From Pseudorhodoferax sp. Leaf274 (lineage in GTDB: Bacteria; Pseudomonadota; Gammaproteobacteria; Burkholderiales; Burkholderiaceae_C): a DNA stretch of 64,000 bases. The notes under the pieces were generated by a model. It was not told where the DNA came from and searched no databases. It was given only the letters and a program-made list of their open reading frames with translations. Where the stretch lies: the NCBI RefSeq assembly GCF_001422445.1, contig NZ_LMNA01000030.1:516781-580780 (forward strand), given 5' to 3'. The position numbers were made by a program, and so were the translations under genes. Below, in pieces: positions 1 to 64,000 of this stretch (its first letter is position 1; every line of letters begins with the position of its first letter).

Positions 1-903
1 ATCGTGCAGCAGCAGTCGCCCGACATCTACTTCGAGCAGTCCATCAACCCCTACCGCGGCTGCGAGCACGGTTGCATCTACTGTTTTGCACGCCCCACCC
101 ACAGCTACCTGAACCTGTCGCCGGGCCTGGACTTCGAGACCAAGATCATCGCCAAGCGCAACATCGCGCAGCTGCTGCGCAGCGAGCTGGCGCGGCCGCG
201 CTATGTGCCGCAGGGCCTGGTCATCGGCGTGGTGACCGACTGCTACCAGCCGGTCGAGCGCGAATTGCGGCTCACGCGCAGCGTGATCGAGGTGCTGCAG
301 GACGCCCGGCACGCGTTCTCGCTGATCACCAAGTCCAGCGGCGTGGAGCGCGACCTCGACCTGCTGGCCCCCATGGCAGCGCAGCAGCTCGCCGCCGTCT
401 ACGTGACCATCACCACGCTGGATGCCGGCATCGCACGCACGCTGGAGCCGCGCGCGGCCTCGCCGCAGCGCCGCCTGCGCACCATCCGCACGCTGGCAGA
501 GGCCGGCGTGCCGGTGGGCGTGAGCGTGGCGCCGCAGATCCCGTTCGTCACCGAAGACATGGAGCAGGTGCTGGCCGCCGCGTGGGAGGCCGGCGCGCGC
601 AGCGCCTTCTACACCGTGCTGCGCCTGCCCTGGGAGGTGGCGCCGCTGTTCCGCGAATGGCTGGCGCTGCACCTGCCCGACCGGGCCGAGCGCGTGATGG
701 CGCGCGTGCAGGAGATGCGCGGCGGCAAGGACTACGACAGCGATTTCGCCACGCGCATGAAGGGCAGCGGCATCTGGGCCGAGTTGATCCGCCAGCGCTT
801 CGAGAAGGCCTGCGCGAAGCTGGGCTTCAACCGCGAGCGTGCAGCGTCAGACCTCGGCCTGTTCCGCCGTCCGTCGCTGGACGGTCAGGCCAGCCTGTTC
901 TGA
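1..903 (+). CDS. PA0069-family radical SAM protein (5' partial)
   Basis: The reading frame is open from base 1 to a TGA at 901-903, so the true start lies upstream and about 300 C-terminal residues are visible. A radical SAM cluster signature CEHGCIYC (C-x3-C-x2-C) lies about 20-27 residues into the visible part and would bind a [4Fe-4S] cluster for S-adenosylmethionine cleavage. The following NPYRG-type context and the ITKSS segment are typical of the PA0069/Rv2578c group of radical SAM proteins, whose substrate is not established. The gene is convergent with dnaJ, with a stem-loop between them. The family call is firm and the function is unknown. Confidence 0.8.
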   Translation: MVQQQSPDIYFEQSINPYRGCEHGCIYCFARPTHSYLNLSPGLDFETKIIAKRNIAQLLRSELARPRYVPQGLVIGVVTDCYQPVERELRLTRSVIEVLQDARHAFSLITKSSGVERDLDLLAPMAAQQLAAVYVTITTLDAGIARTLEPRAASPQRRLRTIRTLAEAGVPVGVSVAPQIPFVTEDMEQVLAAAWEAGARSAFYTVLRLPWEVAPLFREWLALHLPDRAERVMARVQEMRGGKDYDSDFATRMKGSGIWAELIRQRFEKACAKLGFNRERAASDLGLFRRPSLDGQASLF

Positions 904-910
904 GTGCCCA

Positions 911-937
911 AAGAAAACGCGGGCTCAAGGCCCGCGT
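911..937 (-). terminator. Rho-independent terminator of the dnaK-dnaJ transcript
   Basis: Just after the dnaJ stop on the minus strand is an 8-bp perfect stem (ACGCGGGC / GCCCGCGT, loop of 5) at 917-937. It is followed in the minus direction by a T-rich tail (TTTCTT). The geometry is that of an intrinsic terminator for transcription running leftward out of dnaJ. Confidence 0.8.
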
Positions 938-943
938 CGTTCA

Positions 944-2092
944 TCAAGCGCTGAAGAACTTCTTCAGCCGGTCGGTCCAGCTCTCGCCCGAGGGCGAATG
1001 CTTGCCCCCGCCCTTGCGCAGCGAGTCTTCCAGCTCGCGCAGCAGCTTGCGCTGGTGCTCTGTCAGCTTCACCGGCGTCTCCACCGCGATGTGGCAGTAC
1101 AGGTCGCCCGGGTAGCTCTCGCGCACGCCCTTGATGCCCTTGCCGCGCAGGCGGAACTGCTTGCCGGCCTGGGTGCCTTCGGGGATGTCGATCGCGGCCT
1201 TGCCCGACAGCGTGGGCACCTCGATCTCGCCGCCCAGCGCCGCCGTGATGAAGCTCACGGGCACGGTGCAGTGCAGGTCGCCGCCATCGCGCTCGAAGAT
1301 GTCGTGCTTCTTGATGCGCATCTCGATGTACAGGTCGCCCGGCGGGCCGCCGTTGGACCCCGGCTCGCCGTTGCCGACCGAGCGGATGCGCATGCCGTCG
1401 TCGATGCCGGCGGGGATCTTCACCTCCAGCGTCTTCTGCTTCTTGATCTTGCCCTGGCCATGGCAGGCGCTGCACGGCTCGGGAATGATCTTGCCGGTGC
1501 CGCGGCAGGTGGGGCAGGTCTGCTGCACGCTGAAGAAGCCCTGGCGCATCTGCACGGCCCCCTGGCCGTTGCAGGTGGTGCAGGTCTTGGGCTGGGTGCC
1601 GGGCTTGGCGCCACTGCCGTGGCAGGTGTCGCAGGCTTCCCAGCTCGGGATGCGGATCTGCGCGTCCTTGCCGCGCGCGGCCTCTTCGAGCGTGATCTCC
1701 ATCGCGTACGACAGGTCGCTGCCGCGGAACACCTGGCGGCCACCGCCGGCGCCGCCGCGCCCGCGCTGCTGGCCGAACATGTCGCCGAAGATGTCGCCGA
1801 AGGCCTCGGCGAAGCCGCCGAAGCCTTCCGCACCCGGGCCACCGGGGCCGCGCATGTTCGGGTCCACGCCGGCATGGCCGAACTGGTCGTAGGCGGCGCG
1901 CTTCTGACCGTCGGTCAGCATTTCGTAGGCCTCTTTGGCCTCCTTGAACTTCTCTTCGGCCGTCTTGGCGCTGTCACCCTGGTTGCGGTCCGGGTGGTGC
2001 TTCATCGCCAGCTTGCGATAGGCCTTCTTGATTTCGTCTTCCGAGGCGTTCTTGGGCACCCCGAGGACTTCGTAGTAATCGCGTTTGGACAT
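944..2092 (-). CDS. dnaJ: Chaperone protein DnaJ
   Basis: This 382-aa type I DnaJ (Hsp40) is the co-chaperone that stimulates the DnaK ATPase and delivers unfolded clients. The order is an N-terminal J domain with the HPD motif (HHPDRN, about residue 32), a Gly/Phe-rich linker (about 75-125), four zinc-finger CxxCxGxG-type repeats (about 140-210) and the C-terminal substrate-binding domains. All the cysteine pairs are visible ([32 protein letters not shown]). It lies 92 bp downstream of dnaK in the same direction, with a strong stem-loop in the gap. Length and domains are those of a normal intact DnaJ. Confidence 0.97.
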
Positions 2093-2132
2093 GGTTCGTT
2101 CGGGTCGGCTCTGCGCTCTCGGTCAAACGGGA

Positions 2133-2170
2133 ACGCCGCGCGCAGCCCCTCGATGGCTGCGGCGCGGCGT
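2133..2170 (-). other. Long intercistronic stem-loop between dnaK and dnaJ
   Basis: The 92-bp dnaK-dnaJ gap holds a near-perfect inverted repeat. Nine pairs (2133-2141 with 2162-2170) and six pairs (2142-2147 with 2155-2160) are separated by one bulged G at 2161, around a 7-base loop. No strong T-run follows, so it looks more like an attenuating or mRNA-processing structure than a full terminator. Such an element could set a DnaK:DnaJ ratio above one. That role is inference. Confidence 0.6.
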
Positions 2171-2184
2171 GCGGGCGGGCCGGA

Positions 2185-4152
<1,968 letters not shown>

Positions 4153-4227
4153 GGTGGTTTCTCCTGCTCTTCCTGAGATGTTTGGTGACTGTGGGCCAGC
4201 GGCCTGTGCCGCTGCCGACTGTTGCTA

Positions 4228-4255
4228 ACTTGTGGATAACCCGGTGGGTTTCAAG
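4228..4255 (-). promoter_or_regulatory. RpoH (sigma-32)-like promoter upstream of dnaK
   Basis: Read on the minus strand, CTTGAAA (4249-4255) is followed after 13 bp by CCACAAGT (4228-4235). This compares with the sigma-32 consensus CTTGAAA-N(11-16)-CCCCATNT. The -35 box is perfect and the -10 box partial. The predicted start lies about 65-70 nt before the dnaK ATG. The same -35 and spacing occur upstream of grpE. Confidence 0.6.
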
Positions 4256-4291
4256 GGGGCTGGGTGTGGATCGCCGGTGCAGATCGCAGGC

Positions 4292-4855
4292 TTACTGCGG
4301 TGCAGCCACCGTCACCAGCGCAGGACGCAGCACGCGCTCGGCGATCAGGTAGCCCTTTTGCAGCACGCCGACCACGGTATTGGGTTCCTGGCCGGTGCCG
4401 GGCACCATGCTGATGGCCTGGTGCTGGTGCGGATCGAACTTCTCGCCCGCGGCGGGATTGATCTGCAGCACCTTGTTGCGCTCCAGCGCGCTCCTGAGCT
4501 GGCGCAGCGTGGCCTCGGCGCCTTCGCGCACCTGGGCCACCGTGGCGTCGGTGTGCGACAGGCCTGTTTCCAGGCTGTCCACCACCGGCAGCAGGCTCTC
4601 GGCAAAGCCTTCGACGGCGAACTTGCGCGACTTGGCGATCTCGTCCTCGGCACGGCGGCGCGCGTTCTCTGCCTCGGCCTTGGCGCGCAGGAACTGGTCG
4701 GCCAGTTCGGCGCTCTTGGCCTTGAGCGTGGCCAGTTCGGCCTGGGTCTGGGCCAGCACGTCGGCCTCGGTGGCGAATGCCGCAGCTTCGCGTTCCTCGG
4801 GCGTGTAGGGGGCTTGCTCGGCGGACTTGTCGTTCGGTTGGGTCGGGTCTGTCAT
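4292..4855 (-). CDS. grpE: Nucleotide exchange factor GrpE
   Basis: GrpE drives ADP release from DnaK. The protein has an acidic, disordered N-terminus, a long coiled coil (about residues 30-90, rich in Ala/Lys/Glu, including the [13 protein letters not shown] segment) and a C-terminal beta domain with the GREFDPxxHQA-like segment seen here as [14 protein letters not shown] place the start at the ATG at 4855 (187 aa). An in-frame GTG at 4882 would give 196 aa, but it falls almost on the start of transcription predicted from the RpoH-like promoter. Neither start has a clear Shine-Dalgarno sequence. The gene is first in grpE-dnaK-dnaJ. Confidence 0.93.
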
Positions 4856-4892
4856 GCGCTTGAATGGCTTGAAAAAGGTCACAACGGCTAAC

Positions 4893-4920
4893 AGTTAGGG
4901 ATTGACCCTGTCGTTTCAAG
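4893..4920 (-). promoter_or_regulatory. RpoH (sigma-32)-like promoter upstream of grpE
   Basis: On the minus strand, CTTGAAA (4914-4920) is followed after 13 bp by CCCTAACT (4893-4900). The -35 match is perfect, the -10 match is good and the spacing is within the sigma-32 range. It sits 38 bp before the preferred grpE ATG. Confidence 0.68.
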
Positions 4921-4941
4921 GGTCGAGCCGCACGGAAGGCG

Positions 4942-4965
4942 AAAAAAAGCCGGCGTGTTGCCGGC
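4942..4965 (-). terminator. Rho-independent terminator after the FKBP gene
   Basis: On the minus strand, GCCGGC-AACAC-GCCGGC (4949-4965) is followed directly by seven T residues (4942-4948). It ends the FKBP transcript just before the grpE heat-shock promoter and insulates the two units. Confidence 0.85.
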
Positions 4966-4985
4966 CCGTGCGGTGCTTGCCGCGC

Positions 4986-5336
4986 TCAGGCGACGGCCAG
5001 CAGTTCCACGTCGAACTTGAGCGTGGCGTTCGGCGGGATCACGCCGCCGGCGCCGCGCGCGCCGTAGCCCAGTTCGGCCGGGATGATCAGCGTGCGTTGG
5101 CCGCCGACCTTCATGCCGGCCACGCCTTCGTCCCAGCCGCGGATGACCATGCCGGCGCCCAGGCCGAACTCGAAGGGGTCGTTGCGGTCGCGGCTGGAGT
5201 CGAACTTGGCGCCTTGCTGGCCGTCGTTGTAGAGCCAGCCGGTGTAGTGCACGGTGACGTGCTGGCCGGCCTTGGCCTCGGCGCCGGAGCCCACGGTGGT
5301 GTCCTCAAATTGCAGTCCGGAAGCGGTGGTGGTCAT
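4986..5336 (-). CDS. FKBP-type peptidyl-prolyl cis-trans isomerase
   Basis: This 116-aa single-domain FKBP catalyses cis-trans isomerisation of proline peptide bonds. The fold signature is complete: VHYTGWLY, KFDSSRDR, GMVIRGWDEGVAGM, ELGYGARG and the final IPPNATLKFDVELL strand. The conserved pocket residues (Y, F, D, the Trp in RGWDEG, the second Tyr and the last Phe) are all in place. There is no signal peptide, so it is cytoplasmic. AGGAG precedes the ATG. It is transcribed alone between the FAH hydrolase gene and grpE, with its own terminator. Proteins of this size are often named Fkp or Fbp. Confidence 0.93.
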   Translation of the reverse strand: MTTTASGLQFEDTTVGSGAEAKAGQHVTVHYTGWLYNDGQQGAKFDSSRDRNDPFEFGLGAGMVIRGWDEGVAGMKVGGQRTLIIPAELGYGARGAGGVIPPNATLKFDVELLAVA

Positions 5337-5391
5337 GCGGGGCTCCTGAAAGTGGCGGCGCCCCGGAAAGGGGCGCGCGAAAAGCGGGCGA

Positions 5392-6567
5392 TTATGCCAG
5401 CAGCCCCCGGCGGCCCAGGTCGCGCATCAGTGCGCCGGCGCCATAGGTCCAGGGCGCGACCTTGTCGCTGTGGTTGACGCGGTTGGCCAGCAGCCCCAGG
5501 CGCGGCGTGGCCACCGTCACCACGTCGCCGATGGCGTGGGTGAAGCCCTGGCCGGGGCCGTGGCGGTCCTGCGTGGGCGCGAACATGGTGCCCAGGAACA
5601 GCACCAGCCCGTCGGGATACTGGTGGTTCTTGCCGATGGCCTGGCCGGCCAGGTCGAGCGGGTCGCGGCTGATCCTGGACAGGCTGCTGGCGCCATCCAT
5701 GGCGAAGCCGTCCTCGCCGGTCACGCGCATGGTCAGGTCGCAGCGGCGCACGTCGTCGATGCCGAACTGCGCGTCGAACAGGCGGATGAAGGGGCCGATG
5801 GCGCACGAGCCGTTGTTGTCCTTGGCCTTGCCCAAGAGCAGCGCGCTGCGGCCCTCGAAGTCGCGCAGGTTCACGTCGTTGCCCAGCGCCGCGCCCTTGA
5901 CGCGGCCATTGCTGTCGATGGCCAGCACCACCTCGGGCTCGGGGTTGTTCCAGGCGCTGCCGGGGTGGATGCCGACCTCGGCGCCCGTGCCCACCGCGCT
6001 GAGCGGCTGCGACTTGGTGAAGATCTCGGCGTCCGGTCCGATGCCGACCTCCAGGTACTGCGACCAGGCGCCCTGGGCGATCAGCACCTCCTTGAGCCGC
6101 ATGGCCTCTTCGGAGCCGGGGCGGATGCTGGCCAGGTTGTCGCCGATCACGCCGACCACGGCGCGGCGCACGGCTTCGGCGCGGCCGGCGTCGCCGCGGG
6201 CCTGCTCCTCGATCACGCGTTCGAGCATGGAGGCCACGAAGGTCACGCCGGCCGCCTTGATGGCCTGCAGGTCGCAGGGCGCCAGCAGCCAGGGCAGGGC
6301 GGGGTCGCGTGCGTCCCAGGCAGAGTTGGCCAGCACGGCCGCGGTGTCGGCGATGCGCTCGCCGCCGTGCTCGCGCACGGCCGCGGCGGGATCGTCGTGT
6401 TCGAGCAGGGCGCTGCAGGTGGGGTCCAGGCGCGACAGGTCGTACACGCCATCGGCGCGCACCTGGACCAGCACGGCACCCAGGCCTTCCTGCCAGACGC
6501 GGCCGACCAGCACGGCGTCTGCGTGGTCCTCGGGTAGCGCGGCTTCAGGCCGCAGGTGGTGGTGCAT
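5392..6567 (-). CDS. Fumarylacetoacetate hydrolase (FAH) family protein
   Basis: This 391-aa cytoplasmic protein has the FAH fold in its C-terminal two thirds. The metal-binding part includes EVGIHPGSAWNNPEPEVVL (the E-x-E motif of FAH enzymes, about residues 195-215), followed by GNDVNLRDFEGRS, the NNGSCAIGPF segment and a final GDVVTV segment. FAH enzymes cleave C-C bonds or decarboxylate 2-oxo and diketo acids in a Mg-dependent way. The size and N-terminal extension are like FAH relatives in sugar-acid pathways, but the substrate cannot be named. A GGAGGAG ribosome site precedes the ATG, and the HxlR-type regulator gene ends inside its first codons. Confidence 0.85.
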   Translation of the reverse strand: MHHHLRPEAALPEDHADAVLVGRVWQEGLGAVLVQVRADGVYDLSRLDPTCSALLEHDDPAAAVREHGGERIADTAAVLANSAWDARDPALPWLLAPCDLQAIKAAGVTFVASMLERVIEEQARGDAGRAEAVRRAVVGVIGDNLASIRPGSEEAMRLKEVLIAQGAWSQYLEVGIGPDAEIFTKSQPLSAVGTGAEVGIHPGSAWNNPEPEVVLAIDSNGRVKGAALGNDVNLRDFEGRSALLLGKAKDNNGSCAIGPFIRLFDAQFGIDDVRRCDLTMRVTGEDGFAMDGASSLSRISRDPLDLAGQAIGKNHQYPDGLVLFLGTMFAPTQDRHGPGQGFTHAIGDVVTVATPRLGLLANRVNHSDKVAPWTYGAGALMRDLGRRGLLA

Positions 6568-6913
6568 CGGGTTCTCCTCCGGGGGGTGTGGTGGGTGGGG
6601 CGGCGGGCGCCCGGCGTGGGCGCGCGGTGGCCCACTTGTGGGCGAAGGCCGGCAATTCGCCGAGCCGGCGGACCAGGTCGGTGCCGGCGGGTGTGAGCAG
6701 GTAGCCCTCGCTGCCGTGCGTGAGCAGGCCGGCCTCGCGCAATTCCTTGATGCGCGTGTTCAGCGTGTTGGGCGTGACACCGCCCACGCTGTCCTGCAGC
6801 AGCCGGAAGGTCTGGGCATGGCCATCGCGCAGGGCCCACAGCACGCGCATGGCGTAGCGGGCCTCGAGCAGGGCCAGCAGCTGGAAGATGGCCGGCTTGT
6901 CCCGCGGGCTCAC
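6545..6913 (-). CDS. HxlR/winged-helix type transcriptional regulator
   Basis: This small winged-helix protein of about 122 aa has a helix-turn-helix core in the segment from ALLEARYAMRVLWALRDG through TPNTLNTRIKELREAGLL and the wing GYLLTPAGTDLV. This is the HxlR arrangement, but the usual N-terminal cysteine is not seen. I choose the GTG at 6913 because GAGGG stands 8 bases before it. The frame stays open to 7069, but that would overlap the start of prpE on the other strand. The C-terminus is Pro/Ala-rich. It overlaps the FAH gene by 23 bp, so it probably controls that gene and perhaps the divergent prpE. Confidence 0.72.
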   Translation of the reverse strand: MSPRDKPAIFQLLALLEARYAMRVLWALRDGHAQTFRLLQDSVGGVTPNTLNTRIKELREAGLLTHGSEGYLLTPAGTDLVRRLGELPAFAHKWATARPRRAPAAPPTTPPGGEPDAPPPAA

Positions 6914-7067
6914 GTCCGCATCCCTCGGCAGGGCATGGTGGCGGAATGCGTCGCGGCGGGCATCGACAAATTGTGCCAGCGCAGTATCCGAGTGCAACAC
7001 CCGATTGCGTGGACGCGGCCCGCGCGGGCATGCTGCGCGCGCCCGCACTCCAACAACCGAGGAAGAC

Positions 7068-8978
<1,911 letters not shown>

Positions 8979-9058
8979 CACGCCTGCGCAGCGACACCGC
9001 ACGCTGCGTGAGATCGGCGCAACAGGCCCCGGCCTGGCGCGCCCCCTCGAGTTTTCGG

Positions 9059-9067
9059 TGTGATAAT
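9059..9067 (+). promoter_or_regulatory. Extended -10 promoter candidate for sucA-odhB-lpdA
   Basis: TG-T-GATAAT (9059-9067) matches an extended -10 element with five of six bases of TATAAT. It lies in the 205-bp gap between prpE and sucA and leaves a leader of about 110 nt. No good -35 is visible at the normal distance, which is acceptable for the extended -10 class. Confidence 0.45.
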
Positions 9068-9183
9068 CCGCGCCGAACTAAGGCCCTTCCTAGCCACAGT
9101 CGCATCCGCCAACCGGTTCAGCCGTGCCGCGGAAGGTTAATTCACCAGCTAATGTTCCCCCAAGGGGAGCGGAGGTCAGCGCA

Positions 9184-12066
9184 ATGAGTGCAACGCCACC
9201 GTCGATCTACTCGGCGTACCTGAACAACACCTATCTCTTCGGGGGCAACGCGCCCTACGTCGAAGAGCTCTACGAGAACTACCTCGCCAACCCGGGCAGC
9301 GTGCCCGACAACTGGCGCGAGTACTTCGACGCGCTGCAGCACGTGCCCGCCGTCGATGGCACCAACATGCGCGACGTGCCGCATCTGCCGGTCGTCAACG
9401 CCTTCGCCGAACGGGCCAAGCAAGGCCAGACCACCGTCGTGGTGGCCAGCGGCGCCGACTCCGAGATGGGCCGCAAGCGCACGGCCGTGCAGCAGCTGAT
9501 CGCCGCCTACCGCAACGTGGGTGCACGCTGGGCCGACCTGGATCCCTTGAAGCGCGATGTGCGCGACGACATCCCTGAGCTGGAACTGTCGTTCTACGGC
9601 TTCTCCGACGCCGACCAGGAGATCGTGTTCAACACCAGCAACACGTTCTTCGGCAAGAACACGATGTCGCTGCGCGACCTCACGAACGCGCTGCGCGAGA
9701 CGTACTGCGGTGCCATCGGCGCCGAGTACATGTATGCCACCGACCAGAACGAGAAGCGCTGGTGGCAGCAGCGGCTGGAAAGCATCCGCAGCAAGCCCAA
9801 CTTCGACGCGCAGAAGAAGAAGGACATCCTCGACCGCCTGACCGCGGCCGAAGGCCTGGAGCGCTTCCTGCACACCAAGTACGTGGGCCAGAAGCGCTTC
9901 TCGCTGGAAGGCGGCGAGAGCTTCATCGCCTCCATGGACGAGCTGGTGCAGGAAGCCGGCAAGCGCGGCGTGCAGGAGGTCGTGATCGGCATGGCCCACC
10001 GTGGCCGCCTGAACGTGCTGGTCAACATCCTCGGCAAGCTGCCGGCCGACCTGTTCGCCGAGTTCGACCACACCGCACCCGAGGAGCTGCCGGCCGGTGA
10101 CGTGAAGTACCACCAGGGCTTCTCCAGCGACGTGTCCACGCCTGGCGGCCCGGTCCACCTGTCGCTGGCCTTCAACCCCTCGCACCTGGAAATCGTGAAC
10201 CCGGTGGTCGAAGGCTCGGTCAAGGCACGCCTGGACCGCCGTGGCGACACCGAAGGCGACAGCGTGCTGCCCGTGCTGGTGCACGGCGACGCGGCCTTCG
10301 CCGGCCAGGGCGTCATCATGGAAACGCTGGCGCTGGCCCAGACGCGCGGTTACTACACCGGCGGCACGGTCCACATCGTCATCAACAACCAGATCGGCTT
10401 CACCACCAGCGACCCGCGCGACAGCCGCTCCACGCTGTACTGCACCGACGTCGTCAAGATGATCGAAGCGCCCGTGCTGCACGTGAACGGCGACGATCCC
10501 GAAGCCGTCGTGCTGGCCACGCAGTTCGCGCTGGACTACCGCCAGGAGTTCAACAAGGACGTGGTCGTCGACATCGTCTGCTTCCGCAAGCTGGGCCACA
10601 ACGAGCAGGACACGCCCAGCCTGACGCAGCCGCTGATGTACAAGAAGATCGCCCAGCACCCCGGCACGCGCAAGCTGTACGCCGACAAGCTGGCCGCGCA
10701 AGGCCTGGGCGACACGCTGGGCGACGACCTGGTCAAGGCCTACCGCGCCGCCATGGACTCGGGCAAGCACGCCGAAGCCATCACCATCAGCAACTTCAAG
10801 AGCAAGTACGCGGTCGACTGGTCGCCCTTCCTCAACAAGCGCTGGACCGATGCCGGCGACACCGCCATTCCGCTGACCGAGTGGAAGCGCCTGGCCGAAC
10901 GCATCACCACGATCCCGGACAGCGTCACCCCGCACCAGCTGGTCAAGAAGGTCTACGCCGACCGCGCCGCCATGGGCCGCGGCGAGATCAACGTCGACTG
11001 GGGCATGGGCGAGCACATGGCCTTCGCCTCGCTGGTGGCCAGCGGCTACCCGGTGCGCCTGTCGGGCGAGGATTGCGGCCGCGGCACGTTCACGCACCGC
11101 CACGCCGTGATCCACGACCAGAACCGCGAGAAGTGGGACACCGGCACCTACACGCCGCTGCACCACGCGGCCGATGGCCAGGCGCCCTTCGTCGTGATCG
11201 ACTCCATCCTGTCCGAAGAGGCGGTGCTGGGCTTCGAATACGGCTACGCCTCCAACGACCCCAACACGCTGGTGATCTGGGAAGCCCAGTTCGGCGACTT
11301 CGTCAATGGCGCGCAGGTCGTGATCGACCAGTTCATCGCCTCCGGCGAGGTGAAGTGGGGCCGCGTCAACGGCATCACGCTGATGCTGCCGCACGGCTAC
11401 GAAGGCCAGGGGCCCGAGCACAGCTCGGCCCGCCTGGAGCGCTTCATGCAGCTGGCGGCCGACACCAACATGCAGATCGTGCAGCCGACGACGGCCAGCC
11501 AGATCTTCCACGTGCTGCGCCGCCAACAGGTCCGCAACCTGCGCAAGCCGCTGATCATCATGACGCCCAAGTCGCTGCTGCGGAACAAGGACGCGACCTC
11601 GCCGCTGTCCGAGTTCACCAAGGGCAGCTTCCAGACCGTCATCCCCGACCAGAGCGAAGCCATCGCCAAGGGCGCGGCCAAGGTCAAGCGCGTCATCGCC
11701 TGCTCGGGCAAGGTCTACTACGACCTCGTCAAGAAGCGCGAGGAGAGGGGTTCGGACGACGTGGCCATCATCCGCGTCGAGCAGCTGTACCCGTTCCCGC
11801 ACAAGGCCTTCGCCACCGAACTCAAGAAGTACCCGAGCCTGGTGGATGTGGTGTGGTGCCAGGACGAGCCGCAGAACCAGGGCGCCTGGTTCTTCGTGCA
11901 GCACTACATCCACGAGAACATGAGCGAAGGCCAGAAGCTGGGCTATGCCGGCCGCGCCGCCTCGGCCTCTCCGGCCGTCGGCTACGCGCACCTGCACCAG
12001 GAACAGCAGAAGGCGCTGGTCGATGCCGCCTTTGCCAAGCTCAAGGGCTTCGTGCTGACCAAGTGA
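9184..12066 (+). CDS. sucA: 2-oxoglutarate dehydrogenase E1 component
   Basis: This 960-aa thiamine-diphosphate enzyme decarboxylates 2-oxoglutarate and transfers the succinyl group to the lipoyl arm of OdhB in the TCA cycle. Characteristic segments include the N-terminal YLFGGNAPYVEELY (subunit-binding region), GMAHRGRLNVLVN, VHGDAAFAGQGV, the ThDP/Mg site around INNQIGFTTSDPRDSRS, LGHNEQDTPS and the C-terminal pyrimidine-binding half with SGEDCGRGTFTHRHAV. I use the ATG at 9184, which has GGAGG eight bases upstream. The frame also allows an upstream ATG at 9124. It is first gene of the E1-E2-E3 operon. Confidence 0.97.
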   Translation: MSATPPSIYSAYLNNTYLFGGNAPYVEELYENYLANPGSVPDNWREYFDALQHVPAVDGTNMRDVPHLPVVNAFAERAKQGQTTVVVASGADSEMGRKRTAVQQLIAAYRNVGARWADLDPLKRDVRDDIPELELSFYGFSDADQEIVFNTSNTFFGKNTMSLRDLTNALRETYCGAIGAEYMYATDQNEKRWWQQRLESIRSKPNFDAQKKKDILDRLTAAEGLERFLHTKYVGQKRFSLEGGESFIASMDELVQEAGKRGVQEVVIGMAHRGRLNVLVNILGKLPADLFAEFDHTAPEELPAGDVKYHQGFSSDVSTPGGPVHLSLAFNPSHLEIVNPVVEGSVKARLDRRGDTEGDSVLPVLVHGDAAFAGQGVIMETLALAQTRGYYTGGTVHIVINNQIGFTTSDPRDSRSTLYCTDVVKMIEAPVLHVNGDDPEAVVLATQFALDYRQEFNKDVVVDIVCFRKLGHNEQDTPSLTQPLMYKKIAQHPGTRKLYADKLAAQGLGDTLGDDLVKAYRAAMDSGKHAEAITISNFKSKYAVDWSPFLNKRWTDAGDTAIPLTEWKRLAERITTIPDSVTPHQLVKKVYADRAAMGRGEINVDWGMGEHMAFASLVASGYPVRLSGEDCGRGTFTHRHAVIHDQNREKWDTGTYTPLHHAADGQAPFVVIDSILSEEAVLGFEYGYASNDPNTLVIWEAQFGDFVNGAQVVIDQFIASGEVKWGRVNGITLMLPHGYEGQGPEHSSARLERFMQLAADTNMQIVQPTTASQIFHVLRRQQVRNLRKPLIIMTPKSLLRNKDATSPLSEFTKGSFQTVIPDQSEAIAKGAAKVKRVIACSGKVYYDLVKKREERGSDDVAIIRVEQLYPFPHKAFATELKKYPSLVDVVWCQDEPQNQGAWFFVQHYIHENMSEGQKLGYAGRAASASPAVGYAHLHQEQQKALVDAAFAKLKGFVLTK

Positions 12067-12101
12067 ACCCTGTCTGAACAGAACAAACCGGAAACAGAAA
12101 A

Positions 12102-13388
<1,287 letters not shown>

Positions 13389-13406
13389 TCGCGCGCAGCC
13401 ACAGCC

Positions 13407-13428
13407 AACGCCCCGCCCGCGGGGCGTT
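13407..13428 (+). other. Intercistronic stem-loop between odhB and lpdA
   Basis: A perfect 8-bp stem (AACGCCCC / GGGGCGTT, loop GCCCGC) starts 18 bp after the odhB stop and is followed by GTTCCATTT. The T-rich tail is weak, so it may only reduce read-through into lpdA or stabilise the upstream mRNA 3' end. Confidence 0.6.
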
Positions 13429-13457
13429 GTTCCATTTCAATCCAGGAATTTCTCACC

Positions 13458-14885
13458 ATGTCCCAAGCATTTGACGTCGTCGTCATCGGCGGCGGCCCCG
13501 GCGGCTACATCGCCGCGATCCGCGCCGCCCAACTCGGTTTCCAGGTCGCCTGCATCGACGAATGGAAGAACGGCAAGGGCGGCCCGGCCCCGGGCGGCAC
13601 CTGCACCAACGTGGGTTGCATCCCCTCCAAGGCGCTGCTGCAGTCGTCCGAGCACTTCGAGCACGCCAACAAGCACTTTGCCGACCACGGCATCACGGCC
13701 TCCGACGTCAAGATCGACGTGGCCAAGATGCTGGCCCGCAAGGACACCGTCGTGAAGCAGAACAACGACGGCATCCTGTACCTGTTCAAGAAGAACAAGG
13801 TCACCTTCTTCCACGGCCGCGGCTCCTTCGCCAAGGCCGAAGGCGGTGTCTATGAGATCAAGGTCGCGGGCGCCAAGGAAGAGTCCATCACCGGCAAGCA
13901 CATCATCCTGGCCACGGGCTCGAACGCGCGCGCGCTGCCCGGCGTGCCCTTCGACGAAGAGACCGTGCTGTCCAACGACGGCGCGCTGCGCGTCGGTGCG
14001 GTGCCCAAGAAGCTCGCGCTGATCGGCTCCGGCGTGATCGGCCTGGAGATGGGTTCGGTCTGGCGCCGCCTGGGTGCTGACGTGACCATCCTCGAAGGCC
14101 TGCCGACCTTCCTGGGCGCGGTCGACGAGCAGATCGCCAAGGAAGCCAAGAAGGCCTTCGACAAGCAGGGCCTGAAGATCGAACTGGGCGTCAAGGTCGG
14201 CGAGGTCAAGGCCGGCAAGGGCGGTGTGTCCGTGGCCTACACCAACGCCAAGGGCGAAGCGCAGACGCTGGACGTGGACAAGCTGATCGTCTCGATCGGC
14301 CGCGTGCCGAACACGGTCGGCCTGAACGCCGAGGCCGTGGGCCTCAAGCTGGACGAGCGTGGCGCCATCGTGGTCGACGACGACTGCAAGACCAGCCTGC
14401 CCAACGTCTGGGCCGTCGGCGACGTGGTGCGCGGCCCCATGCTCGCGCACAAGGCCGAGGAAGAGGGCGTGGCCGTGGCCGAGCGCATCGCCGGCCAGCA
14501 CGGCCATGTCAACTTCAACACCGTGCCGTGGGTCATCTACACCAGCCCCGAGATCGCGTGGGTCGGCCGCACCGAGCAGCAGCTCAAGGCCGATGGCGTG
14601 GCCTACAAGGCCGGCACGTTCCCGTTCCTGGCCAACGGTCGGGCGCGCGCGCTGGGCGACACGACCGGCATGGTCAAGTTCCTGGCCGACGCCAAGACCG
14701 ACGAGATCCTGGGCGTGCACATCGTCGGCCCCATGGCCAGCGAGCTGATCTCCGAGGCCGTGGTGGCCATGGAGTTCAAGGCCAGCGCCGAGGACATCGC
14801 GCGCATCTGCCACGCCCACCCCTCGCTCAGCGAAGCCACCAAGGAAGCTGCGCTGGCCGTCGACAAGCGCACCTTGAACTTCTGA
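13458..14885 (+). CDS. lpdA: Dihydrolipoyl dehydrogenase (E3)
   Basis: This 475-aa FAD flavoprotein reoxidises dihydrolipoamide of the 2-oxoglutarate dehydrogenase complex with NAD+. The FAD motif [10 protein letters not shown] lies at the N-terminus, and the redox-active disulfide sits in [16 protein letters not shown] (Cys about 50 and 55). The NAD motif is [15 protein letters not shown], and the C-terminal dimer interface holds the catalytic pair in [13 protein letters not shown]. It completes the sucA-odhB-lpdA operon. An AGGAA ribosome site precedes the ATG. Confidence 0.97.
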
Positions 14886-14898
14886 GCTGGCGCCAGGG

Positions 14899-16002
14899 AT
14901 GACGGGCCCGGTCAGGTCGGCCTACGATGCGGAGCTGGCCTCCCGCGGCTACCAGAGCGACCCCGCGCAGCTGCGCGCGGTGGCCGCGCTGGAGCGCTGC
15001 GCCGCCGAGTGGGCGGCCTACAAGGACAAGCGTTCCAACGCGTTCAAGAAGCTGATCCACCGCCTGCCCATTCCCAAGGGCGTGTACATGTACGGCGGGG
15101 TAGGGCGCGGCAAGAGCTTCCTGATGGATTGCTTCTTCAACGCCGTGCCGATCAAGCGCAAGACGCGGCTGCACTTCCACGAGTTCATGCGCGAGGTGCA
15201 CCGCGAACTGGTGGACCTGCAGGGCACGGTGAACCCGCTGGACGAGCTCGGCAGGCGCATTTCCAAGCGCTACAAGCTGATCTGCTTCGACGAGTTCCAC
15301 GTCGCCGACATCACGGACGCGATGATCCTGCACCGGCTGCTGCAGTCGCTGTTCGACAACGACGTGGGCTTCGTCACCACCTCCAACTTCATCCCCGACG
15401 GGCTGTATCCGGACGGCCTGCACCGCGACCGCATCCTGCCCGCCATCGCGCTCTTGAACGCGCAGATGGAGGTGGTCAACGTGGACAACGGCACCGACTA
15501 CCGGCGCCGCACCATGGAGCAGGTGAAGCTCTACCACACGCCGCTCGGCCCCGAGGCCGATGCGCAGATGACCGAGGCCTTCGACCGCCTGGCCGACCAC
15601 AGCGACGAGGACCCGCTGCTGCACATCGAGGCACGCGAGATCCGCGCGCGCCGCAAGGCGGGCGGCGTGGTGTGGTTCGATTTCCGCACGCTGTGCGGCG
15701 GCCCGCGCTCGCAGAACGACTACCTGGAACTGGCCAGCCGCTTCCACACGGTGCTGCTGTCCGATGTGCCGGCCATGCCGGTGCGCATGGCCTCCGAGGC
15801 CAGGCGCTTCACCTGGCTGGTGGACGTGCTGTACGACCGGCGCGTCAAGCTGATCATGTCGGCCGCGACGCCGCCCGAAGAGCTGTATACGGAAGGCCCC
15901 TTGGCGCACGAGTTTCCGCGAACCGTGTCACGCTTGAACGAAATGCAATCGGTCGAATTCCTAGCGCTGGAGCACCGCACCGTGGACACGGGGCTCACAT
16001 GA
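14899..16002 (+). CDS. zapE: Cell division protein ZapE (AFG1-like ATPase)
   Basis: This 367-aa AAA-type ATPase of the AFG1/ZapE family has the Walker A GGVGRGKSFL (about residue 70), the Walker B LICFDEFHVADI (about 130) and a sensor-like FVTTSN. ZapE is known from E. coli as a Z-ring associated ATPase needed under stress. The gene begins 13 bp after lpdA, a common order in this group, and overlaps the next gene by four bases (ATGA). Confidence 0.93.
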   Translation: MTGPVRSAYDAELASRGYQSDPAQLRAVAALERCAAEWAAYKDKRSNAFKKLIHRLPIPKGVYMYGGVGRGKSFLMDCFFNAVPIKRKTRLHFHEFMREVHRELVDLQGTVNPLDELGRRISKRYKLICFDEFHVADITDAMILHRLLQSLFDNDVGFVTTSNFIPDGLYPDGLHRDRILPAIALLNAQMEVVNVDNGTDYRRRTMEQVKLYHTPLGPEADAQMTEAFDRLADHSDEDPLLHIEAREIRARRKAGGVVWFDFRTLCGGPRSQNDYLELASRFHTVLLSDVPAMPVRMASEARRFTWLVDVLYDRRVKLIMSAATPPEELYTEGPLAHEFPRTVSRLNEMQSVEFLALEHRTVDTGLT

Positions 16003-16661
16003 ACGCCGCACGCCTGTGCGCCAGCCTGGCGCTGCTCGTGGCGGCAAGCGCCTGGGGCCAGAGCACCACCCCCGTCAGCCAGGAGCAACTGGCGGCCGAG
16101 AAGGCGCGCATCGCCAGCGAACGCGCCAACGTCGCCAAGCGTTTTGCGGCCGAGGAACGCGCCTGCCACCAGCGCTTCGCGGTCAACGACTGCCTGCGCC
16201 GCAACCGGGCCTGGCAGCACGAAGCCCTGGCCGACCTGCGCCGCCAGGAGATCGTGCTCAACGACAGCGAGCGCCACCGGCGCGCGGCAGAGCGCATGGA
16301 CAGCCTCGAAGAAAAAAGCCGCGCGCGTGCGGCCGAGCAGGCAGAGCGTCCGGTGGCCGAGCCCCGCACGCCCAACGCTGCGCCGCGGCCGGGCGGTGGC
16401 AAGCTGCCGCAGGCCGGCGATCCCGCACCACGCGTGCCCGACCAGGCCGCCATCCACGACTACCAGGAACGCATGGAGCGCAAGCAGGAGCGCCACACGC
16501 AAGCCCAGGCACAGCGCGCCGAAAGGGCTGCGCAGGCGGACGAGGAAGCGCGCCGCAACGAGGCACGCGTGCGCGAGGCAGAGGAACGCAAGGCCAGCGT
16601 GCTGCGGCGCAATGCCGCAGAGCCCAGCAAGGGGCAGCCGCTGCCATCGCCGGCACCCTGA
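15999..16661 (+). CDS. Exported coiled-coil protein of unknown function
   Basis: This 220-aa protein starts with a clear signal peptide (MNAARLCASLALLVAASAWG, cleavage after the Ala-Trp-Gly region). The mature part is highly charged and rich in Ala, Glu and Arg. It has two helical stretches (about 30-110 and 145-205) that look like coiled coils, separated by a Pro/Gly-rich linker. A cysteine pair (CHQRFAVNDC) lies near residue 55. Its ATG overlaps the zapE stop, which suggests translational coupling. No enzymatic motif is visible. Exported proteins with this make-up next to zapE may be periplasmic structural factors, but that is only a guess. Confidence 0.75.
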   Translation: MNAARLCASLALLVAASAWGQSTTPVSQEQLAAEKARIASERANVAKRFAAEERACHQRFAVNDCLRRNRAWQHEALADLRRQEIVLNDSERHRRAAERMDSLEEKSRARAAEQAERPVAEPRTPNAAPRPGGGKLPQAGDPAPRVPDQAAIHDYQERMERKQERHTQAQAQRAERAAQADEEARRNEARVREAEERKASVLRRNAAEPSKGQPLPSPAP

Positions 16662-16720
16662 GCCAGGCAGATCGAGCGGCGAGAACAGGGTCCGAATGGC
16701 CTGATCGGCCCGGGCCACTG

Positions 16721-16753
16721 AGCCAGGTTCAAGCCAGGTTCAAGCCAGGTCTT
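16721..16753. repeat. 11-bp tandem repeat over a gene end
   Basis: AGCCAGGTTCA occurs at 16721-16731 and 16732-16742. A diverged third copy (AGCCAGGTCTT) follows at 16743-16753. The third copy belongs to the last codons of the minus-strand gene that ends at 16740, so the two others look like tandem duplications of its 3' end, including the stop. Confidence 0.7.
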
Positions 16754-17144
16754 CGATGACGAGCCGGCGGTACTTTTCCGCAAACGAGAACGGCGCCGTG
16801 CGCACCACGCGCATCACGGCCTCCGTCTCGTCGGCATCGGGTGCATGCACCATCACGGCCCAATGGCCCTGGCCCGCGAGCGCCGCATATTGGCGCACGG
16901 TGGCCGCTTCTGTACCGGCCGAAGGCAATGGAATGTCTGCGCTGCCCACCGTGCGCACGACCTTCTCCAGGATCTGCTGGGGCGACAGCAGCATGACGGG
17001 CTTTTCCGACAGGCCTTCGCGCTCCAGCGTCTCGCCGATGTTGCGGGCGTCCTGCTCGCTCGGGAACATCGCGAACACGTAGCCGGTGGGATAGAAGACG
17101 CCGGCCAGCGTCAGCATGTCGGGGTCGAGTTCGAAGGCATGCAT
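16740..17144 (-). CDS. Conserved protein of unknown function
   Basis: This 134-aa cytoplasmic protein has no signal peptide or membrane segment. I choose the ATG at 17144 because AAGGAG lies six bases upstream. A longer frame to 17183 has no such site. The sequence suggests an alpha/beta fold: a first part with YVFAMFPSEQDARNIGETL and a second with GQGHWAVMVHAPDADETEAVM that resembles a repeat of a ferredoxin-like unit (strand, helix with Glu/Ala spacing). I do not recognise a named family. It follows the M14 peptidase gene in the same direction after an 87-bp gap containing a 9-bp inverted repeat. Confidence 0.7.
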   Translation of the reverse strand: MHAFELDPDMLTLAGVFYPTGYVFAMFPSEQDARNIGETLEREGLSEKPVMLLSPQQILEKVVRTVGSADIPLPSAGTEAATVRQYAALAGQGHWAVMVHAPDADETEAVMRVVRTAPFSFAEKYRRLVIEDLA

Positions 17145-17180
17145 GGGGAACTCCTTGTAGTGTTCCCCCATTGCAGTGCA

Positions 17181-17221
17181 CACCGGGCGCAGCCGCTGTC
17201 GGCCACGGTGGTCGCCCGGTG
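17181..17221. other. 9-bp inverted repeat downstream of the M14 peptidase gene
   Basis: CACCGGGCG (17181-17189) and CGCCCGGTG (17213-17221) are perfect complements around a 23-base loop, just past the stop of the minus-strand peptidase gene. There is no T-run. It may be a weak terminator or an mRNA 3'-end structure. Confidence 0.4.
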
Positions 17222-17231
17222 TAGGACGCGC

Positions 17232-19052
17232 TCAGAAGCCGCCGGCCGGCAGCGGTTCCAGGCGCATCGTGGGTTCGCCCACCACGCGGGCCTGGCTCTG
17301 CAGCGCATCGACCACGCGGTTGGCGAAGTAGCTGTTCTGCGTGTCGGGCTCCAGCGCGGCGACGACCAGGTTGGCCAGCGGCTGCGACAGGGGCACGTAG
17401 TAGCTGCCCATCGGCGTGTCCAGCACGCCGCGTGACAGCGCCACCTCCACCTGCACGATGGGCGCGGCATCGGCGATGCTGCCGCGCACGTCGCTGCGCT
17501 CGCCGCTGGCACGCGCGGTTTCCCGGTAGCTTTCGCCCAGCACGGCACCGGGCTCGGCCACGCGCATGACCTGCACGCCCAGCTGCTGCAGGCGTTCCAC
17601 GGCCTGGGTGGCGGCCGCTGCCAGCCAGTAGCCGCAGGGGCGGCTACGGGTCTTGAGCGGGCGCAGTTCCAGCGCGGAATTCCAGTCCACGTCGATGGGG
17701 CGGTCGGCACCGGTGGCCGGGTCCAGCATCACCAGCGCGCGGCGCTGCGGTGTCGGGCCGGCGCTGGTCACCATCTCGCCGCGGCAGGCATTGCCCGCGG
17801 CCTCGCGGTCCATGTACGAGCGCACCTTGCCCAGGTCATCGGCGCGCTGCGAGGCGCTCTGCAGCACGCTGGACAAGGCCACGACCTGGGTGTGCACGCG
17901 GCGCTGGATGTGCAGCCGGCCGATGCCCACGCCCCGCGTTTCCAGCAGCAGGCTGACGGAGTTGCGCAGACCGTAGACGTTGCGGCCGGTGTCGGGCTGC
18001 GTGCCGCCCATGGAGATGCGCAGGTCGTTCGGGTCGGTGGAGGTGGTGTAGTACCACTCGCTGGTCAGGCCCTCTCGGTTCAGCGCGGCCGCCATCGGGC
18101 GGCGGAACCACTCCTCGGAGGCACGCGGCATGAACTCGGACAGGTTGGCCGTGGTGGCGTATTGCAGCAGCGCGTCGAACTTCTGGATCGCGCCGTACTT
18201 CTCGAGGAAGCGGCCGACCACGGTGTACTCGTGCGCGTCCACGGTCACCGCGGGCTGGTAGTCGCGTTGCAGCCGGGCCAGCGCGCGCGCCTCGGGCGTG
18301 CGCAGCAGCAGGTGGTCGCGGTTCATGTCGATGCCGCTGGCGGTCACGCGCTTTCCGGCGGCCGCGCCGTCGGGGTTGGCGCGCGGCAGCAGCACCACGT
18401 TGATGCGGTCCAGCAGCGGCTCCAGCCGGCCCTGGGCGAGTTCGCGTGCCAGCACCAGCAGGGCTTCGGCCGGCGCCGGCTCGTCGCCGTGCTGCTGGCC
18501 GACCAGCAGCACCGTGGGCTTGCCGCTGGCCAGCAGCGTGGCCGGGTCGGTGGACGCGGCGCGCGTGAGCACCAGCGCCTCCAGCGGCGTGCCGCTCTGC
18601 GACGCGCCCAGGCCCAGCAGGCCGACACGGCTGCGGCCGCCCGCACTGGCCGCAGCCAGGTCGCGCAGCCAAGTGGAGATCTCGCCGTTGCTGCTGAACT
18701 GGTCGCGGCCGGCGGCCAGGCCCGGCGTGTTGTAGACGATCGCAGGGTCGGGGAAGCGCGCGGCGACCTCGGGACCGTAAGGCGCCGGGGGCACGGCAGG
18801 CGCCGCCGCACTGGCCGCTCCCGGTGGTGGCACGGCCTCGACGACGACGGCGGGGGCCGGACTGCCGATCGCGGGCGGGCTCGTCGTGGGGGCGGCGGCC
18901 GGCGCCGCAGCGCTGCCCATGTTGACCACGGCCGGCGCGGTGCGCGCGGTCGGGCGGTCCGGCCAGGGCGGCAGTTGGGTGCTGCCGCAGGCGGTCAGCA
19001 GCGCCAGCGCGGCCGGGGCCAGCGCGCGCAGTGCAATGGGGCGAAGCTTCAT
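17232..19052 (-). CDS. M14-family zinc carboxypeptidase-like lipoprotein
   Basis: This 606-aa lipoprotein has a lipobox (ALLTACGS, Cys near residue 22), then an Ala/Pro-rich linker to about residue 90 and an M14 metallopeptidase domain. The zinc ligands are visible as the H-x-x-E of GQQHGDEP and the distant His of DAHEYT, and the likely catalytic Glu lies in LLLETRGVG. An arginine in ANPDG-related and DMNRDH segments fits substrate carboxylate binding. It probably trims peptides in the periplasm. A C-terminal domain of about 200 residues (from about 400) has no recognised match. The gene follows the 79-aa gene by 19 bp. Confidence 0.85.
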   Translation of the reverse strand: MKLRPIALRALAPAALALLTACGSTQLPPWPDRPTARTAPAVVNMGSAAAPAAAPTTSPPAIGSPAPAVVVEAVPPPGAASAAAPAVPPAPYGPEVAARFPDPAIVYNTPGLAAGRDQFSSNGEISTWLRDLAAASAGGRSRVGLLGLGASQSGTPLEALVLTRAASTDPATLLASGKPTVLLVGQQHGDEPAPAEALLVLARELAQGRLEPLLDRINVVLLPRANPDGAAAGKRVTASGIDMNRDHLLLRTPEARALARLQRDYQPAVTVDAHEYTVVGRFLEKYGAIQKFDALLQYATTANLSEFMPRASEEWFRRPMAAALNREGLTSEWYYTTSTDPNDLRISMGGTQPDTGRNVYGLRNSVSLLLETRGVGIGRLHIQRRVHTQVVALSSVLQSASQRADDLGKVRSYMDREAAGNACRGEMVTSAGPTPQRRALVMLDPATGADRPIDVDWNSALELRPLKTRSRPCGYWLAAAATQAVERLQQLGVQVMRVAEPGAVLGESYRETARASGERSDVRGSIADAAPIVQVEVALSRGVLDTPMGSYYVPLSQPLANLVVAALEPDTQNSYFANRVVDALQSQARVVGEPTMRLEPLPAGGF

Positions 19053-19071
19053 GGGGCGTTTGGCGAGGAGG

Positions 19072-19311
19072 TCAATACTGGCTCTGGCTGGGCGGTGCCA
19101 GCACCGCCATCAGCGCCTCTGCGGTAACTTCGAAGGACAGCAGCTTGCGCTCCGTGCCCGGCAGCGAGGCCAGCAGTTCGCGCGTGTTGTCGAGTTCGTG
19201 GCGCAGGCCCTTGATCGAGTCCAGGTCGCCACGGTGCGGCGCCAACAGCAGCTTGACTGCAGCCAGCAATGCCAACTGCGAGCCGGCGGAATCATCAGGG
19301 TTCAGGGGCAT
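19072..19311 (-). CDS. Small conserved protein of unknown function
   Basis: This 79-aa, mostly helical, cytoplasmic protein starts at the ATG at 19311, with GGAGAC just upstream. It contains the segment LLLAPHRGDLDSIKGLRHELDNTRELLASL, here described rather than assigned to a family. It is transcribed ahead of the M14 peptidase lipoprotein, and divergently from the nuclease-like gene at 19405. No motif allows a function to be named. Confidence 0.55.
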   Translation of the reverse strand: MPLNPDDSAGSQLALLAAVKLLLAPHRGDLDSIKGLRHELDNTRELLASLPGTERKLLSFEVTAEALMAVLAPPSQSQY

Positions 19312-19404
19312 GGAGGTCTCCGTCGCTCGTGCGTGAGGCGCACAGTATGCCTTGGGCTTTCCGGCCTTCGGCCAAGGGCACAATGCCGCTCCGATTGCAC
19401 CGAT

Positions 19405-20136
19405 ATGGGTACCGCCACCGCACTCTCCCGCGCACACGCCCGCCGCTTGCGCGAGGTCTACCGCTCGGCCGGCTGGCCCTGGCAGGACGTGGTGGAACTC
19501 GAGCTGCTCGCGCTGGGATTGCTGGAGCGCCAGCAGGCCGACGGGCACGACAGCGTGCGGCTGACCGAGGCCGGCATCCAGGCCGTGGCGCAGGCCGCCG
19601 TGCGCAACCAGCGCGCCCTGTCGGCGCACGAGGCGCTGGTCGAGCGTGTCGCGCGCGAGCAGGGGCGGGCCGGGCGCATCGCCTGGCGTGGGCTGGCCCT
19701 GCGCGCGCTGCTGCCGCCGGCGACGGAAGGCGCCGCGCCGGTCTGGTGCATGGCCTGCCCCGACGTCTTCTCGATCCGCAACACCTCGGTGGCCAGCTAT
19801 GTGGACCCGGTGGTGCACGAGATCAAGGTCAGCCGCGCAGACCTGCTCGGCGACCTGCGCAGGCCAGCCAAGCGCCAGGCCTACCTGGACCTGGGCGGCC
19901 AGTGCTGGTACGTGCTGGGCCGCGACGCGCGCGGGCATGCCATCGGCGATGCCGACGATGTGCCGGCCGAATGCGGCGTGCTGGTGCAGCAGGAGGACGG
20001 CCAGCTCTGCGTCCAGCGCAACGCCCAGCGGCGCGAACGCCTGGCGTTGCCGTTCCATGTCTGGATGGCGCTGGCCCGTGCCACGCCGTGCGCGGGCCTG
20101 GACGAGGGCGCGCAGCAGCTCCTGCGCGCCGGCTGA
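19405..20136 (+). CDS. MmcB-like / PD-(D/E)xK-type protein, possible DNA repair factor
   Basis: This 243-aa protein has an N-terminal helical region (about 1-85) that resembles a winged helix. The C-terminal half contains DPVVHEIKVSRADLLGDL followed by KRQAYLDLGGQCWYVL. An Asp/Glu-Glu-x-Lys pattern (the E and K of HEIKVSRADL) followed by a basic helix is typical of PD-(D/E)xK nuclease-fold proteins and closely resembles MmcB-type DNA repair proteins. The start ATG at 19405 has no Shine-Dalgarno sequence. The fold assignment is inferred from the motif only. It is transcribed alone. Confidence 0.6.
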   Translation: MGTATALSRAHARRLREVYRSAGWPWQDVVELELLALGLLERQQADGHDSVRLTEAGIQAVAQAAVRNQRALSAHEALVERVAREQGRAGRIAWRGLALRALLPPATEGAAPVWCMACPDVFSIRNTSVASYVDPVVHEIKVSRADLLGDLRRPAKRQAYLDLGGQCWYVLGRDARGHAIGDADDVPAECGVLVQQEDGQLCVQRNAQRRERLALPFHVWMALARATPCAGLDEGAQQLLRAG

Positions 20137-20221
20137 AACAAGTCCTTGCCGCTGGTGCGCCTGTGCGGAACTTCCTGCCACGTCCGTGGCCTACACTTTC
20201 GCGCAGCCCCTTCCCAAGCAC

Positions 20222-20815
20222 ATGATCCAACGGCCTTCTCGCATCCTCGCCCTCGGCGCGCTGTCGCTCGCGCTGCTGACCGGCTGCCAGTTGCCACGCC
20301 AGCCCTTGGCGCCGCAAGAGCATTTCGACTCGAGCTCCACCTACTCGCGCAGCTTCGGCGCCTCGCCGTCGGAGACCTGCGAGGCCGCGCGGCGCGCATT
20401 GCTGAGCCAGGGCTACCTGATCAACACCGCCACCAAGGACCTGGTGGACGGCCGCAAGAATTTCCAGCCGGCCGTGGACACCCACGTGCAGATGGAGATC
20501 CGCGTCGTCTGCGCGCCCGAGACGCGCAGCGGCAAGAGCACGCTGGGCTTCGTCACCGCGCAACAGGACCGTTTCTCGCTCAAGAAGAGCGCCACCGCCG
20601 CCAGCCTGGGCGTGGGCGCGGTGGGCACGCTCTCGCTGCCGTTCGCGGCCAGCGACGATTCGCTGGTGCGCATCGGCAGCGAGACCATCGCCACGCAGGA
20701 CTTCTACGAACGCCTGTTCCAGCTGATCAACCGCTTCCTGCTCGACGAGGACGAGGAAGAGCGGCAGCAGGATGGCGGCGGCAGGCCGCCACACCCGGAC
20801 AAGCCGGCAGCCTGA
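20222..20815 (+). CDS. DUF2242-like lipoprotein
   Basis: This 197-aa protein has a signal peptide ending in a lipobox (ALLTGCQL, Cys near residue 22), so it is probably an outer-membrane lipoprotein. The mature domain has SETCEAARRALLSQGYLI and a beta-rich middle, and the end is acidic and then Pro-rich. This pattern resembles the DUF2242 family of Burkholderiales, with no known function. The tail (DEDEEERQQDGGG) is likely disordered. It lies upstream of flhD but is separated from it by about 200 bp. Confidence 0.65.
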   Translation: MIQRPSRILALGALSLALLTGCQLPRQPLAPQEHFDSSSTYSRSFGASPSETCEAARRALLSQGYLINTATKDLVDGRKNFQPAVDTHVQMEIRVVCAPETRSGKSTLGFVTAQQDRFSLKKSATAASLGVGAVGTLSLPFAASDDSLVRIGSETIATQDFYERLFQLINRFLLDEDEEERQQDGGGRPPHPDKPAA

Positions 20816-20850
20816 GGCCCGAGGCGCTGTAGTCGCAGGCCGGGCGACGC

Positions 20851-20869
20851 TGTAGGCCTTTTTCCTACA
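20851..20869 (+). promoter_or_regulatory. Inverted repeat in the flhD upstream region
   Basis: TGTAGG (20851-20856) and CCTACA (20864-20869) are perfect arms around CCTTTTT. They sit about 150 bp before the flhD ATG in the 203-bp gap after the DUF2242-like gene. It could be an operator for a regulator of the flagellar master operon or a terminator remnant of the upstream gene. I cannot tell which. Confidence 0.35.
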
Positions 20870-21018
20870 TGGCCGGCCGACGGGGGAGACGCGGTGTCCA
20901 TCCATCCCCCGACTCAAAAGCTTTTGGGCGGCAACCACAATCCATTTCAACGGATCACGACCCTTCGCCTGCAGTAGATGCAGTGCCCGGATCCGCTGAC
21001 TTGCCAAGGAGTGCCGCC

Positions 21019-21345
21019 ATGAACACCGACCAGATCATTGCCGAGATCCGCGAAGCCAACCTCACCTACCTGATGCTGGCCCAGAACCTGATCCGCCAGG
21101 ACAAGGCGGCCGCACTGTTCCGCCTGGGCATCCAGGAGGAGGCCGCCGACATCCTGGGTGCGCTGTCGGCAGCGCAGATCCTCAAGCTGGCCTCCAGCAA
21201 CATGCTGCTGTGCCATTTCCGCGTGGACGACAACCTGGTCTGGAACCTGCTGACCAACCACGACGTGAAGAAGGTCGGCAACGAGGCCACCAACAAGCTG
21301 CACGCCAACATCCTGATGGCCGGCCGCCTGGCCGAAGTCATCTAA
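21019..21345 (+). CDS. flhD: Flagellar transcriptional activator FlhD
   Basis: This 108-aa protein is FlhD, the non-DNA-contacting partner in the FlhD4C2 master activator of class II flagellar genes. The alpha-helical N-terminal part (IAEIREANLTYLMLAQNLI, RLGIQEEAADIL) and the end VWNLLTNHDVKKVG fit the family. AAGGAG lies about 7 bases before the ATG at 21019. It is followed 28 bp later by flhC. No flagellar structural or mot genes are in this window. Confidence 0.95.
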   Translation: MNTDQIIAEIREANLTYLMLAQNLIRQDKAAALFRLGIQEEAADILGALSAAQILKLASSNMLLCHFRVDDNLVWNLLTNHDVKKVGNEATNKLHANILMAGRLAEVI

Positions 21346-21373
21346 GCATCCCCCCGTCCGCAGGAGCAAAGCC

Positions 21374-21919
21374 ATGGCCGCCGCCTCGACCAAGAGTGTG
21401 CTGAACGATTCGCGCCAGATCGAGCGCGCCGCGATGCTGATCCAGATGGGTGCCCGCATGCAGGTGCTGGAGTCGGAGACGGACCTCTCGTACGAGCGGC
21501 TGCTGCGCCTGTACAAGGAAGTGGCGGGCAAGTCGCCGTCCAAGGGCCAGCTGCCGTTCTCCACGGACTGGTTCCTGTCCTGGCAGGAGAACATCCACTC
21601 CTCGCTGTTCCTGAACATCTACGAGTACCTGTCCAAAAGCATGGACATGGACCCGATCGACATGCTGACCAAGGCCTACCGCCTCTACCTGGAGCAGGTG
21701 GGCGCGGCAGAGATCGACCCGCTGCTGTCGTTCACGCGGGCCTGGCGCCTGGTCAAGTTCGTCGATGCCAACATGCTCAACATGACCGCCTGCAGCAGCT
21801 GCGGCGGCAAGTTCGTCTCCGAGCTCTACGAGAACCCGCGCACCTACCTGTGCGGCCTGTGCAACCCGCCGGCGCGCGCGGGCAAGTGCAAGGGCGAACG
21901 TTCGCTGATGCTGCAGTGA
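21374..21919 (+). CDS. flhC: Flagellar transcriptional activator FlhC
   Basis: This 181-aa DNA-binding partner of FlhD has the N-terminal helices ([20 protein letters not shown]) and the C-terminal zinc site with four cysteines: CSSCGG (about residues 139-142) and CGLC near residue 161. All four ligands are present, so it should be functional. It is transcribed with flhD and convergent with the CBS-domain gene. Confidence 0.95.
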
Positions 21920-21932
21920 GCCACGCGGCCTT

Positions 21933-22625
21933 CTAGCTCCACAGATCCAGCGGGGGCTCGTGCGCCACGGCGCGCACGATGTCGCTGCGCGAGACGAAGC
22001 CGATCACCGAACCGGCGTCGTCCACCACCGGCAGGCCGGGCAGGCCGTCCTCGTGCAGCACGCCGGCCACGCGCCGGATCTCGTTGTCGGCCGAGGTGCT
22101 GGGCACGGGCGTCCACATCAGTTCGCCGACGGGCTGGGCCATCAACGCCGACCAGGTCTCGGGCGAGAGCGCGGGCAGCGCCAGACGCTCGGCCCGCAGC
22201 AGGTCCGCCCGCAGCAGCAGGCCCACCAGCATGCCCGAGGCGCTGACCACGGGCGCCTGCGCGTAGCCGTGGTAGGCCAGCAGTTTCCAGGCTTCCAGCA
22301 CAGGCGTGCTCTCGGGCAGCGTGAGGGCGGGCGTGTGCATGATCTCGGCCACCCGCACGAGCGGCTGGCGCTGGGTGTCAGCCGCGCCCGTCTGGGCATA
22401 GGCGGCCAGCGCGGTCCGGCTCGCCACCGTGGTGCCGGCGGCCGGCACGGCGACCGGCTCCAGCGGGGTGTTCAGCGCAGGGTCGGCCGAGACGCGCTCG
22501 GGCAGCACCTCTTCGTTGGGATCGATGCGGCGCGTGCGCGCGGCCGCGTTGACCCGCTCGATCTGGCGCAACTGCTCGGCCGAGCCGGTGAACTGGCGTC
22601 CGCCGACGCCGTAGACGGAAAACAT
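21933..22625 (-). CDS. CBS-domain protein
   Basis: This 230-aa protein has two CBS domains in its C-terminal half. The first spans about residues 95-150 ([25 protein letters not shown] to [18 protein letters not shown]) and the second about 165-225 ([21 protein letters not shown] to [12 protein letters not shown]). Such pairs bind adenosine nucleotides and act as energy-sensing modules. The N-terminal 90 residues are not recognised and look flexible. The start at 22625 is supported by AAGGAGG seven bases upstream. It lies head-on with flhC and divergent from uvrD. Its target is unknown. Confidence 0.8.
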
Positions 22626-22710
22626 GGGCTGCCTCCTTCGCGCTGCGCGCGGGACTGGGGCTGTGACTGCGGCGGAAATTACCACAGCGCCCGCTTCCTA
22701 CAATCGCCCG

Positions 22711-25104
22711 ATGCTTCCTTTCGATCCCCCGGCGGCCGATGCCGCGTCGCCGCTGCTGCGCCAGCTCAATCCCGAACAGCTGGCGGCAGTCACCCTGCCG
22801 CAGGAGCACGCGCTGATCCTGGCCGGCGCCGGCTCGGGCAAGACGCGCGTGCTGACCACCCGCATCGCCTGGCTCCTGTCCACCGGCCAGGTCTCGCCCG
22901 GCGGCATCCTGGCCGTGACCTTCACGAACAAGGCCGCCAAGGAAATGATGACGCGGCTGGGCGCGATGCTGCCCGTCAACGTGCGCGGCATGTGGATCGG
23001 CACCTTCCACGGCCTGTGCAACCGCTTCCTGCGCGCGCACTACAAGCTGGCCAACCTGCCGCAGAGCTTCCAGATCCTGGATACGCAGGACCAGCTGTCG
23101 GCCATCAAGCGGCTGCTCAAGCAGCACAACATCGACGACGAGCGCTTCCCGCCCAAGCAGCTGCAGTGGTACATCAGCGGCAACAAGGAGGAGGGCCTGC
23201 GCGCCCACGACCTCAACGGCCGCGACGAGGACACGCGCAAGAAGATCGACCTGTACCGCCTGTACGACGAGCAGTGCCAGCGCGAGGGCGTGGTCGACTT
23301 CGCCGAGCTGCTGCTGCGCAGCTTCGAGCTTTTGCGCGACAACGACCCGATCCGCGAGCACTACCAGCGGCGCTTTCGCCACATCCTGATCGACGAGTTC
23401 CAGGACACCAACACGCTGCAGTACGCCTGGATCAAGATGCTGGCCGGCAAGGCCGAGGCCGACCACAGCCAGCCGGCCCACCACGCCGGCAGCGTGCTGG
23501 CGGTGGGCGACGACGACCAGAGCATCTATGCCTTCCGCGGCGCGCGCGTGGGCAACATGTCGGACTTCGTGCGCGAGTTCGACGTGCGCCAGCAGATCAA
23601 GTTGGAGCAGAACTACCGCAGCCACGGCAACATCCTCGATTCGGCCAACGCGCTGATCGAGCACAACAGCCGCCGCCTGGGCAAGAACCTGCGCACCGAC
23701 CGGGGCCCCGGCGAGCCGGTGCGCGTGGTCGAGCAGACCAGCGACTTCGCCGAGGCGCAGTGGATGGTGGACGAGATCCGCCAGCTCGTGCGCGACGACG
23801 TGCCGCGCAAGGAAATCGCGATCCTGTACCGCAGCAATGCGCAGAGCCGCGTGATCGAGACCGCGCTGTTCAATGCCGCCATGCCCTACCGCGTGTACGG
23901 CGGGCTGCGCTTCTTCGAGCGGGCCGAGATCAAGCACGCACTGGCCTACCTGCGCCTGCTGGAGAACCGGCACGACGACACCAGCTTCCTGCGCGTCGTG
24001 AACTTCCCGCCGCGCGGCATCGGCGCGCGCAGCATCGAGCAGCTGCAGGACGCCGCGCGCACGCACGGCTGCTCGCTCAACGACGCGGTCAGCAGCCTGA
24101 CGGGCAAGGCCGGCAGCAACCTCACGGCCTTCGTCGCGCGCGTGGACGTGCTGCGCGAGCAGACCGCGGGCCTCACGCTGCGCGAGATCATCGAGCAGGT
24201 GCTGGACGGCAGCGGCCTGCTCGAACACTACAAGGCCGACCGCGAAGGCGCCGACCGGGTCGAGAACCTGGAGGAACTGGTCAACGCGGCCGAGAGCTTC
24301 GTGACGCAGGAAGGCTTTGGCCGCGATGCCGTGGCCCTGCCGCTGGACGAGCACGGGGCCGGGCTCAGCCAGTCGCCTGCCAGCCAGGGCCTGGACCCGA
24401 ACGCGCCCGTGGTCGATGCGCCGTTGCCCGACATCGCCCCCGATGTCACGCCGGAAACGGGCGAGACCCTGTCGCCGCTGGCGGCCTTCCTGACCCACGC
24501 GGCGCTGGAGGCCGGCGACAACCAGGCCCAGGCCGGCCAGGACGCCGTGCAGCTCATGACCGTGCATTCGGCCAAGGGCCTGGAGTTCGACTGCGTGTTC
24601 ATCGGCGGCATGGAGGAGGGCCTGTTCCCGCACGAGAACAGCATGACCGAGCGCGATGGGCTGGAGGAAGAGCGCCGGCTCATGTATGTGGCCATCACGC
24701 GCGCCCGCGACCGGCTGTACCTGAGCTTCTCGCAGACCCGGCTGCTGCACGGGCAGACGCGCTACAACCTGCGCAGCCGCTTCTTCGAGGAGCTGCCCGA
24801 GGACGCGCTCAAGTGGATCACGCCGCGGCAGTCGGGCTTCGGCGGCATGCGGGGCGCCGCACCAGGCCGCTTCGGCATCGAGGCCGGCAATTTCCCCTCG
24901 GCCGCCGCGCCGCTGCCGCCGCAGAAGGCCGCGCCGGCCCACGGCCTGCGCGCCGGCATGAAGGTGTTCCACACCAAGTTCGGCGAGGGCACGGTCAAGT
25001 TGCTCGAAGGCAACGGCGACGACGCACGCGCCCAGATCGACTTTCCGCGCCATGGCACCAAGTGGCTGGCGCTGGCCGTGGCCAAACTCACCCCGGTGCC
25101 CTGA
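22711..25104 (+). CDS. uvrD: ATP-dependent DNA helicase UvrD/Rep type
   Basis: This 797-aa SF1A helicase acts in nucleotide excision repair and replication fork restart, unwinding DNA 3' to 5'. Motifs are complete and in order: Ia [13 protein letters not shown] (about residue 40), DEFQDTN (II), [14 protein letters not shown] (III), [10 protein letters not shown] (IV), [13 protein letters not shown] (V) and [15 protein letters not shown] (VI). The C-terminal [13 protein letters not shown] segment is typical of UvrD/PcrA. The ATG at 22711 has no Shine-Dalgarno sequence. A TACAAT lies at 22699-22704, so the start may be leaderless. Confidence 0.95.
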
Positions 25105-25196
25105 CGACTACTGGTTTCGCTCTATTTTCGAACCAATGTGTTCGGATATTGTGGGTGCATTCTGAGCTCTGGCGGCCGACAGGGGCCGTACGCGAC

Positions 25197-26768
25197 ATGG
25201 CTGCAGCACCTGCTCCGCGTTCCCTCGGCACCGCCCAGCGCCTGGGCATCCTGATCGCCTGTGCGCTGGCCGGCGTGCTGGCGCTCTCGGCCGCCTTCCT
25301 GTGGTCGGAGCGGGGGCTCATCATGGACGAGCGCCAGGCCAGCGTGCGCCAGAACGTGGAGGCGGCGCACAGCGTGCTGGTGTACTACCAGCGCGAGGCG
25401 GCGGCGGGACGGCTGACGGAGGCCGAGGCCAAGCGCCAGGCCATGGCCACCATCAAGGCCATGCGCTACAGCGGGGCCGAGTATTTCTGGATCAACGACT
25501 TCACGCCGACCATGGTGATGCACCCGATCCGGCCCGAGCTGGACGGCAAGAACCTCTCGGAGAACAAGGACCCCACGGGCAAGCGCCTGTTCGTCGAGTT
25601 CGTCAACGTCGCGCGGGCCTCGGGCGCCGGCCACGTGCCCTACCTGTGGCCCAAGCCGGGCAGCGACCAGCCCGTGCCCAAGACCTCCTATGTGCAGGCG
25701 TTCCAGCCCTGGGGCTGGATCATCGGCTCTGGCGTGTACGTGGACACCGTGGAGACGGCCTTCCGCCAGCGCCTGCTGCGCTTCGGCCTGGCCGCGCTGC
25801 TGCTGGGCGCGGTGCTGGTCGGCATCGGCCTGCTCGTCGCGCGCGGCCTGCTGCGCCAGCTGGGCGGCGAGCCCGCGTATGCGGCCGAGGTGGCGCGCCG
25901 CATCGCGCAGGGCGAGCTGGACATGCCCATCGCCGTGCCGCCAAGGGGCGAGGGCAGCCTGTTGCACGCCATGCGCGGCATGCGCGACAGCATCGCCGGC
26001 ATCGTCGGCGGGGTGCGCCAGGGGGCGGACGCCATCGCCGCAGCCTCCAGCGAGATCGCGGCCGGCAACCACGACCTGTCGGCGCGCACCGAGCGCCAGG
26101 CCAGCGCACTGCAGCAGACCGCGGCCTCCATGGAGCAACTGACCGGCACCGTCAAGCAGAACGCCGACAACGCGCGCCAGGCCAGCGCGCTGTCGGCCAC
26201 GGCCTCGCAGGTGGCGGGCAAGGGCGGGGCAGTGGTGACCGAGGTGGTGGCGACGATGGAGACGCTGACCGCGTCCTCGCGCAAGATCGTGGACATCATC
26301 GGTGTGATCGACGGCATCGCGTTCCAGACCAACATCCTCGCGCTCAACGCGGCCGTGGAGGCCGCGCGCGCCGGCGAACAGGGCCGTGGCTTCGCGGTCG
26401 TGGCGGGCGAGGTGCGCCATCTCGCGCAGCGCTCGGCCGAGGCCGCCAAGGAGGTGCGTGCGCTGATCCAGGCTTCGGTGCAGAACGCCGAGCACAGCAG
26501 CAGCCTGGTGCACCAGGCCGGGGGCACCATGCAGGAGATCGTGGAGAGCGTGCACCGCGTCTCGGCCATCGTGGCGGAGATCGCCGCCGCCAGCCAGGAG
26601 CAGTCCCAGGGCATCGACCAGATCAACCAGGCCATCGCCGACATGGATGGCGTGACCCAGCAGAACGCTGCGCTGGTGGAGCAGTCGGCGGCGTCGGCTG
26701 CGGCGATGCGCAGCCAGGCCGACCAGCTGGCGCAGCAGGTCGGGGTGTTCCGCATCGGTGCGGGCTGA
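25197..26768 (+). CDS. Methyl-accepting chemotaxis protein with sCache sensor
   Basis: This 523-aa chemoreceptor has a first TM segment at about residues 16-38. A single-Cache periplasmic domain follows (about 45-190, including [32 protein letters not shown] and [17 protein letters not shown]), then a second TM (about 200-222), a HAMP region and the cytoplasmic signalling domain. The hairpin tip motif [37 protein letters not shown] is well conserved and methylation-helix heptads are visible. The ligand cannot be named, although sCache receptors of this type often sense small organic acids. Next to it is a GGDEF-EAL gene. Confidence 0.92.
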
Positions 26769-26850
26769 GGCGCGCCGGGACACGATTGCGCCACAGTCTG
26801 GGCGGGCTGGCGCGGCACAGTCCAGGCATCACCAGAAGCCGCCATCCCGC

Positions 26851-29016
26851 ATGAGCCTGTTCCCGAACCTGTTTCCCGAGATGAGCATCCGCCTGAAGCT
26901 GCTGGGTGCCTTCCTCGTGATGCTGGCGGGTTTCGTGGTGCTGGCAGGCGCTGCCGTGGTGCTGCAGCTGGTCGGTGCGCAGCGCGCGGCGCTGCAGGAG
27001 GCCCAGCACGTGGCGCTGGCCGTGGCGCGCATGTCGGACCAGCCGGGCCCGGCCCAGCGCGACCGGCAGAGCTACTTCGACAGCCTGGGCGTGTTGTTCG
27101 ACCGCGACATCTTCCTGGTCGATGGCCGCGGTACGGTGGTTGCCGCGACCGACCGCCGCGTCATCGGCCGGCCGTACGAGGTGCCCGAGATCGCGCAGGC
27201 CGTGGCGGACGGGCAGCCGCGCGACTTCATCGGCCCCGACGTGTTCGATGGTGCCCCGGCGCACCAGGTGGTGGTGCCCCTGCCGGCGCCCGAAGACGCG
27301 GCCGGCGACCACGGTGGCGACGCCGTGGTGTTCGAGTACACCCAGGTCTACGACACGCTGATGGCCGAGGCCAAGCAGGCCGCGGTGCTGACCGTGGTGG
27401 CCACCCTCATCCTGGCCGTGCTGGGCTGGATCATGGCCTTTCGCGTCACGCACGCGCTGGTGCGGCCGCTGGCCGAGCTGGAAGGCACGGTCGCGCTGGT
27501 CGCGGCGGGCAACCATGGCGCGCGGCTGCGCGTGCGTTCCAACGACGAGATCGGCCGGCTGGCCTCGGCCGTCAACCGCATGGCGGCCGACCTGCAGCGC
27601 CAGCACGACGCGCTGCAGGAACGCAACGCCGCGCTGGCGCGCAGCAACGCGTTGCTGCAAGAAGGCATCGCCCGCCAGCAGGAGGCGGCCGAGCGCATCC
27701 AGCACCTGGCCTACAACGACAGCCTGACGGACCTGCCGAACCGCAACCAGTTCGGTGCCATGCTGGCCACGGCGGTGGCGCGGGCCGCGCACCAGCGCCA
27801 TCCCTTCGGGTTGTTCTTCCTCGACCTGGACCGCTTCAAGCAGATCAACGACACGCTGGGCCACGGTGCGGGCGATGCGCTGCTGCAGGAGGTGGCGCGC
27901 CGGCTGCGCCACACGCTGCGCGAGGGCGATGCCGTGGCACGCCTGGGCGGCGACGAATTCGTGGTGCTGGTGGACGAGCTGCGCGGCGACCGCCATGCCG
28001 AGGCCGTCGCGCTCAAGATCCTGCAGGCCGTCGCGCGGCCTTTCGCGATCCCCGGGCACGAGTTGCGCGTGAGCGCCAGCGTGGGCATCAGCCGCTATGG
28101 CCGCGACGGGCACGACGGGTCCACGCTCATGAAGCGCGCCGACATCGCGATGTACCAGGCGAAGGCCGCCGGCAAGAGCAACTTCGCCTTCTACTCGTCG
28201 GCCCACGACGACAACTCCATCGCCCGGCTGCAGCTGGAGTCCCGGCTGCGCTGCGCGCTGGAACGCCAGGAGCTGGAGCTGCACTACCAGCCCAAGCTGG
28301 ACCTGCGCAGTGGCCGCATCAAGGGCATGGAGGCGCTCCTGCGCTGGCCCAACCCCGAGTTGGGCATGGTGGCGCCGCAGCAGTTCATTCCGGTGGCCGA
28401 GGAAACCGGCCTGATCGTGCCGCTGGGCAAGTGGGCGCTGCGCCAGGCCTGCCTGCAGAACATGGCCTGGTTGGCGCAGGGCCTGGCCGGCCTGACGGTG
28501 GCGGTCAACCTCTCGCCCCGCCAGTTCGGCGATGCCGACCTGCTGGCCGACATCGTGTCCATCCTCCACGAGACCGGCATGGACGGCCGGCTGCTGGAGC
28601 TGGAGATCACCGAGAGCGCGATCATGCAGGACGCCGAGGCCGGCCGCCGGCTGCTGCGCTCGCTCAAGTCGCTGGGCGTGCGCATCGCGATCGACGATTT
28701 CGGCACCGGCTACTCGTCGCTGTCCACGCTCAAGCAATTCCCGATCGACACGCTCAAGATCGACCGCTCCTTCATCGCCGACCTCGCCTGCGATCCGGAA
28801 GACCGCGGGTTGACCGAGGCCATCATCCAGATGGCCCGCACGCTGAAGCTGCACCTGGTGGCCGAAGGCGTCGAGCAGGAGGCGCAGAAGACCTTCCTGT
28901 GCGAACGCGGCTGCGACGAGTTGCAGGGCTACCTGTTCAGCAGGCCGCTGCCGGCCGCGGAGTTCGCCGCGTTCGTGCAGCGCCAGCGCGGCATCGACCG
29001 GCTGGCCGCCGTCTGA
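26851..29016 (+). CDS. Membrane-bound GGDEF-EAL cyclic-di-GMP enzyme
   Basis: This 721-aa inner-membrane protein has an N-terminal TM (about residues 14-37), a periplasmic part of roughly 150 residues with Cache-like features, a second TM (about 180-205), a HAMP domain and a short coiled coil. A GGDEF domain follows with the intact motif RLGGDEFVVLVDEL (about 375), then an EAL domain with KGMEALLRW (about 497) and the conserved DFGTGYSSLSTLKQFPIDTLKIDRSFI. Both active centres look intact, so the protein could make or break c-di-GMP. The usual inhibitory I-site RxxD is not obvious. The start ATG at 26851 has no clear ribosome site, and an in-frame ATG at 26881 is an alternative. Confidence 0.85.
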   Translation: MSLFPNLFPEMSIRLKLLGAFLVMLAGFVVLAGAAVVLQLVGAQRAALQEAQHVALAVARMSDQPGPAQRDRQSYFDSLGVLFDRDIFLVDGRGTVVAATDRRVIGRPYEVPEIAQAVADGQPRDFIGPDVFDGAPAHQVVVPLPAPEDAAGDHGGDAVVFEYTQVYDTLMAEAKQAAVLTVVATLILAVLGWIMAFRVTHALVRPLAELEGTVALVAAGNHGARLRVRSNDEIGRLASAVNRMAADLQRQHDALQERNAALARSNALLQEGIARQQEAAERIQHLAYNDSLTDLPNRNQFGAMLATAVARAAHQRHPFGLFFLDLDRFKQINDTLGHGAGDALLQEVARRLRHTLREGDAVARLGGDEFVVLVDELRGDRHAEAVALKILQAVARPFAIPGHELRVSASVGISRYGRDGHDGSTLMKRADIAMYQAKAAGKSNFAFYSSAHDDNSIARLQLESRLRCALERQELELHYQPKLDLRSGRIKGMEALLRWPNPELGMVAPQQFIPVAEETGLIVPLGKWALRQACLQNMAWLAQGLAGLTVAVNLSPRQFGDADLLADIVSILHETGMDGRLLELEITESAIMQDAEAGRRLLRSLKSLGVRIAIDDFGTGYSSLSTLKQFPIDTLKIDRSFIADLACDPEDRGLTEAIIQMARTLKLHLVAEGVEQEAQKTFLCERGCDELQGYLFSRPLPAAEFAAFVQRQRGIDRLAAV

Positions 29017-29136
29017 ACACGCACTAGCGCGCGGCCAGCGCGCGCGTCCTACAGCCGTATCGACGTTCTCCGACAGTGCCGGCGCGACCGGCTGCGTACG
29101 CTCCACTGTCGATCCATCGACAAACAGGAGCTCAGC

Positions 29137-29484
29137 ATGCACAACGACACCCCCGCCTTCGCACCGACCCTGGACACCGGCAAGCTGCAGCGCGGTGTGC
29201 AGGAGGTCGGCGAGAACCTGCACTCCACCATCGACCGCGTGGCCCAGCCGGTGCACCAGGTCGTGGAGCGCGCATCGGCCGGCGCCCACCAGACGGTGGA
29301 CCGCATGGCCAACGGCGTGGCAGAGGCGGCGCAGCGCCTGGATGCGAAGATCGACCGCGTGCGCGCCACGCCCAACCAGGCGCTGGAGGGTGCGCGCGAG
29401 TACGTGGCCGCCCGGCCGCTGAAGACCGTGGCCGCGGCGCTGGCGCTGGGGTGGCTGATCGGCCGCATCGGCGCCTACCGCTGA
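29137..29484 (+). CDS. YqjD/ElaB-like (DUF883) membrane-anchored protein
   Basis: This 115-aa protein has a long amphipathic helical part with Gln-Glu-Ala-rich repeats (residues 15-85) and a C-terminal hydrophobic anchor (VAAALALGWLIGRIG). This matches the ElaB/YqjD/DUF883 group, which in E. coli binds ribosomes at the membrane in stationary phase. Function in this organism is not shown. An AGGAG site lies just before the ATG. Confidence 0.7.
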   Translation: MHNDTPAFAPTLDTGKLQRGVQEVGENLHSTIDRVAQPVHQVVERASAGAHQTVDRMANGVAEAAQRLDAKIDRVRATPNQALEGAREYVAARPLKTVAAALALGWLIGRIGAYR

Positions 29485-29527
29485 CCGGCGGCGCCGGGCC
29501 GGGGCCGCCGGCACAATGTGCGGCCAT

Positions 29528-29875
29528 ATGAAATCCAAAGTGCAGTTTCGTCTGCGCATCTACCGCAACGAGAGCATCGCCATCGGTCCCGGCAAGGTGG
29601 CCCTGCTGGAGGCCGTGGCCGAGACCGGCTCGATCTCAGCGGCGGCGCGCCACCTGGGCATGTCCTACCGCCGCGCATGGGTGCTCATCGATGAGACCAA
29701 CCGCGCGCTGGCGACGCCTGCGGTGAACACCGCCGCTGGCGGCGCCCACGGCGGCGGCACGGCGCTGACGGACGTGGGCATCGAGCTCGTGACGCGCTAC
29801 CGGGCCATCGAGAACACCGCGCGGCTGGCTGCCGCCGCCGACATCACCGCACTGAACCGCCTGCTGGCACCTTAG
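29528..29875 (+). CDS. ModE-type molybdate-responsive HTH regulator (DNA-binding domain only)
   Basis: This 115-aa protein contains the ModE N-terminal winged helix: LLEAVAETGSISAAARHLGMSYRRAWVLIDETNRAL and the wing GGGTALTDVGIELV. The usual C-terminal MOP (molybdate-binding) domains are absent, so the protein is a short form. It stands directly in front of modBC, so control of molybdate uptake is likely. How it senses molybdate without a MOP domain is unclear. I choose the ATG at 29528. A start 12 bases earlier is possible. Confidence 0.8.
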   Translation: MKSKVQFRLRIYRNESIAIGPGKVALLEAVAETGSISAAARHLGMSYRRAWVLIDETNRALATPAVNTAAGGAHGGGTALTDVGIELVTRYRAIENTARLAAAADITALNRLLAP

Positions 29876-29947
29876 CCGGGCACTGCGACCCGCACCGCAT
29901 GCGGCTGTCGGCGCCAGGCGCTGTGCCAGAATCTGCGCTGTATTTTC

Positions 29948-30631
29948 ATGGACACGACGCGCGCACTCCTGGCCGGCATGGACTGGCATCCCCTGATCCT
30001 GTCCATCCAGGTGGCGACGGTCGCGACCGGGGTTGCCTTGCTGCTGGGCATCGCGCTGGGCTGGCTGGTCGGCCGCTGCCGCTTTCCGGGCCGCCAGTTG
30101 CTGGAGGCGGCCTGCATGCTGCCCATGGTGCTGCCGCCCACCGTGGTCGGCTACGGCATCCTGGTGCTCGCGGGCCGGCGCAGCCCGCTCGGCGCCTGGC
30201 TGCGCGAGCATTTCGACTACTCCATCATCTTCAGCTGGCACGGCGCGGTGGTGGCCTCGGCCATCGTGGCGCTGCCGCTGGTGCTCAAGTCGGCCAGCGC
30301 CGCCTTTGCGGGTGTCGACCGTTCGCTCGAGGCGGCGGCGGCCACGCTGCGCCAGTCGCCGCTGTCGGTGTTCCTGCGCGTCACGCTGCCGCTGGCCTGG
30401 CCGGGCATCCTGGCCGGCACGCTGCTGGCGTTCGCGCGGGCCATGGGCGAGTTCGGCGCATCGCTGATGGTGGCCGGCTCCATCCCCGGGCAGACGCAGA
30501 CGCTGTCCATGGCCATCTACGACGCCAGCCAGGCCGGGCAGGACGAGCTAGCCTTGCTGATGGTCGTCATCACCTCGGTGCTGTCGATCACGGTGCTGCT
30601 GCTGTCCAACCGCCTGCTGGCACCGCGCTGA
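29948..30631 (+). CDS. modB: Molybdate ABC transporter permease ModB
   Basis: This 227-aa inner-membrane permease has five or more hydrophobic segments. The EAA-type loop near SAAFAGVDRSLEAAAATLRQSPLSVFLRVTLPLAWPG (about 115-155) contacts ModC. The segments MLPMVLPPTVVGYGILV and AFARAMGEFGASLMVAG are typical of ModB. The stop is two bases before the modC ATG. The binding protein ModA is not next to it. The start is at 29948, and an in-frame Met 30 bases later is possible. Confidence 0.93.
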   Translation: MDTTRALLAGMDWHPLILSIQVATVATGVALLLGIALGWLVGRCRFPGRQLLEAACMLPMVLPPTVVGYGILVLAGRRSPLGAWLREHFDYSIIFSWHGAVVASAIVALPLVLKSASAAFAGVDRSLEAAAATLRQSPLSVFLRVTLPLAWPGILAGTLLAFARAMGEFGASLMVAGSIPGQTQTLSMAIYDASQAGQDELALLMVVITSVLSITVLLLSNRLLAPR

Positions 30632-30633
30632 GC

Positions 30634-31422
30634 ATGGCCGCGCACATCGATGTCGACCTGCAGCTGACCGTGGCGGACGGGCGGCGCAGCTTCACGCTGT
30701 CGGCCGCGTTCGCCTCCGATGCGGCGTTCGTCGCGCTGTACGGGCCGTCGGGCTCGGGCAAGTCGCTCACGCTGCAGGCCATGGCCGGGCTGCTGCGGCC
30801 CGCGGCCGGCCATGTGCGGGTGGCCGGCCGCACGCTGTTCGACAGCGCCGCCGGCACCAACCTGCCGCCGGCGGCCCGCCGCATCGGCTACCTGTTCCAG
30901 GACTACGCGCTGTTTCCCCACCTCAGCGTGCGCCAGAACATCGCGTTCGGGCTGACCTCCTGGCGCCACCGGCGGCTGACGGACGCGCAGCAGGCGCGCA
31001 TCGAGGCGCTGCTGCAGAACTTCGGCCTTGCCGCGATGGCCGGCAGCCGGCCGGGCACCCTGTCGGGCGGCCAGCGCCAGCGCGTGGCCCTGGCGCGGGC
31101 GCTGGCCTGCGAGCCCAACCTGCTGCTGCTGGACGAACCGTTCGCCGCCCTGAACCCGATGCTGCGCGAGGAACTGCGCGCCGAACTGGCCGCTGCCTGC
31201 CGCGCGGCCGCGATCCCGGCGCTGATGATCACGCACGATGTGGACGATGCGCTGGCCCTGGCCGACGAGGCCTTCGTCTACAGCGAAGGACGCATCGTGC
31301 GCCGCGTGGATCTGCGTGCCGGGGTCGAACAGGTGCTGCAGCGCGAGGCACTGACCGGCGTCTGCGCCCCGGCCGCCACGCCGCTGCGCCTGAAGCTGCA
31401 GCGCATGCTGCGGGGCGGCTGA
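30634..31422 (+). CDS. modC: Molybdate ABC transporter ATPase ModC
   Basis: This 262-aa ABC ATPase has the Walker A GPSGSGKSLTLQ (about residue 36), Q-loop QDYALFPHLSVRQNIAFG, signature LSGGQRQRVALARAL (about 145), Walker B LLLLDEPFAALN and the switch His in MITHDVDDA. E. coli ModC is about 350 aa with a C-terminal MOP domain. Here the C-terminus stops after about 260 residues, so the molybdate-binding regulatory domain is missing or reduced. The gene follows modB by two bases. Confidence 0.9.
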   Translation: MAAHIDVDLQLTVADGRRSFTLSAAFASDAAFVALYGPSGSGKSLTLQAMAGLLRPAAGHVRVAGRTLFDSAAGTNLPPAARRIGYLFQDYALFPHLSVRQNIAFGLTSWRHRRLTDAQQARIEALLQNFGLAAMAGSRPGTLSGGQRQRVALARALACEPNLLLLDEPFAALNPMLREELRAELAAACRAAAIPALMITHDVDDALALADEAFVYSEGRIVRRVDLRAGVEQVLQREALTGVCAPAATPLRLKLQRMLRGG

Positions 31423-31462
31423 GCCTCGGTGCGGCGCTGAGCTGCCGAATCCAGGCTGGACT

Positions 31463-32236
31463 TCAGGCCTCGGTGGTCAAGGCTGCCGGTGCTTCGCTTT
31501 CCACGAAGCAGTCGCGGAAGGTGAAGTAGATCGAGGTCGACATCATGGCCGCCATCAGGAAAGCGAACGGCATCATGACCATGCTGGCGGCCTCGGCGCT
31601 GCCCACCAGCGAGGCGAAGATCGCGATCACCATGCCCATCGCCATCACCAGGCCGGCCCAGGCCAGGCCGTAGACGAGGAACGCGCGGGCATTGCGCAGG
31701 CAGGCCACGATGCTGAAGAACAGGCTCTTGGCCGGCGACACGCCATGCCAATGCACGAGCGCGGGCGCGTGCCAGAACATCAGGAAGATCGGCAGGTGCA
31801 GCAGCAGCGTGAGCAGCACCGCGCCGCTGACCTGCTGGGCAGCTGGCGTGCCGGCCTGGGCGGGGGCCTCTGGCGTTGGCAGCAGCGCCGACACGATGAG
31901 GGACACCAGCGTGGACAGCACCGCGTAGGCCAGGCCCAGCACCAGCATGGCCTTCATGCGCTGCTGCCCGGCGCGGAACGCGCTGGCCAGCACCGTCGGC
32001 ATCGGGAAGCGGCCCTGGGCCGCCTCGCGCGTGGCCGCCATCAGCCCCAGCGTGCTGGCGGGCACCAGCACGCCGGCCAGCAGCACGCCGATGCCGGGGA
32101 ACTGCGAGACGATCAGCATGACCGCCATGTACATGAAGAACAGGCCCACCAGGGCCAGCGGCTGGCGGAAGAAGGTCTGGATGCCCTCGCGCACCCATTG
32201 GACGCCGGTGCGGGCGGGGACGATGTTCAGGTTCAT
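31463..32236 (-). CDS. BPSS1780-like integral membrane protein
   Basis: This 257-aa polytopic membrane protein has about five or six hydrophobic segments (around residues 25-50, 55-75, 95-120, 150-170, 185-215 and 225-245). The N-terminus (VPARTGVQWVREGIQTFFRQP) is of the type found in the BPSS1780 family of Burkholderiales. Its ATG overlaps the stop of the homoserine kinase gene (ATGA), so the two are translationally linked. The function is unknown. It is convergent with modC. Confidence 0.8.
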   Translation of the reverse strand: MNLNIVPARTGVQWVREGIQTFFRQPLALVGLFFMYMAVMLIVSQFPGIGVLLAGVLVPASTLGLMAATREAAQGRFPMPTVLASAFRAGQQRMKAMLVLGLAYAVLSTLVSLIVSALLPTPEAPAQAGTPAAQQVSGAVLLTLLLHLPIFLMFWHAPALVHWHGVSPAKSLFFSIVACLRNARAFLVYGLAWAGLVMAMGMVIAIFASLVGSAEAASMVMMPFAFLMAAMMSTSIYFTFRDCFVESEAPAALTTEA

Positions 32237-33204
32237 GCGAAGGCGGGCGCAAAGCGCGTCGCGCGGGCGCGCAGCACGCGCTCGAAATGGCCAGGGTCGT
32301 GCGGCGTCAGCATCGCGGCTTCGCGCGGCAGGTGGTAGTCCCACAGCCGCGAGATCCAGAAGCGCAACGCACCGGCACGCAGCATGGCGGGCAGCAGTTC
32401 TCGCTCGGGGCCCGTCAATGCACGCTCGGCCCCGTAGGCGTCGAGGAAGGCGGCCGTGCGCTCGGGGTCGGCCTGGCCATCGGCCAGGTCGATGCACCAA
32501 TCGTTCAGGCACACGGCGATGTCGAACAGCCAGGTGTCCACGCCTGCGAAGTAGAAGTCGAAGAAGCCGGTCAGCACGGGCGCCTGGCCGGGCAGCTGTT
32601 CGAACATCACGTTGTCGCGGAACAGGTCGGCGTGCACCGGGCCGCGCGGCAGCGCGGCGTAGGCAGAGGAGGCTGCCACATGGTTCTGGTAGGCCAGCTC
32701 GCCCTGCAGCAACGCGGCCTGTTCCGGCTCCAGGTGGGGCAGGACCACGGGCGCGGTCTCGTTCCACCAGGGCAGGCCGCGCAGGTTGGGCTGGTGGCGC
32801 TCGTAGTCACGGCCGGCCAGGTGCATGCGGGCCAGCATGGCGCCCACGGCCGCGCAGTGCGCGGGGCCTGGCGCCAGTTCGCTCGCGCCACGCAGCCGGT
32901 TGACCAGTGCAGCCGGCTTGCCGTTGACGCGGTGCAGGATGCTGCCTTGCGCGTCCGGCGCCGGATCGGGCACCGGGATGCCGCGGCGCGCCAGGTGCTG
33001 CATCAGGTGCAGGTAGAAGGGCAGTTGCGCGAACGACAGGCGTTCGAACAGCGTGAGCACGTGCTGGCCGCGTTCGCTGTCGACGAAGTAGTTGGTGTTC
33101 TCGATGCCGCCCTGGATGCCGCGCAGCTTGCGCAGCTCGCCCAGCCCCAGGGTGTTCAGCAGGGCCTGGGCATCGTGTTCTGTGACCTCGGTGAAGACTG
33201 CCAC
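32233..33204 (-). CDS. thrB: Homoserine kinase (ThrB, aminoglycoside-phosphotransferase fold)
   Basis: This 323-aa ThrB of the APH/ChoK-fold type phosphorylates homoserine on the route to threonine. The N-terminal region with IQGGIENTNYFV, the catalytic loop PVHADLFRDNVMF (about residue 205) and the Mg segment GFFDFYFAGVDTWLFDIAVCLNDWC are conserved. The start is a GTG at 33204, four bases after the DUF2782 stop, so it is weakly initiated. It belongs to a three-gene set (DUF2782, thrB, BPSS1780-like). Confidence 0.9.
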   Translation of the reverse strand: MAVFTEVTEHDAQALLNTLGLGELRKLRGIQGGIENTNYFVDSERGQHVLTLFERLSFAQLPFYLHLMQHLARRGIPVPDPAPDAQGSILHRVNGKPAALVNRLRGASELAPGPAHCAAVGAMLARMHLAGRDYERHQPNLRGLPWWNETAPVVLPHLEPEQAALLQGELAYQNHVAASSAYAALPRGPVHADLFRDNVMFEQLPGQAPVLTGFFDFYFAGVDTWLFDIAVCLNDWCIDLADGQADPERTAAFLDAYGAERALTGPERELLPAMLRAGALRFWISRLWDYHLPREAAMLTPHDPGHFERVLRARATRFAPAFA

Positions 33205-33208
33205 GGTG

Positions 33209-33550
33209 TCAGAAGCCGAGCACTTTCCACACGCGCTGCCCGGCATTGCCCTGGGCGTTGTCGCGTTCGTTGCCGGGCCGCACGCGCGCGCCGTTGTGCG
33301 GCACGATCTCGTAGGCCGGCATGGCGCTGTTGAGCGGCTGCACGGTGATGCTCTGGGGTTCGCCGCCATAGCGCAATTCGTCGATGCGCGCGCCCTTGTC
33401 CTCGATGCGGATGTGCTCGATCCGCTTGTCCGTGCCGGACGTGCCCGGCTGGTCCGCGACGAGCGGCGCCGGGGCCGTGCCGGCAGGTGCCTGCGCCCAG
33501 GCCGAAGCCGTGGCCGCGAGGCAGAAAAAGAGGAGGGCGGGTGCGCGCAT
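33209..33550 (-). CDS. DUF2782 exported protein
   Basis: This 113-aa protein has a signal peptide (MRAPALLFFCLAATASAWAQ) and a short mature domain. The segment RIEHIRIEDKGARIDELRYGGEPQSITVQP is typical of DUF2782 of Proteobacteria, and the C-terminus is basic. Function unknown. It is first in the run with thrB and divergent from polA. A TACAAT (33557-33562) lies seven bases before its start and no ribosome site is seen, so a leaderless transcript is possible. Confidence 0.82.
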   Translation of the reverse strand: MRAPALLFFCLAATASAWAQAPAGTAPAPLVADQPGTSGTDKRIEHIRIEDKGARIDELRYGGEPQSITVQPLNSAMPAYEIVPHNGARVRPGNERDNAQGNAGQRVWKVLGF

Positions 33551-33603
33551 GGCGGCATTGTAGGTGGCGGCGAATGGCCCGTTGCCAAAGGCACAATGCC
33601 CCG

Positions 33604-36408
33604 ATGAGCGACACGAATACCCTGCTGCTGGTCGACGGTTCCAGCTATCTGTACCGGGCCTACCACGCGCTGCCGGACCTGCGCGGCCCCGACCAGTTTC
33701 CGACCGGCGCGCTCCACGGCATGGTGGCCATGCTGACCAAGCTGCGGGCCCAGTTTCCGTCCGCGCATGCCGTCTGCGTGTTCGACGCGCCGGGCAAGAC
33801 CTTCCGCGACGACTGGTACCCCGAGTACAAGGCCAACCGCGCCGCCATGCCCGAGCCGCTGGTGCAGCAGATCGCGCCCATCCACGAGGTGGTGCGGCTG
33901 CTGGGCTGGCCGGTGCTGACGATCCCGGGGATCGAGGCGGACGACGTGATCGGCACGCTGGCGCGCCGCATGGCCGCGCGCGGCGGCAAGGTCATCGTCT
34001 CCACCGGCGACAAGGACATGGCGCAGCTGGTGGACGAGCATGTCACGCTGATCAACACCATGAGCAACGAGACGCTGGACCCCGCTGGTGTGCAGGCCAA
34101 GTTCGGCGTGCCGCCGGAGCGGATCGTGGACTATCTGTCGCTCATCGGCGATGCGGTGGACAACGTGCCCGGCGTCGACAAGGTCGGCCCCAAGACGGCC
34201 GTCAAGTGGCTGGCCGAGCACGGCTCGCTCGACGGCGTGATGGCCGCGGCTGGCGCCATCAAGGGCGTGGCTGGCGAGAACCTGCGCAAGGCGCTCGAAT
34301 GGCTGCCGCTGGGCCGCCGGCTGGTGACCATCCACACCGATTGCGACCTGGCCGCGCACGTGGCCGGCTGGCCGGCGGAGGGTGCGTTCGAGGCGTTGAA
34401 GTTCGCCGAGCCCGACCCGGCGCAGTTGCTGGACTTCTACCAGCGCTACGGCTTCAAGACCATGGGCCGCGAGCTGGAGGCGCGCATGGCCGCCACCAAG
34501 CCCGCGCCCGGCAGCACGGACGATCTGTTCGCAGAAGGTGCCGGCACCGCCGACGCACCCGCGGCCACGGCCTGCGAAGCGGCGCCGCCCAGCGGCGACT
34601 ACCAGACCGTGGCGAGCTGGGAGCAGCTGGACGCCTGGATCGCCCGCCTGCGGGCCGCGCCACTCGCCGCGCTGGACACCGAGACCGATTCGCTGGACCC
34701 GATGCGTGCGCGCATCGTCGGCATCTCGTTCGCGCTGCAGGCGCGCGAGGCCGCCTACATCCCGCTGGCGCACAACTACGCCGACGCGCCCGACCAGTTG
34801 CCGCTGGAGGAGGTGCTGGCGCGCCTGAAGCCCTGGCTGGAGGACGAATCGGCCGGCAAGATCGGCCAGAACATCAAGTACGACAGCCACGTGTTCGCCA
34901 ACCACGGCATCACGGTGTGCGGCTGGCGCCACGACACGCTGCTGCAGAGCTACGTGGTCGAGGCCCACAAGCCGCACAGCCTGGAGAGCCTGGCCGACCG
35001 CCACCTGGGCCGCAAGGGCTTGAGTTACGAGGACATCTGCGGCAAGGGCGCCAAGCAGATCCCGTTCGCCCAGGTCGACGTGCAGACCGCCACCACCTAT
35101 TCCGGCGAAGACAGCGAGATGGTGCTGGACGTGCACCGCGTGCTGTGGCCCGAGCTCGACGCCGAACCGGCCGCCGCGCCGAGCCGGCGCTACGTCTACG
35201 AGCAGATCGAGATGCCGACCAGCGCCGTGCTGCAGCGCATCGAGCGCCATGGCGTGCTGGTGGATGCGGCCGTGCTGAACAAGCAGAGCCAGGCACTGGC
35301 CGAACGCATGCTCGCGCTGGAGCAGCAGGCCTACGAGCTGGCCGGCCAGCCGTTCAACATGGGCAGCCCCAAGCAGATCGGCGAAATCCTGTTCACCAAG
35401 CTCGGCATCCCGGTGCAGAAGAAGACCGCCACGGGCGCCCCGTCCACCGACGAGGAGGTGCTGGAAAAGCTGGCGGCCGACTACCCGCTGCCGGCGCGGC
35501 TGCTGGAGCACCGCAGCCTGTCCAAGCTCAAGGGCACCTACACGGACAAGCTGCCGCTGATGGTCAACCCGATCACGGGCCGCGTGCACACCAACTATGC
35601 GCAGGCCGTGGCCGTGACGGGCCGGCTCTCCAGCAACGAGCCCAACCTGCAGAACATCCCGATCCGCACGCCCGAGGGCCGGCGCGTGCGCGAGGCCTTC
35701 ATCGCGCCGCCGGGCCACCGCATCGCCAGCGCCGACTACTCGCAGATCGAGCTGCGCATCATGGCCCACATCAGCGAAGACCCCGGCCTGCTGGCCGCCT
35801 TCGCCGAAGGCCGCGACGTGCACCGCGCCACGGCCGCCGAGGTCTTCGGCGTGGCCGTGGACGCCGTCAGCAGCGAGCAGCGCCGCTACGCCAAGGTCAT
35901 CAACTTCGGCCTCATCTACGGCATGGGCGCGTTCGGCCTGGCCAGCAACCTGGGCATCGACCAGAAGGCCGCCAAGAACTACATCGACCGCTACTTCGAC
36001 CGCTTCGCGGGCGTCAAGCGGTACATGGACGAGACGCGTGCCCAGGCGGCCGCGCAGGGCTACGTCGAGACGCTGTTCGGCCGGCGCATCGTGCTGCCCG
36101 AGATCCAGGGCGGCAGCGGCCCGCGCCGCGCCGCGGCCGAGCGCCAGGCCATCAACGCGCCCATGCAGGGCACGGCGGCCGACCTCATCAAGCTGGCCAT
36201 GATCGCGGTGCAGGCCGAGATCGACCGCGCCGCCAAGTCCACGCGCATCGTGATGCAGGTGCACGACGAGCTGGTGTTCGAGCTGCCCGAGGACGAGGCC
36301 GACTGGGTGCGCACCGAGGTGCCGCGGCTGATGGCCGGCGTGGCCAGCCTCAAGGTGCCGCTGCTGGCAGAGGTGGGCTTCGGCGCGAACTGGGACCAGG
36401 CCCACTGA
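33604..36408 (+). CDS. polA: DNA polymerase I
   Basis: This 934-aa polymerase has an N-terminal 5'-3' exonuclease domain (LLVDGSSYLYRAYHALPDLR, IEADDVIGTLARR, GDKDMAQLV; residues 1-300). A 3'-5' exonuclease region with the DTETDSLD motif follows at about 360-540, then a polymerase domain with Klenow motif A (ASADYSQIELRIMAHIS) and the O-helix (RRYAKVINFGLIYGMGAFGL). Motif C is MQVHDELVFELPE. It fills gaps in repair and removes RNA primers. The start ATG at 33604 has no Shine-Dalgarno sequence and a CACAAT at 33592-33597. Confidence 0.97.
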   Translation: MSDTNTLLLVDGSSYLYRAYHALPDLRGPDQFPTGALHGMVAMLTKLRAQFPSAHAVCVFDAPGKTFRDDWYPEYKANRAAMPEPLVQQIAPIHEVVRLLGWPVLTIPGIEADDVIGTLARRMAARGGKVIVSTGDKDMAQLVDEHVTLINTMSNETLDPAGVQAKFGVPPERIVDYLSLIGDAVDNVPGVDKVGPKTAVKWLAEHGSLDGVMAAAGAIKGVAGENLRKALEWLPLGRRLVTIHTDCDLAAHVAGWPAEGAFEALKFAEPDPAQLLDFYQRYGFKTMGRELEARMAATKPAPGSTDDLFAEGAGTADAPAATACEAAPPSGDYQTVASWEQLDAWIARLRAAPLAALDTETDSLDPMRARIVGISFALQAREAAYIPLAHNYADAPDQLPLEEVLARLKPWLEDESAGKIGQNIKYDSHVFANHGITVCGWRHDTLLQSYVVEAHKPHSLESLADRHLGRKGLSYEDICGKGAKQIPFAQVDVQTATTYSGEDSEMVLDVHRVLWPELDAEPAAAPSRRYVYEQIEMPTSAVLQRIERHGVLVDAAVLNKQSQALAERMLALEQQAYELAGQPFNMGSPKQIGEILFTKLGIPVQKKTATGAPSTDEEVLEKLAADYPLPARLLEHRSLSKLKGTYTDKLPLMVNPITGRVHTNYAQAVAVTGRLSSNEPNLQNIPIRTPEGRRVREAFIAPPGHRIASADYSQIELRIMAHISEDPGLLAAFAEGRDVHRATAAEVFGVAVDAVSSEQRRYAKVINFGLIYGMGAFGLASNLGIDQKAAKNYIDRYFDRFAGVKRYMDETRAQAAAQGYVETLFGRRIVLPEIQGGSGPRRAAAERQAINAPMQGTAADLIKLAMIAVQAEIDRAAKSTRIVMQVHDELVFELPEDEADWVRTEVPRLMAGVASLKVPLLAEVGFGANWDQAH

Positions 36409-36519
36409 AAGCTGCGTGCGGACCGGCGCGCGCCTGCGGTGTCGTCGCGCGCGGACGGTTGGCGCGGAACGTTTCGCGCCGGCGCGGCTCAGTCCACTTC
36501 CATCCACCGAGGAGTCAGC

Positions 36520-37419
36520 ATGCTGCGTGAAGATCTCAAGTCCGATTTCGATTCCCTGCTGCCGGGCAGCAGCACCGAGCTGGGCGCTTCGCGCCGTACC
36601 GCGCTGAAGGCGGCGCTGGGCGTGGGCTATGCGGCCTCGACCTTGCCCATCATGGCGCAGACCGCCGTCAAGACCTCGGCGGAGGGGCTCACGGCCGGCG
36701 AGATCAGCTTCGAGGTCAACGGCTTCAAGGTGCCGGCCTACCGCGCCGCGCCGGCCGGCAAGACCGGCCTTCCGGTGGTGCTGGTGATCCAGGAGATCTT
36801 CGGCGTGCACGAGTACATCGCCGACACCGCACGCCGTTTCGCGAAGGCGGGCTATCTCGCGATCGCGCCCTCGCTGTACGCGCGCCAGGGCGACCCGACG
36901 CAGTACACCGAGATCGCCAAGCTGCAGGCCGAACTCGTGTCCAAGGTGCCCGATGCCCAGGTCATGGCCGATCTCGACGCGGCCGTGAAGTGGGCCGGTG
37001 CCAATGGCGGCGATGTGTCCAAGCTGGGCATCACCGGTTTTTGCTGGGGCGGGCGCATCACCTGGCTCTACAGCGCGCACAACCCGGGCGTGAAGGCCGG
37101 CGTGGCCTGGTACGGGCGCCTGGTGGGCAATGCCAGCGAACTCACGCCGCGCCACCCGGTGGATGTGGTGGGCCAGCTGCACGGCCCGGTGCTGGGCCTG
37201 TACGGCGGCGCCGACACCGGCATCCCGCTCGACACGGTGGAGAAGATGAAGGCCGCGCTGGCCCAGGGCAGCGCCGCCGCCAAGGCCTCGGAGTTCGTCG
37301 TGTATCCGGACGCGCCGCACGCCTTCCATGCCGACTACCGCCCCAGCTTCCGCCAGGGCCCGGCCGAGGACGGCTGGAAGCGCGCCCTGGCCTGGTTCAA
37401 GGCCAAGGGCGTGGCCTGA
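36520..37419 (+). CDS. TAT-exported dienelactone hydrolase family protein
   Basis: This 299-aa alpha/beta hydrolase has an N-terminal SRRTALKAALGVGYAASTLPIMA segment with an RR pair, typical of a twin-arginine signal, so the protein may act in the periplasm. The nucleophile is Cys in GFCWGG (about residue 175), and the other triad members fit Asp in YGGADTG and His in DAPHAFHADYR. This is the carboxymethylenebutenolidase (dienelactone hydrolase) set. The natural substrate is unknown. A GAGGAG site precedes the ATG. It follows polA by 111 bp. Confidence 0.85.
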   Translation: MLREDLKSDFDSLLPGSSTELGASRRTALKAALGVGYAASTLPIMAQTAVKTSAEGLTAGEISFEVNGFKVPAYRAAPAGKTGLPVVLVIQEIFGVHEYIADTARRFAKAGYLAIAPSLYARQGDPTQYTEIAKLQAELVSKVPDAQVMADLDAAVKWAGANGGDVSKLGITGFCWGGRITWLYSAHNPGVKAGVAWYGRLVGNASELTPRHPVDVVGQLHGPVLGLYGGADTGIPLDTVEKMKAALAQGSAAAKASEFVVYPDAPHAFHADYRPSFRQGPAEDGWKRALAWFKAKGVA

Positions 37420-37552
37420 TCCTCGGCGGCGCTGCGGCCTGCGCCTACGGGCGCCTTCGGGCCTGGACGACGCCGCACGCGCGGCGGCGCTCCGAACATG
37501 GGCACAAGTCCCGACGCGGGACCTTGTTCAACCCAAGCGAAGGAGCACGACC

Positions 37553-38494
37553 ATGGCAGCAGCCGACGAGCGCGAACTGCGCAATCTCGATCCCATCACC
37601 GAAGCGCCCGGCGCGCATCCCGTCGGCACCGGCGTGGGGGCCGCGGGTGGCGGCGTCGCGGGGGCGGCCATCGGTGCCGTCGGCGGCCCGATCGGCGCGG
37701 CGGTCGGCCTGGTGGCAGGCGCGCTGGTGGGCGGCCTGGCCGGCAAGGCAACGGCCGAGCGCATCAATCCCACGCTGGAAGAAGCCTACTGGCGCGAAAG
37801 CTACACGCGCGAACCCTATTACGAGGCCGGCCGCAGCTACGACGACTACGGGCCGGCCTATGCCTACGGCTGGGGCGCGACCGCCACCTACCCGGGCGCC
37901 TTCGAGGACGCCGAGCCGGAACTGGCGCGCGACTGGGAGCGGCAACGCGGCGGCTCGTCGCTGGACTGGCAGCAGGCGCGGCCGGCGACGCGCGCGGCCT
38001 GGGACCGTGTGCAGACGCCTGGTTCGACGACGGAAGAGTTCGACCGCGACGATGTGCTCGAGACGTTGGACGACCTGCTGAAGACGTGTCGCGATGGCCA
38101 GAAGGGCTTCGAGGAAGCCGCCGAACACACCCGCACCGCCACGCTGGCCACGTTGCTGCGCGACCGTGCCCAGGCCTGCGCCCAGGGTGCGCAGGACCTG
38201 GTCGCGGCCATCGGCCGCCTGGGAGGCGAGGCCAACGACCGCGGCAGCGCCACCGGGGCCCTGCACCGTGGCTGGGTCAGCGCGCGCGGCAGCGTGGGCG
38301 CGCTGAGCGACCTGGACATGCTCGAGGAATGCGAACGCGGCGAGGACACCGCGCTGGCCCGTTACCGCAAGGCGCTGCAGCAGCCGCTGCCGGCCGACGT
38401 GCGCACGCTGGTCCAGCACCAGATGGAAGGTGCCCAGCGCAACCACGACGAGATCAAGCGGCTGCGCGACGCGGAGCGCGCACGCAAGGCCTGA
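37553..38494 (+). CDS. Glycine-zipper / DUF2383 (PA2169-like) protein
   Basis: This 313-aa protein has two parts. Residues about 25-70 are a Gly/Ala-rich stretch with repeating small residues (GVGAAGGGVAGAAIGAVGGPIGAA), a glycine-zipper transmembrane or membrane-associated segment. Residues about 165-310 form a four-helix bundle with DVLETLDDLLKTCRDGQKGFEEAAEH, the family pattern of DUF2383 (PA2169-like, ferritin-like). The middle is Tyr- and Trp-rich (YEAGRSYDDYGPAYAYGWG). Fusions of these parts are unusual and no function is known. AAGGAG precedes the ATG. It ends directly against the sulfurtransferase gene, with no space between them. Confidence 0.75.
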   Translation: MAAADERELRNLDPITEAPGAHPVGTGVGAAGGGVAGAAIGAVGGPIGAAVGLVAGALVGGLAGKATAERINPTLEEAYWRESYTREPYYEAGRSYDDYGPAYAYGWGATATYPGAFEDAEPELARDWERQRGGSSLDWQQARPATRAAWDRVQTPGSTTEEFDRDDVLETLDDLLKTCRDGQKGFEEAAEHTRTATLATLLRDRAQACAQGAQDLVAAIGRLGGEANDRGSATGALHRGWVSARGSVGALSDLDMLEECERGEDTALARYRKALQQPLPADVRTLVQHQMEGAQRNHDEIKRLRDAERARKA

Positions 38495-39394
38495 TCAGCC
38501 GCCCGTCGCGACGGGGCGGCTCGGGTCGCTGCACCAGTCGCTCCAGCTGCCGGCATACAGCGCAGTGGCGGGATAGCCCGCCACCTGCATGGCCAGCAGG
38601 TTGGGCACGGCGCTGACGCCGCTGCCGCACTGGTGCACGACGCTGGCCGGATCGCGGCCGGCCAGCAACGCATCGAACTCGGCGCGCAGCTGCTCTGCGG
38701 GCTTGAAGCGTCCGTCCGCGCCGATGTTCTGCGCGAACGGGCGGTTCAGCGCACCCGGAATGTGGCCTGCCACCGGGTCGAGCGGTTCGGTCTCGCCGCG
38801 GTAGCGCGGACCGGCGCGCGCGTCCAGCACGGTCTGGACGGGGCTTTCCAGCTGCGCCAGCACCTCCTTCGCATCGACCAGCCGGACCAGCGGCGCGTGC
38901 AATTCGAAGTTGCTGCGGAAGTGCCCGGGTTCATCGCCCGATGCCACCTCGCCACCGGCGGCCTGCCAGGCCTGCAGGCCACCGTCGAGCACGGCAACGG
39001 CTTCGTGGCCGGCCCACTTGAGCATCCACCACAACCGGCCGCAGTAGTTCGCGCCCTGCCGGTCGTACACCACGGCCTGCATGCCGTTGGCCAAGCCGAT
39101 GCTGGACAGCCAGATCGCAAACTTCTCGCGGTTGGGCAAGGGATGCCGGCCGCCCGAGGCGGGCGTGTCGGCGGCCTGCGCCGTCAAGGCTCCGTGCTTG
39201 CCGGGGGCGCCATGCATGGCGCTCAGGTGGCGGTCGAGGTCGGCGCGCACGGCGCCGGGGATGTGGGCCTCGCGGTACTGCGCGTCGCCGGCGTGCGGCT
39301 GCATGAGTTCGAAGCTGCAGTCGAACAGCATCTGCGGCTGGCCGCTGGCGCGCAGCGTGCGCAGCTGCTCCGGCGTGATCAGGGTGGTGTACAT
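38495..39394 (-). CDS. sseA: 3-mercaptopyruvate/thiosulfate sulfurtransferase
   Basis: This 299-aa protein has two rhodanese domains. The second carries the catalytic cysteine in VVHQCGSGVSAV (about residue 250), where the CG[S/T]G loop is the type of 3-mercaptopyruvate sulfurtransferases. Thiosulfate enzymes usually have CRKG at this place. An inactive N-terminal domain (PGAVRADLDRHLS and WWMLKWAGHEAVAVLDGG) is normal. It transfers sulfur to cyanide or thiols. The gene name is by analogy with E. coli sseA. It is convergent with the DUF2383 gene. Confidence 0.85.
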   Translation of the reverse strand: MYTTLITPEQLRTLRASGQPQMLFDCSFELMQPHAGDAQYREAHIPGAVRADLDRHLSAMHGAPGKHGALTAQAADTPASGGRHPLPNREKFAIWLSSIGLANGMQAVVYDRQGANYCGRLWWMLKWAGHEAVAVLDGGLQAWQAAGGEVASGDEPGHFRSNFELHAPLVRLVDAKEVLAQLESPVQTVLDARAGPRYRGETEPLDPVAGHIPGALNRPFAQNIGADGRFKPAEQLRAEFDALLAGRDPASVVHQCGSGVSAVPNLLAMQVAGYPATALYAGSWSDWCSDPSRPVATGG

Positions 39395-39441
39395 GGCACT
39401 CGGATTCGTGTTGGACGCGCCATTGTGGCGTGCCCGCGCGC

Positions 39442-40365
39442 TCAATGTTCCTCGGCCGGGGCCTTGGGAACCGCGCGCTGGCGCAGCACGGTGGCGACCA
39501 CGCCGCTGGCAATGACCAGGCCCATGCCGACGACGCCCGCCGTGTCGATCACGTCGTCGAACAGCAGCACGCTGAAGATGGACGCGAAGATGATGCCCGA
39601 GTACTGCAGGTTGGCCACCACCAGCGTGCCGGCCTGCGTCTTGGCCTGAGCGTAGGCGCGCGTCATGCACAGCTGGCCCAGGGCCGCCAGCACGCCGATG
39701 GGCAGCAGCCACAGCGCATGCAGCCAGTTCCAGGGCGACAGGCCCGTGAACAGCATCCACAACCCGCCCATCACGGCCGCGCCGAGCGCGAAATAGAAGA
39801 CCGTGCGGGTCTCGGGCTCGCCGATGCGCGACAGCGCGATGACCTGCAGGTAGGCGAAGGCCGCCGTGAGGCCGGAGATCAGGCCCACCATGCCGGCGAA
39901 GCCCTGGCTCGGGTTCATGTCGGGTTTGAGGATCAGCACCACGCCCACGAAGCCGACCAGCACCGTCAGTGCCAGAACGCCCTGCAGCGGCGGCAGCGGC
40001 ACGCGGCCGTCGCGCCCCGGGATCGGCACCCAGGCGAGCAGTGCGCCGCCGACCAGAAAGGTGGCGATCCAGATGCTGCTCATGTAGTTCAGCGTCATCG
40101 CCGCGGACAGCGGGATGTGGGCGATGGCGTAGAACCAGCAGCCCAGCGAGAAGGTGCCGATCACGCTGCGCCAGACATGCATGCCCGGATAGCGCGTGGC
40201 CAGCGACACGCCCTGGCGCCGCGCCAGAACGCCGATGAAGACCACCCCGACGATGCCGCGCCAGAACACCAGTTCGGCGCTGTTGAACGAGGCCGAGGCG
40301 AACTTGACGCACACGCCCATGGCGGCGAACAGGAACGCCGACGCCACCATCCAGAGACCTTGCAT
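39442..40365 (-). CDS. DMT-superfamily transporter (EamA type)
   Basis: This 307-aa inner-membrane protein has about ten TM segments in two repeated EamA domains (residues about 5-140 and 160-300), as in RhtA/YdcZ-like exporters. I choose the ATG at 40365. A TTG at 40395 would add ten residues, but it lies in the terminator T-run region of the Rieske gene. It exports metabolites or amino acids in the family. The substrate is unknown. Confidence 0.85.
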   Translation of the reverse strand: MQGLWMVASAFLFAAMGVCVKFASASFNSAELVFWRGIVGVVFIGVLARRQGVSLATRYPGMHVWRSVIGTFSLGCWFYAIAHIPLSAAMTLNYMSSIWIATFLVGGALLAWVPIPGRDGRVPLPPLQGVLALTVLVGFVGVVLILKPDMNPSQGFAGMVGLISGLTAAFAYLQVIALSRIGEPETRTVFYFALGAAVMGGLWMLFTGLSPWNWLHALWLLPIGVLAALGQLCMTRAYAQAKTQAGTLVVANLQYSGIIFASIFSVLLFDDVIDTAGVVGMGLVIASGVVATVLRQRAVPKAPAEEH

Positions 40366-40392
40366 GACCCGTATTGCTTGTTGTGAGGGTGA

Positions 40393-40418
40393 CAAGAAAA
40401 AGGGGCACGAGGCCCCTT
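40393..40418 (-). terminator. Rho-independent terminator of the Rieske oxygenase gene
   Basis: On the minus strand, AAGGGGC-CTCGT-GCCCCTT (40400-40418) is a 7-bp perfect stem followed by TTTCTTG. It lies 20 bp after the stop at 40438 and just before the DMT transporter gene. Confidence 0.85.
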
Positions 40419-40437
40419 GGCAGGCGCGCCGAAGGCC

Positions 40438-41613
40438 TCAGCGCTCCAGCGCCTGGAACGGCCGCGCCAGCGGCACGCCCTGCAACTGGCGCCGGTACCA
40501 CTCGTGGAAGTGCTGCATGCCGTCTTCCATGGGACTCTGGTAGGGGCCGGCCTCGTCGTCGCCACGCGCCAGCAGCGCCTTGCGGCCGGCGTCCATGCGC
40601 AGCGCGATCTCGTCGTCCTCCACGCAGGTCTCCATGTAGGCGGCCTGCTGGGCGTCGACGAACTCGCGCTCGAAGGCGGCGATCTCTTCGGGGTAGTAGA
40701 ACTCCACCGTGTTGAGCGTCTTCTGCGGCGACACCGGGTACAGCGTGGACACCGTCAGCACGTGCGGATACCACTCCACCATGACGGTGGGGTAGTAGGT
40801 CAGCCAGATCGCGCCGTAGCGCGGGGGCTGGCCGTTGCGGTAGTCCATCAGCGCTTTCTGCCAGCGCTGGTAAGCCGGGCTGCCGGCCTTGCCCAGGCGG
40901 CCGGCGATGCCGACGGTCTGCACCGAGTGGTGCTCGCCGAACTCCCAGCGCAGGTCGTCGCAGGTCACGAAGTTGCCCAGGCCGGGGTGGAACGGGCCGA
41001 CGTGGTAGTCCTCCAGGTAGACCTCGATGAAGGTCTTCCAGTTGTAGTCGCACGTGTGCAGTTCCACGCGGTCGAACACGTAGCCGTCGAAGTTGAGGTC
41101 CGCGCGCGGCCCCAGGCGGGACAGCTCGCGCTCCACGCGGCCCGGCTCGGCGCCCTCAAACAGCAGGCCGTTCCAGTTCTGCAACGGGTAGTTCGCCAGG
41201 TTCAGGCAGGGGTCCTGCGCGAAATGCGGCGCGCCCAGCAGCGTGCCGGCCGGGCTGCCGCGCCCGCCGCTGTAGGTCCAGCGGTGCAGCGGGCACACGA
41301 TGTTGCCGCCCGCGCTGCCGCTTTGCGTGGCCGCCAGCGAACCGCGGCCCTTCAGGATCACGGCCTGGCGGTGGCGGCAGACGTTGGAGACGAGGTCCAC
41401 ACCCTGGGGCGTGCGCACCAGCGCACGGCCCTCCCGTTCCTGCGGCAGCACGTGGTAGTCGCCGACCTGCGGCACCAGGAGTTCATGCCCCACGTAGCGG
41501 GGTCCGCGCTGGAAGATCGTCTCCAACTCGCGCTGGAACAGCGCCTCGTCGAAATAGCTGGAAACGGGAAGTTGGCTTTGGGCCTGCTGAAGTTGAAGAC
41601 TTAAATCAGACAT
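40438..41613 (-). CDS. Rieske [2Fe-2S] aromatic-ring-hydroxylating oxygenase alpha subunit-like protein
   Basis: This 391-aa two-domain oxygenase has a Rieske domain with VCRHR (about residue 77) and CPLHRWTYS (about 107). The CxH-CxxH ligands are present, but about 25 residues lie between the His and the second Cys pair, versus the usual 15-17. The C-terminal domain has a mononuclear-iron facial triad: DYHVGPFH (His about 198 and 203) and a late acidic residue, perhaps in the ETCVEDDEIALRMD region. No reductase or ferredoxin is next to it. The substrate is unknown, and choline-monooxygenase-like or aromatic demethylase roles are possible. Confidence 0.85.
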   Translation of the reverse strand: MSDLSLQLQQAQSQLPVSSYFDEALFQRELETIFQRGPRYVGHELLVPQVGDYHVLPQEREGRALVRTPQGVDLVSNVCRHRQAVILKGRGSLAATQSGSAGGNIVCPLHRWTYSGGRGSPAGTLLGAPHFAQDPCLNLANYPLQNWNGLLFEGAEPGRVERELSRLGPRADLNFDGYVFDRVELHTCDYNWKTFIEVYLEDYHVGPFHPGLGNFVTCDDLRWEFGEHHSVQTVGIAGRLGKAGSPAYQRWQKALMDYRNGQPPRYGAIWLTYYPTVMVEWYPHVLTVSTLYPVSPQKTLNTVEFYYPEEIAAFEREFVDAQQAAYMETCVEDDEIALRMDAGRKALLARGDDEAGPYQSPMEDGMQHFHEWYRRQLQGVPLARPFQALER

Positions 41614-41869
41614 GCATGTCCTGACCTAGAGACTCCCCCTATGAAGGGGCAGGGTAGGCGCCTGTTCCGTCGGCACCAAGGCACCAGTGGGATTTGCGCG
41701 GGAGGGGTGGATCGGCTGAGCCGCCGAGGCTCCTTTCGAAGCGTTGCCGCTTGCTAGGGAAAAAGAGGCGCGATTGTAGCTGCGGTCGATGTCAGTCCAC
41801 CCCGTAAGGAATGGCTGGCGGCGCAGCGCCTAAAATCCCGCTTTCCGTCTGCAACTTTCCCTCCTGCCC
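41614..41869. other. Divergent intergenic region between the Rieske gene and xseB
   Basis: This 256-bp gap separates two divergent transcripts. A TAAAAT (41831-41836) is a possible -10 for xseB-ispA-dxs, but no -35 stands at the right distance. On the other strand, a GGGGCAGG-rich stretch near 41650 lies upstream of the Rieske gene. I see no clear operator or RNA structure. Confidence 0.4.
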
Positions 41870-42109
41870 ATGCCCAAGGCCTCTGCCTCGCCCCCACCCG
41901 ACCCGGTCAGCTACGAGGCCGCGCTGCAGGAGCTCGAGGCGCTGGTGGGCCAGATGGAGTCCGGCCAGATGCCGCTCGATGGCCTGCTCACCGGCTACCA
42001 CCGCGGCGCCGACCTGCTGCAGTTCTGCCGCGGCCGGCTCGATGCGGTGGAAGACCAGATCCGCGTGCTGGACCAGCAGGGCCAGGTCAAGCCCTGGAGC
42101 CAGGAATGA
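41870..42109 (+). CDS. xseB: Exodeoxyribonuclease VII small subunit
   Basis: This 79-aa protein is the small subunit of exonuclease VII, which degrades single-stranded DNA. The family core [40 protein letters not shown] is present. Its last codon overlaps the start of ispA (ATGA), a usual order in Proteobacteria. XseA is not in the window. Confidence 0.93.
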
Positions 42110-43077
42110 GTTCCGTGGCTGTATCCGCCGATTTCGATCTGGCCGCCTGGAGCACCGCCACGCTGGACCGCGTGGAGACGGCGCTCTCTGCCTGGGTGGC
42201 GCCCGGCGCGGCCGATGACGACGGCCACGAGGCCCCGGCTGCGCTGCGCGAGGCCATGCGCTATGCCGTGCTGGATGGCGGCAAACGGCTGCGCCCGCTG
42301 CTGGTGCTCGCGGCGCGCGCGGCGGTGTCCGGCACCGAGAGCGATGGCGCTGCCCGTTCGCTGGACGACGCCGCGCTGCGTGCGGCCTGCGCGGTCGAGC
42401 TGATCCACGCCTATTCCCTGGTGCACGACGACATGCCCTGCATGGACAACGACGTGCTGCGCCGGGGCAAGCCCACCGTGCACGTGCGCTTCGGCGAAGC
42501 GCAGGCGCTGCTGGCCGGCGATGCCCTGCAGGCGCTGGCCTTCGAGCTGCTGACCGCCGAGCAGGCCAGCGCCCCGGCCAGCGTGCAGGCCACGCTGTGC
42601 CGCCTGCTGGCGCGCGCCGCAGGCTGCGAGGGCATGGCCGGCGGCCAGGCCATCGACCTGGCCAGCATCGGCCGGCCCCTGTCGGAGGACCAGCTGCGCG
42701 ACATGCACCGCCTGAAGACCGGTGCATTGCTGCAAGGCAGCGTGATGATGGGTGCCGCATGCTGCGACGCCCACAGCAGCTGCAGCGCGCAGGCGCTGCG
42801 GGGCCTGGCCGCCTATGGCGCGGCGCTGGGCCTGGCGTTCCAGGTCGTGGACGACATCCTGGACGTGACGGCCGATTCGGCCACGTTGGGCAAGACCGCC
42901 GGCAAGGACGCCGCGCAGGACAAGCCCACCTATGTTTCGGTGCTGGGCCTGGCGCGTTCGCAGGCCTATGCGCAGGAGTTGCTGGACCATGCGCTGGCAG
43001 CGCTGGACGGCGCCGGCCTGCCCGACACGCGCGCGCTGCGCGCCCTGGCCGACATGGTCGTGAACCGCTCCACCTGA
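42106..43077 (+). CDS. ispA: Farnesyl diphosphate synthase (geranyltranstransferase)
   Basis: This 323-aa trans-isoprenyl diphosphate synthase condenses isopentenyl diphosphate with dimethylallyl and geranyl diphosphates. The first Asp-rich motif is [12 protein letters not shown] (about residue 105) and the second is [11 protein letters not shown] (about 245). The GKRLRPLL and GGQAIDLAS segments are also typical. It overlaps xseB and precedes dxs, so the operon joins MEP-pathway entry to polyprenyl synthesis. Confidence 0.95.
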
Positions 43078-43099
43078 GCCCTACGGAGAGACAAACCCC

Positions 43100-45025
43100 A
43101 TGGCGAATCCGGACGCAGCGGCCTACCCCCTGCTGATGCGCATCAACGACCCGGCCGACCTGCGCCGGCTGCCGCGCCACGAGCTCAAGCCCCTGGCCGA
43201 CCAGTTGCGCGCCTTCGTGCTGGACAGCGTGTCCAAGACAGGCGGCCACCTGAGCTCCAACCTCGGCACGGTGGAACTCACGGTGGCACTGCACTACGTC
43301 TTCAACACGCCCACCGACCAGTTGGTCTGGGACGTGGGCCACCAGACCTATCCGCACAAGATCCTGACCGGCCGGCGCGACCGCATGCCCACGCTGCGTC
43401 AGCTGGGCGGCCTCTCGGGCTTTCCGATGCGCGCGGAGAGCCCGTACGACACCTTCGGCACGGCGCATTCCTCGACCTCGATCTCGGCGGCCCTGGGCAT
43501 GGCCATGGCCGCCAAGCAGAAGGGCGAGGACAGCCACGCCGTGGCCATCATCGGCGACGGTGCGCTGACGGCCGGCATGGCCTTCGAGGCGCTCAACAAC
43601 GCGGGCGTGTGCGACTGCAACCTGCTCGTGATCCTGAACGACAACGACATGAGCATCAGCCCGCCCGTGGGCGCGCTGAACCGCTACCTTGCGCAGCTGC
43701 TGTCGGGCAACTTCTACGCGCGTGCCAAGAACGTCGGCAAGCAGGTGCTGAAGGCCGCGCCGCCGCTGTTCGAGCTGGCCAAGCGGCTCGAGCAGCATGC
43801 CAAGGGCATGGTCGTGCCGGGCACGATGTTCGAGCAGTTCGGCTTCAACTACATCGGCCCGATCGACGGCCACGACCTCGAATCGCTGGTCCCCACGCTG
43901 GAGAACATCCGCCAGTTGAAGGGGCCGCAGTTCCTGCACGTGGTCACGAAGAAGGGCCAGGGCTACAAGCTGGCCGAGGCCGACCCCGTGGCCTACCACG
44001 GGCCCGGCAAGTTCGATCCGCGCGTCGGCCTGGTCAAGCCCAGCACGCCGTCCAAGCCCACCTTCACGCAGGTGTTCGGCCAATGGCTGTGCGACATGGC
44101 GGCGCAGGATCCGCGGCTGGTCGGCATCACGCCGGCGATGCGCGAAGGCTCGGGCATGGTCGAGTTCGAGCAGCGCTTTCCCAAGCGCTACTATGACGTG
44201 GGCATCGCCGAGCAGCATGCCGTGACCTTCGCCGCGGGCATGGCCACGCAGGGGCTCAAGCCCGTGGTGGCGATCTACTCCACCTTCCTGCAGCGCGCCT
44301 ACGACCAGCTGATCCACGACGTGGCGCTGCAGAACCTGCCGGTCGTGTTCGCACTGGACCGTGCCGGCCTCGTCGGGGCCGACGGTGCCACGCACGCCGG
44401 TGCCTACGACATCCCGTTCCTGCGCTGTGTTCCCAACATGGCGATCGCCTGCCCGGCCGACGAGAGCGAGTGCCGCGGCCTGCTGAGCGCAGCCTTCGCC
44501 CAGGACCATCCGGTGGCTGTGCGCTACCCGCGTGGTGCCGGCGTCGGCACGGCCGTGGCCGCCGCCCTGCAGCCGCTGCCCTACGGCAAGGGCGAGGTGC
44601 GGCGCCAGGCGCAGCAACCCGCTGCGGGCCGGCGCATCGCCATCCTGGCCTTCGGCACGCTGCTGTACCCCGCGCTGGAGGCGGCCGAGCGGCTCAACGC
44701 CACGGTCGTCAACATGCGCTGGGCCAAGCCGCTGGACACCGAACTGCTGCTGCAGGTCGCGGCCGAGCACGATGCGCTGGTCACGGTGGAGGAGGGCGCC
44801 ATCATGGGTGGTGCGGGCAGCGCCGTAGCCGAGGCGCTGGCTGCCGCGGGCGTGGTCAGGCCGCTGCTGCAGCTGGGCCTGCCGGACCGCTTCATCGAGC
44901 ATGGCGACCCGGCCAAGCTGCTGGCCCTGCAGGGCCTGGATGCGCCTGGCATCGCCAAGGCGGTCGGGGCCCGTTTTCCTTCTCTCGTCGAGCAGGCCCA
45001 GGCCGCACTCAAGCTCGTTGCGTGA
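43100..45025 (+). CDS. dxs: 1-deoxy-D-xylulose-5-phosphate synthase
   Basis: This 641-aa thiamine-diphosphate enzyme makes DXP from pyruvate and glyceraldehyde-3-phosphate, the first step of the MEP isoprenoid pathway. Visible parts are the N-terminal [19 protein letters not shown], the ThDP/Mg binding [18 protein letters not shown], the transketolase-like middle [15 protein letters not shown] and the [17 protein letters not shown] segment. The C-terminal domain has [12 protein letters not shown] rho-independent terminator lies about 75 bp after the stop. Confidence 0.97.
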
Positions 45026-45053
45026 ACCCCGCGTTCGGGGGTAAACCCGCAAG

Positions 45054-45072
45054 AAGCGGCTTGTAACCGCTT
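45054..45072 (+). other. Small stem-loop after dxs
   Basis: AAGCGG (45054-45059) and CCGCTT (45067-45072) are perfect arms around CTTGTAA. It lies between the dxs stop and the stronger terminator at 45099. It may stabilise the dxs mRNA end. Confidence 0.4.
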
Positions 45073-45098
45073 TCTACAATCGGCGCCGACCGCGTGTC

Positions 45099-45133
45099 CC
45101 CGTTTCTCCAAAAGGGAAACGGGCTTTTCTTTT
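45099..45133 (+). terminator. Rho-independent terminator of the xseB-ispA-dxs operon
   Basis: CCCGTTTC (45099-45106) pairs with GAAACGGG (45116-45123) around a 9-base loop, followed by CTTTTCTTTT. It separates dxs from the TRAP binding protein gene at 45158, which therefore needs its own promoter, not clearly visible in the 25 bp left. Confidence 0.85.
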
Positions 45134-45157
45134 GCTGATTCTTCGGAGAGCTTTTCA

Positions 45158-46237
45158 ATGGATCGTCGTTCCGTCATCAAGAATGCAGGCATTGCCGGTG
45201 TGCTGGCCGCGGGCATCGCGCCGGCCGTGCATGCCCAGGCGGCAGTGCGCTGGCGCCTGGCCTCGAGCTTCCCCAAGTCCCTGGACACCATCTTCGGTAC
45301 GGCAGAGGTGTTCGCCAAGAAGGTGAGCGACATCACGGGCGGCAAGTTCCAGATCTCGGTGCATGCCGGTGGCGAACTGATGCCGGCCTTCGGCGTCGTC
45401 GATGGCGTGCAGAACGCGTCCGTGGAAATGGCCCATACCGCGCCGTACTACTTCTACGGCAAGGACCCGACCTTCTGCCTGGGCTGCGCCGTGCCCTTCG
45501 GCATGAACGCGCGCCAGATGACCGCCTGGATGTACGAGGGCAATGGCCTGAAGCTCATGCGCGAGTTCTACGCCAAGTACAACATCATCAACCTGCCGGG
45601 CGGCAACACCGGCGCGCAGATGGGTGGCTGGTTCCGCAAGGAGATCAAGACCGTCGCCGACCTCAAGGGCCTGAAGTTCCGCACCAACCCGTTCGCCGGC
45701 AAGGTGCTCGAGCCCTTCGGCGTGGTGCCGCAGTCCATCCCCGGCGCCGACCTGTACCCGGCCCTGGAAAAAGGCACGCTGGATGCGCTGGAGTGGGTCG
45801 GCCCCTACGACGACCAGAAGCTGGGCTTCAACAAGGTCGCCAAGTACTACTACTACCCCGGCTGGTGGGAAGGCGGCCCGCAGCTGGACTTCTACATCAA
45901 CAACAAGGCCTGGGATGCGTTGCCCGCGGAGTACAAGGCCGCCGTCGAGGCCGCGGCCTCGCACGCCCACGTGACCATGACCGCCAAGTACGACGCGCGC
46001 AACCCCATCGCGCTCAAGCAGATGGTGGGCACCGGCACGCTGCTGCGTCCGTTCAGCAACGAGATCATGAATGCGGCCTTCAAGTCGGCCCAGGAGATCT
46101 ATGCCGACCTGAACGCCAACAACCCGGAGTGGAAGAAGATCTACCCCGACTACCAGAAATTCCTGGCCGACCAGAACGCCTGGTTCCGCTTCGCCGAAGG
46201 CCTGTTCGACCGCTTCATGCAGCAGCAAAAGCTCTGA
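45158..46237 (+). CDS. dctP: TRAP transporter substrate-binding protein (DctP family)
   Basis: This 359-aa periplasmic binding protein has a twin-basic, hydrophobic N-terminus (MDRRSVIKNAGIAGVLAAGIAPAVHAQ), possibly a TAT signal. A TRAP-SBP domain with the segments ELMPAFGVVDGVQNASVEMAHTAPYYFYGKDP and LKGLKFRTNPFAGKVLEPFGVVPQSIPGADLYPALEKGTLDALEW follows. The conserved Arg of the carboxylate site is in KFRTNPF (about 175). It is convergent with the permease genes (46731-48824), and a bidirectional gap with a terminator separates them, so SBP and permease are on opposite strands. Substrate probably a small organic acid. Confidence 0.92.
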   Translation: MDRRSVIKNAGIAGVLAAGIAPAVHAQAAVRWRLASSFPKSLDTIFGTAEVFAKKVSDITGGKFQISVHAGGELMPAFGVVDGVQNASVEMAHTAPYYFYGKDPTFCLGCAVPFGMNARQMTAWMYEGNGLKLMREFYAKYNIINLPGGNTGAQMGGWFRKEIKTVADLKGLKFRTNPFAGKVLEPFGVVPQSIPGADLYPALEKGTLDALEWVGPYDDQKLGFNKVAKYYYYPGWWEGGPQLDFYINNKAWDALPAEYKAAVEAAASHAHVTMTAKYDARNPIALKQMVGTGTLLRPFSNEIMNAAFKSAQEIYADLNANNPEWKKIYPDYQKFLADQNAWFRFAEGLFDRFMQQQKL

Positions 46238-46256
46238 GCTTCTGCCGCCTGGACCC

Positions 46257-46284
46257 AGCCCGCCGCCCGGCGGGCTTTTTATTT
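46257..46284 (+). terminator. Rho-independent terminator after dctP
   Basis: AGCCCGCC (46257-46264) and GGCGGGCT (46269-46276) form a perfect stem with loop GCCC, followed by TTTTATTT. Its tail overlaps the stop codon of the convergent gene at 46279. Confidence 0.88.
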
Positions 46285-46730
46285 GTGGGCCGGCAGGTGC
46301 TGCTGGGCGACCAGCAGTGAGAAGGCGATCAGCAGCTGCGGATCGGCGCTGTGGAACCAGGTCACGCCGCCGCCGCGCCGGCGCACCAGCAGGCGCGGCG
46401 CGACGATGCGCTCGAGCCAGGGCAGGTGCACGAGCTTGAGCGAGGACACGTCGCCCACCCGCACGCGCTTGGTCCAGACCCAGGTCTGCGACAGCTCGCC
46501 ATCGGCCAGCCGCGTGCGGCTGCGCACGATCCAAGTGCCCATCCAGAGCACCATGGCGGCGGCCGCGGCGAACACCACAAGGCCGGTGGCGTTCCACTGC
46601 GCCTGCAACAGCTTGGGGGCTTGCCACAGGCCCAGCAGCACGAGGTCGGCCACGAGGACCACGGCCAGCATGCGCGCGGCACGCGGGAACGCCGGGCTGT
46701 CCTGCGCGGCAGGCGCCGCGCCGGGCTCGG

Positions 46731-46734
<4 letters not shown>
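46279..46734 (-). CDS. Two-TM membrane protein of unknown function coupled to the TRAP permease
   Basis: This 151-aa protein has two hydrophobic segments (about residues 20-40 and 50-70) followed by a cytoplasmic part with TWVWTKRVRVGDVSSLKLVHLPWLERIVAPRLLVRRRGGGVTWF. Such small two-helix proteins with a basic, PH-like beta tail have no named function. Its ATG overlaps the stop of the dctM gene (ATGA), so it is translated with the TRAP permease and may belong to that system. The C-terminus meets the dctP terminator head-on. Confidence 0.75.
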
Positions 46735-48248
<1,514 letters not shown>

Positions 48249-48284
48249 GGGAACGGTTCCTGGGAAGGGTCGGACGCGCGCTGC

Positions 48285-48824
48285 TTACTGCAGCGGTTTC
48301 TCGTAGTGGGTGTCCATGACCCTGGCGCCGCTCAGGTGCGCGAGGCGCTTGATGATCTCGGCCAGGCCCTGCAGGAACATCACGCCGAAGCCCAGCGGCA
48401 TCAGCAAGGCGGCCGGCCAGCGGATCAGGCCGCCGATGCTGCCGGAGATCTCGCCGGTCTGGTACATGTTCCAGAAGAACGGAGCCGTCAGCCAGAACAT
48501 CAGGCCCATGACCGGCAGCAGGAAGAACGTCAGGCCGAACAGGTCCACGTAGACCGGCCCGTGGCCCTTGAGCTTGCCGTAGACGATGTCCACGCGCACG
48601 TGCTCGTTCAGGCTCAGCACGATGGGGGCGCCGAGCATCACGGTCGCGGCGAAGAGATACCACTGGATCTCGAGCCACGCGTTGGAGCTCATGTCGAGCC
48701 CATAGCGGATGAAGGCATTGCCGGCGGAGATCAGCGCGGCGGCCAGCACGGCGATGGCCGCGATGCGGCCGATCATGCGGCTGAGCCCGTCCACGGCCAG
48801 CGCGAACTTGAGAAGTGCAGACAA
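48285..48824 (-). CDS. dctQ: TRAP transporter small permease (DctQ family)
   Basis: This 179-aa protein with four TM helices is the small membrane subunit of the TRAP system. The segment NAWLEIQWYLFAATVMLGAPIVLSLNEHVRVDIVYGKL is the family signature. I choose a TTG start at 48824 because GGAGAC lies 8 bases ahead. The frame stays open to 48938, but the extra residues look non-native. Confidence 0.85.
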   Translation of the reverse strand: MSALLKFALAVDGLSRMIGRIAAIAVLAAALISAGNAFIRYGLDMSSNAWLEIQWYLFAATVMLGAPIVLSLNEHVRVDIVYGKLKGHGPVYVDLFGLTFFLLPVMGLMFWLTAPFFWNMYQTGEISGSIGGLIRWPAALLMPLGFGVMFLQGLAEIIKRLAHLSGARVMDTHYEKPLQ

Positions 48825-49010
48825 GAGTCGTCTCCGGATCGAAGAAGTTGGGCGGCCGCACCGGTGGGCGCGGCAGCACGCCGGACGCTGGGGGCGTCGT
48901 CCGTTCGTGGCGGAAGCGCGCGATGATACCCGTCCCATTTGCAGGGTCTACCCTGATGGACGGGCATGCCAGCGGCACGGCGCGCAGGGCCGCCGTGCCC
49001 ATAATGGCCC

Positions 49011-50225
49011 ATGCCAACGCCCTCCGCCACCACGCTGTCCGCGTCCGTGGACACGCCCGCCTTTCGCCGCGCCGGCCGCGAGGCCCTGTCGCTGGCCCTG
49101 ATGGACGCGCGCAACCACACGCTGCATCTCCTGGACCTGTGCGAGCGCCACGGCGCGGGCATGGCCGGCAGGGCGGGCGACCCGCTCTGGCTGGCCGGCC
49201 ATGCGGGCTGGTTCGCCGAGAGCTGGATCGGCCGCAATCCGCAGCGCCACCAGGGGCCGGCGTGTCCGCCGCGGCCGGTGCGCCTGGCCTCCATCGAGGC
49301 GCGGGCCGAGCTGTGGTGGGGCAGCGGTGCGGAACAGGGCCCCGACGCCGCCACCACGCGGGCCTACCTGCTGGAGCAGCTGGAGAGCACGCTCGAGTTG
49401 CTCGAGAAGGCGCCCGAGGACGACGCCGGCCTGTACTTCTTCCGCCTGGCCGTGCTGCACGAGGACCAGCGCGGCGAGGACATCCTGGTGCAGGCGCAGC
49501 GCCTGGGCGTGCCGGTGCCGCTGCTGGCGCGCGAACCGCGCCGGCCGGCCGCGCCGCTGCTGGTGCCGGCCACGCGCTGGCAGCTCGGCGCCATGCCGAC
49601 GGGCCTCGTGCTCGACAACGAGCAATGGGCGCATGCGGTGGAGGTTCCGGAGTTCGAGATCGATGCGCAGCCGGTCAGCTGGGCCCAGTTCGTGGAGTTC
49701 GTGGACGATGGCGGCTACGACCGTGCCGACCTGTGGCGGCCGGAAGGCTGGGCCTGGCTGGAGCGCGAGCAGGCCCTGGACGATGGCCGGCGCGGGCCGC
49801 GCTACGTGGAGCAGATCGGCGTGGCCAGCGGCGCCGTGCTGCAGCAGCGTTTCGGACGGCCGGTGCGCATGGCCGCCGAGCACAGCGCCACGCACGTGAG
49901 CTGGTGGGAAGCCGATGCCTGGTGCCGCTGGGCCGGGCGGCGCCTGCCTGCCGAGGCCGAATGGGATTGCGCCGCGCACACCGCGGCGCGGCGCGGCTTC
50001 GACTGGGGCATGGTGCACGAATGGATGGCCGGCACGCTCCAGCCCTGGCCCGGTTTCACGCCCGGCCCCTGGGCCGAGCTGAGCCAGCCCTGGATGGGGC
50101 GCGCACGGGTGCTGCGCGGCGCCTCCTTTGCCACGCGTGCGCGGCTGCACGACCGTGGCCTGCGCGGTTTCGCGCTGCCCGACAACGACTGGCGCTTCGT
50201 CGGGTTCAGGACCTGCGCGCTGTGA
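49011..50225 (+). CDS. EgtB/SenA-type non-heme iron enzyme with altered iron site
   Basis: This 404-aa protein has an N-terminal DinB-like helical domain and a C-terminal FGE-sulfatase (SUMF1) domain, as in ergothioneine synthase EgtB and selenoneine synthase SenA. The region LWLAGHAGWFAESWIGRNPQRH holds the first iron histidine (His64). The second site, LAVLHEDQRGED, keeps His150 and Glu156, but Arg154 stands where the family has a His (HxxxH). The change needs only CAC to CGC. Iron binding may be lost or modified. The start ATG at 49011 has a CATAAT six bases before it and no ribosome site. No senB or senC is nearby. Confidence 0.8.
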   Translation: MPTPSATTLSASVDTPAFRRAGREALSLALMDARNHTLHLLDLCERHGAGMAGRAGDPLWLAGHAGWFAESWIGRNPQRHQGPACPPRPVRLASIEARAELWWGSGAEQGPDAATTRAYLLEQLESTLELLEKAPEDDAGLYFFRLAVLHEDQRGEDILVQAQRLGVPVPLLAREPRRPAAPLLVPATRWQLGAMPTGLVLDNEQWAHAVEVPEFEIDAQPVSWAQFVEFVDDGGYDRADLWRPEGWAWLEREQALDDGRRGPRYVEQIGVASGAVLQQRFGRPVRMAAEHSATHVSWWEADAWCRWAGRRLPAEAEWDCAAHTAARRGFDWGMVHEWMAGTLQPWPGFTPGPWAELSQPWMGRARVLRGASFATRARLHDRGLRGFALPDNDWRFVGFRTCAL

Positions 50226-50228
50226 GGC

Positions 50229-50798
50229 TCAGGGCTTGGCGGCAGGTGCCGCGGCCGGCTCGGGCGTGGCGATGGCGGCATCGAGCTTCTTGCGGATGGT
50301 CGCCTCCAGCGCCTTGAGCTTGGGCTCCATGTCGCCGCGCACCTCGGGGCCGAGCTTCTCGGCCAGCGGGCGGAACATTTCATCGTTGGACTGCTGGTAC
50401 TTGCGGAAGGCCGGCGATTCCAGCACGCCGATCAGCTGCTTGAGTTCGGCCTCGGAGAACTTGGCCTCCAGCACGGCACCGGTGGTGGCCGGCAGCAGGC
50501 GCACCGCGCCCTCGCGCAGGATCGGGGTGCTGTCGTCCACGAACTTGCGCACGTCGGCCTGGACATCGCGGATCAGCGCCTCGCGCTTTTCCAGCGGCAC
50601 GCGCTGCTGGATCACCGCGTTGACCGACTGCATGATCGCCACGGCCGGTCGCTCGGCCAGGCCGCGCACCTGGGTCTCCACGATCGGGCGCTGCAACTGC
50701 AGCACCTTGTTGATGAGTTCCTTCTTGGCGGGGGAGGTTTCGGCATGGGCCAGGGTGCTGGCCGCGACCAGCAATGCAGCGGCGAGGATCTTGTTCAA
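50229..50798 (-). CDS. DUF2059 exported protein
   Basis: This 189-aa protein has a signal peptide (MNKILAAALLVAASTLAHAE) and a helical mature part of the DUF2059 type with LINKVLQLQRPIVETQVRGL and FSEAELKQLIGVLESPAFRKYQQ. The C-terminus is Ala/Pro rich. Function unknown, probably periplasmic. It is convergent with the EgtB/SenA-like gene, with three bases between the stops. Confidence 0.82.
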   Translation of the reverse strand: MNKILAAALLVAASTLAHAETSPAKKELINKVLQLQRPIVETQVRGLAERPAVAIMQSVNAVIQQRVPLEKREALIRDVQADVRKFVDDSTPILREGAVRLLPATTGAVLEAKFSEAELKQLIGVLESPAFRKYQQSNDEMFRPLAEKLGPEVRGDMEPKLKALEATIRKKLDAAIATPEPAAAPAAKP

Positions 50799-50896
50799 GG
50801 CGTGGTTCCTGAAATGGGAGGGGGCGGGCGGAACCCGGCGGCGCGGGCGTACGGCGCATTATCTATACGCCCGGCGACAGCGCCGGCGCCGGCAAT

Positions 50897-51772
50897 TCAG
50901 CGCGCCGCCAGCAGCGCCACGAGTTCGGGCAGCAGCCGCTCGCCGTTGCCCGCCTGCACGGCCGCGTCCAGTGTCTGGCGCACGCCCTGGGCCACGTCGC
51001 GCGGCGCGCCGCCGTCCTCGGCCATCTGCGTGTAGTAGCCCAGGTCCTTCAGCGCGTTGGACATCGAGAAGCGCAGGCCCGAGGTGTCCTGCGCGAGCAG
51101 GAAGGGCTTGAGCCGTTCCAGCGCCGCGCCGCCGCCGCCGCCCTTGGCCAGCACGTCGACGAAGACCTCGGGCGCGACGCCCGCGCGCTGCGCGCAGGCC
51201 GCGGCCTCGGCCAGCAGCGTGACGAAGCCCAGCGATACGTAGTTGTGCAGCAGCTTCATGCGGTGGCCGGCGCCGATCGGGCCGGCGTGCGTGATGTTCT
51301 CGGCGAAGCAGGCCAGCAGCGGCCGGCATTCGGCGAACAGTGCGGCGTCGCCGCCGACCAGCAGGTTCAGCCGGCCCTCGTGCGCCTCCTTGGGCGTGCG
51401 CGTCATCGGCGTGTCCAGGAAGCGGCCGCCCGCGGCCTGCACGGCCTGGGCCACGCGCTCGGTGGAGGTGGGCACCGCCGTGGAGCAGTCGATCACCACG
51501 GTGCCGGGCTGGAGCCCCTCCAGCACGCCGCCCGCGCCCAGCAGCACGGCCTCGACCTGGGGCGTGCCGGTCACGCACAGGACCACCACCTCGGACGCGG
51601 CGGCCACGTCCCTGGCGCTCGTCTGCGTGGTGACGCCGGCCGCCTTCAGTTCGTCCAGCGGCTGGTTGCCGGCGTGCTCGAGCACGGTGAGCGGGTAGCC
51701 GTGCCTGGCGATGTTGCGCGCGATGCCGTGGCCCATGAGGCCGATGCCGATCATGCCGATCTTCTGTTTCAT
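50897..51772 (-). CDS. 3-hydroxyisobutyrate dehydrogenase-family NAD(P) oxidoreductase
   Basis: This 291-aa beta-hydroxyacid dehydrogenase has the NAD(P) motif GIGLMGHGIARNIARHG and the catalytic Lys in GHRMKLLHN (Lys173). The substrate loop usually reads DAPVSGG. Here it is LDTPMTRTPKEAHEG (residues 119-132), so the carboxylate-binding Ser-Gly-Gly is replaced. The substrate is therefore likely not hydroxyisobutyrate or tartronate semialdehyde. AAGGAC precedes the ATG. It is divergent from the isopropylmalate dehydrogenase-type gene by 107 bp. Relatives include L-threonate dehydrogenase (LtnD), which fits the acid-sugar neighbourhood. Confidence 0.82.
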   Translation of the reverse strand: MKQKIGMIGIGLMGHGIARNIARHGYPLTVLEHAGNQPLDELKAAGVTTQTSARDVAAASEVVVLCVTGTPQVEAVLLGAGGVLEGLQPGTVVIDCSTAVPTSTERVAQAVQAAGGRFLDTPMTRTPKEAHEGRLNLLVGGDAALFAECRPLLACFAENITHAGPIGAGHRMKLLHNYVSLGFVTLLAEAAACAQRAGVAPEVFVDVLAKGGGGGAALERLKPFLLAQDTSGLRFSMSNALKDLGYYTQMAEDGGAPRDVAQGVRQTLDAAVQAGNGERLLPELVALLAAR

Positions 51773-51879
51773 GCCGTTGTCCTTGCGTGGTGGCGGGGTG
51801 GCCGGGGTGGTATGGGGGGCCTGCGGCGCGGGATTGTCTGGCATATTCGCCGGCCACAGACCAAGGAGACCCGACAGCC

Positions 51880-52965
51880 ATGCGCAGCTACGACATCGCG
51901 ACCATCGAAGGCGACGGCATCGGCCCGGAGGTCTGCCAGGCGGCGGTCACCGTGCTGGCCGAGGCCTGCGGCACCGGCCTGCTGAACTTTGCCCAGCTCG
52001 ACGGCGGCGCCTTGCACTACCAGCGCACCGGCGCCGTGCTGCCGGACGACACCTTCGCCGCCTGCAGCACCATGCACGCCATGCTGCACGGCGCGGCCGG
52101 CCTGCCGGGCGTGACCTATCCCGATGGCACCGAGGTCGGCAACGACCTGCACCTGCAGCTGCGCTTCAAGCTCGACCTGTTCGCCAACGTGCGGCCGATC
52201 CGGCTGTATGCGGGCGCGCAGTCGCCGCTGTCGGGCTTCAAGCCAGGCCAGATCGACTACGTGATCGTGCGCGAGAACACCGAAGGGCTCTATGCCAGCC
52301 GCGGCGCGGGCGTCAACCTGCGCGGCGAGGTGGCGACCGACCAGCTCGTCATCACGCGCAAGGGCACGGAGCGCGTGGCCAGGTTTTCGTTCGACCTGGC
52401 GCGCCGGCGCAAGGGCGCGCCGCGCGACGGCAAGCGCCGCGTGACGGTCTGCGACAAGGCCAACATCCTGCGCAGCTATGCGTTCTTCCGTGCCGTCTGC
52501 GACGAGGTGGCGGCCGGCTACCCCGACGTGGAGATCGACTACGCCTATGCCGACGCGATCACCGTGCACATGCTCAAGAAGCCCGATTTCTACGACGTGA
52601 TCGTGGCCGAGAACATGTTCGGCGACATCATTTCCGACCTGGGCGCAGGCACCGTGGGCGGCCTGGGCATCGCGGCCTCGGCCGAACTCGGCGAGCGCCA
52701 TGGCCTGTTCCAGGGTGCGCACGGCTCGGCGCCCGACATCGCGGGGCAGAACCTGGCCAGCCCCATCGCCACCATCCTGTCGGGTGCGCTGATGCTGCGC
52801 TGGCTCGGCGAGCAGCACGGCGACCAGGCGCTGTCGACCGGCGCCGACCGTGTCGAGCAGGCCGTCGAGGCGGTGCTGGCCGAAGGCCGCGTGGTGCCGC
52901 GCGACCTGGGCGGCCAGGCCAGCTGCACCGAGATGACCGACGCGATCTGCCGGCGCCTGCGCTGA
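51880..52965 (+). CDS. Isocitrate/isopropylmalate dehydrogenase-family enzyme
   Basis: This 361-aa decarboxylating dehydrogenase has an NAD/substrate pattern [11 protein letters not shown] at the N-terminus and the substrate Arg-Arg segment [12 protein letters not shown] (about 110). The catalytic [18 protein letters not shown], the metal-binding DIISDLGAG and the C-terminal [15 protein letters not shown] are also present. It oxidises a 2-hydroxy or 3-hydroxy diacid and removes CO2. Tartrate dehydrogenase or 3-isopropylmalate dehydrogenase are possible, as are other sugar diacids. leuCD genes are not nearby, so a catabolic role is more likely. AAGGAG precedes the ATG. Confidence 0.85.
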
Positions 52966-52967
52966 AG

Positions 52968-53693
52968 TCAGCCAGCGCCCTGCTGCTGCGCGATGCGCTG
53001 GTACATCGCGTTGGAGCGCAGCAGATGGGCGCGCATGGCCTGCTCGGCCGCGTCGCCATCGTGCGCGGCGATCGCATCGACGATGCGCTGGTGCTCGGCC
53101 AGCGTCAGCTGCTCCGCGCCGGGCGCGCGCACCAGCGGCTGGTAGTAGTCGCTGCCCCAGCGGAAGATGGCCTCGACGATGGCCGGGAAGATCGGGTTGC
53201 CGCCGATGCGCGCGATCTCGCGGTGGAAGGCCATGTCGCGGTCCAGGAAACGGTCCAGGTCCGCCAGTGAATCCCTGTGCTCGGCGATGCGCTGCTGCAA
53301 GGCCTGCACATCCTCGCGCGTGGCGCGCTCGGCCGCCATGCGCGCGGTGCCGGCTTCGAGGAACACGCGCGCGTCCTTCATGTGCTCCAGCGTGTCGGGC
53401 TGCATGCTGAGCAGGTGGCGTGCGCCGCTGCCGATCTGGCGGATCAGGTCGTCGGCCGTGGGCACCACCACGCGGGCGCGCTCGCCGTGCGAGATCTCCA
53501 CGATGCCCGAGCGCTCCATCGCCTGCAGCGCCTCGCGCACGGCGGGCCGGCCGACGCCGTAGAAGTCCATCAGCTCGCGCTCGGGCGGCAGCTGGTCGCC
53601 CGGGCGGATCTCGCCGCCCTCGATGCGTGCCATCAGGCGCTCGACGACCTCCTGGTAGAGCTTGCGTTTGAGGATCGGGCCGGTAGAGCTCAT
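52968..53693 (-). CDS. GntR/FCD-type regulator, NanR-like
   Basis: This 241-aa protein has an N-terminal GntR winged helix (IEGGEIRPGDQLPPERELMDFYGVGRPAVREALQAMERSGIV) and a C-terminal FCD domain (about 85-235) with likely metal ligands in DRDMAFHREIA, EHQRIVDAIAAHD and MRAHLLRS. FCD regulators bind acids such as gluconate, lactate or sialate. The N-terminus resembles NanR. It is convergent with the isopropylmalate-type gene (two bases apart) and lies just downstream of the RLP operon, so it probably controls that operon. Its operator is not known. Confidence 0.87.
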   Translation of the reverse strand: MSSTGPILKRKLYQEVVERLMARIEGGEIRPGDQLPPERELMDFYGVGRPAVREALQAMERSGIVEISHGERARVVVPTADDLIRQIGSGARHLLSMQPDTLEHMKDARVFLEAGTARMAAERATREDVQALQQRIAEHRDSLADLDRFLDRDMAFHREIARIGGNPIFPAIVEAIFRWGSDYYQPLVRAPGAEQLTLAEHQRIVDAIAAHDGDAAEQAMRAHLLRSNAMYQRIAQQQGAG

Positions 53694-53747
53694 GCGTAAG
53701 GCGCGGACGGGCAGGGTGGGGCGCGGTGGGTGGGCTGGGCCGGCACA

Positions 53748-55145
53748 TTATCCGGTGGGCTGTGCAGCGGTTCCGTCGCGCACGCTGGCGAAGAAGCCGG
53801 CCGCGCCCATCTGTCCGCCCTTGAGCACGATCTCCAGGCCGTCGCGCCGTGCATCGGCCGACCATGCGCGGCACAGCGGCGCGCCCGGTGCCAGGCCCGC
53901 GGCGACCGTGAGCGCCGTGATGCCGAGCGCGGCGGCCACCTCGCCCGAGCTGTCGCCGCCGGCCACCGCGATGCGGCGCAGCGCAGGCACGCGGTCGAGC
54001 AGCGCGCGCATGGTGGCGGCCAGCACTTCGCCGGTGCGCTGGCCGGCCTGCGCGCGCGACAGGCCTGCGCTGGCAGCGGTGGCGTCGAAGGCGTGCACCG
54101 CCGGATCGTCAGGGCCGCGTGCGGTGTAGATCAGCGGGCTGGCCCCCTGCTCAAGAGCGGCGCAGGCCGCGGCGAGCACGCGTGCGACTTCGGCCTGCGC
54201 ATCGGGGCCGAGCGCGCGCGCCAGGTCGAGCCGCAGCAGTGCAAAGCCATCGGCCTCGGCCTGGTCGATCTGCCGCGCCGTGACCGGCGAGCAGCTGCCG
54301 CTGACGGCGGCCATGCGGCCGGCCGGGGCGGCGGGCGGGAGCGGCACTGGGGCAGGCAGCTGGCCTTGGGAGCGCCACCAGGCCGCCAGCGCGTACTGCA
54401 GGCCGGATGAAGAGGCTGTGAACACGCCCGCGCCGCGCTGCTCCCAGGCCAGACGGCCGGCCTCGCGCAGCGTGTCGTCGTCCAGCACGTCGACCAGCAC
54501 GATGGGCGGTTCGCCCGCACCGTCCAGGCACTGTGCCAGCGCGTGCGCACCGCGCCCGGCCTTGAGCTGCGTGAAGTCCACCAGCGCGCGTGCGCGCCCG
54601 GTTTGCGCGCCCAGGTGGCGGCGCAGATCGGCCTCGGCCATGGGCGTCACCGGGTGGCGCGACATGGTCGGGTGCCGGTCCAGCCGCCAGCCCTGGCCGT
54701 CGGCCACGGCGAACAGGTTGCCGAACGCCTGGTAGCGGCCCAGGCGCGGTGCGCCCACCACCATGGGCGACCAGTTGCCAGGCATCAGCGGCACGCCGAT
54801 GTCGATGGCGCAGCCGATCGAGCCCGTGGTGGGCGAGGAGTCGAAGGTGGAGCAGACCTTGTACTGCAGCAGCGGCGCGCCGAGCCCGGCCAGCGCCCGC
54901 AGGGCCGGGCGCAGATGGGCCTGCATCCAGGCCGGGTCGCGGCCGCGCGACTGCCCGGCCAGGCCCACGCAGCGCGCGTGCGGAAAGCGCGCCAGAGCCG
55001 CCGCATCCGGCGTCTGCAGGAACAGCACGGTCGGCACGCCGGCGGCCGTGAAGGCCTCCAGCACGTCGGTTGAGCCGGTGAAGTCGTCGCCGTAGTAGGC
55101 CAGCAGCAGGCCATCGGGGAGTTCGGTGGGCAGGGGTTCGGCCAT
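53748..55145 (-). CDS. Four-carbon acid sugar kinase (DUF1537 family), OiaK-like candidate
   Basis: This 465-aa protein has the two-domain architecture of the DUF1537 kinases: the N-terminal part starts with LAYYGDDFTGSTDVLEAF (D20, D21) and the C-terminal ATP-binding part has VAGGDSSGEVAAALGI and VLKGGQMGAAG. Members phosphorylate D-threonate, L-erythronate-derived 3-oxo-tetronates or 3-oxo-isoapionate (OiaK). The start at 55145 overlaps the RLP stop by one base. Being next to an RLP and an ApnO-like gene favours 3-oxo-isoapionate or another 3-oxo acid sugar as substrate. This is inference. Confidence 0.87.
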   Translation of the reverse strand: MAEPLPTELPDGLLLAYYGDDFTGSTDVLEAFTAAGVPTVLFLQTPDAAALARFPHARCVGLAGQSRGRDPAWMQAHLRPALRALAGLGAPLLQYKVCSTFDSSPTTGSIGCAIDIGVPLMPGNWSPMVVGAPRLGRYQAFGNLFAVADGQGWRLDRHPTMSRHPVTPMAEADLRRHLGAQTGRARALVDFTQLKAGRGAHALAQCLDGAGEPPIVLVDVLDDDTLREAGRLAWEQRGAGVFTASSSGLQYALAAWWRSQGQLPAPVPLPPAAPAGRMAAVSGSCSPVTARQIDQAEADGFALLRLDLARALGPDAQAEVARVLAAACAALEQGASPLIYTARGPDDPAVHAFDATAASAGLSRAQAGQRTGEVLAATMRALLDRVPALRRIAVAGGDSSGEVAAALGITALTVAAGLAPGAPLCRAWSADARRDGLEIVLKGGQMGAAGFFASVRDGTAAQPTG

Positions 55146-56407
55146 CACCAGAATCCCAGCGCGGCCTGCAGCGCGGTGTGCTGCCGCGCGTGTTCGGCCA
55201 GCGGCACGCCAGCCTGCGCGGCGTCCCAGGCCTGGCGCATCGCGGCCACGCCCGCGCCGATGCCGCCCGGGTGGCCCAGGATGCCGCCGCCGGCGGCGTG
55301 GATCAGGTCGCAGCCGCCCACGGCCGCGTGCGTGGGCGCGGCCTGCAGCCCGGTCTGGCCGGAGCTGAACACGGGCATGGCGGCCATGGGATGGTCGGTA
55401 AAGGCCGGCGCCAGCACCGCCCGCGCAGCGGCGATGACGCTCTCGTCCGGCTCGCTGAACTTGTTGGCCAGGCCGTTCACGTGCAGGTGGTCGGCACCGG
55501 CCAGGCGCCAGAGCAGCTGCCAGGGCGCGTAGTCCCAGCCCAGGGCCGGGCTGCGCGACAGGTAGCCCCAGCCGGCACGGTGCGCGTGGATCGGCAGCTG
55601 CGCGTGCTTGCGCAAGGCCAGCAGGCCGGCGATGCCGATGGAGTTGAGGCAGACCATCACGCAGGTGCCGCCGAGTGCGAGCACCAGGTCGTGGCGCGCG
55701 CGCATCTCGTCCAGGTCGCCCGTGATGTTGAAGGCCACCATGGCCTTGCGGCCGCTGCGCTGGGCCGCGTCGTTGACCACCTGCATCACGGCGCGCGCGC
55801 GTTCGTCGAACGGGCAGTGCGGGCCGTCGGCCTGCAGTTCGTCGTCCTTGACGAAGTCGATGCCGCCTTCCACCAGCAGCCGCACCGTGTCGGCCGTCTG
55901 CGCCGGCGACAGGCCCACGCTGGGCTTGACGATGGTGCCGATCAGCGGGCCATGCGCAACGCCGGCCAGTTGGCGCGTGCCAACGATGCCGAAGGCCGGT
56001 CCTGGCGCAGCGGCCGCAAAGGCCGCCGGCAGGCGCAGGTCCAGCAGCCGCAGCCCCGACACCTGGCGCAGCTCGAACAGGTTGCCGGCCACGGTGGACG
56101 CCAGGTTGGGCAGCGAGGGCCCCAGGTTCTCCAGCGGCCACGACAGCGTGAGCCGGCAGCGCGTGTAGCGCGCCGACACCATGCCGCCGGGCAGGCTGGG
56201 GCGGTCGCTGTGGTCGATCACCTCCAGCTGCTCCACGCGCGCACCGGAGCGCGCCTTGAGCGCGGGCGTCTCGCCCGGCACGGCCGTGAAGGTGCCGCTG
56301 GACTGCTCGCCGGCGATGACCTCGGCGGCGCGCTGCGGGTCATCGCCGGTCTCCAGCCAGTAGCTGGCGTGGATGCGGCCATCGGCCGATTCGAAGCGGG
56401 CCGCCAT
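55145..56407 (-). CDS. RuBisCO-like protein (RLP), candidate 3-oxo-isoapionate-phosphate processing enzyme
   Basis: This 420-aa protein is of the RuBisCO large-subunit family but is not the CO2-fixing enzyme. Retained are K161 (KPSVGLS), the carbamylated Lys with the metal acids K187-D189-E190 (GGIDFVKDDE), H276-R277 (HAHRAG), the two His of DHLHV, loop-6 K316 and S348. The spinach K177 equivalent is Ser (S163) and the H298 equivalent is Trp (W280), so RuBP carboxylation is unlikely. RLPs of this type act as decarboxylase or transcarboxylase (OiaX or OiaT) in D-apionate breakdown. It lies between dctP-like and kinase genes, four bases and one base away. Confidence 0.88.
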   Translation of the reverse strand: MAARFESADGRIHASYWLETGDDPQRAAEVIAGEQSSGTFTAVPGETPALKARSGARVEQLEVIDHSDRPSLPGGMVSARYTRCRLTLSWPLENLGPSLPNLASTVAGNLFELRQVSGLRLLDLRLPAAFAAAAPGPAFGIVGTRQLAGVAHGPLIGTIVKPSVGLSPAQTADTVRLLVEGGIDFVKDDELQADGPHCPFDERARAVMQVVNDAAQRSGRKAMVAFNITGDLDEMRARHDLVLALGGTCVMVCLNSIGIAGLLALRKHAQLPIHAHRAGWGYLSRSPALGWDYAPWQLLWRLAGADHLHVNGLANKFSEPDESVIAAARAVLAPAFTDHPMAAMPVFSSGQTGLQAAPTHAAVGGCDLIHAAGGGILGHPGGIGAGVAAMRQAWDAAQAGVPLAEHARQHTALQAALGFW

Positions 56408-56411
56408 GCTG

Positions 56412-57401
56412 CTACCGGACGTCCTGGATCTTCTTGATGTTCTCGGCGCCGAACTCCTTGGCGTAGGCGGCGTAGGCGGGCTTCAGCGCTTCCTGGAAGG
56501 CGGTCTTGTCGACGTTGCGCACCACCTGCATGCCTTCCTTCTCCATCAGCGCGACGCCGTTGGCATCGTCCTCGTCGACCTTCTTGCGCTGGGCCGCGGT
56601 GCCGACCTTGGCCGCGTCGAGGAACACCTTCTTGTCGGCGTCAGACAGCTTGCCCCACAGCCTGGTGGAGACCAGCAGCAGGGCGGGCGAGTAGACATGG
56701 CCCGTCAGCGAGGCGTACTTCTGAACCTGCCAGAACTTGGAGCTGATGATGACCGGGATCGGGTTCTCCTGGCCGTCGACCGTGCCCTGCTGCAGCGCGC
56801 CGAACACCTCGGGGAAGGCCATCGGCGTGGGCAGAATGCCAAAGGTGCGGTAGCCGTCCATGTGCACCTTGTTCTCCATGGTGCGTACCTTCAGGCCCTT
56901 GGCGTCTTCGGGCTTGACGATGGCGCGCTTGCTGTTGGTCATGTGGCGAAAGCCGTTCTCGGTCCAGGTCAGCGCCACCAGGCCCTTGGCCGGGAACTTG
57001 GTCAGCAGCTCCTGGCCGATCGGGCCGTCGAACACCTTGCGCGCATGGTCGTAGTCGCGGAACAGGAAGGGGATGTCGACCACCTTGATCTCGGGCACGA
57101 AGTTTCCGACCGGGCCGGTCGAGGTGATCACCGCGTCCTGCGTGCCGAGCTGCACGGCCTCGATCTGCTCGCGCTCGCCGCCCAGGGCCGAGCTCGGGAA
57201 CTGCTGGCACTTGTAGCGCGCCTGGGTGTTCTTCTCGATCTCGGCGCAGAAGGTGGTCGAGCCGACCCAGTAGTGCGAATCCTTGGCCGGCGTGTAGCCG
57301 ATCTTGAGCACGGTCTGGGCCGAGGCGCCGACGGCGAGCAGGGCCAGGGTGGCGGCGATGCCGGTGCGGGCGAGCGTGAGAGCGGGGTTGATCTGGGGCA
57401 T
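56412..57401 (-). CDS. TRAP transporter substrate-binding protein (second, orphan)
   Basis: This 329-aa periplasmic SBP has a signal peptide ending near LLAVGASAQ, then a DctP fold with FCAEIEKNTQARYKCQQFPSSALGGEREQIEAVQLGTQDAV and LKVRTMENKVHMDGYRTFGILPTPMAFPEVFGALQQGTVDGQENP. The conserved Arg of the carboxylate site is in KVRTMEN (about residue 172). AAGGAG precedes the ATG. No dctQ or dctM sits in this operon, so it must use a permease elsewhere, perhaps the one at 46731-48824. Its position inside the RLP operon suggests the transported acid is the operon's substrate. Confidence 0.92.
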   Translation of the reverse strand: MPQINPALTLARTGIAATLALLAVGASAQTVLKIGYTPAKDSHYWVGSTTFCAEIEKNTQARYKCQQFPSSALGGEREQIEAVQLGTQDAVITSTGPVGNFVPEIKVVDIPFLFRDYDHARKVFDGPIGQELLTKFPAKGLVALTWTENGFRHMTNSKRAIVKPEDAKGLKVRTMENKVHMDGYRTFGILPTPMAFPEVFGALQQGTVDGQENPIPVIISSKFWQVQKYASLTGHVYSPALLLVSTRLWGKLSDADKKVFLDAAKVGTAAQRKKVDEDDANGVALMEKEGMQVVRNVDKTAFQEALKPAYAAYAKEFGAENIKKIQDVR

Positions 57402-57438
57402 GCGGTGTCTCCTTGGTTTTCGTTGTGGACTGTGGCCG

Positions 57439-58269
57439 TCAGGTGATGCGCCGGATGCTCTCGGCGATCTCGTCGCGTTCGAACACGCCCTTCCAGTCCT
57501 CGCGCATGAGCCGCGGCTTGCCGAAGGTGATGGCCTTGTTGCAGGCGTCGGAGAACTGGCCCGGGATCTCCTTGAAGATCACGGCCGACAGGATGGTCAT
57601 GTGGCCGAGCAGGAAGTCGCGCGCCGCATCGGCCGGCACGCCGCGGCCGACCACCTCGTCCATGGCCTCGCGCATCACGTCCAGCAGCGTGGCGCAGACG
57701 GTTTCCGACAGGCCGGGCTCCAGCAGCGCCATCTGCTCCACCGTCACGCGGTACGAGCGCAGGATGGGCGCGTAGATGGTCCTGGCGATCTCTTCGCCGA
57801 GGTCGAAGTCGGCCGGCGTTCCCTGCATCAGCGCGCTGACGACCGACTGCGGCGCGTGGCCGCCGCCGAAGAAGTCGGGCAGGCCGTCCTTGCGCAGCTC
57901 GGCGCTGAAGATCGGCGGGTGGCAGGGATGGGCCACGAAGTACGCCAGGTCGGCCCGCTCGGGCAGGTGGCCCGCGAACGGCGCCGCGGCATCGAGCAGC
58001 ATCACCATGGTGCCGGGCGCCAGCTGCGGCGCGATGGCATGGGCGATCTTGCCGATCAGCGTGTCGGGCACGGCGAGGATGACGACCTGCGCGCCGTCCA
58101 GCGCCGCGGCCTGCTCCACGCATTCGATGCCGGCTTCATCGCGCAGCCGTTGGCGGCCGGTCTCGCCCACCTCCACATGGCGCACCGCAAAGCGCGAGCC
58201 TTGCAGATTCCTGGCCAGCCGCACGCCCATTTTTCCGCCTGCTCCGAGCAGGGCAATCGTCGTCGTCAT
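57439..58269 (-). CDS. NAD-binding phosphogluconate dehydrogenase-like protein, ApnO-like oxidoisomerase candidate
   Basis: This 276-aa protein has a Rossmann fold with IALLGAGGKMGVRLARNL. Its C-terminal part has the PGDH_C-type arrangement (SYRVTVEQMALLEPGLSETVCATLLDVMREAMDEVVGRGVP) and a conserved LGHMTILSAVIFKEIPGQFSDACNKAI helix region. This layout matches D-apionate oxidoisomerase (ApnO). A CAGGAG site precedes the ATG. It lies between the esterase and the TRAP SBP in the operon, 37 bp before dctP. Substrate assignment is inferred from the neighbours. Confidence 0.75.
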   Translation of the reverse strand: MTTTIALLGAGGKMGVRLARNLQGSRFAVRHVEVGETGRQRLRDEAGIECVEQAAALDGAQVVILAVPDTLIGKIAHAIAPQLAPGTMVMLLDAAAPFAGHLPERADLAYFVAHPCHPPIFSAELRKDGLPDFFGGGHAPQSVVSALMQGTPADFDLGEEIARTIYAPILRSYRVTVEQMALLEPGLSETVCATLLDVMREAMDEVVGRGVPADAARDFLLGHMTILSAVIFKEIPGQFSDACNKAITFGKPRLMREDWKGVFERDEIAESIRRIT

Positions 58270-58300
58270 CGTGTCTCCTGTTGCAAAACGGGGTGGTGTT

Positions 58301-59800
58301 TCAGCGCGCCTTGCGCACCTGGCGGAACATCCAGTCGATCATGTCCTGGTCCTTGTACGAGGCCTCCCACGAGAAGTGGCCGTTGCGCGTGACCATGCCG
58401 AGTTCGCGGAAGTTGTCGCCGTTGCCGTACTGGTACTCGGTGTAGTGCACCTCGGTGCCGCTGTGCTGGTTGGCCGCCAGGTAGTTGCGCACCAGCGGCG
58501 TGCTGCGCGTCATGGCACCGGCCGCAGGTGTTAGCCGGCCCGTGGCGTCGACCTGGGCCTTGCCCGTCAGCGCGCTGAAGGGCACGCGCGAGCCGAGCCG
58601 GCTGACCACCGGGTCGGTGTCGGTGTGGCCCAGCCACACCGGGATGGCCACGTGGCGGTAGTCCACCGCCTGCAGCTCGGCGACGAGGCGGGCCTCCTTC
58701 TGGGCCGGCGTTTCGTTGGCCACGGGGGCGAAGATGCTCTTGGGCACGCCGTTGAAGATCGCCGCCGCGGCGAACTTGCGCGAGATGGCGGGGTTGGCGT
58801 CGGTGATGATCTTCCACGAGCCCATGCCGCCCATCGACAGGCCGGTCAGGTACAGCCGGTCGGTGTCGATGGCAGGGTTCTCGGCGATGACCTTGTCGAC
58901 CAGCGCCAGCAGCAGCTTCATCGTGTCGGTGCCGCGCCTGCCGCCTTCGCCGTTGGCATCGAGCGTGTCGCGCGCGGGTGCCTGGGGCACGAGGACGAAG
59001 CTCCTCTCGGGTGCGCGGCTGACCCAGGCCACGCCCCCCTGGTTGGCCTGCAGCGGCGACTTCACGTCGGCCCGGAAGTCCGTCGGAAAGTGCGCGTAGT
59101 CATGGCTCTGGCCAGAGCCGTGCAGGAACAGCACCAGCGGAATCTTGGCGCCGGCCGGCAGCTCGGCAGGCTTGTAGAAGTTGTAGCCCAGCGACTTGGT
59201 GAGAGGGTTGGCGGGCATCTCGAACACGCCCTGCACGAAGTCGTCGGCGACCAGCATCTTGCTGCCGGCCTGCTGGAAGGTCGCGCCGGCCTTCAGCAGT
59301 TCGACCGTGGAGCCCGGCTGCTTGGCCGAGGCATTCGGCGCGAAGAAGTTCAGGTCGTGCTGCAGCCGCACCTCGTAGACCATCTTGTCCTGGTACGGAA
59401 TCATCTGGCGGATGCCGGGGTTGAAGCCGGCGTACCACGACGACGCGTTGAGGTCGTCCGGGTCCATCTCCACGATCACGTAGCGGCCCTGGCTGGCGCT
59501 GCCGATCTCCGGCTTGGCGCTGGTGTAGGCCTTGGTGACGGTGCGCGGCGCCTTGGCCACCGCGCTGTTGGCGATCAGCTCGCCGGCATAGGTCTTCACG
59601 GGGAGCAGTTCGGCGTTGACCTGGAAGGCGTTTTCCAGCCGCCACTGCAAGGGCAGATCACGCCCGACATCGATGGCCACCGCCACGACACGCGGATTGG
59701 CCTCGCGCACGGTCGAGAGCAGCGTGAACGGGTAGCTCTGGGCCTGCGCCAGGCCCGAGGCACAGACCAGTGCCGCCAGCGACAGCAGTTTCTTCAGCAT
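58301..59800 (-). CDS. Secreted alpha/beta-hydrolase (prolyl-oligopeptidase/esterase-like)
   Basis: This 499-aa protein has a signal peptide (MLKKLLSLAALVCASGLAQA) and an N-terminal beta-rich domain of about 190 residues. A catalytic alpha/beta-hydrolase domain follows with LVLFLHGSG (oxyanion side, about 222), the nucleophile Ser322 in TGLSMGGMGSW, an Asp in LGHTDTDPVV and a His in RNGHFSWE. It is probably a periplasmic or secreted esterase acting on a sugar ester or polymer. A GGAGGAG site precedes the ATG. It is first in the operon with the ApnO-like, dctP, RLP and kinase genes, so it may release or prepare the substrate. Confidence 0.8.
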   Translation of the reverse strand: MLKKLLSLAALVCASGLAQAQSYPFTLLSTVREANPRVVAVAIDVGRDLPLQWRLENAFQVNAELLPVKTYAGELIANSAVAKAPRTVTKAYTSAKPEIGSASQGRYVIVEMDPDDLNASSWYAGFNPGIRQMIPYQDKMVYEVRLQHDLNFFAPNASAKQPGSTVELLKAGATFQQAGSKMLVADDFVQGVFEMPANPLTKSLGYNFYKPAELPAGAKIPLVLFLHGSGQSHDYAHFPTDFRADVKSPLQANQGGVAWVSRAPERSFVLVPQAPARDTLDANGEGGRRGTDTMKLLLALVDKVIAENPAIDTDRLYLTGLSMGGMGSWKIITDANPAISRKFAAAAIFNGVPKSIFAPVANETPAQKEARLVAELQAVDYRHVAIPVWLGHTDTDPVVSRLGSRVPFSALTGKAQVDATGRLTPAAGAMTRSTPLVRNYLAANQHSGTEVHYTEYQYGNGDNFRELGMVTRNGHFSWEASYKDQDMIDWMFRQVRKAR

Positions 59801-59937
59801 CGTGGATGTCTCCTCCAGCAGCCCGGTATGGGCTTGTGTTGTGGCCTGATGGTATGACGACTAGGCCAGAATCTGGGCGACTTGAGGGTAAGTCCCAGGA
59901 TTCCTGAGATTCGCCGGCCGTGCGCCGGAGCGCCGGC
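59801..59937 (-). other. Upstream region of the esterase-RLP-kinase operon
   Basis: This 137-bp gap follows the stop of the GAF-Fis regulator gene and must hold the operon promoter on the minus strand. Read in that direction it contains GTCGTCATACCATCAGG, a possible GntR-like half site (GGTATG on the other strand), at about 59848-59862. No convincing sigma-70 boxes are seen. Confidence 0.35.
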
Positions 59938-61059
59938 TCAGCGCCGGCCGAGCTTGCGGTACACCGTCGCGCGGCTGATGCCCAGCCGGCGCGCAGCCAG
60001 CGCCACGTTGCCGCGCGCCGCATCCACGGCCTGGCGGATCAGCGCATCCTCGACCGTCTTGAGCGGCAGCGGGGCCTCGCCCGCATCGCGCCGGTCGGCC
60101 GCGTGCGCCTGCGCCCACAGCCGCAGGCCGGACCACAGCGGCACGTCGAACGGCCCCCCATGCAGTGCGGCGTCGAACAGGCTGGCGTGGGGCATGGCGA
60201 ACAGTGCATCGGCGTGCACCGCGGCGTTGTGCGGCGCCAGCGCCAGCATGGCGCGCGCCGCCGGGTTGGCGGCCACCACCAGGCCGTCGCCGTCCAGGCC
60301 GAGCAGGCCGTCACTGTCGCCGCCGGGCAGGGCGCCGGGCCAGCTCAGCCGCAGCGCCAGCGCATGGGGCACGGCCAGCGCCAGCGCGTTGTCGATGCTG
60401 CAGGCGGCCTGCGCCGCCAGGTGCTGCAGCTCGGGCCGTTCGGCCACGTCGATGCCGGTCAGGTCCAGCATGCCCGCGAGTTGCCCATCGGCCCCGCGCA
60501 CGGGCGCACCGGCGCAGCTGTAGGCGCCCGTGTCGGCGAAGAAGTGCTCGGCGCGGTGCAGCCAGACCGGCTGCTGCTCGAACAAGGCGGCGCCGATCGC
60601 CGTGGTGCCCACGCGCTGCTCGGACAGGTCGGTGCCGATGCGCGTGATCAACACAGCGCGGCGGTCACTGCGGTCGATGGCGCCATGCGCGTCGACCACC
60701 ACGCCCTGGGCGTTGGTCAGCAGCGCGAAGTAGCGCGTGTGCGCCAGGGCCTGCGCCACGCGCTCCAGCACCGGCCGCGCCGCGGCCACGAGCCGGCGGT
60801 TGTGCTCGGCGGCCGCACGCGCCTGCACGGGCGAGACGGCGTCGAAGTCCAGCGCCTGCTCGGGCCGGTGGCCGGCCGCCAGGCAGCGCTGCCAGGAGCG
60901 TTCGATCCACGGCGCCACCAAGCCCTGCAGGGCGGGCACGCGCTCGCCCAGCACCTGTTCGCGCGCGCGCCGGATCGGCTCGGTGCGGTCGGGCAGGGGA
61001 GGCGGTGACGACTGCAGCATGGTCTTGGTGGCGGCGCGCGCATTGTGCGGCTGTTTCAT
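59938..61059 (-). CDS. AcoR-type GAF-Fis regulator lacking the AAA+ domain
   Basis: This 373-aa protein begins with the AcoR-like N-terminal segment [14 protein letters not shown], followed by a GAF domain (about 85-215, with [22 protein letters not shown] and [29 protein letters not shown]). The C-terminal Fis-type HTH is [35 protein letters not shown]. The sigma-54-activating AAA+ domain normally between them is missing, and the stretch from about 230 to 325 looks PAS-like. Without it, sigma-54 activation is unlikely, so it may act as a plain DNA-binding switch. It is divergent from coxS/coxL. Confidence 0.8.
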
Positions 61060-61173
61060 TTTGAGAATATGTTCGGCGGGCGCGCGTGTCCAAGGGTTTC
61101 GCCTAGGTGTTGTACCGTGGTGCCTCCCAACAATGCGTGCGGACCCCACACCCCACAGATGGAGAAACATCCT
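61060..61173. promoter_or_regulatory. Divergent promoter region between the GAF-Fis regulator and coxS
   Basis: This gap of 114 bp must hold promoters in both directions. I see TGAGAATAT close to the regulator start on the + strand and CTAGGTGTTGTACCG near 61105-61119, but no pair of -35/-10 boxes is convincing. A site for the regulator is expected here. Confidence 0.35.
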
Positions 61174-61647
61174 ATGCAGGTACAACTGACGGTCAACGGC
61201 AAGCAGGTTTCGGTGGACGTGCCGCCCAACACCCTGCTGGTCCAGACGATCCGAGAACACCTTCACCTGACCGGCACGCACGTCGGCTGCGACACCGCCC
61301 AGTGCGGCGCCTGCACCGTGATCCTGAACGGCCGCGCGGTGAAGTCCTGCAACGTGCTGGCCGCGCAGGTGGCCGGTGCCGAGATCACCACCATCGAAGG
61401 CCTGGCCAAGGAAGACGGCACGCTGCACCCGATGCAGGCCGCGTTCAAGGAATGCCACGGCCTGCAATGCGGCTTCTGCACCACCGGCATGGTGATGAGT
61501 GCGGTCGACCTGTGCACCCACCATCCCGAGGCCGACGAGACCGAGATCCGCGAGCTGCTGGAAGGCAACATCTGCCGCTGTACCGGCTACCAGAACATCG
61601 TCAAGGCCGTGGCGCTGGGCAAGGCCAACATGGCCGCCACGGCCTGA
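61174..61647 (+). CDS. Molybdenum hydroxylase [2Fe-2S] small subunit (CoxS type)
   Basis: This 157-aa electron-transfer subunit binds two [2Fe-2S] clusters. The plant-type cluster uses [21 protein letters not shown] (Cys about 42-62) and the second CGFCTTGMV plus CRCTGYQN (about 101-140). I choose the ATG at 61174 because GGAG lies nine bases ahead. An upstream ATG at 61159 has none. It passes electrons from the Mo-containing large subunit gene that starts at 61671. A middle FAD subunit (CoxM) is not seen before the window ends. Confidence 0.92.
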
Positions 61648-61670
61648 AGAATCGGGAAGAGAGGCACACC

Positions 61671-64000
<2,330 letters not shown>

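What the first reader, a model, noticed from the sequence alone, without database searches (positions are those of the whole stretch)
52968..59800. RuBisCO-like acid-sugar operon with secreted esterase and orphan TRAP binding protein
Seen: genes for a secreted esterase, an NAD-binding PGDH_C-type protein, a TRAP SBP, an RLP and a DUF1537 kinase run in one direction with gaps of 31, 37, 4 and -1 bp, followed by a GntR/FCD regulator. Known: ApnO, OiaK and the RLPs OiaX/OiaT act in D-apionate breakdown. Inference: this is an apionate or related branched acid-sugar operon. The esterase at the head is, as far as I know, not part of the described pathways and may release ester-bound substrate outside the cytoplasm.
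Basis: partly seen in the sequence, partly recalled or inferred. Interest (0 to 1): 0.7.

Follow-up and report, generated by a model that had tools for sequence, protein, structure and literature searches.

The report
D-apionate operon with borrowed importer
A bacterium related to Pseudorhodoferax carries a known kind of gene set for breaking down D-apionate, an acid made from a branched plant sugar; in its lineage the set gained a secreted esterase and has no membrane importer of its own, so it may borrow one from elsewhere in the genome.

Summary
In detail: five genes (secreted esterase, PGDH_C dehydrogenase, TRAP binding protein, RuBisCO-like protein, DUF1537 kinase) run one way with the stated gaps, then a GntR/FCD regulator. 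It is most likely a D-apionate operon: the kinase passes the curated OiaK cut-off, and the ApnO-RLP-OiaK trio sits beside a curated D-apionate lactonase in Paraburkholderia. The RLP fails the OiaX cut-off and is probably the transcarboxylase/hydrolase type (OiaT).

Two points change. (1) The esterase is not a conserved pathway part: no homolog in 80 of 80 OiaK loci fetched, no ortholog in 5 of 5 genus relatives. It lies between a conserved operator-like box and apnO; two relatives carry a scar of about its last 40 bases, so one gain and one loss is the simplest history. (2) The binding protein has no adjacent membrane genes but stays under purifying selection. The closest partner in the genome is a TRAP with a 77% identical binding protein and the membrane type (94% DctM) found inside a relative's operon; a 67% candidate also exists. 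Related clusters place two binding proteins beside one membrane pair. Esterase substrate and partner sharing are untested.

The parts
59847..59864 (-). Conserved box CTAGTCGTCATACCATCA, putative operator of the GntR regulator, 46 bp upstream of the esterase start
   Evidence: present with at most small changes upstream of apnO in the window and L033-L037; the 14-base core found with 2-4 mismatches upstream of apnO in 8 of 20 further loci tested (L039, L041, L042, L045, L046, L049, L051, L052), the other 12 gave only 5-7 mismatches (no shuffle control); regulator binding not tested
58301..59800 (-). Secreted EstA-like serine esterase (499 aa): signal-peptide-like N-terminus ending AQA/Q (by eye), esterase Ig-like domain, likely catalytic Ser322 (GLSMGG), candidate Asp and His in TDTDP (393-397) and NGHFSW (473-478); lineage-specific gene
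   Evidence: absence elsewhere
57439..58269 (-). ApnO-like D-apionate oxidoisomerase (PGDH_C family, 276 aa)
   Evidence: ortholog beside ApnL in L044
56412..57401 (-). TRAP solute-binding protein (DctP family, 329 aa) without adjacent DctQM
55145..56407 (-). RuBisCO-like protein, most likely the OiaT type (3-oxo-isoapionate-4-phosphate transcarboxylase/hydrolase); below the OiaX cut-off
53748..55148 (-). OiaK, 3-oxo-isoapionate kinase (DUF1537: SBD_N + NBD_C); ATG start at 55145, alternative GTG at 55148
52968..53693 (-). GntR/FCD transcriptional regulator (passes the NanR-like subfamily model PRK03837)
51880..52965 (+). Isocitrate/isopropylmalate/tartrate dehydrogenase-family gene, convergent with the regulator; conserved neighbour in several related loci, role unknown
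50897..51775 (-). 3-hydroxyisobutyrate / tartronate-semialdehyde-reductase-family dehydrogenase; conserved neighbour, role unknown

Best explanation
This is a D-apionate import-and-catabolism operon controlled by its GntR/FCD regulator. D-apionate is bound in the periplasm by the TRAP binding protein, which hands it to a DctQM pair encoded elsewhere, most likely the one at contig C28 (inferred). In the cytoplasm ApnO turns D-apionate into 3-oxo-isoapionate, OiaK phosphorylates it, and the RLP, of the non-OiaX (OiaT) type, cleaves it by transcarboxylation/hydrolysis (glycolate plus 3-phosphoglycerate; products recalled). No ApnL match was found in the genome, which suggests that the operon works on the acid and not on apiose. 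The secreted esterase is a later, lineage-specific addition placed behind the conserved operator-like box; it is therefore probably induced together with the pathway and may release the acid from an ester or lactone outside the cytoplasm (inferred, weak). Shown by sequence: gene content, kinase identity, operon orthology, the esterase scar in two relatives, absence of adjacent DctQM, purifying selection on the orphan SBP. Inferred: one gain and one loss of the esterase, the RLP reaction, the SBP ligand, the QM partner, the esterase substrate and regulation.
For: OiaK model 759.9 bits, cut-off 700. ApnO, RLP and OiaK orthologs (73, 77, 65%) stand beside ApnL (821.5 bits, cut-off 750) in L044; RLP is found in 78 and ApnO in 61 of 80 OiaK loci. 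The RLP scores 435.7 on the OiaX model (cut-off 700), whereas two alphaproteobacterial RLPs, L103 and L062, score 782.3 and 748.5; in the RLP tree (78 sequences, midpoint-rooted) the window falls in a 55-member group apart from the 23-member group that holds both OiaX-passing proteins. A review passage says that the K84 and Xanthobacter RLPs catalyse decarboxylation and transcarboxylation/hydrolysis of 3-oxo-isoapionate-4-phosphate (PMC6302742, passages); the RLP of Ancylobacter (L056), same family as Xanthobacter, lies on the window's side. SBP: nearest solved chains 4pdd, 4pdh, 4p9k/4pak, 4nq8; pantoate/D-erythronate is listed among TRAP ligands (PMC5812351, passages). Purifying selection: pairwise dN/dS 0.11-0.28 in 6 of 6 pairs of the four orphans of the genus. 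QM partner. Esterase history.
Against: No enzyme or ligand was assayed. ApnO passes no ApnO-specific model (only Pfam PGDH_C). I had no OiaT model and no characterised OiaT sequence; OiaT is assigned by exclusion and by clade. The SBP's nearest structures point to D-erythronate or pantoate (ligands of these entries recalled; the titles were cut), so the SBP could serve D-erythronate; [quoted passage not shown] The genome has 18 SBP matches and 19 DctM matches (some of the latter are fragments), among them a second fairly close TRAP at C30 (SBP 55%, DctM 67% to that of L037), so the partner is not settled. ApnL absence rests on one protein search without positive control in that genome; ApdH was not searched there. 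Trees disagree between parts of the operon, so recombination complicates the history.
Confidence: 0.75

Rival explanations
1. The operon serves another branched or C4 acid sugar (for example D-erythronate or another tetronate), with the ApnO/RLP/OiaK homologs shifted in substrate.
For: SBP closest to structures recalled as D-erythronate/pantoate bound; D-erythronate dehydrogenase DenD (366.1 bits, cut-off 325) lies in the same cluster in L042, and close copies in L045, L051, L052; ApnL was not found here.
Against: OiaK passes its equivalog cut-off and is far from that of 3-oxo-tetronate kinase (180 of 350); the genome has a separate second SBD_N kinase at C25; ApnO and the RLP are 73-77% identical to the copies beside ApnL in L040, L044, L047 and L050.
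Confidence: 0.12
2. The RLP is a decarboxylase (OiaX-like activity) in spite of its sequence.
For: OiaX is its best NCBIfam hit (435.7 bits); the metal-site Lys-Asp-Glu motif (label recalled) is shared by both groups.
Against: 264 bits below the curated cut-off; separate clade and different residues in the regions of RuBisCO H327/K334 and S379 (labels recalled; LHVNGLANKF against FQINGIGVKY).
Confidence: 0.15
3. The orphan SBP does not import the substrate through a borrowed DctQM: it is a leftover, or it serves sensing or scavenging, and D-apionate enters by another carrier.
For: No DctQM between SBP and RLP in five genomes (window, L033, L034, L036, L039); L035 lacks the SBP in its operon but keeps ApnO-RLP-OiaK.
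Against: Intact frames and dN/dS 0.11-0.28 among four orphans; each of the 11 genomes searched keeps a type A or B DctM; L042, L045, L051, L052 keep two SBPs around one DctQM.
Confidence: 0.35
4. The esterase is a passenger unrelated to apionate, merely lodged behind a regulated promoter.
For: No homolog in the 80 OiaK loci fetched; only a scar left in L033 and L034; nearest solved relative is a general esterase.
Against: 31 bp from apnO with its own ribosome-binding-like sequence, placed behind the conserved box, intact catalytic motifs, GC3 like the neighbours.
Confidence: 0.45

Closest known systems
D-apiose/D-apionate catabolic operons of Carter et al. 2018 (doi 10.1038/s41589-018-0067-7; paper not held; recalled, and seen cited in PMC6302742)
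   Same: ApnO, OiaK and an RLP in one operon; OiaK passes the curated cut-off
   Different: No ApdH or ApnL in the operon; a TRAP SBP without DctQM; a secreted esterase as first gene
D-apiose cluster of Rhodobacteraceae strain LCG007 (PMC11747546, one passage seen)
   Same: D-apionate oxidoisomerase and 3-oxoisoapionate kinase
   Different: That cluster also has apiose dehydrogenase and apionolactonase and a 3-oxoisoapionate-4-phosphate decarboxylase; the passage reports growth on D-apiose
IctPQM/DctPQM of Pseudomonas aeruginosa (PMC12599236, passages seen)
   Same: Proposed use of a non-cognate but similar TRAP SBP (systems 73.6% similar) by another membrane pair
   Different: There the passage speaks of two complete systems; here the SBP has no membrane genes in its operon
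EstA-type esterase 3doh (Thermotoga maritima, organism recalled)
   Same: Ig-like N-terminal domain (recalled for 3doh) plus alpha/beta hydrolase; Ser, Asp and His motif regions align
   Different: Only 76.6 bits; natural substrate not known to me for either

Membership tests
OiaK (3-oxo-isoapionate kinase) | NCBIfam NF042436 score above 700 | tested here: met
   759.9 bits, residues 8-458
OiaX (decarboxylating RLP) | NCBIfam NF042437 score above 700 | tested here: not met
   435.7 bits; of 5 other RLPs scored, L103 (782.3) and L062 (748.5) pass, L044, L056 and L078 (450.9-470.7) do not
OiaT (transcarboxylase/hydrolase RLP) | Clade with characterised Xanthobacter OiaT | tested here: inconclusive
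   Groups with Ancylobacter (Xanthobacteraceae) and away from OiaX; the Xanthobacter sequence itself was not available
OiaT (transcarboxylase/hydrolase RLP) | Reaction products | not testable with these tools
   needs assay
ApnO (D-apionate oxidoisomerase) | PGDH_C-type dehydrogenase in an apn/oia operon, orthologous to copies beside ApnL | tested here: met
   PF16896 229.4 bits; 73% to the L044 copy beside ApnL. No ApnO-specific model matched
Complete D-apiose pathway | ApdH and ApnL present | tested here: not met
   Neither is among the operon genes annotated; no ApnL match in the genome (without positive control); ApdH was not searched genome-wide
TRAP transporter (DctPQM) | DctP-family SBP | tested here: met
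   TIGR00787 248.8 bits, cut-off 175.05
TRAP transporter (DctPQM) | DctQ and DctM next to the SBP | tested here: not met
   SBP end and RLP start are 4 bp apart; the closest DctM is at C28
EstA-like secreted esterase | Esterase Ig-like domain plus catalytic triad motifs | tested here: met
   PF18435 53.4 bits, cut-off 26.7; Ser, Asp and His regions align with 3doh. Secretion judged by eye only
PHA depolymerase type 1 | NCBIfam NF050058 score above 150 | tested here: not met
   65.2 bits

The most novel reading that the evidence does not exclude
One TRAP membrane pair serves two binding proteins, a D-erythronate-type SBP and a D-apionate-type SBP, across Comamonadaceae and Roseateles relatives. 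The membrane pair can be exchanged for one of another type under the same binding proteins (L051 against L052: DenD 94, SBP1 92, DctQ 31, DctM 44, ApnO 97, SBP2 93% identical). In the window's lineage the apionate SBP has become wholly dependent on a DctQM encoded elsewhere, and a secreted esterase or lactonase was added behind the operon's operator.
Probability: 0.4. Interest if true: 0.55.

Novelty: new variant of a known kind. Interest (0 to 1): 0.4.

Why it matters
If the binding protein works with a membrane pair encoded elsewhere, this is a natural and testable case of SBP sharing in TRAP transporters, whose SBP-membrane pairing is described as usually unique (PMC12599236, passage). The esterase history shows how an extracytoplasmic hydrolase can be placed at the head of a catabolic operon and then lost, leaving a readable scar.

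Tried and rejected
Esterase as a conserved pathway gene: rejected (no homolog in 80 of 80 OiaK loci; these are the best 80 of 182 relatives found, and 13 of them are shorter than 16 kb because of contig ends, so a copy further off could be missed). Esterase as an insertion unique to this strain: rejected after the scar was found in L033 and L034. Looking for the donor of the esterase led nowhere: at E <= 1e-30 only the window's own gene in 399 family genomes, at E <= 1e-20 only itself in 300 order genomes, at E <= 1e-10 itself and two partial matches in 398 phylum genomes; in these three searches only the best 3-5 first-look candidates of each genome were scored, and the genome sets overlap. 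No plasmid record matched over 80% of the query (35 records, 20 listed); none in viral contigs. Structure models were poor (esterase pLDDT 32; SBP 52), so no conclusion rests on them; the Foldseek search only repeated the sequence ranking. In 52900-60100 no sigma-70-like promoter was found and 3 terminator-like sites, against a mean of 2.4 in shuffles. The Carter et al. paper is not held, so its pathway details are recalled. The rows listed by paper searches (1 of 1, 20 of 44, 15 of 143, 5 of 5 papers) showed none on an esterase in apionate operons; searches (2 of 2, 10 of 11, 12 of 15 listed) led to the one passage on a non-cognate TRAP SBP. The library holds open-licence papers only. One search (6 of 511 listed) gave nothing useful. 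Passages looked up in PMC11574862, PMC10942642 and PMC11585616 did not bear on SBP sharing.
Full report
Setting. The window lies in a 6.7 Mb genome of 30 contigs (G000:C30:516781-580780). Pseudorhodoferax belongs to the Comamonadaceae, Burkholderiales.

Observation. Profile searches: OiaK 759.9 bits (cut-off 700); RLP, best OiaX 435.7 bits (cut-off 700); DctP-family SBP 248.8 (cut-off 175.05); PGDH_C 229.4 bits (cut-off 25); esterase with the Ig-like EstA domain 53.4 bits (cut-off 26.7); GntR/FCD.

Pathway. One scan of genome contigs with OiaK gave 182 relatives, of which the best 80 were kept; all 80 were examined. In them RLP is found in 78, ApnO in 61 and the SBP family in 22 (E <= 1e-20), ApnL in 34 and ApdH-like Gfo/Idh genes in 33 (E <= 1e-30), and the esterase in 0 (best value 0.16 at E <= 10). 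In a sample of 399 family genomes 23, the window's included, have an OiaK over the cut-off. In Paraburkholderia graminis (L044) a Gfo/Idh dehydrogenase, a curated ApnL (821.5 bits, cut-off 750), an MFS-like gene, ApnO, RLP, OiaK and GntR stand in a row. The Gfo/Idh gene matched no ApdH model and the carrier was named by eye; calling the former ApdH is inference. The window's genome has no ApnL match (no positive control there). The operon thus looks specialised for the acid, D-apionate.

RLP. In a tree of 78 sequences (77 loci plus the window; one of the 78 RLPs counted above was too short) a 23-member group holds both OiaX-passing proteins that I scored (L103, L062), and the window lies in a 55-member group with Paraburkholderia, Ancylobacter, Halomonas and Paenibacillus RLPs. 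Three others of the latter group that I scored (L044, L056, L078) also fail the OiaX cut-off. The metal-site Lys-Asp-Glu motif (label recalled) is kept in the ten RLPs compared and in the window; other motifs separate the groups. With the passage in PMC6302742 the likeliest assignment is OiaT; this is by exclusion and by the family of one member.

Esterase history. DNA alignment with L033 and L034 shows about 1.5 kb between window positions 58334-58340 and 59828-59835 missing there. The window and L033-L037 share the box CTAGTCGTCATACCATCA (with small changes) upstream of apnO; in the window the esterase lies between that box and apnO. Beyond the genus the 14-base core was sought in 20 chosen loci: 8 have it with 2-4 mismatches upstream of apnO, 12 do not (5-7 mismatches, no shuffle control). 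The L034 spacer matches the last 40 bases of the esterase frame, stop included, without gaps (score 32; the best of 500 mononucleotide shuffles 17); L033, a relative of L034 and so not independent, matches more weakly (19 against 17); L035, L036 and L037 do not exceed their shuffles. Unrooted local trees of the two flanks of the site join L033 and L034 with support 100 and 99, apart from the window and from L035, L036, L037. One gain in the ancestor of the window, L033 and L034, and one deletion in L033/L034, is the simplest account. Against simplicity: the trees of OiaK, GntR and the segment 61700-64000 place L034 with L035/L036, and the concatenated tree does too, so recombination has probably occurred. 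The gene has the host's composition (GC 0.677, GC3 0.936). No close relative was found in 399 family, 300 order or 398 phylum genomes, and in plasmids the rows listed show partial matches of at most 28%. Of the five same-genus genomes, four gave only partial 31-35% matches and one none.

Binding protein and its partner. The SBP is nearest to 4pdd, 4pdh, 4p9k/4pak and 4nq8; I recall these as D-erythronate or pantoate complexes, and a review lists pantoate/D-erythronate among TRAP ligands (PMC5812351, passages). In a tree of 32 SBP sequences the window's protein groups with the apn SBPs of its genus (support 91) and is sister to a group with the C28 SBP and other apn-cluster SBPs. Four genus members (window, L033, L034, L036) and L039 have no DctQM between SBP and RLP; L037 has one (type A); L035 lacks the SBP there. 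Pairwise dN/dS among the four genus orphans is 0.111, 0.130, 0.143, 0.219, 0.253 and 0.284 (Nei-Gojobori, rough at this GC). In the window's genome the closest partner is a complete TRAP at C28 between an ETF-quinone-oxidoreductase-like gene and a gcvT-like gene (both named by eye): SBP 77%, DctM 94% to that of L037. A second candidate at C30:208175-210921 has SBP 55% and DctM 67%. In the genomes of L033, L034, L035 and L036 the C28-like place holds another TRAP (type B DctM, 94-96% to the L033 genome's copy, 42-43% to the window genome's type A). L042, L045, L051 and L052 have SBP1-DctQ-DctM-ApnO-SBP2, that is two SBPs and one membrane pair in the locus, after a D-erythronate dehydrogenase gene (DenD scored for L042 only, the others 86-98% identical to it). 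L051 and L052 are 92-97% identical in DenD, SBP1, ApnO and SBP2 but only 31% and 44% in DctQ and DctM. Each of the 11 genomes searched with the type B DctM holds a type A or a type B DctM; G376 and G318 have a further 45-46% match. The type A query was run on the six genus genomes only, so a second pair in the other five is not excluded. The co-occurrence is suggestive at best, since such TRAPs may be common in the family; the in-place exchange and the two-SBP clusters are the stronger evidence. A similar non-cognate pairing was proposed in P. aeruginosa (PMC12599236, passage).

Judgement. Ordinary in its core (a known pathway), with two lineage-specific changes that make it a new variant.

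Noticed in passing
50897-52965: An isocitrate/isopropylmalate/tartrate-dehydrogenase-family gene and a tartronate-semialdehyde-reductase-like gene flank the operon. Both are found beside OiaK in L033, L034, L036, L037, L038, L039 and L055 (7 of 80 loci); in L055 they directly precede ApnO-RLP-OiaK in one row, which suggests a role in the pathway.
   Followed up: partly
L041, L042, L045, L046, L051, L052, L059: An aldehyde dehydrogenase and a short-chain dehydrogenase lie upstream of the RLP in these apn clusters, perhaps an alternative route into D-apionate without ApdH and ApnL.
   Followed up: no
L151 6935-9853 (G000:C28): The TRAP cassette between the ETF-quinone-oxidoreductase-like gene and the gcvT-like gene differs as a whole between the window's genome and four relatives.
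   Followed up: partly
L026 (G003:C1:4123820-4125168): An OiaK-like match split into two overlapping pieces in one family genome, possibly a broken gene.
   Followed up: no
45158-48938: What looks like a second TRAP set (SBP on +, DctM and DctQ on -) of another type lies in the window.
   Followed up: no
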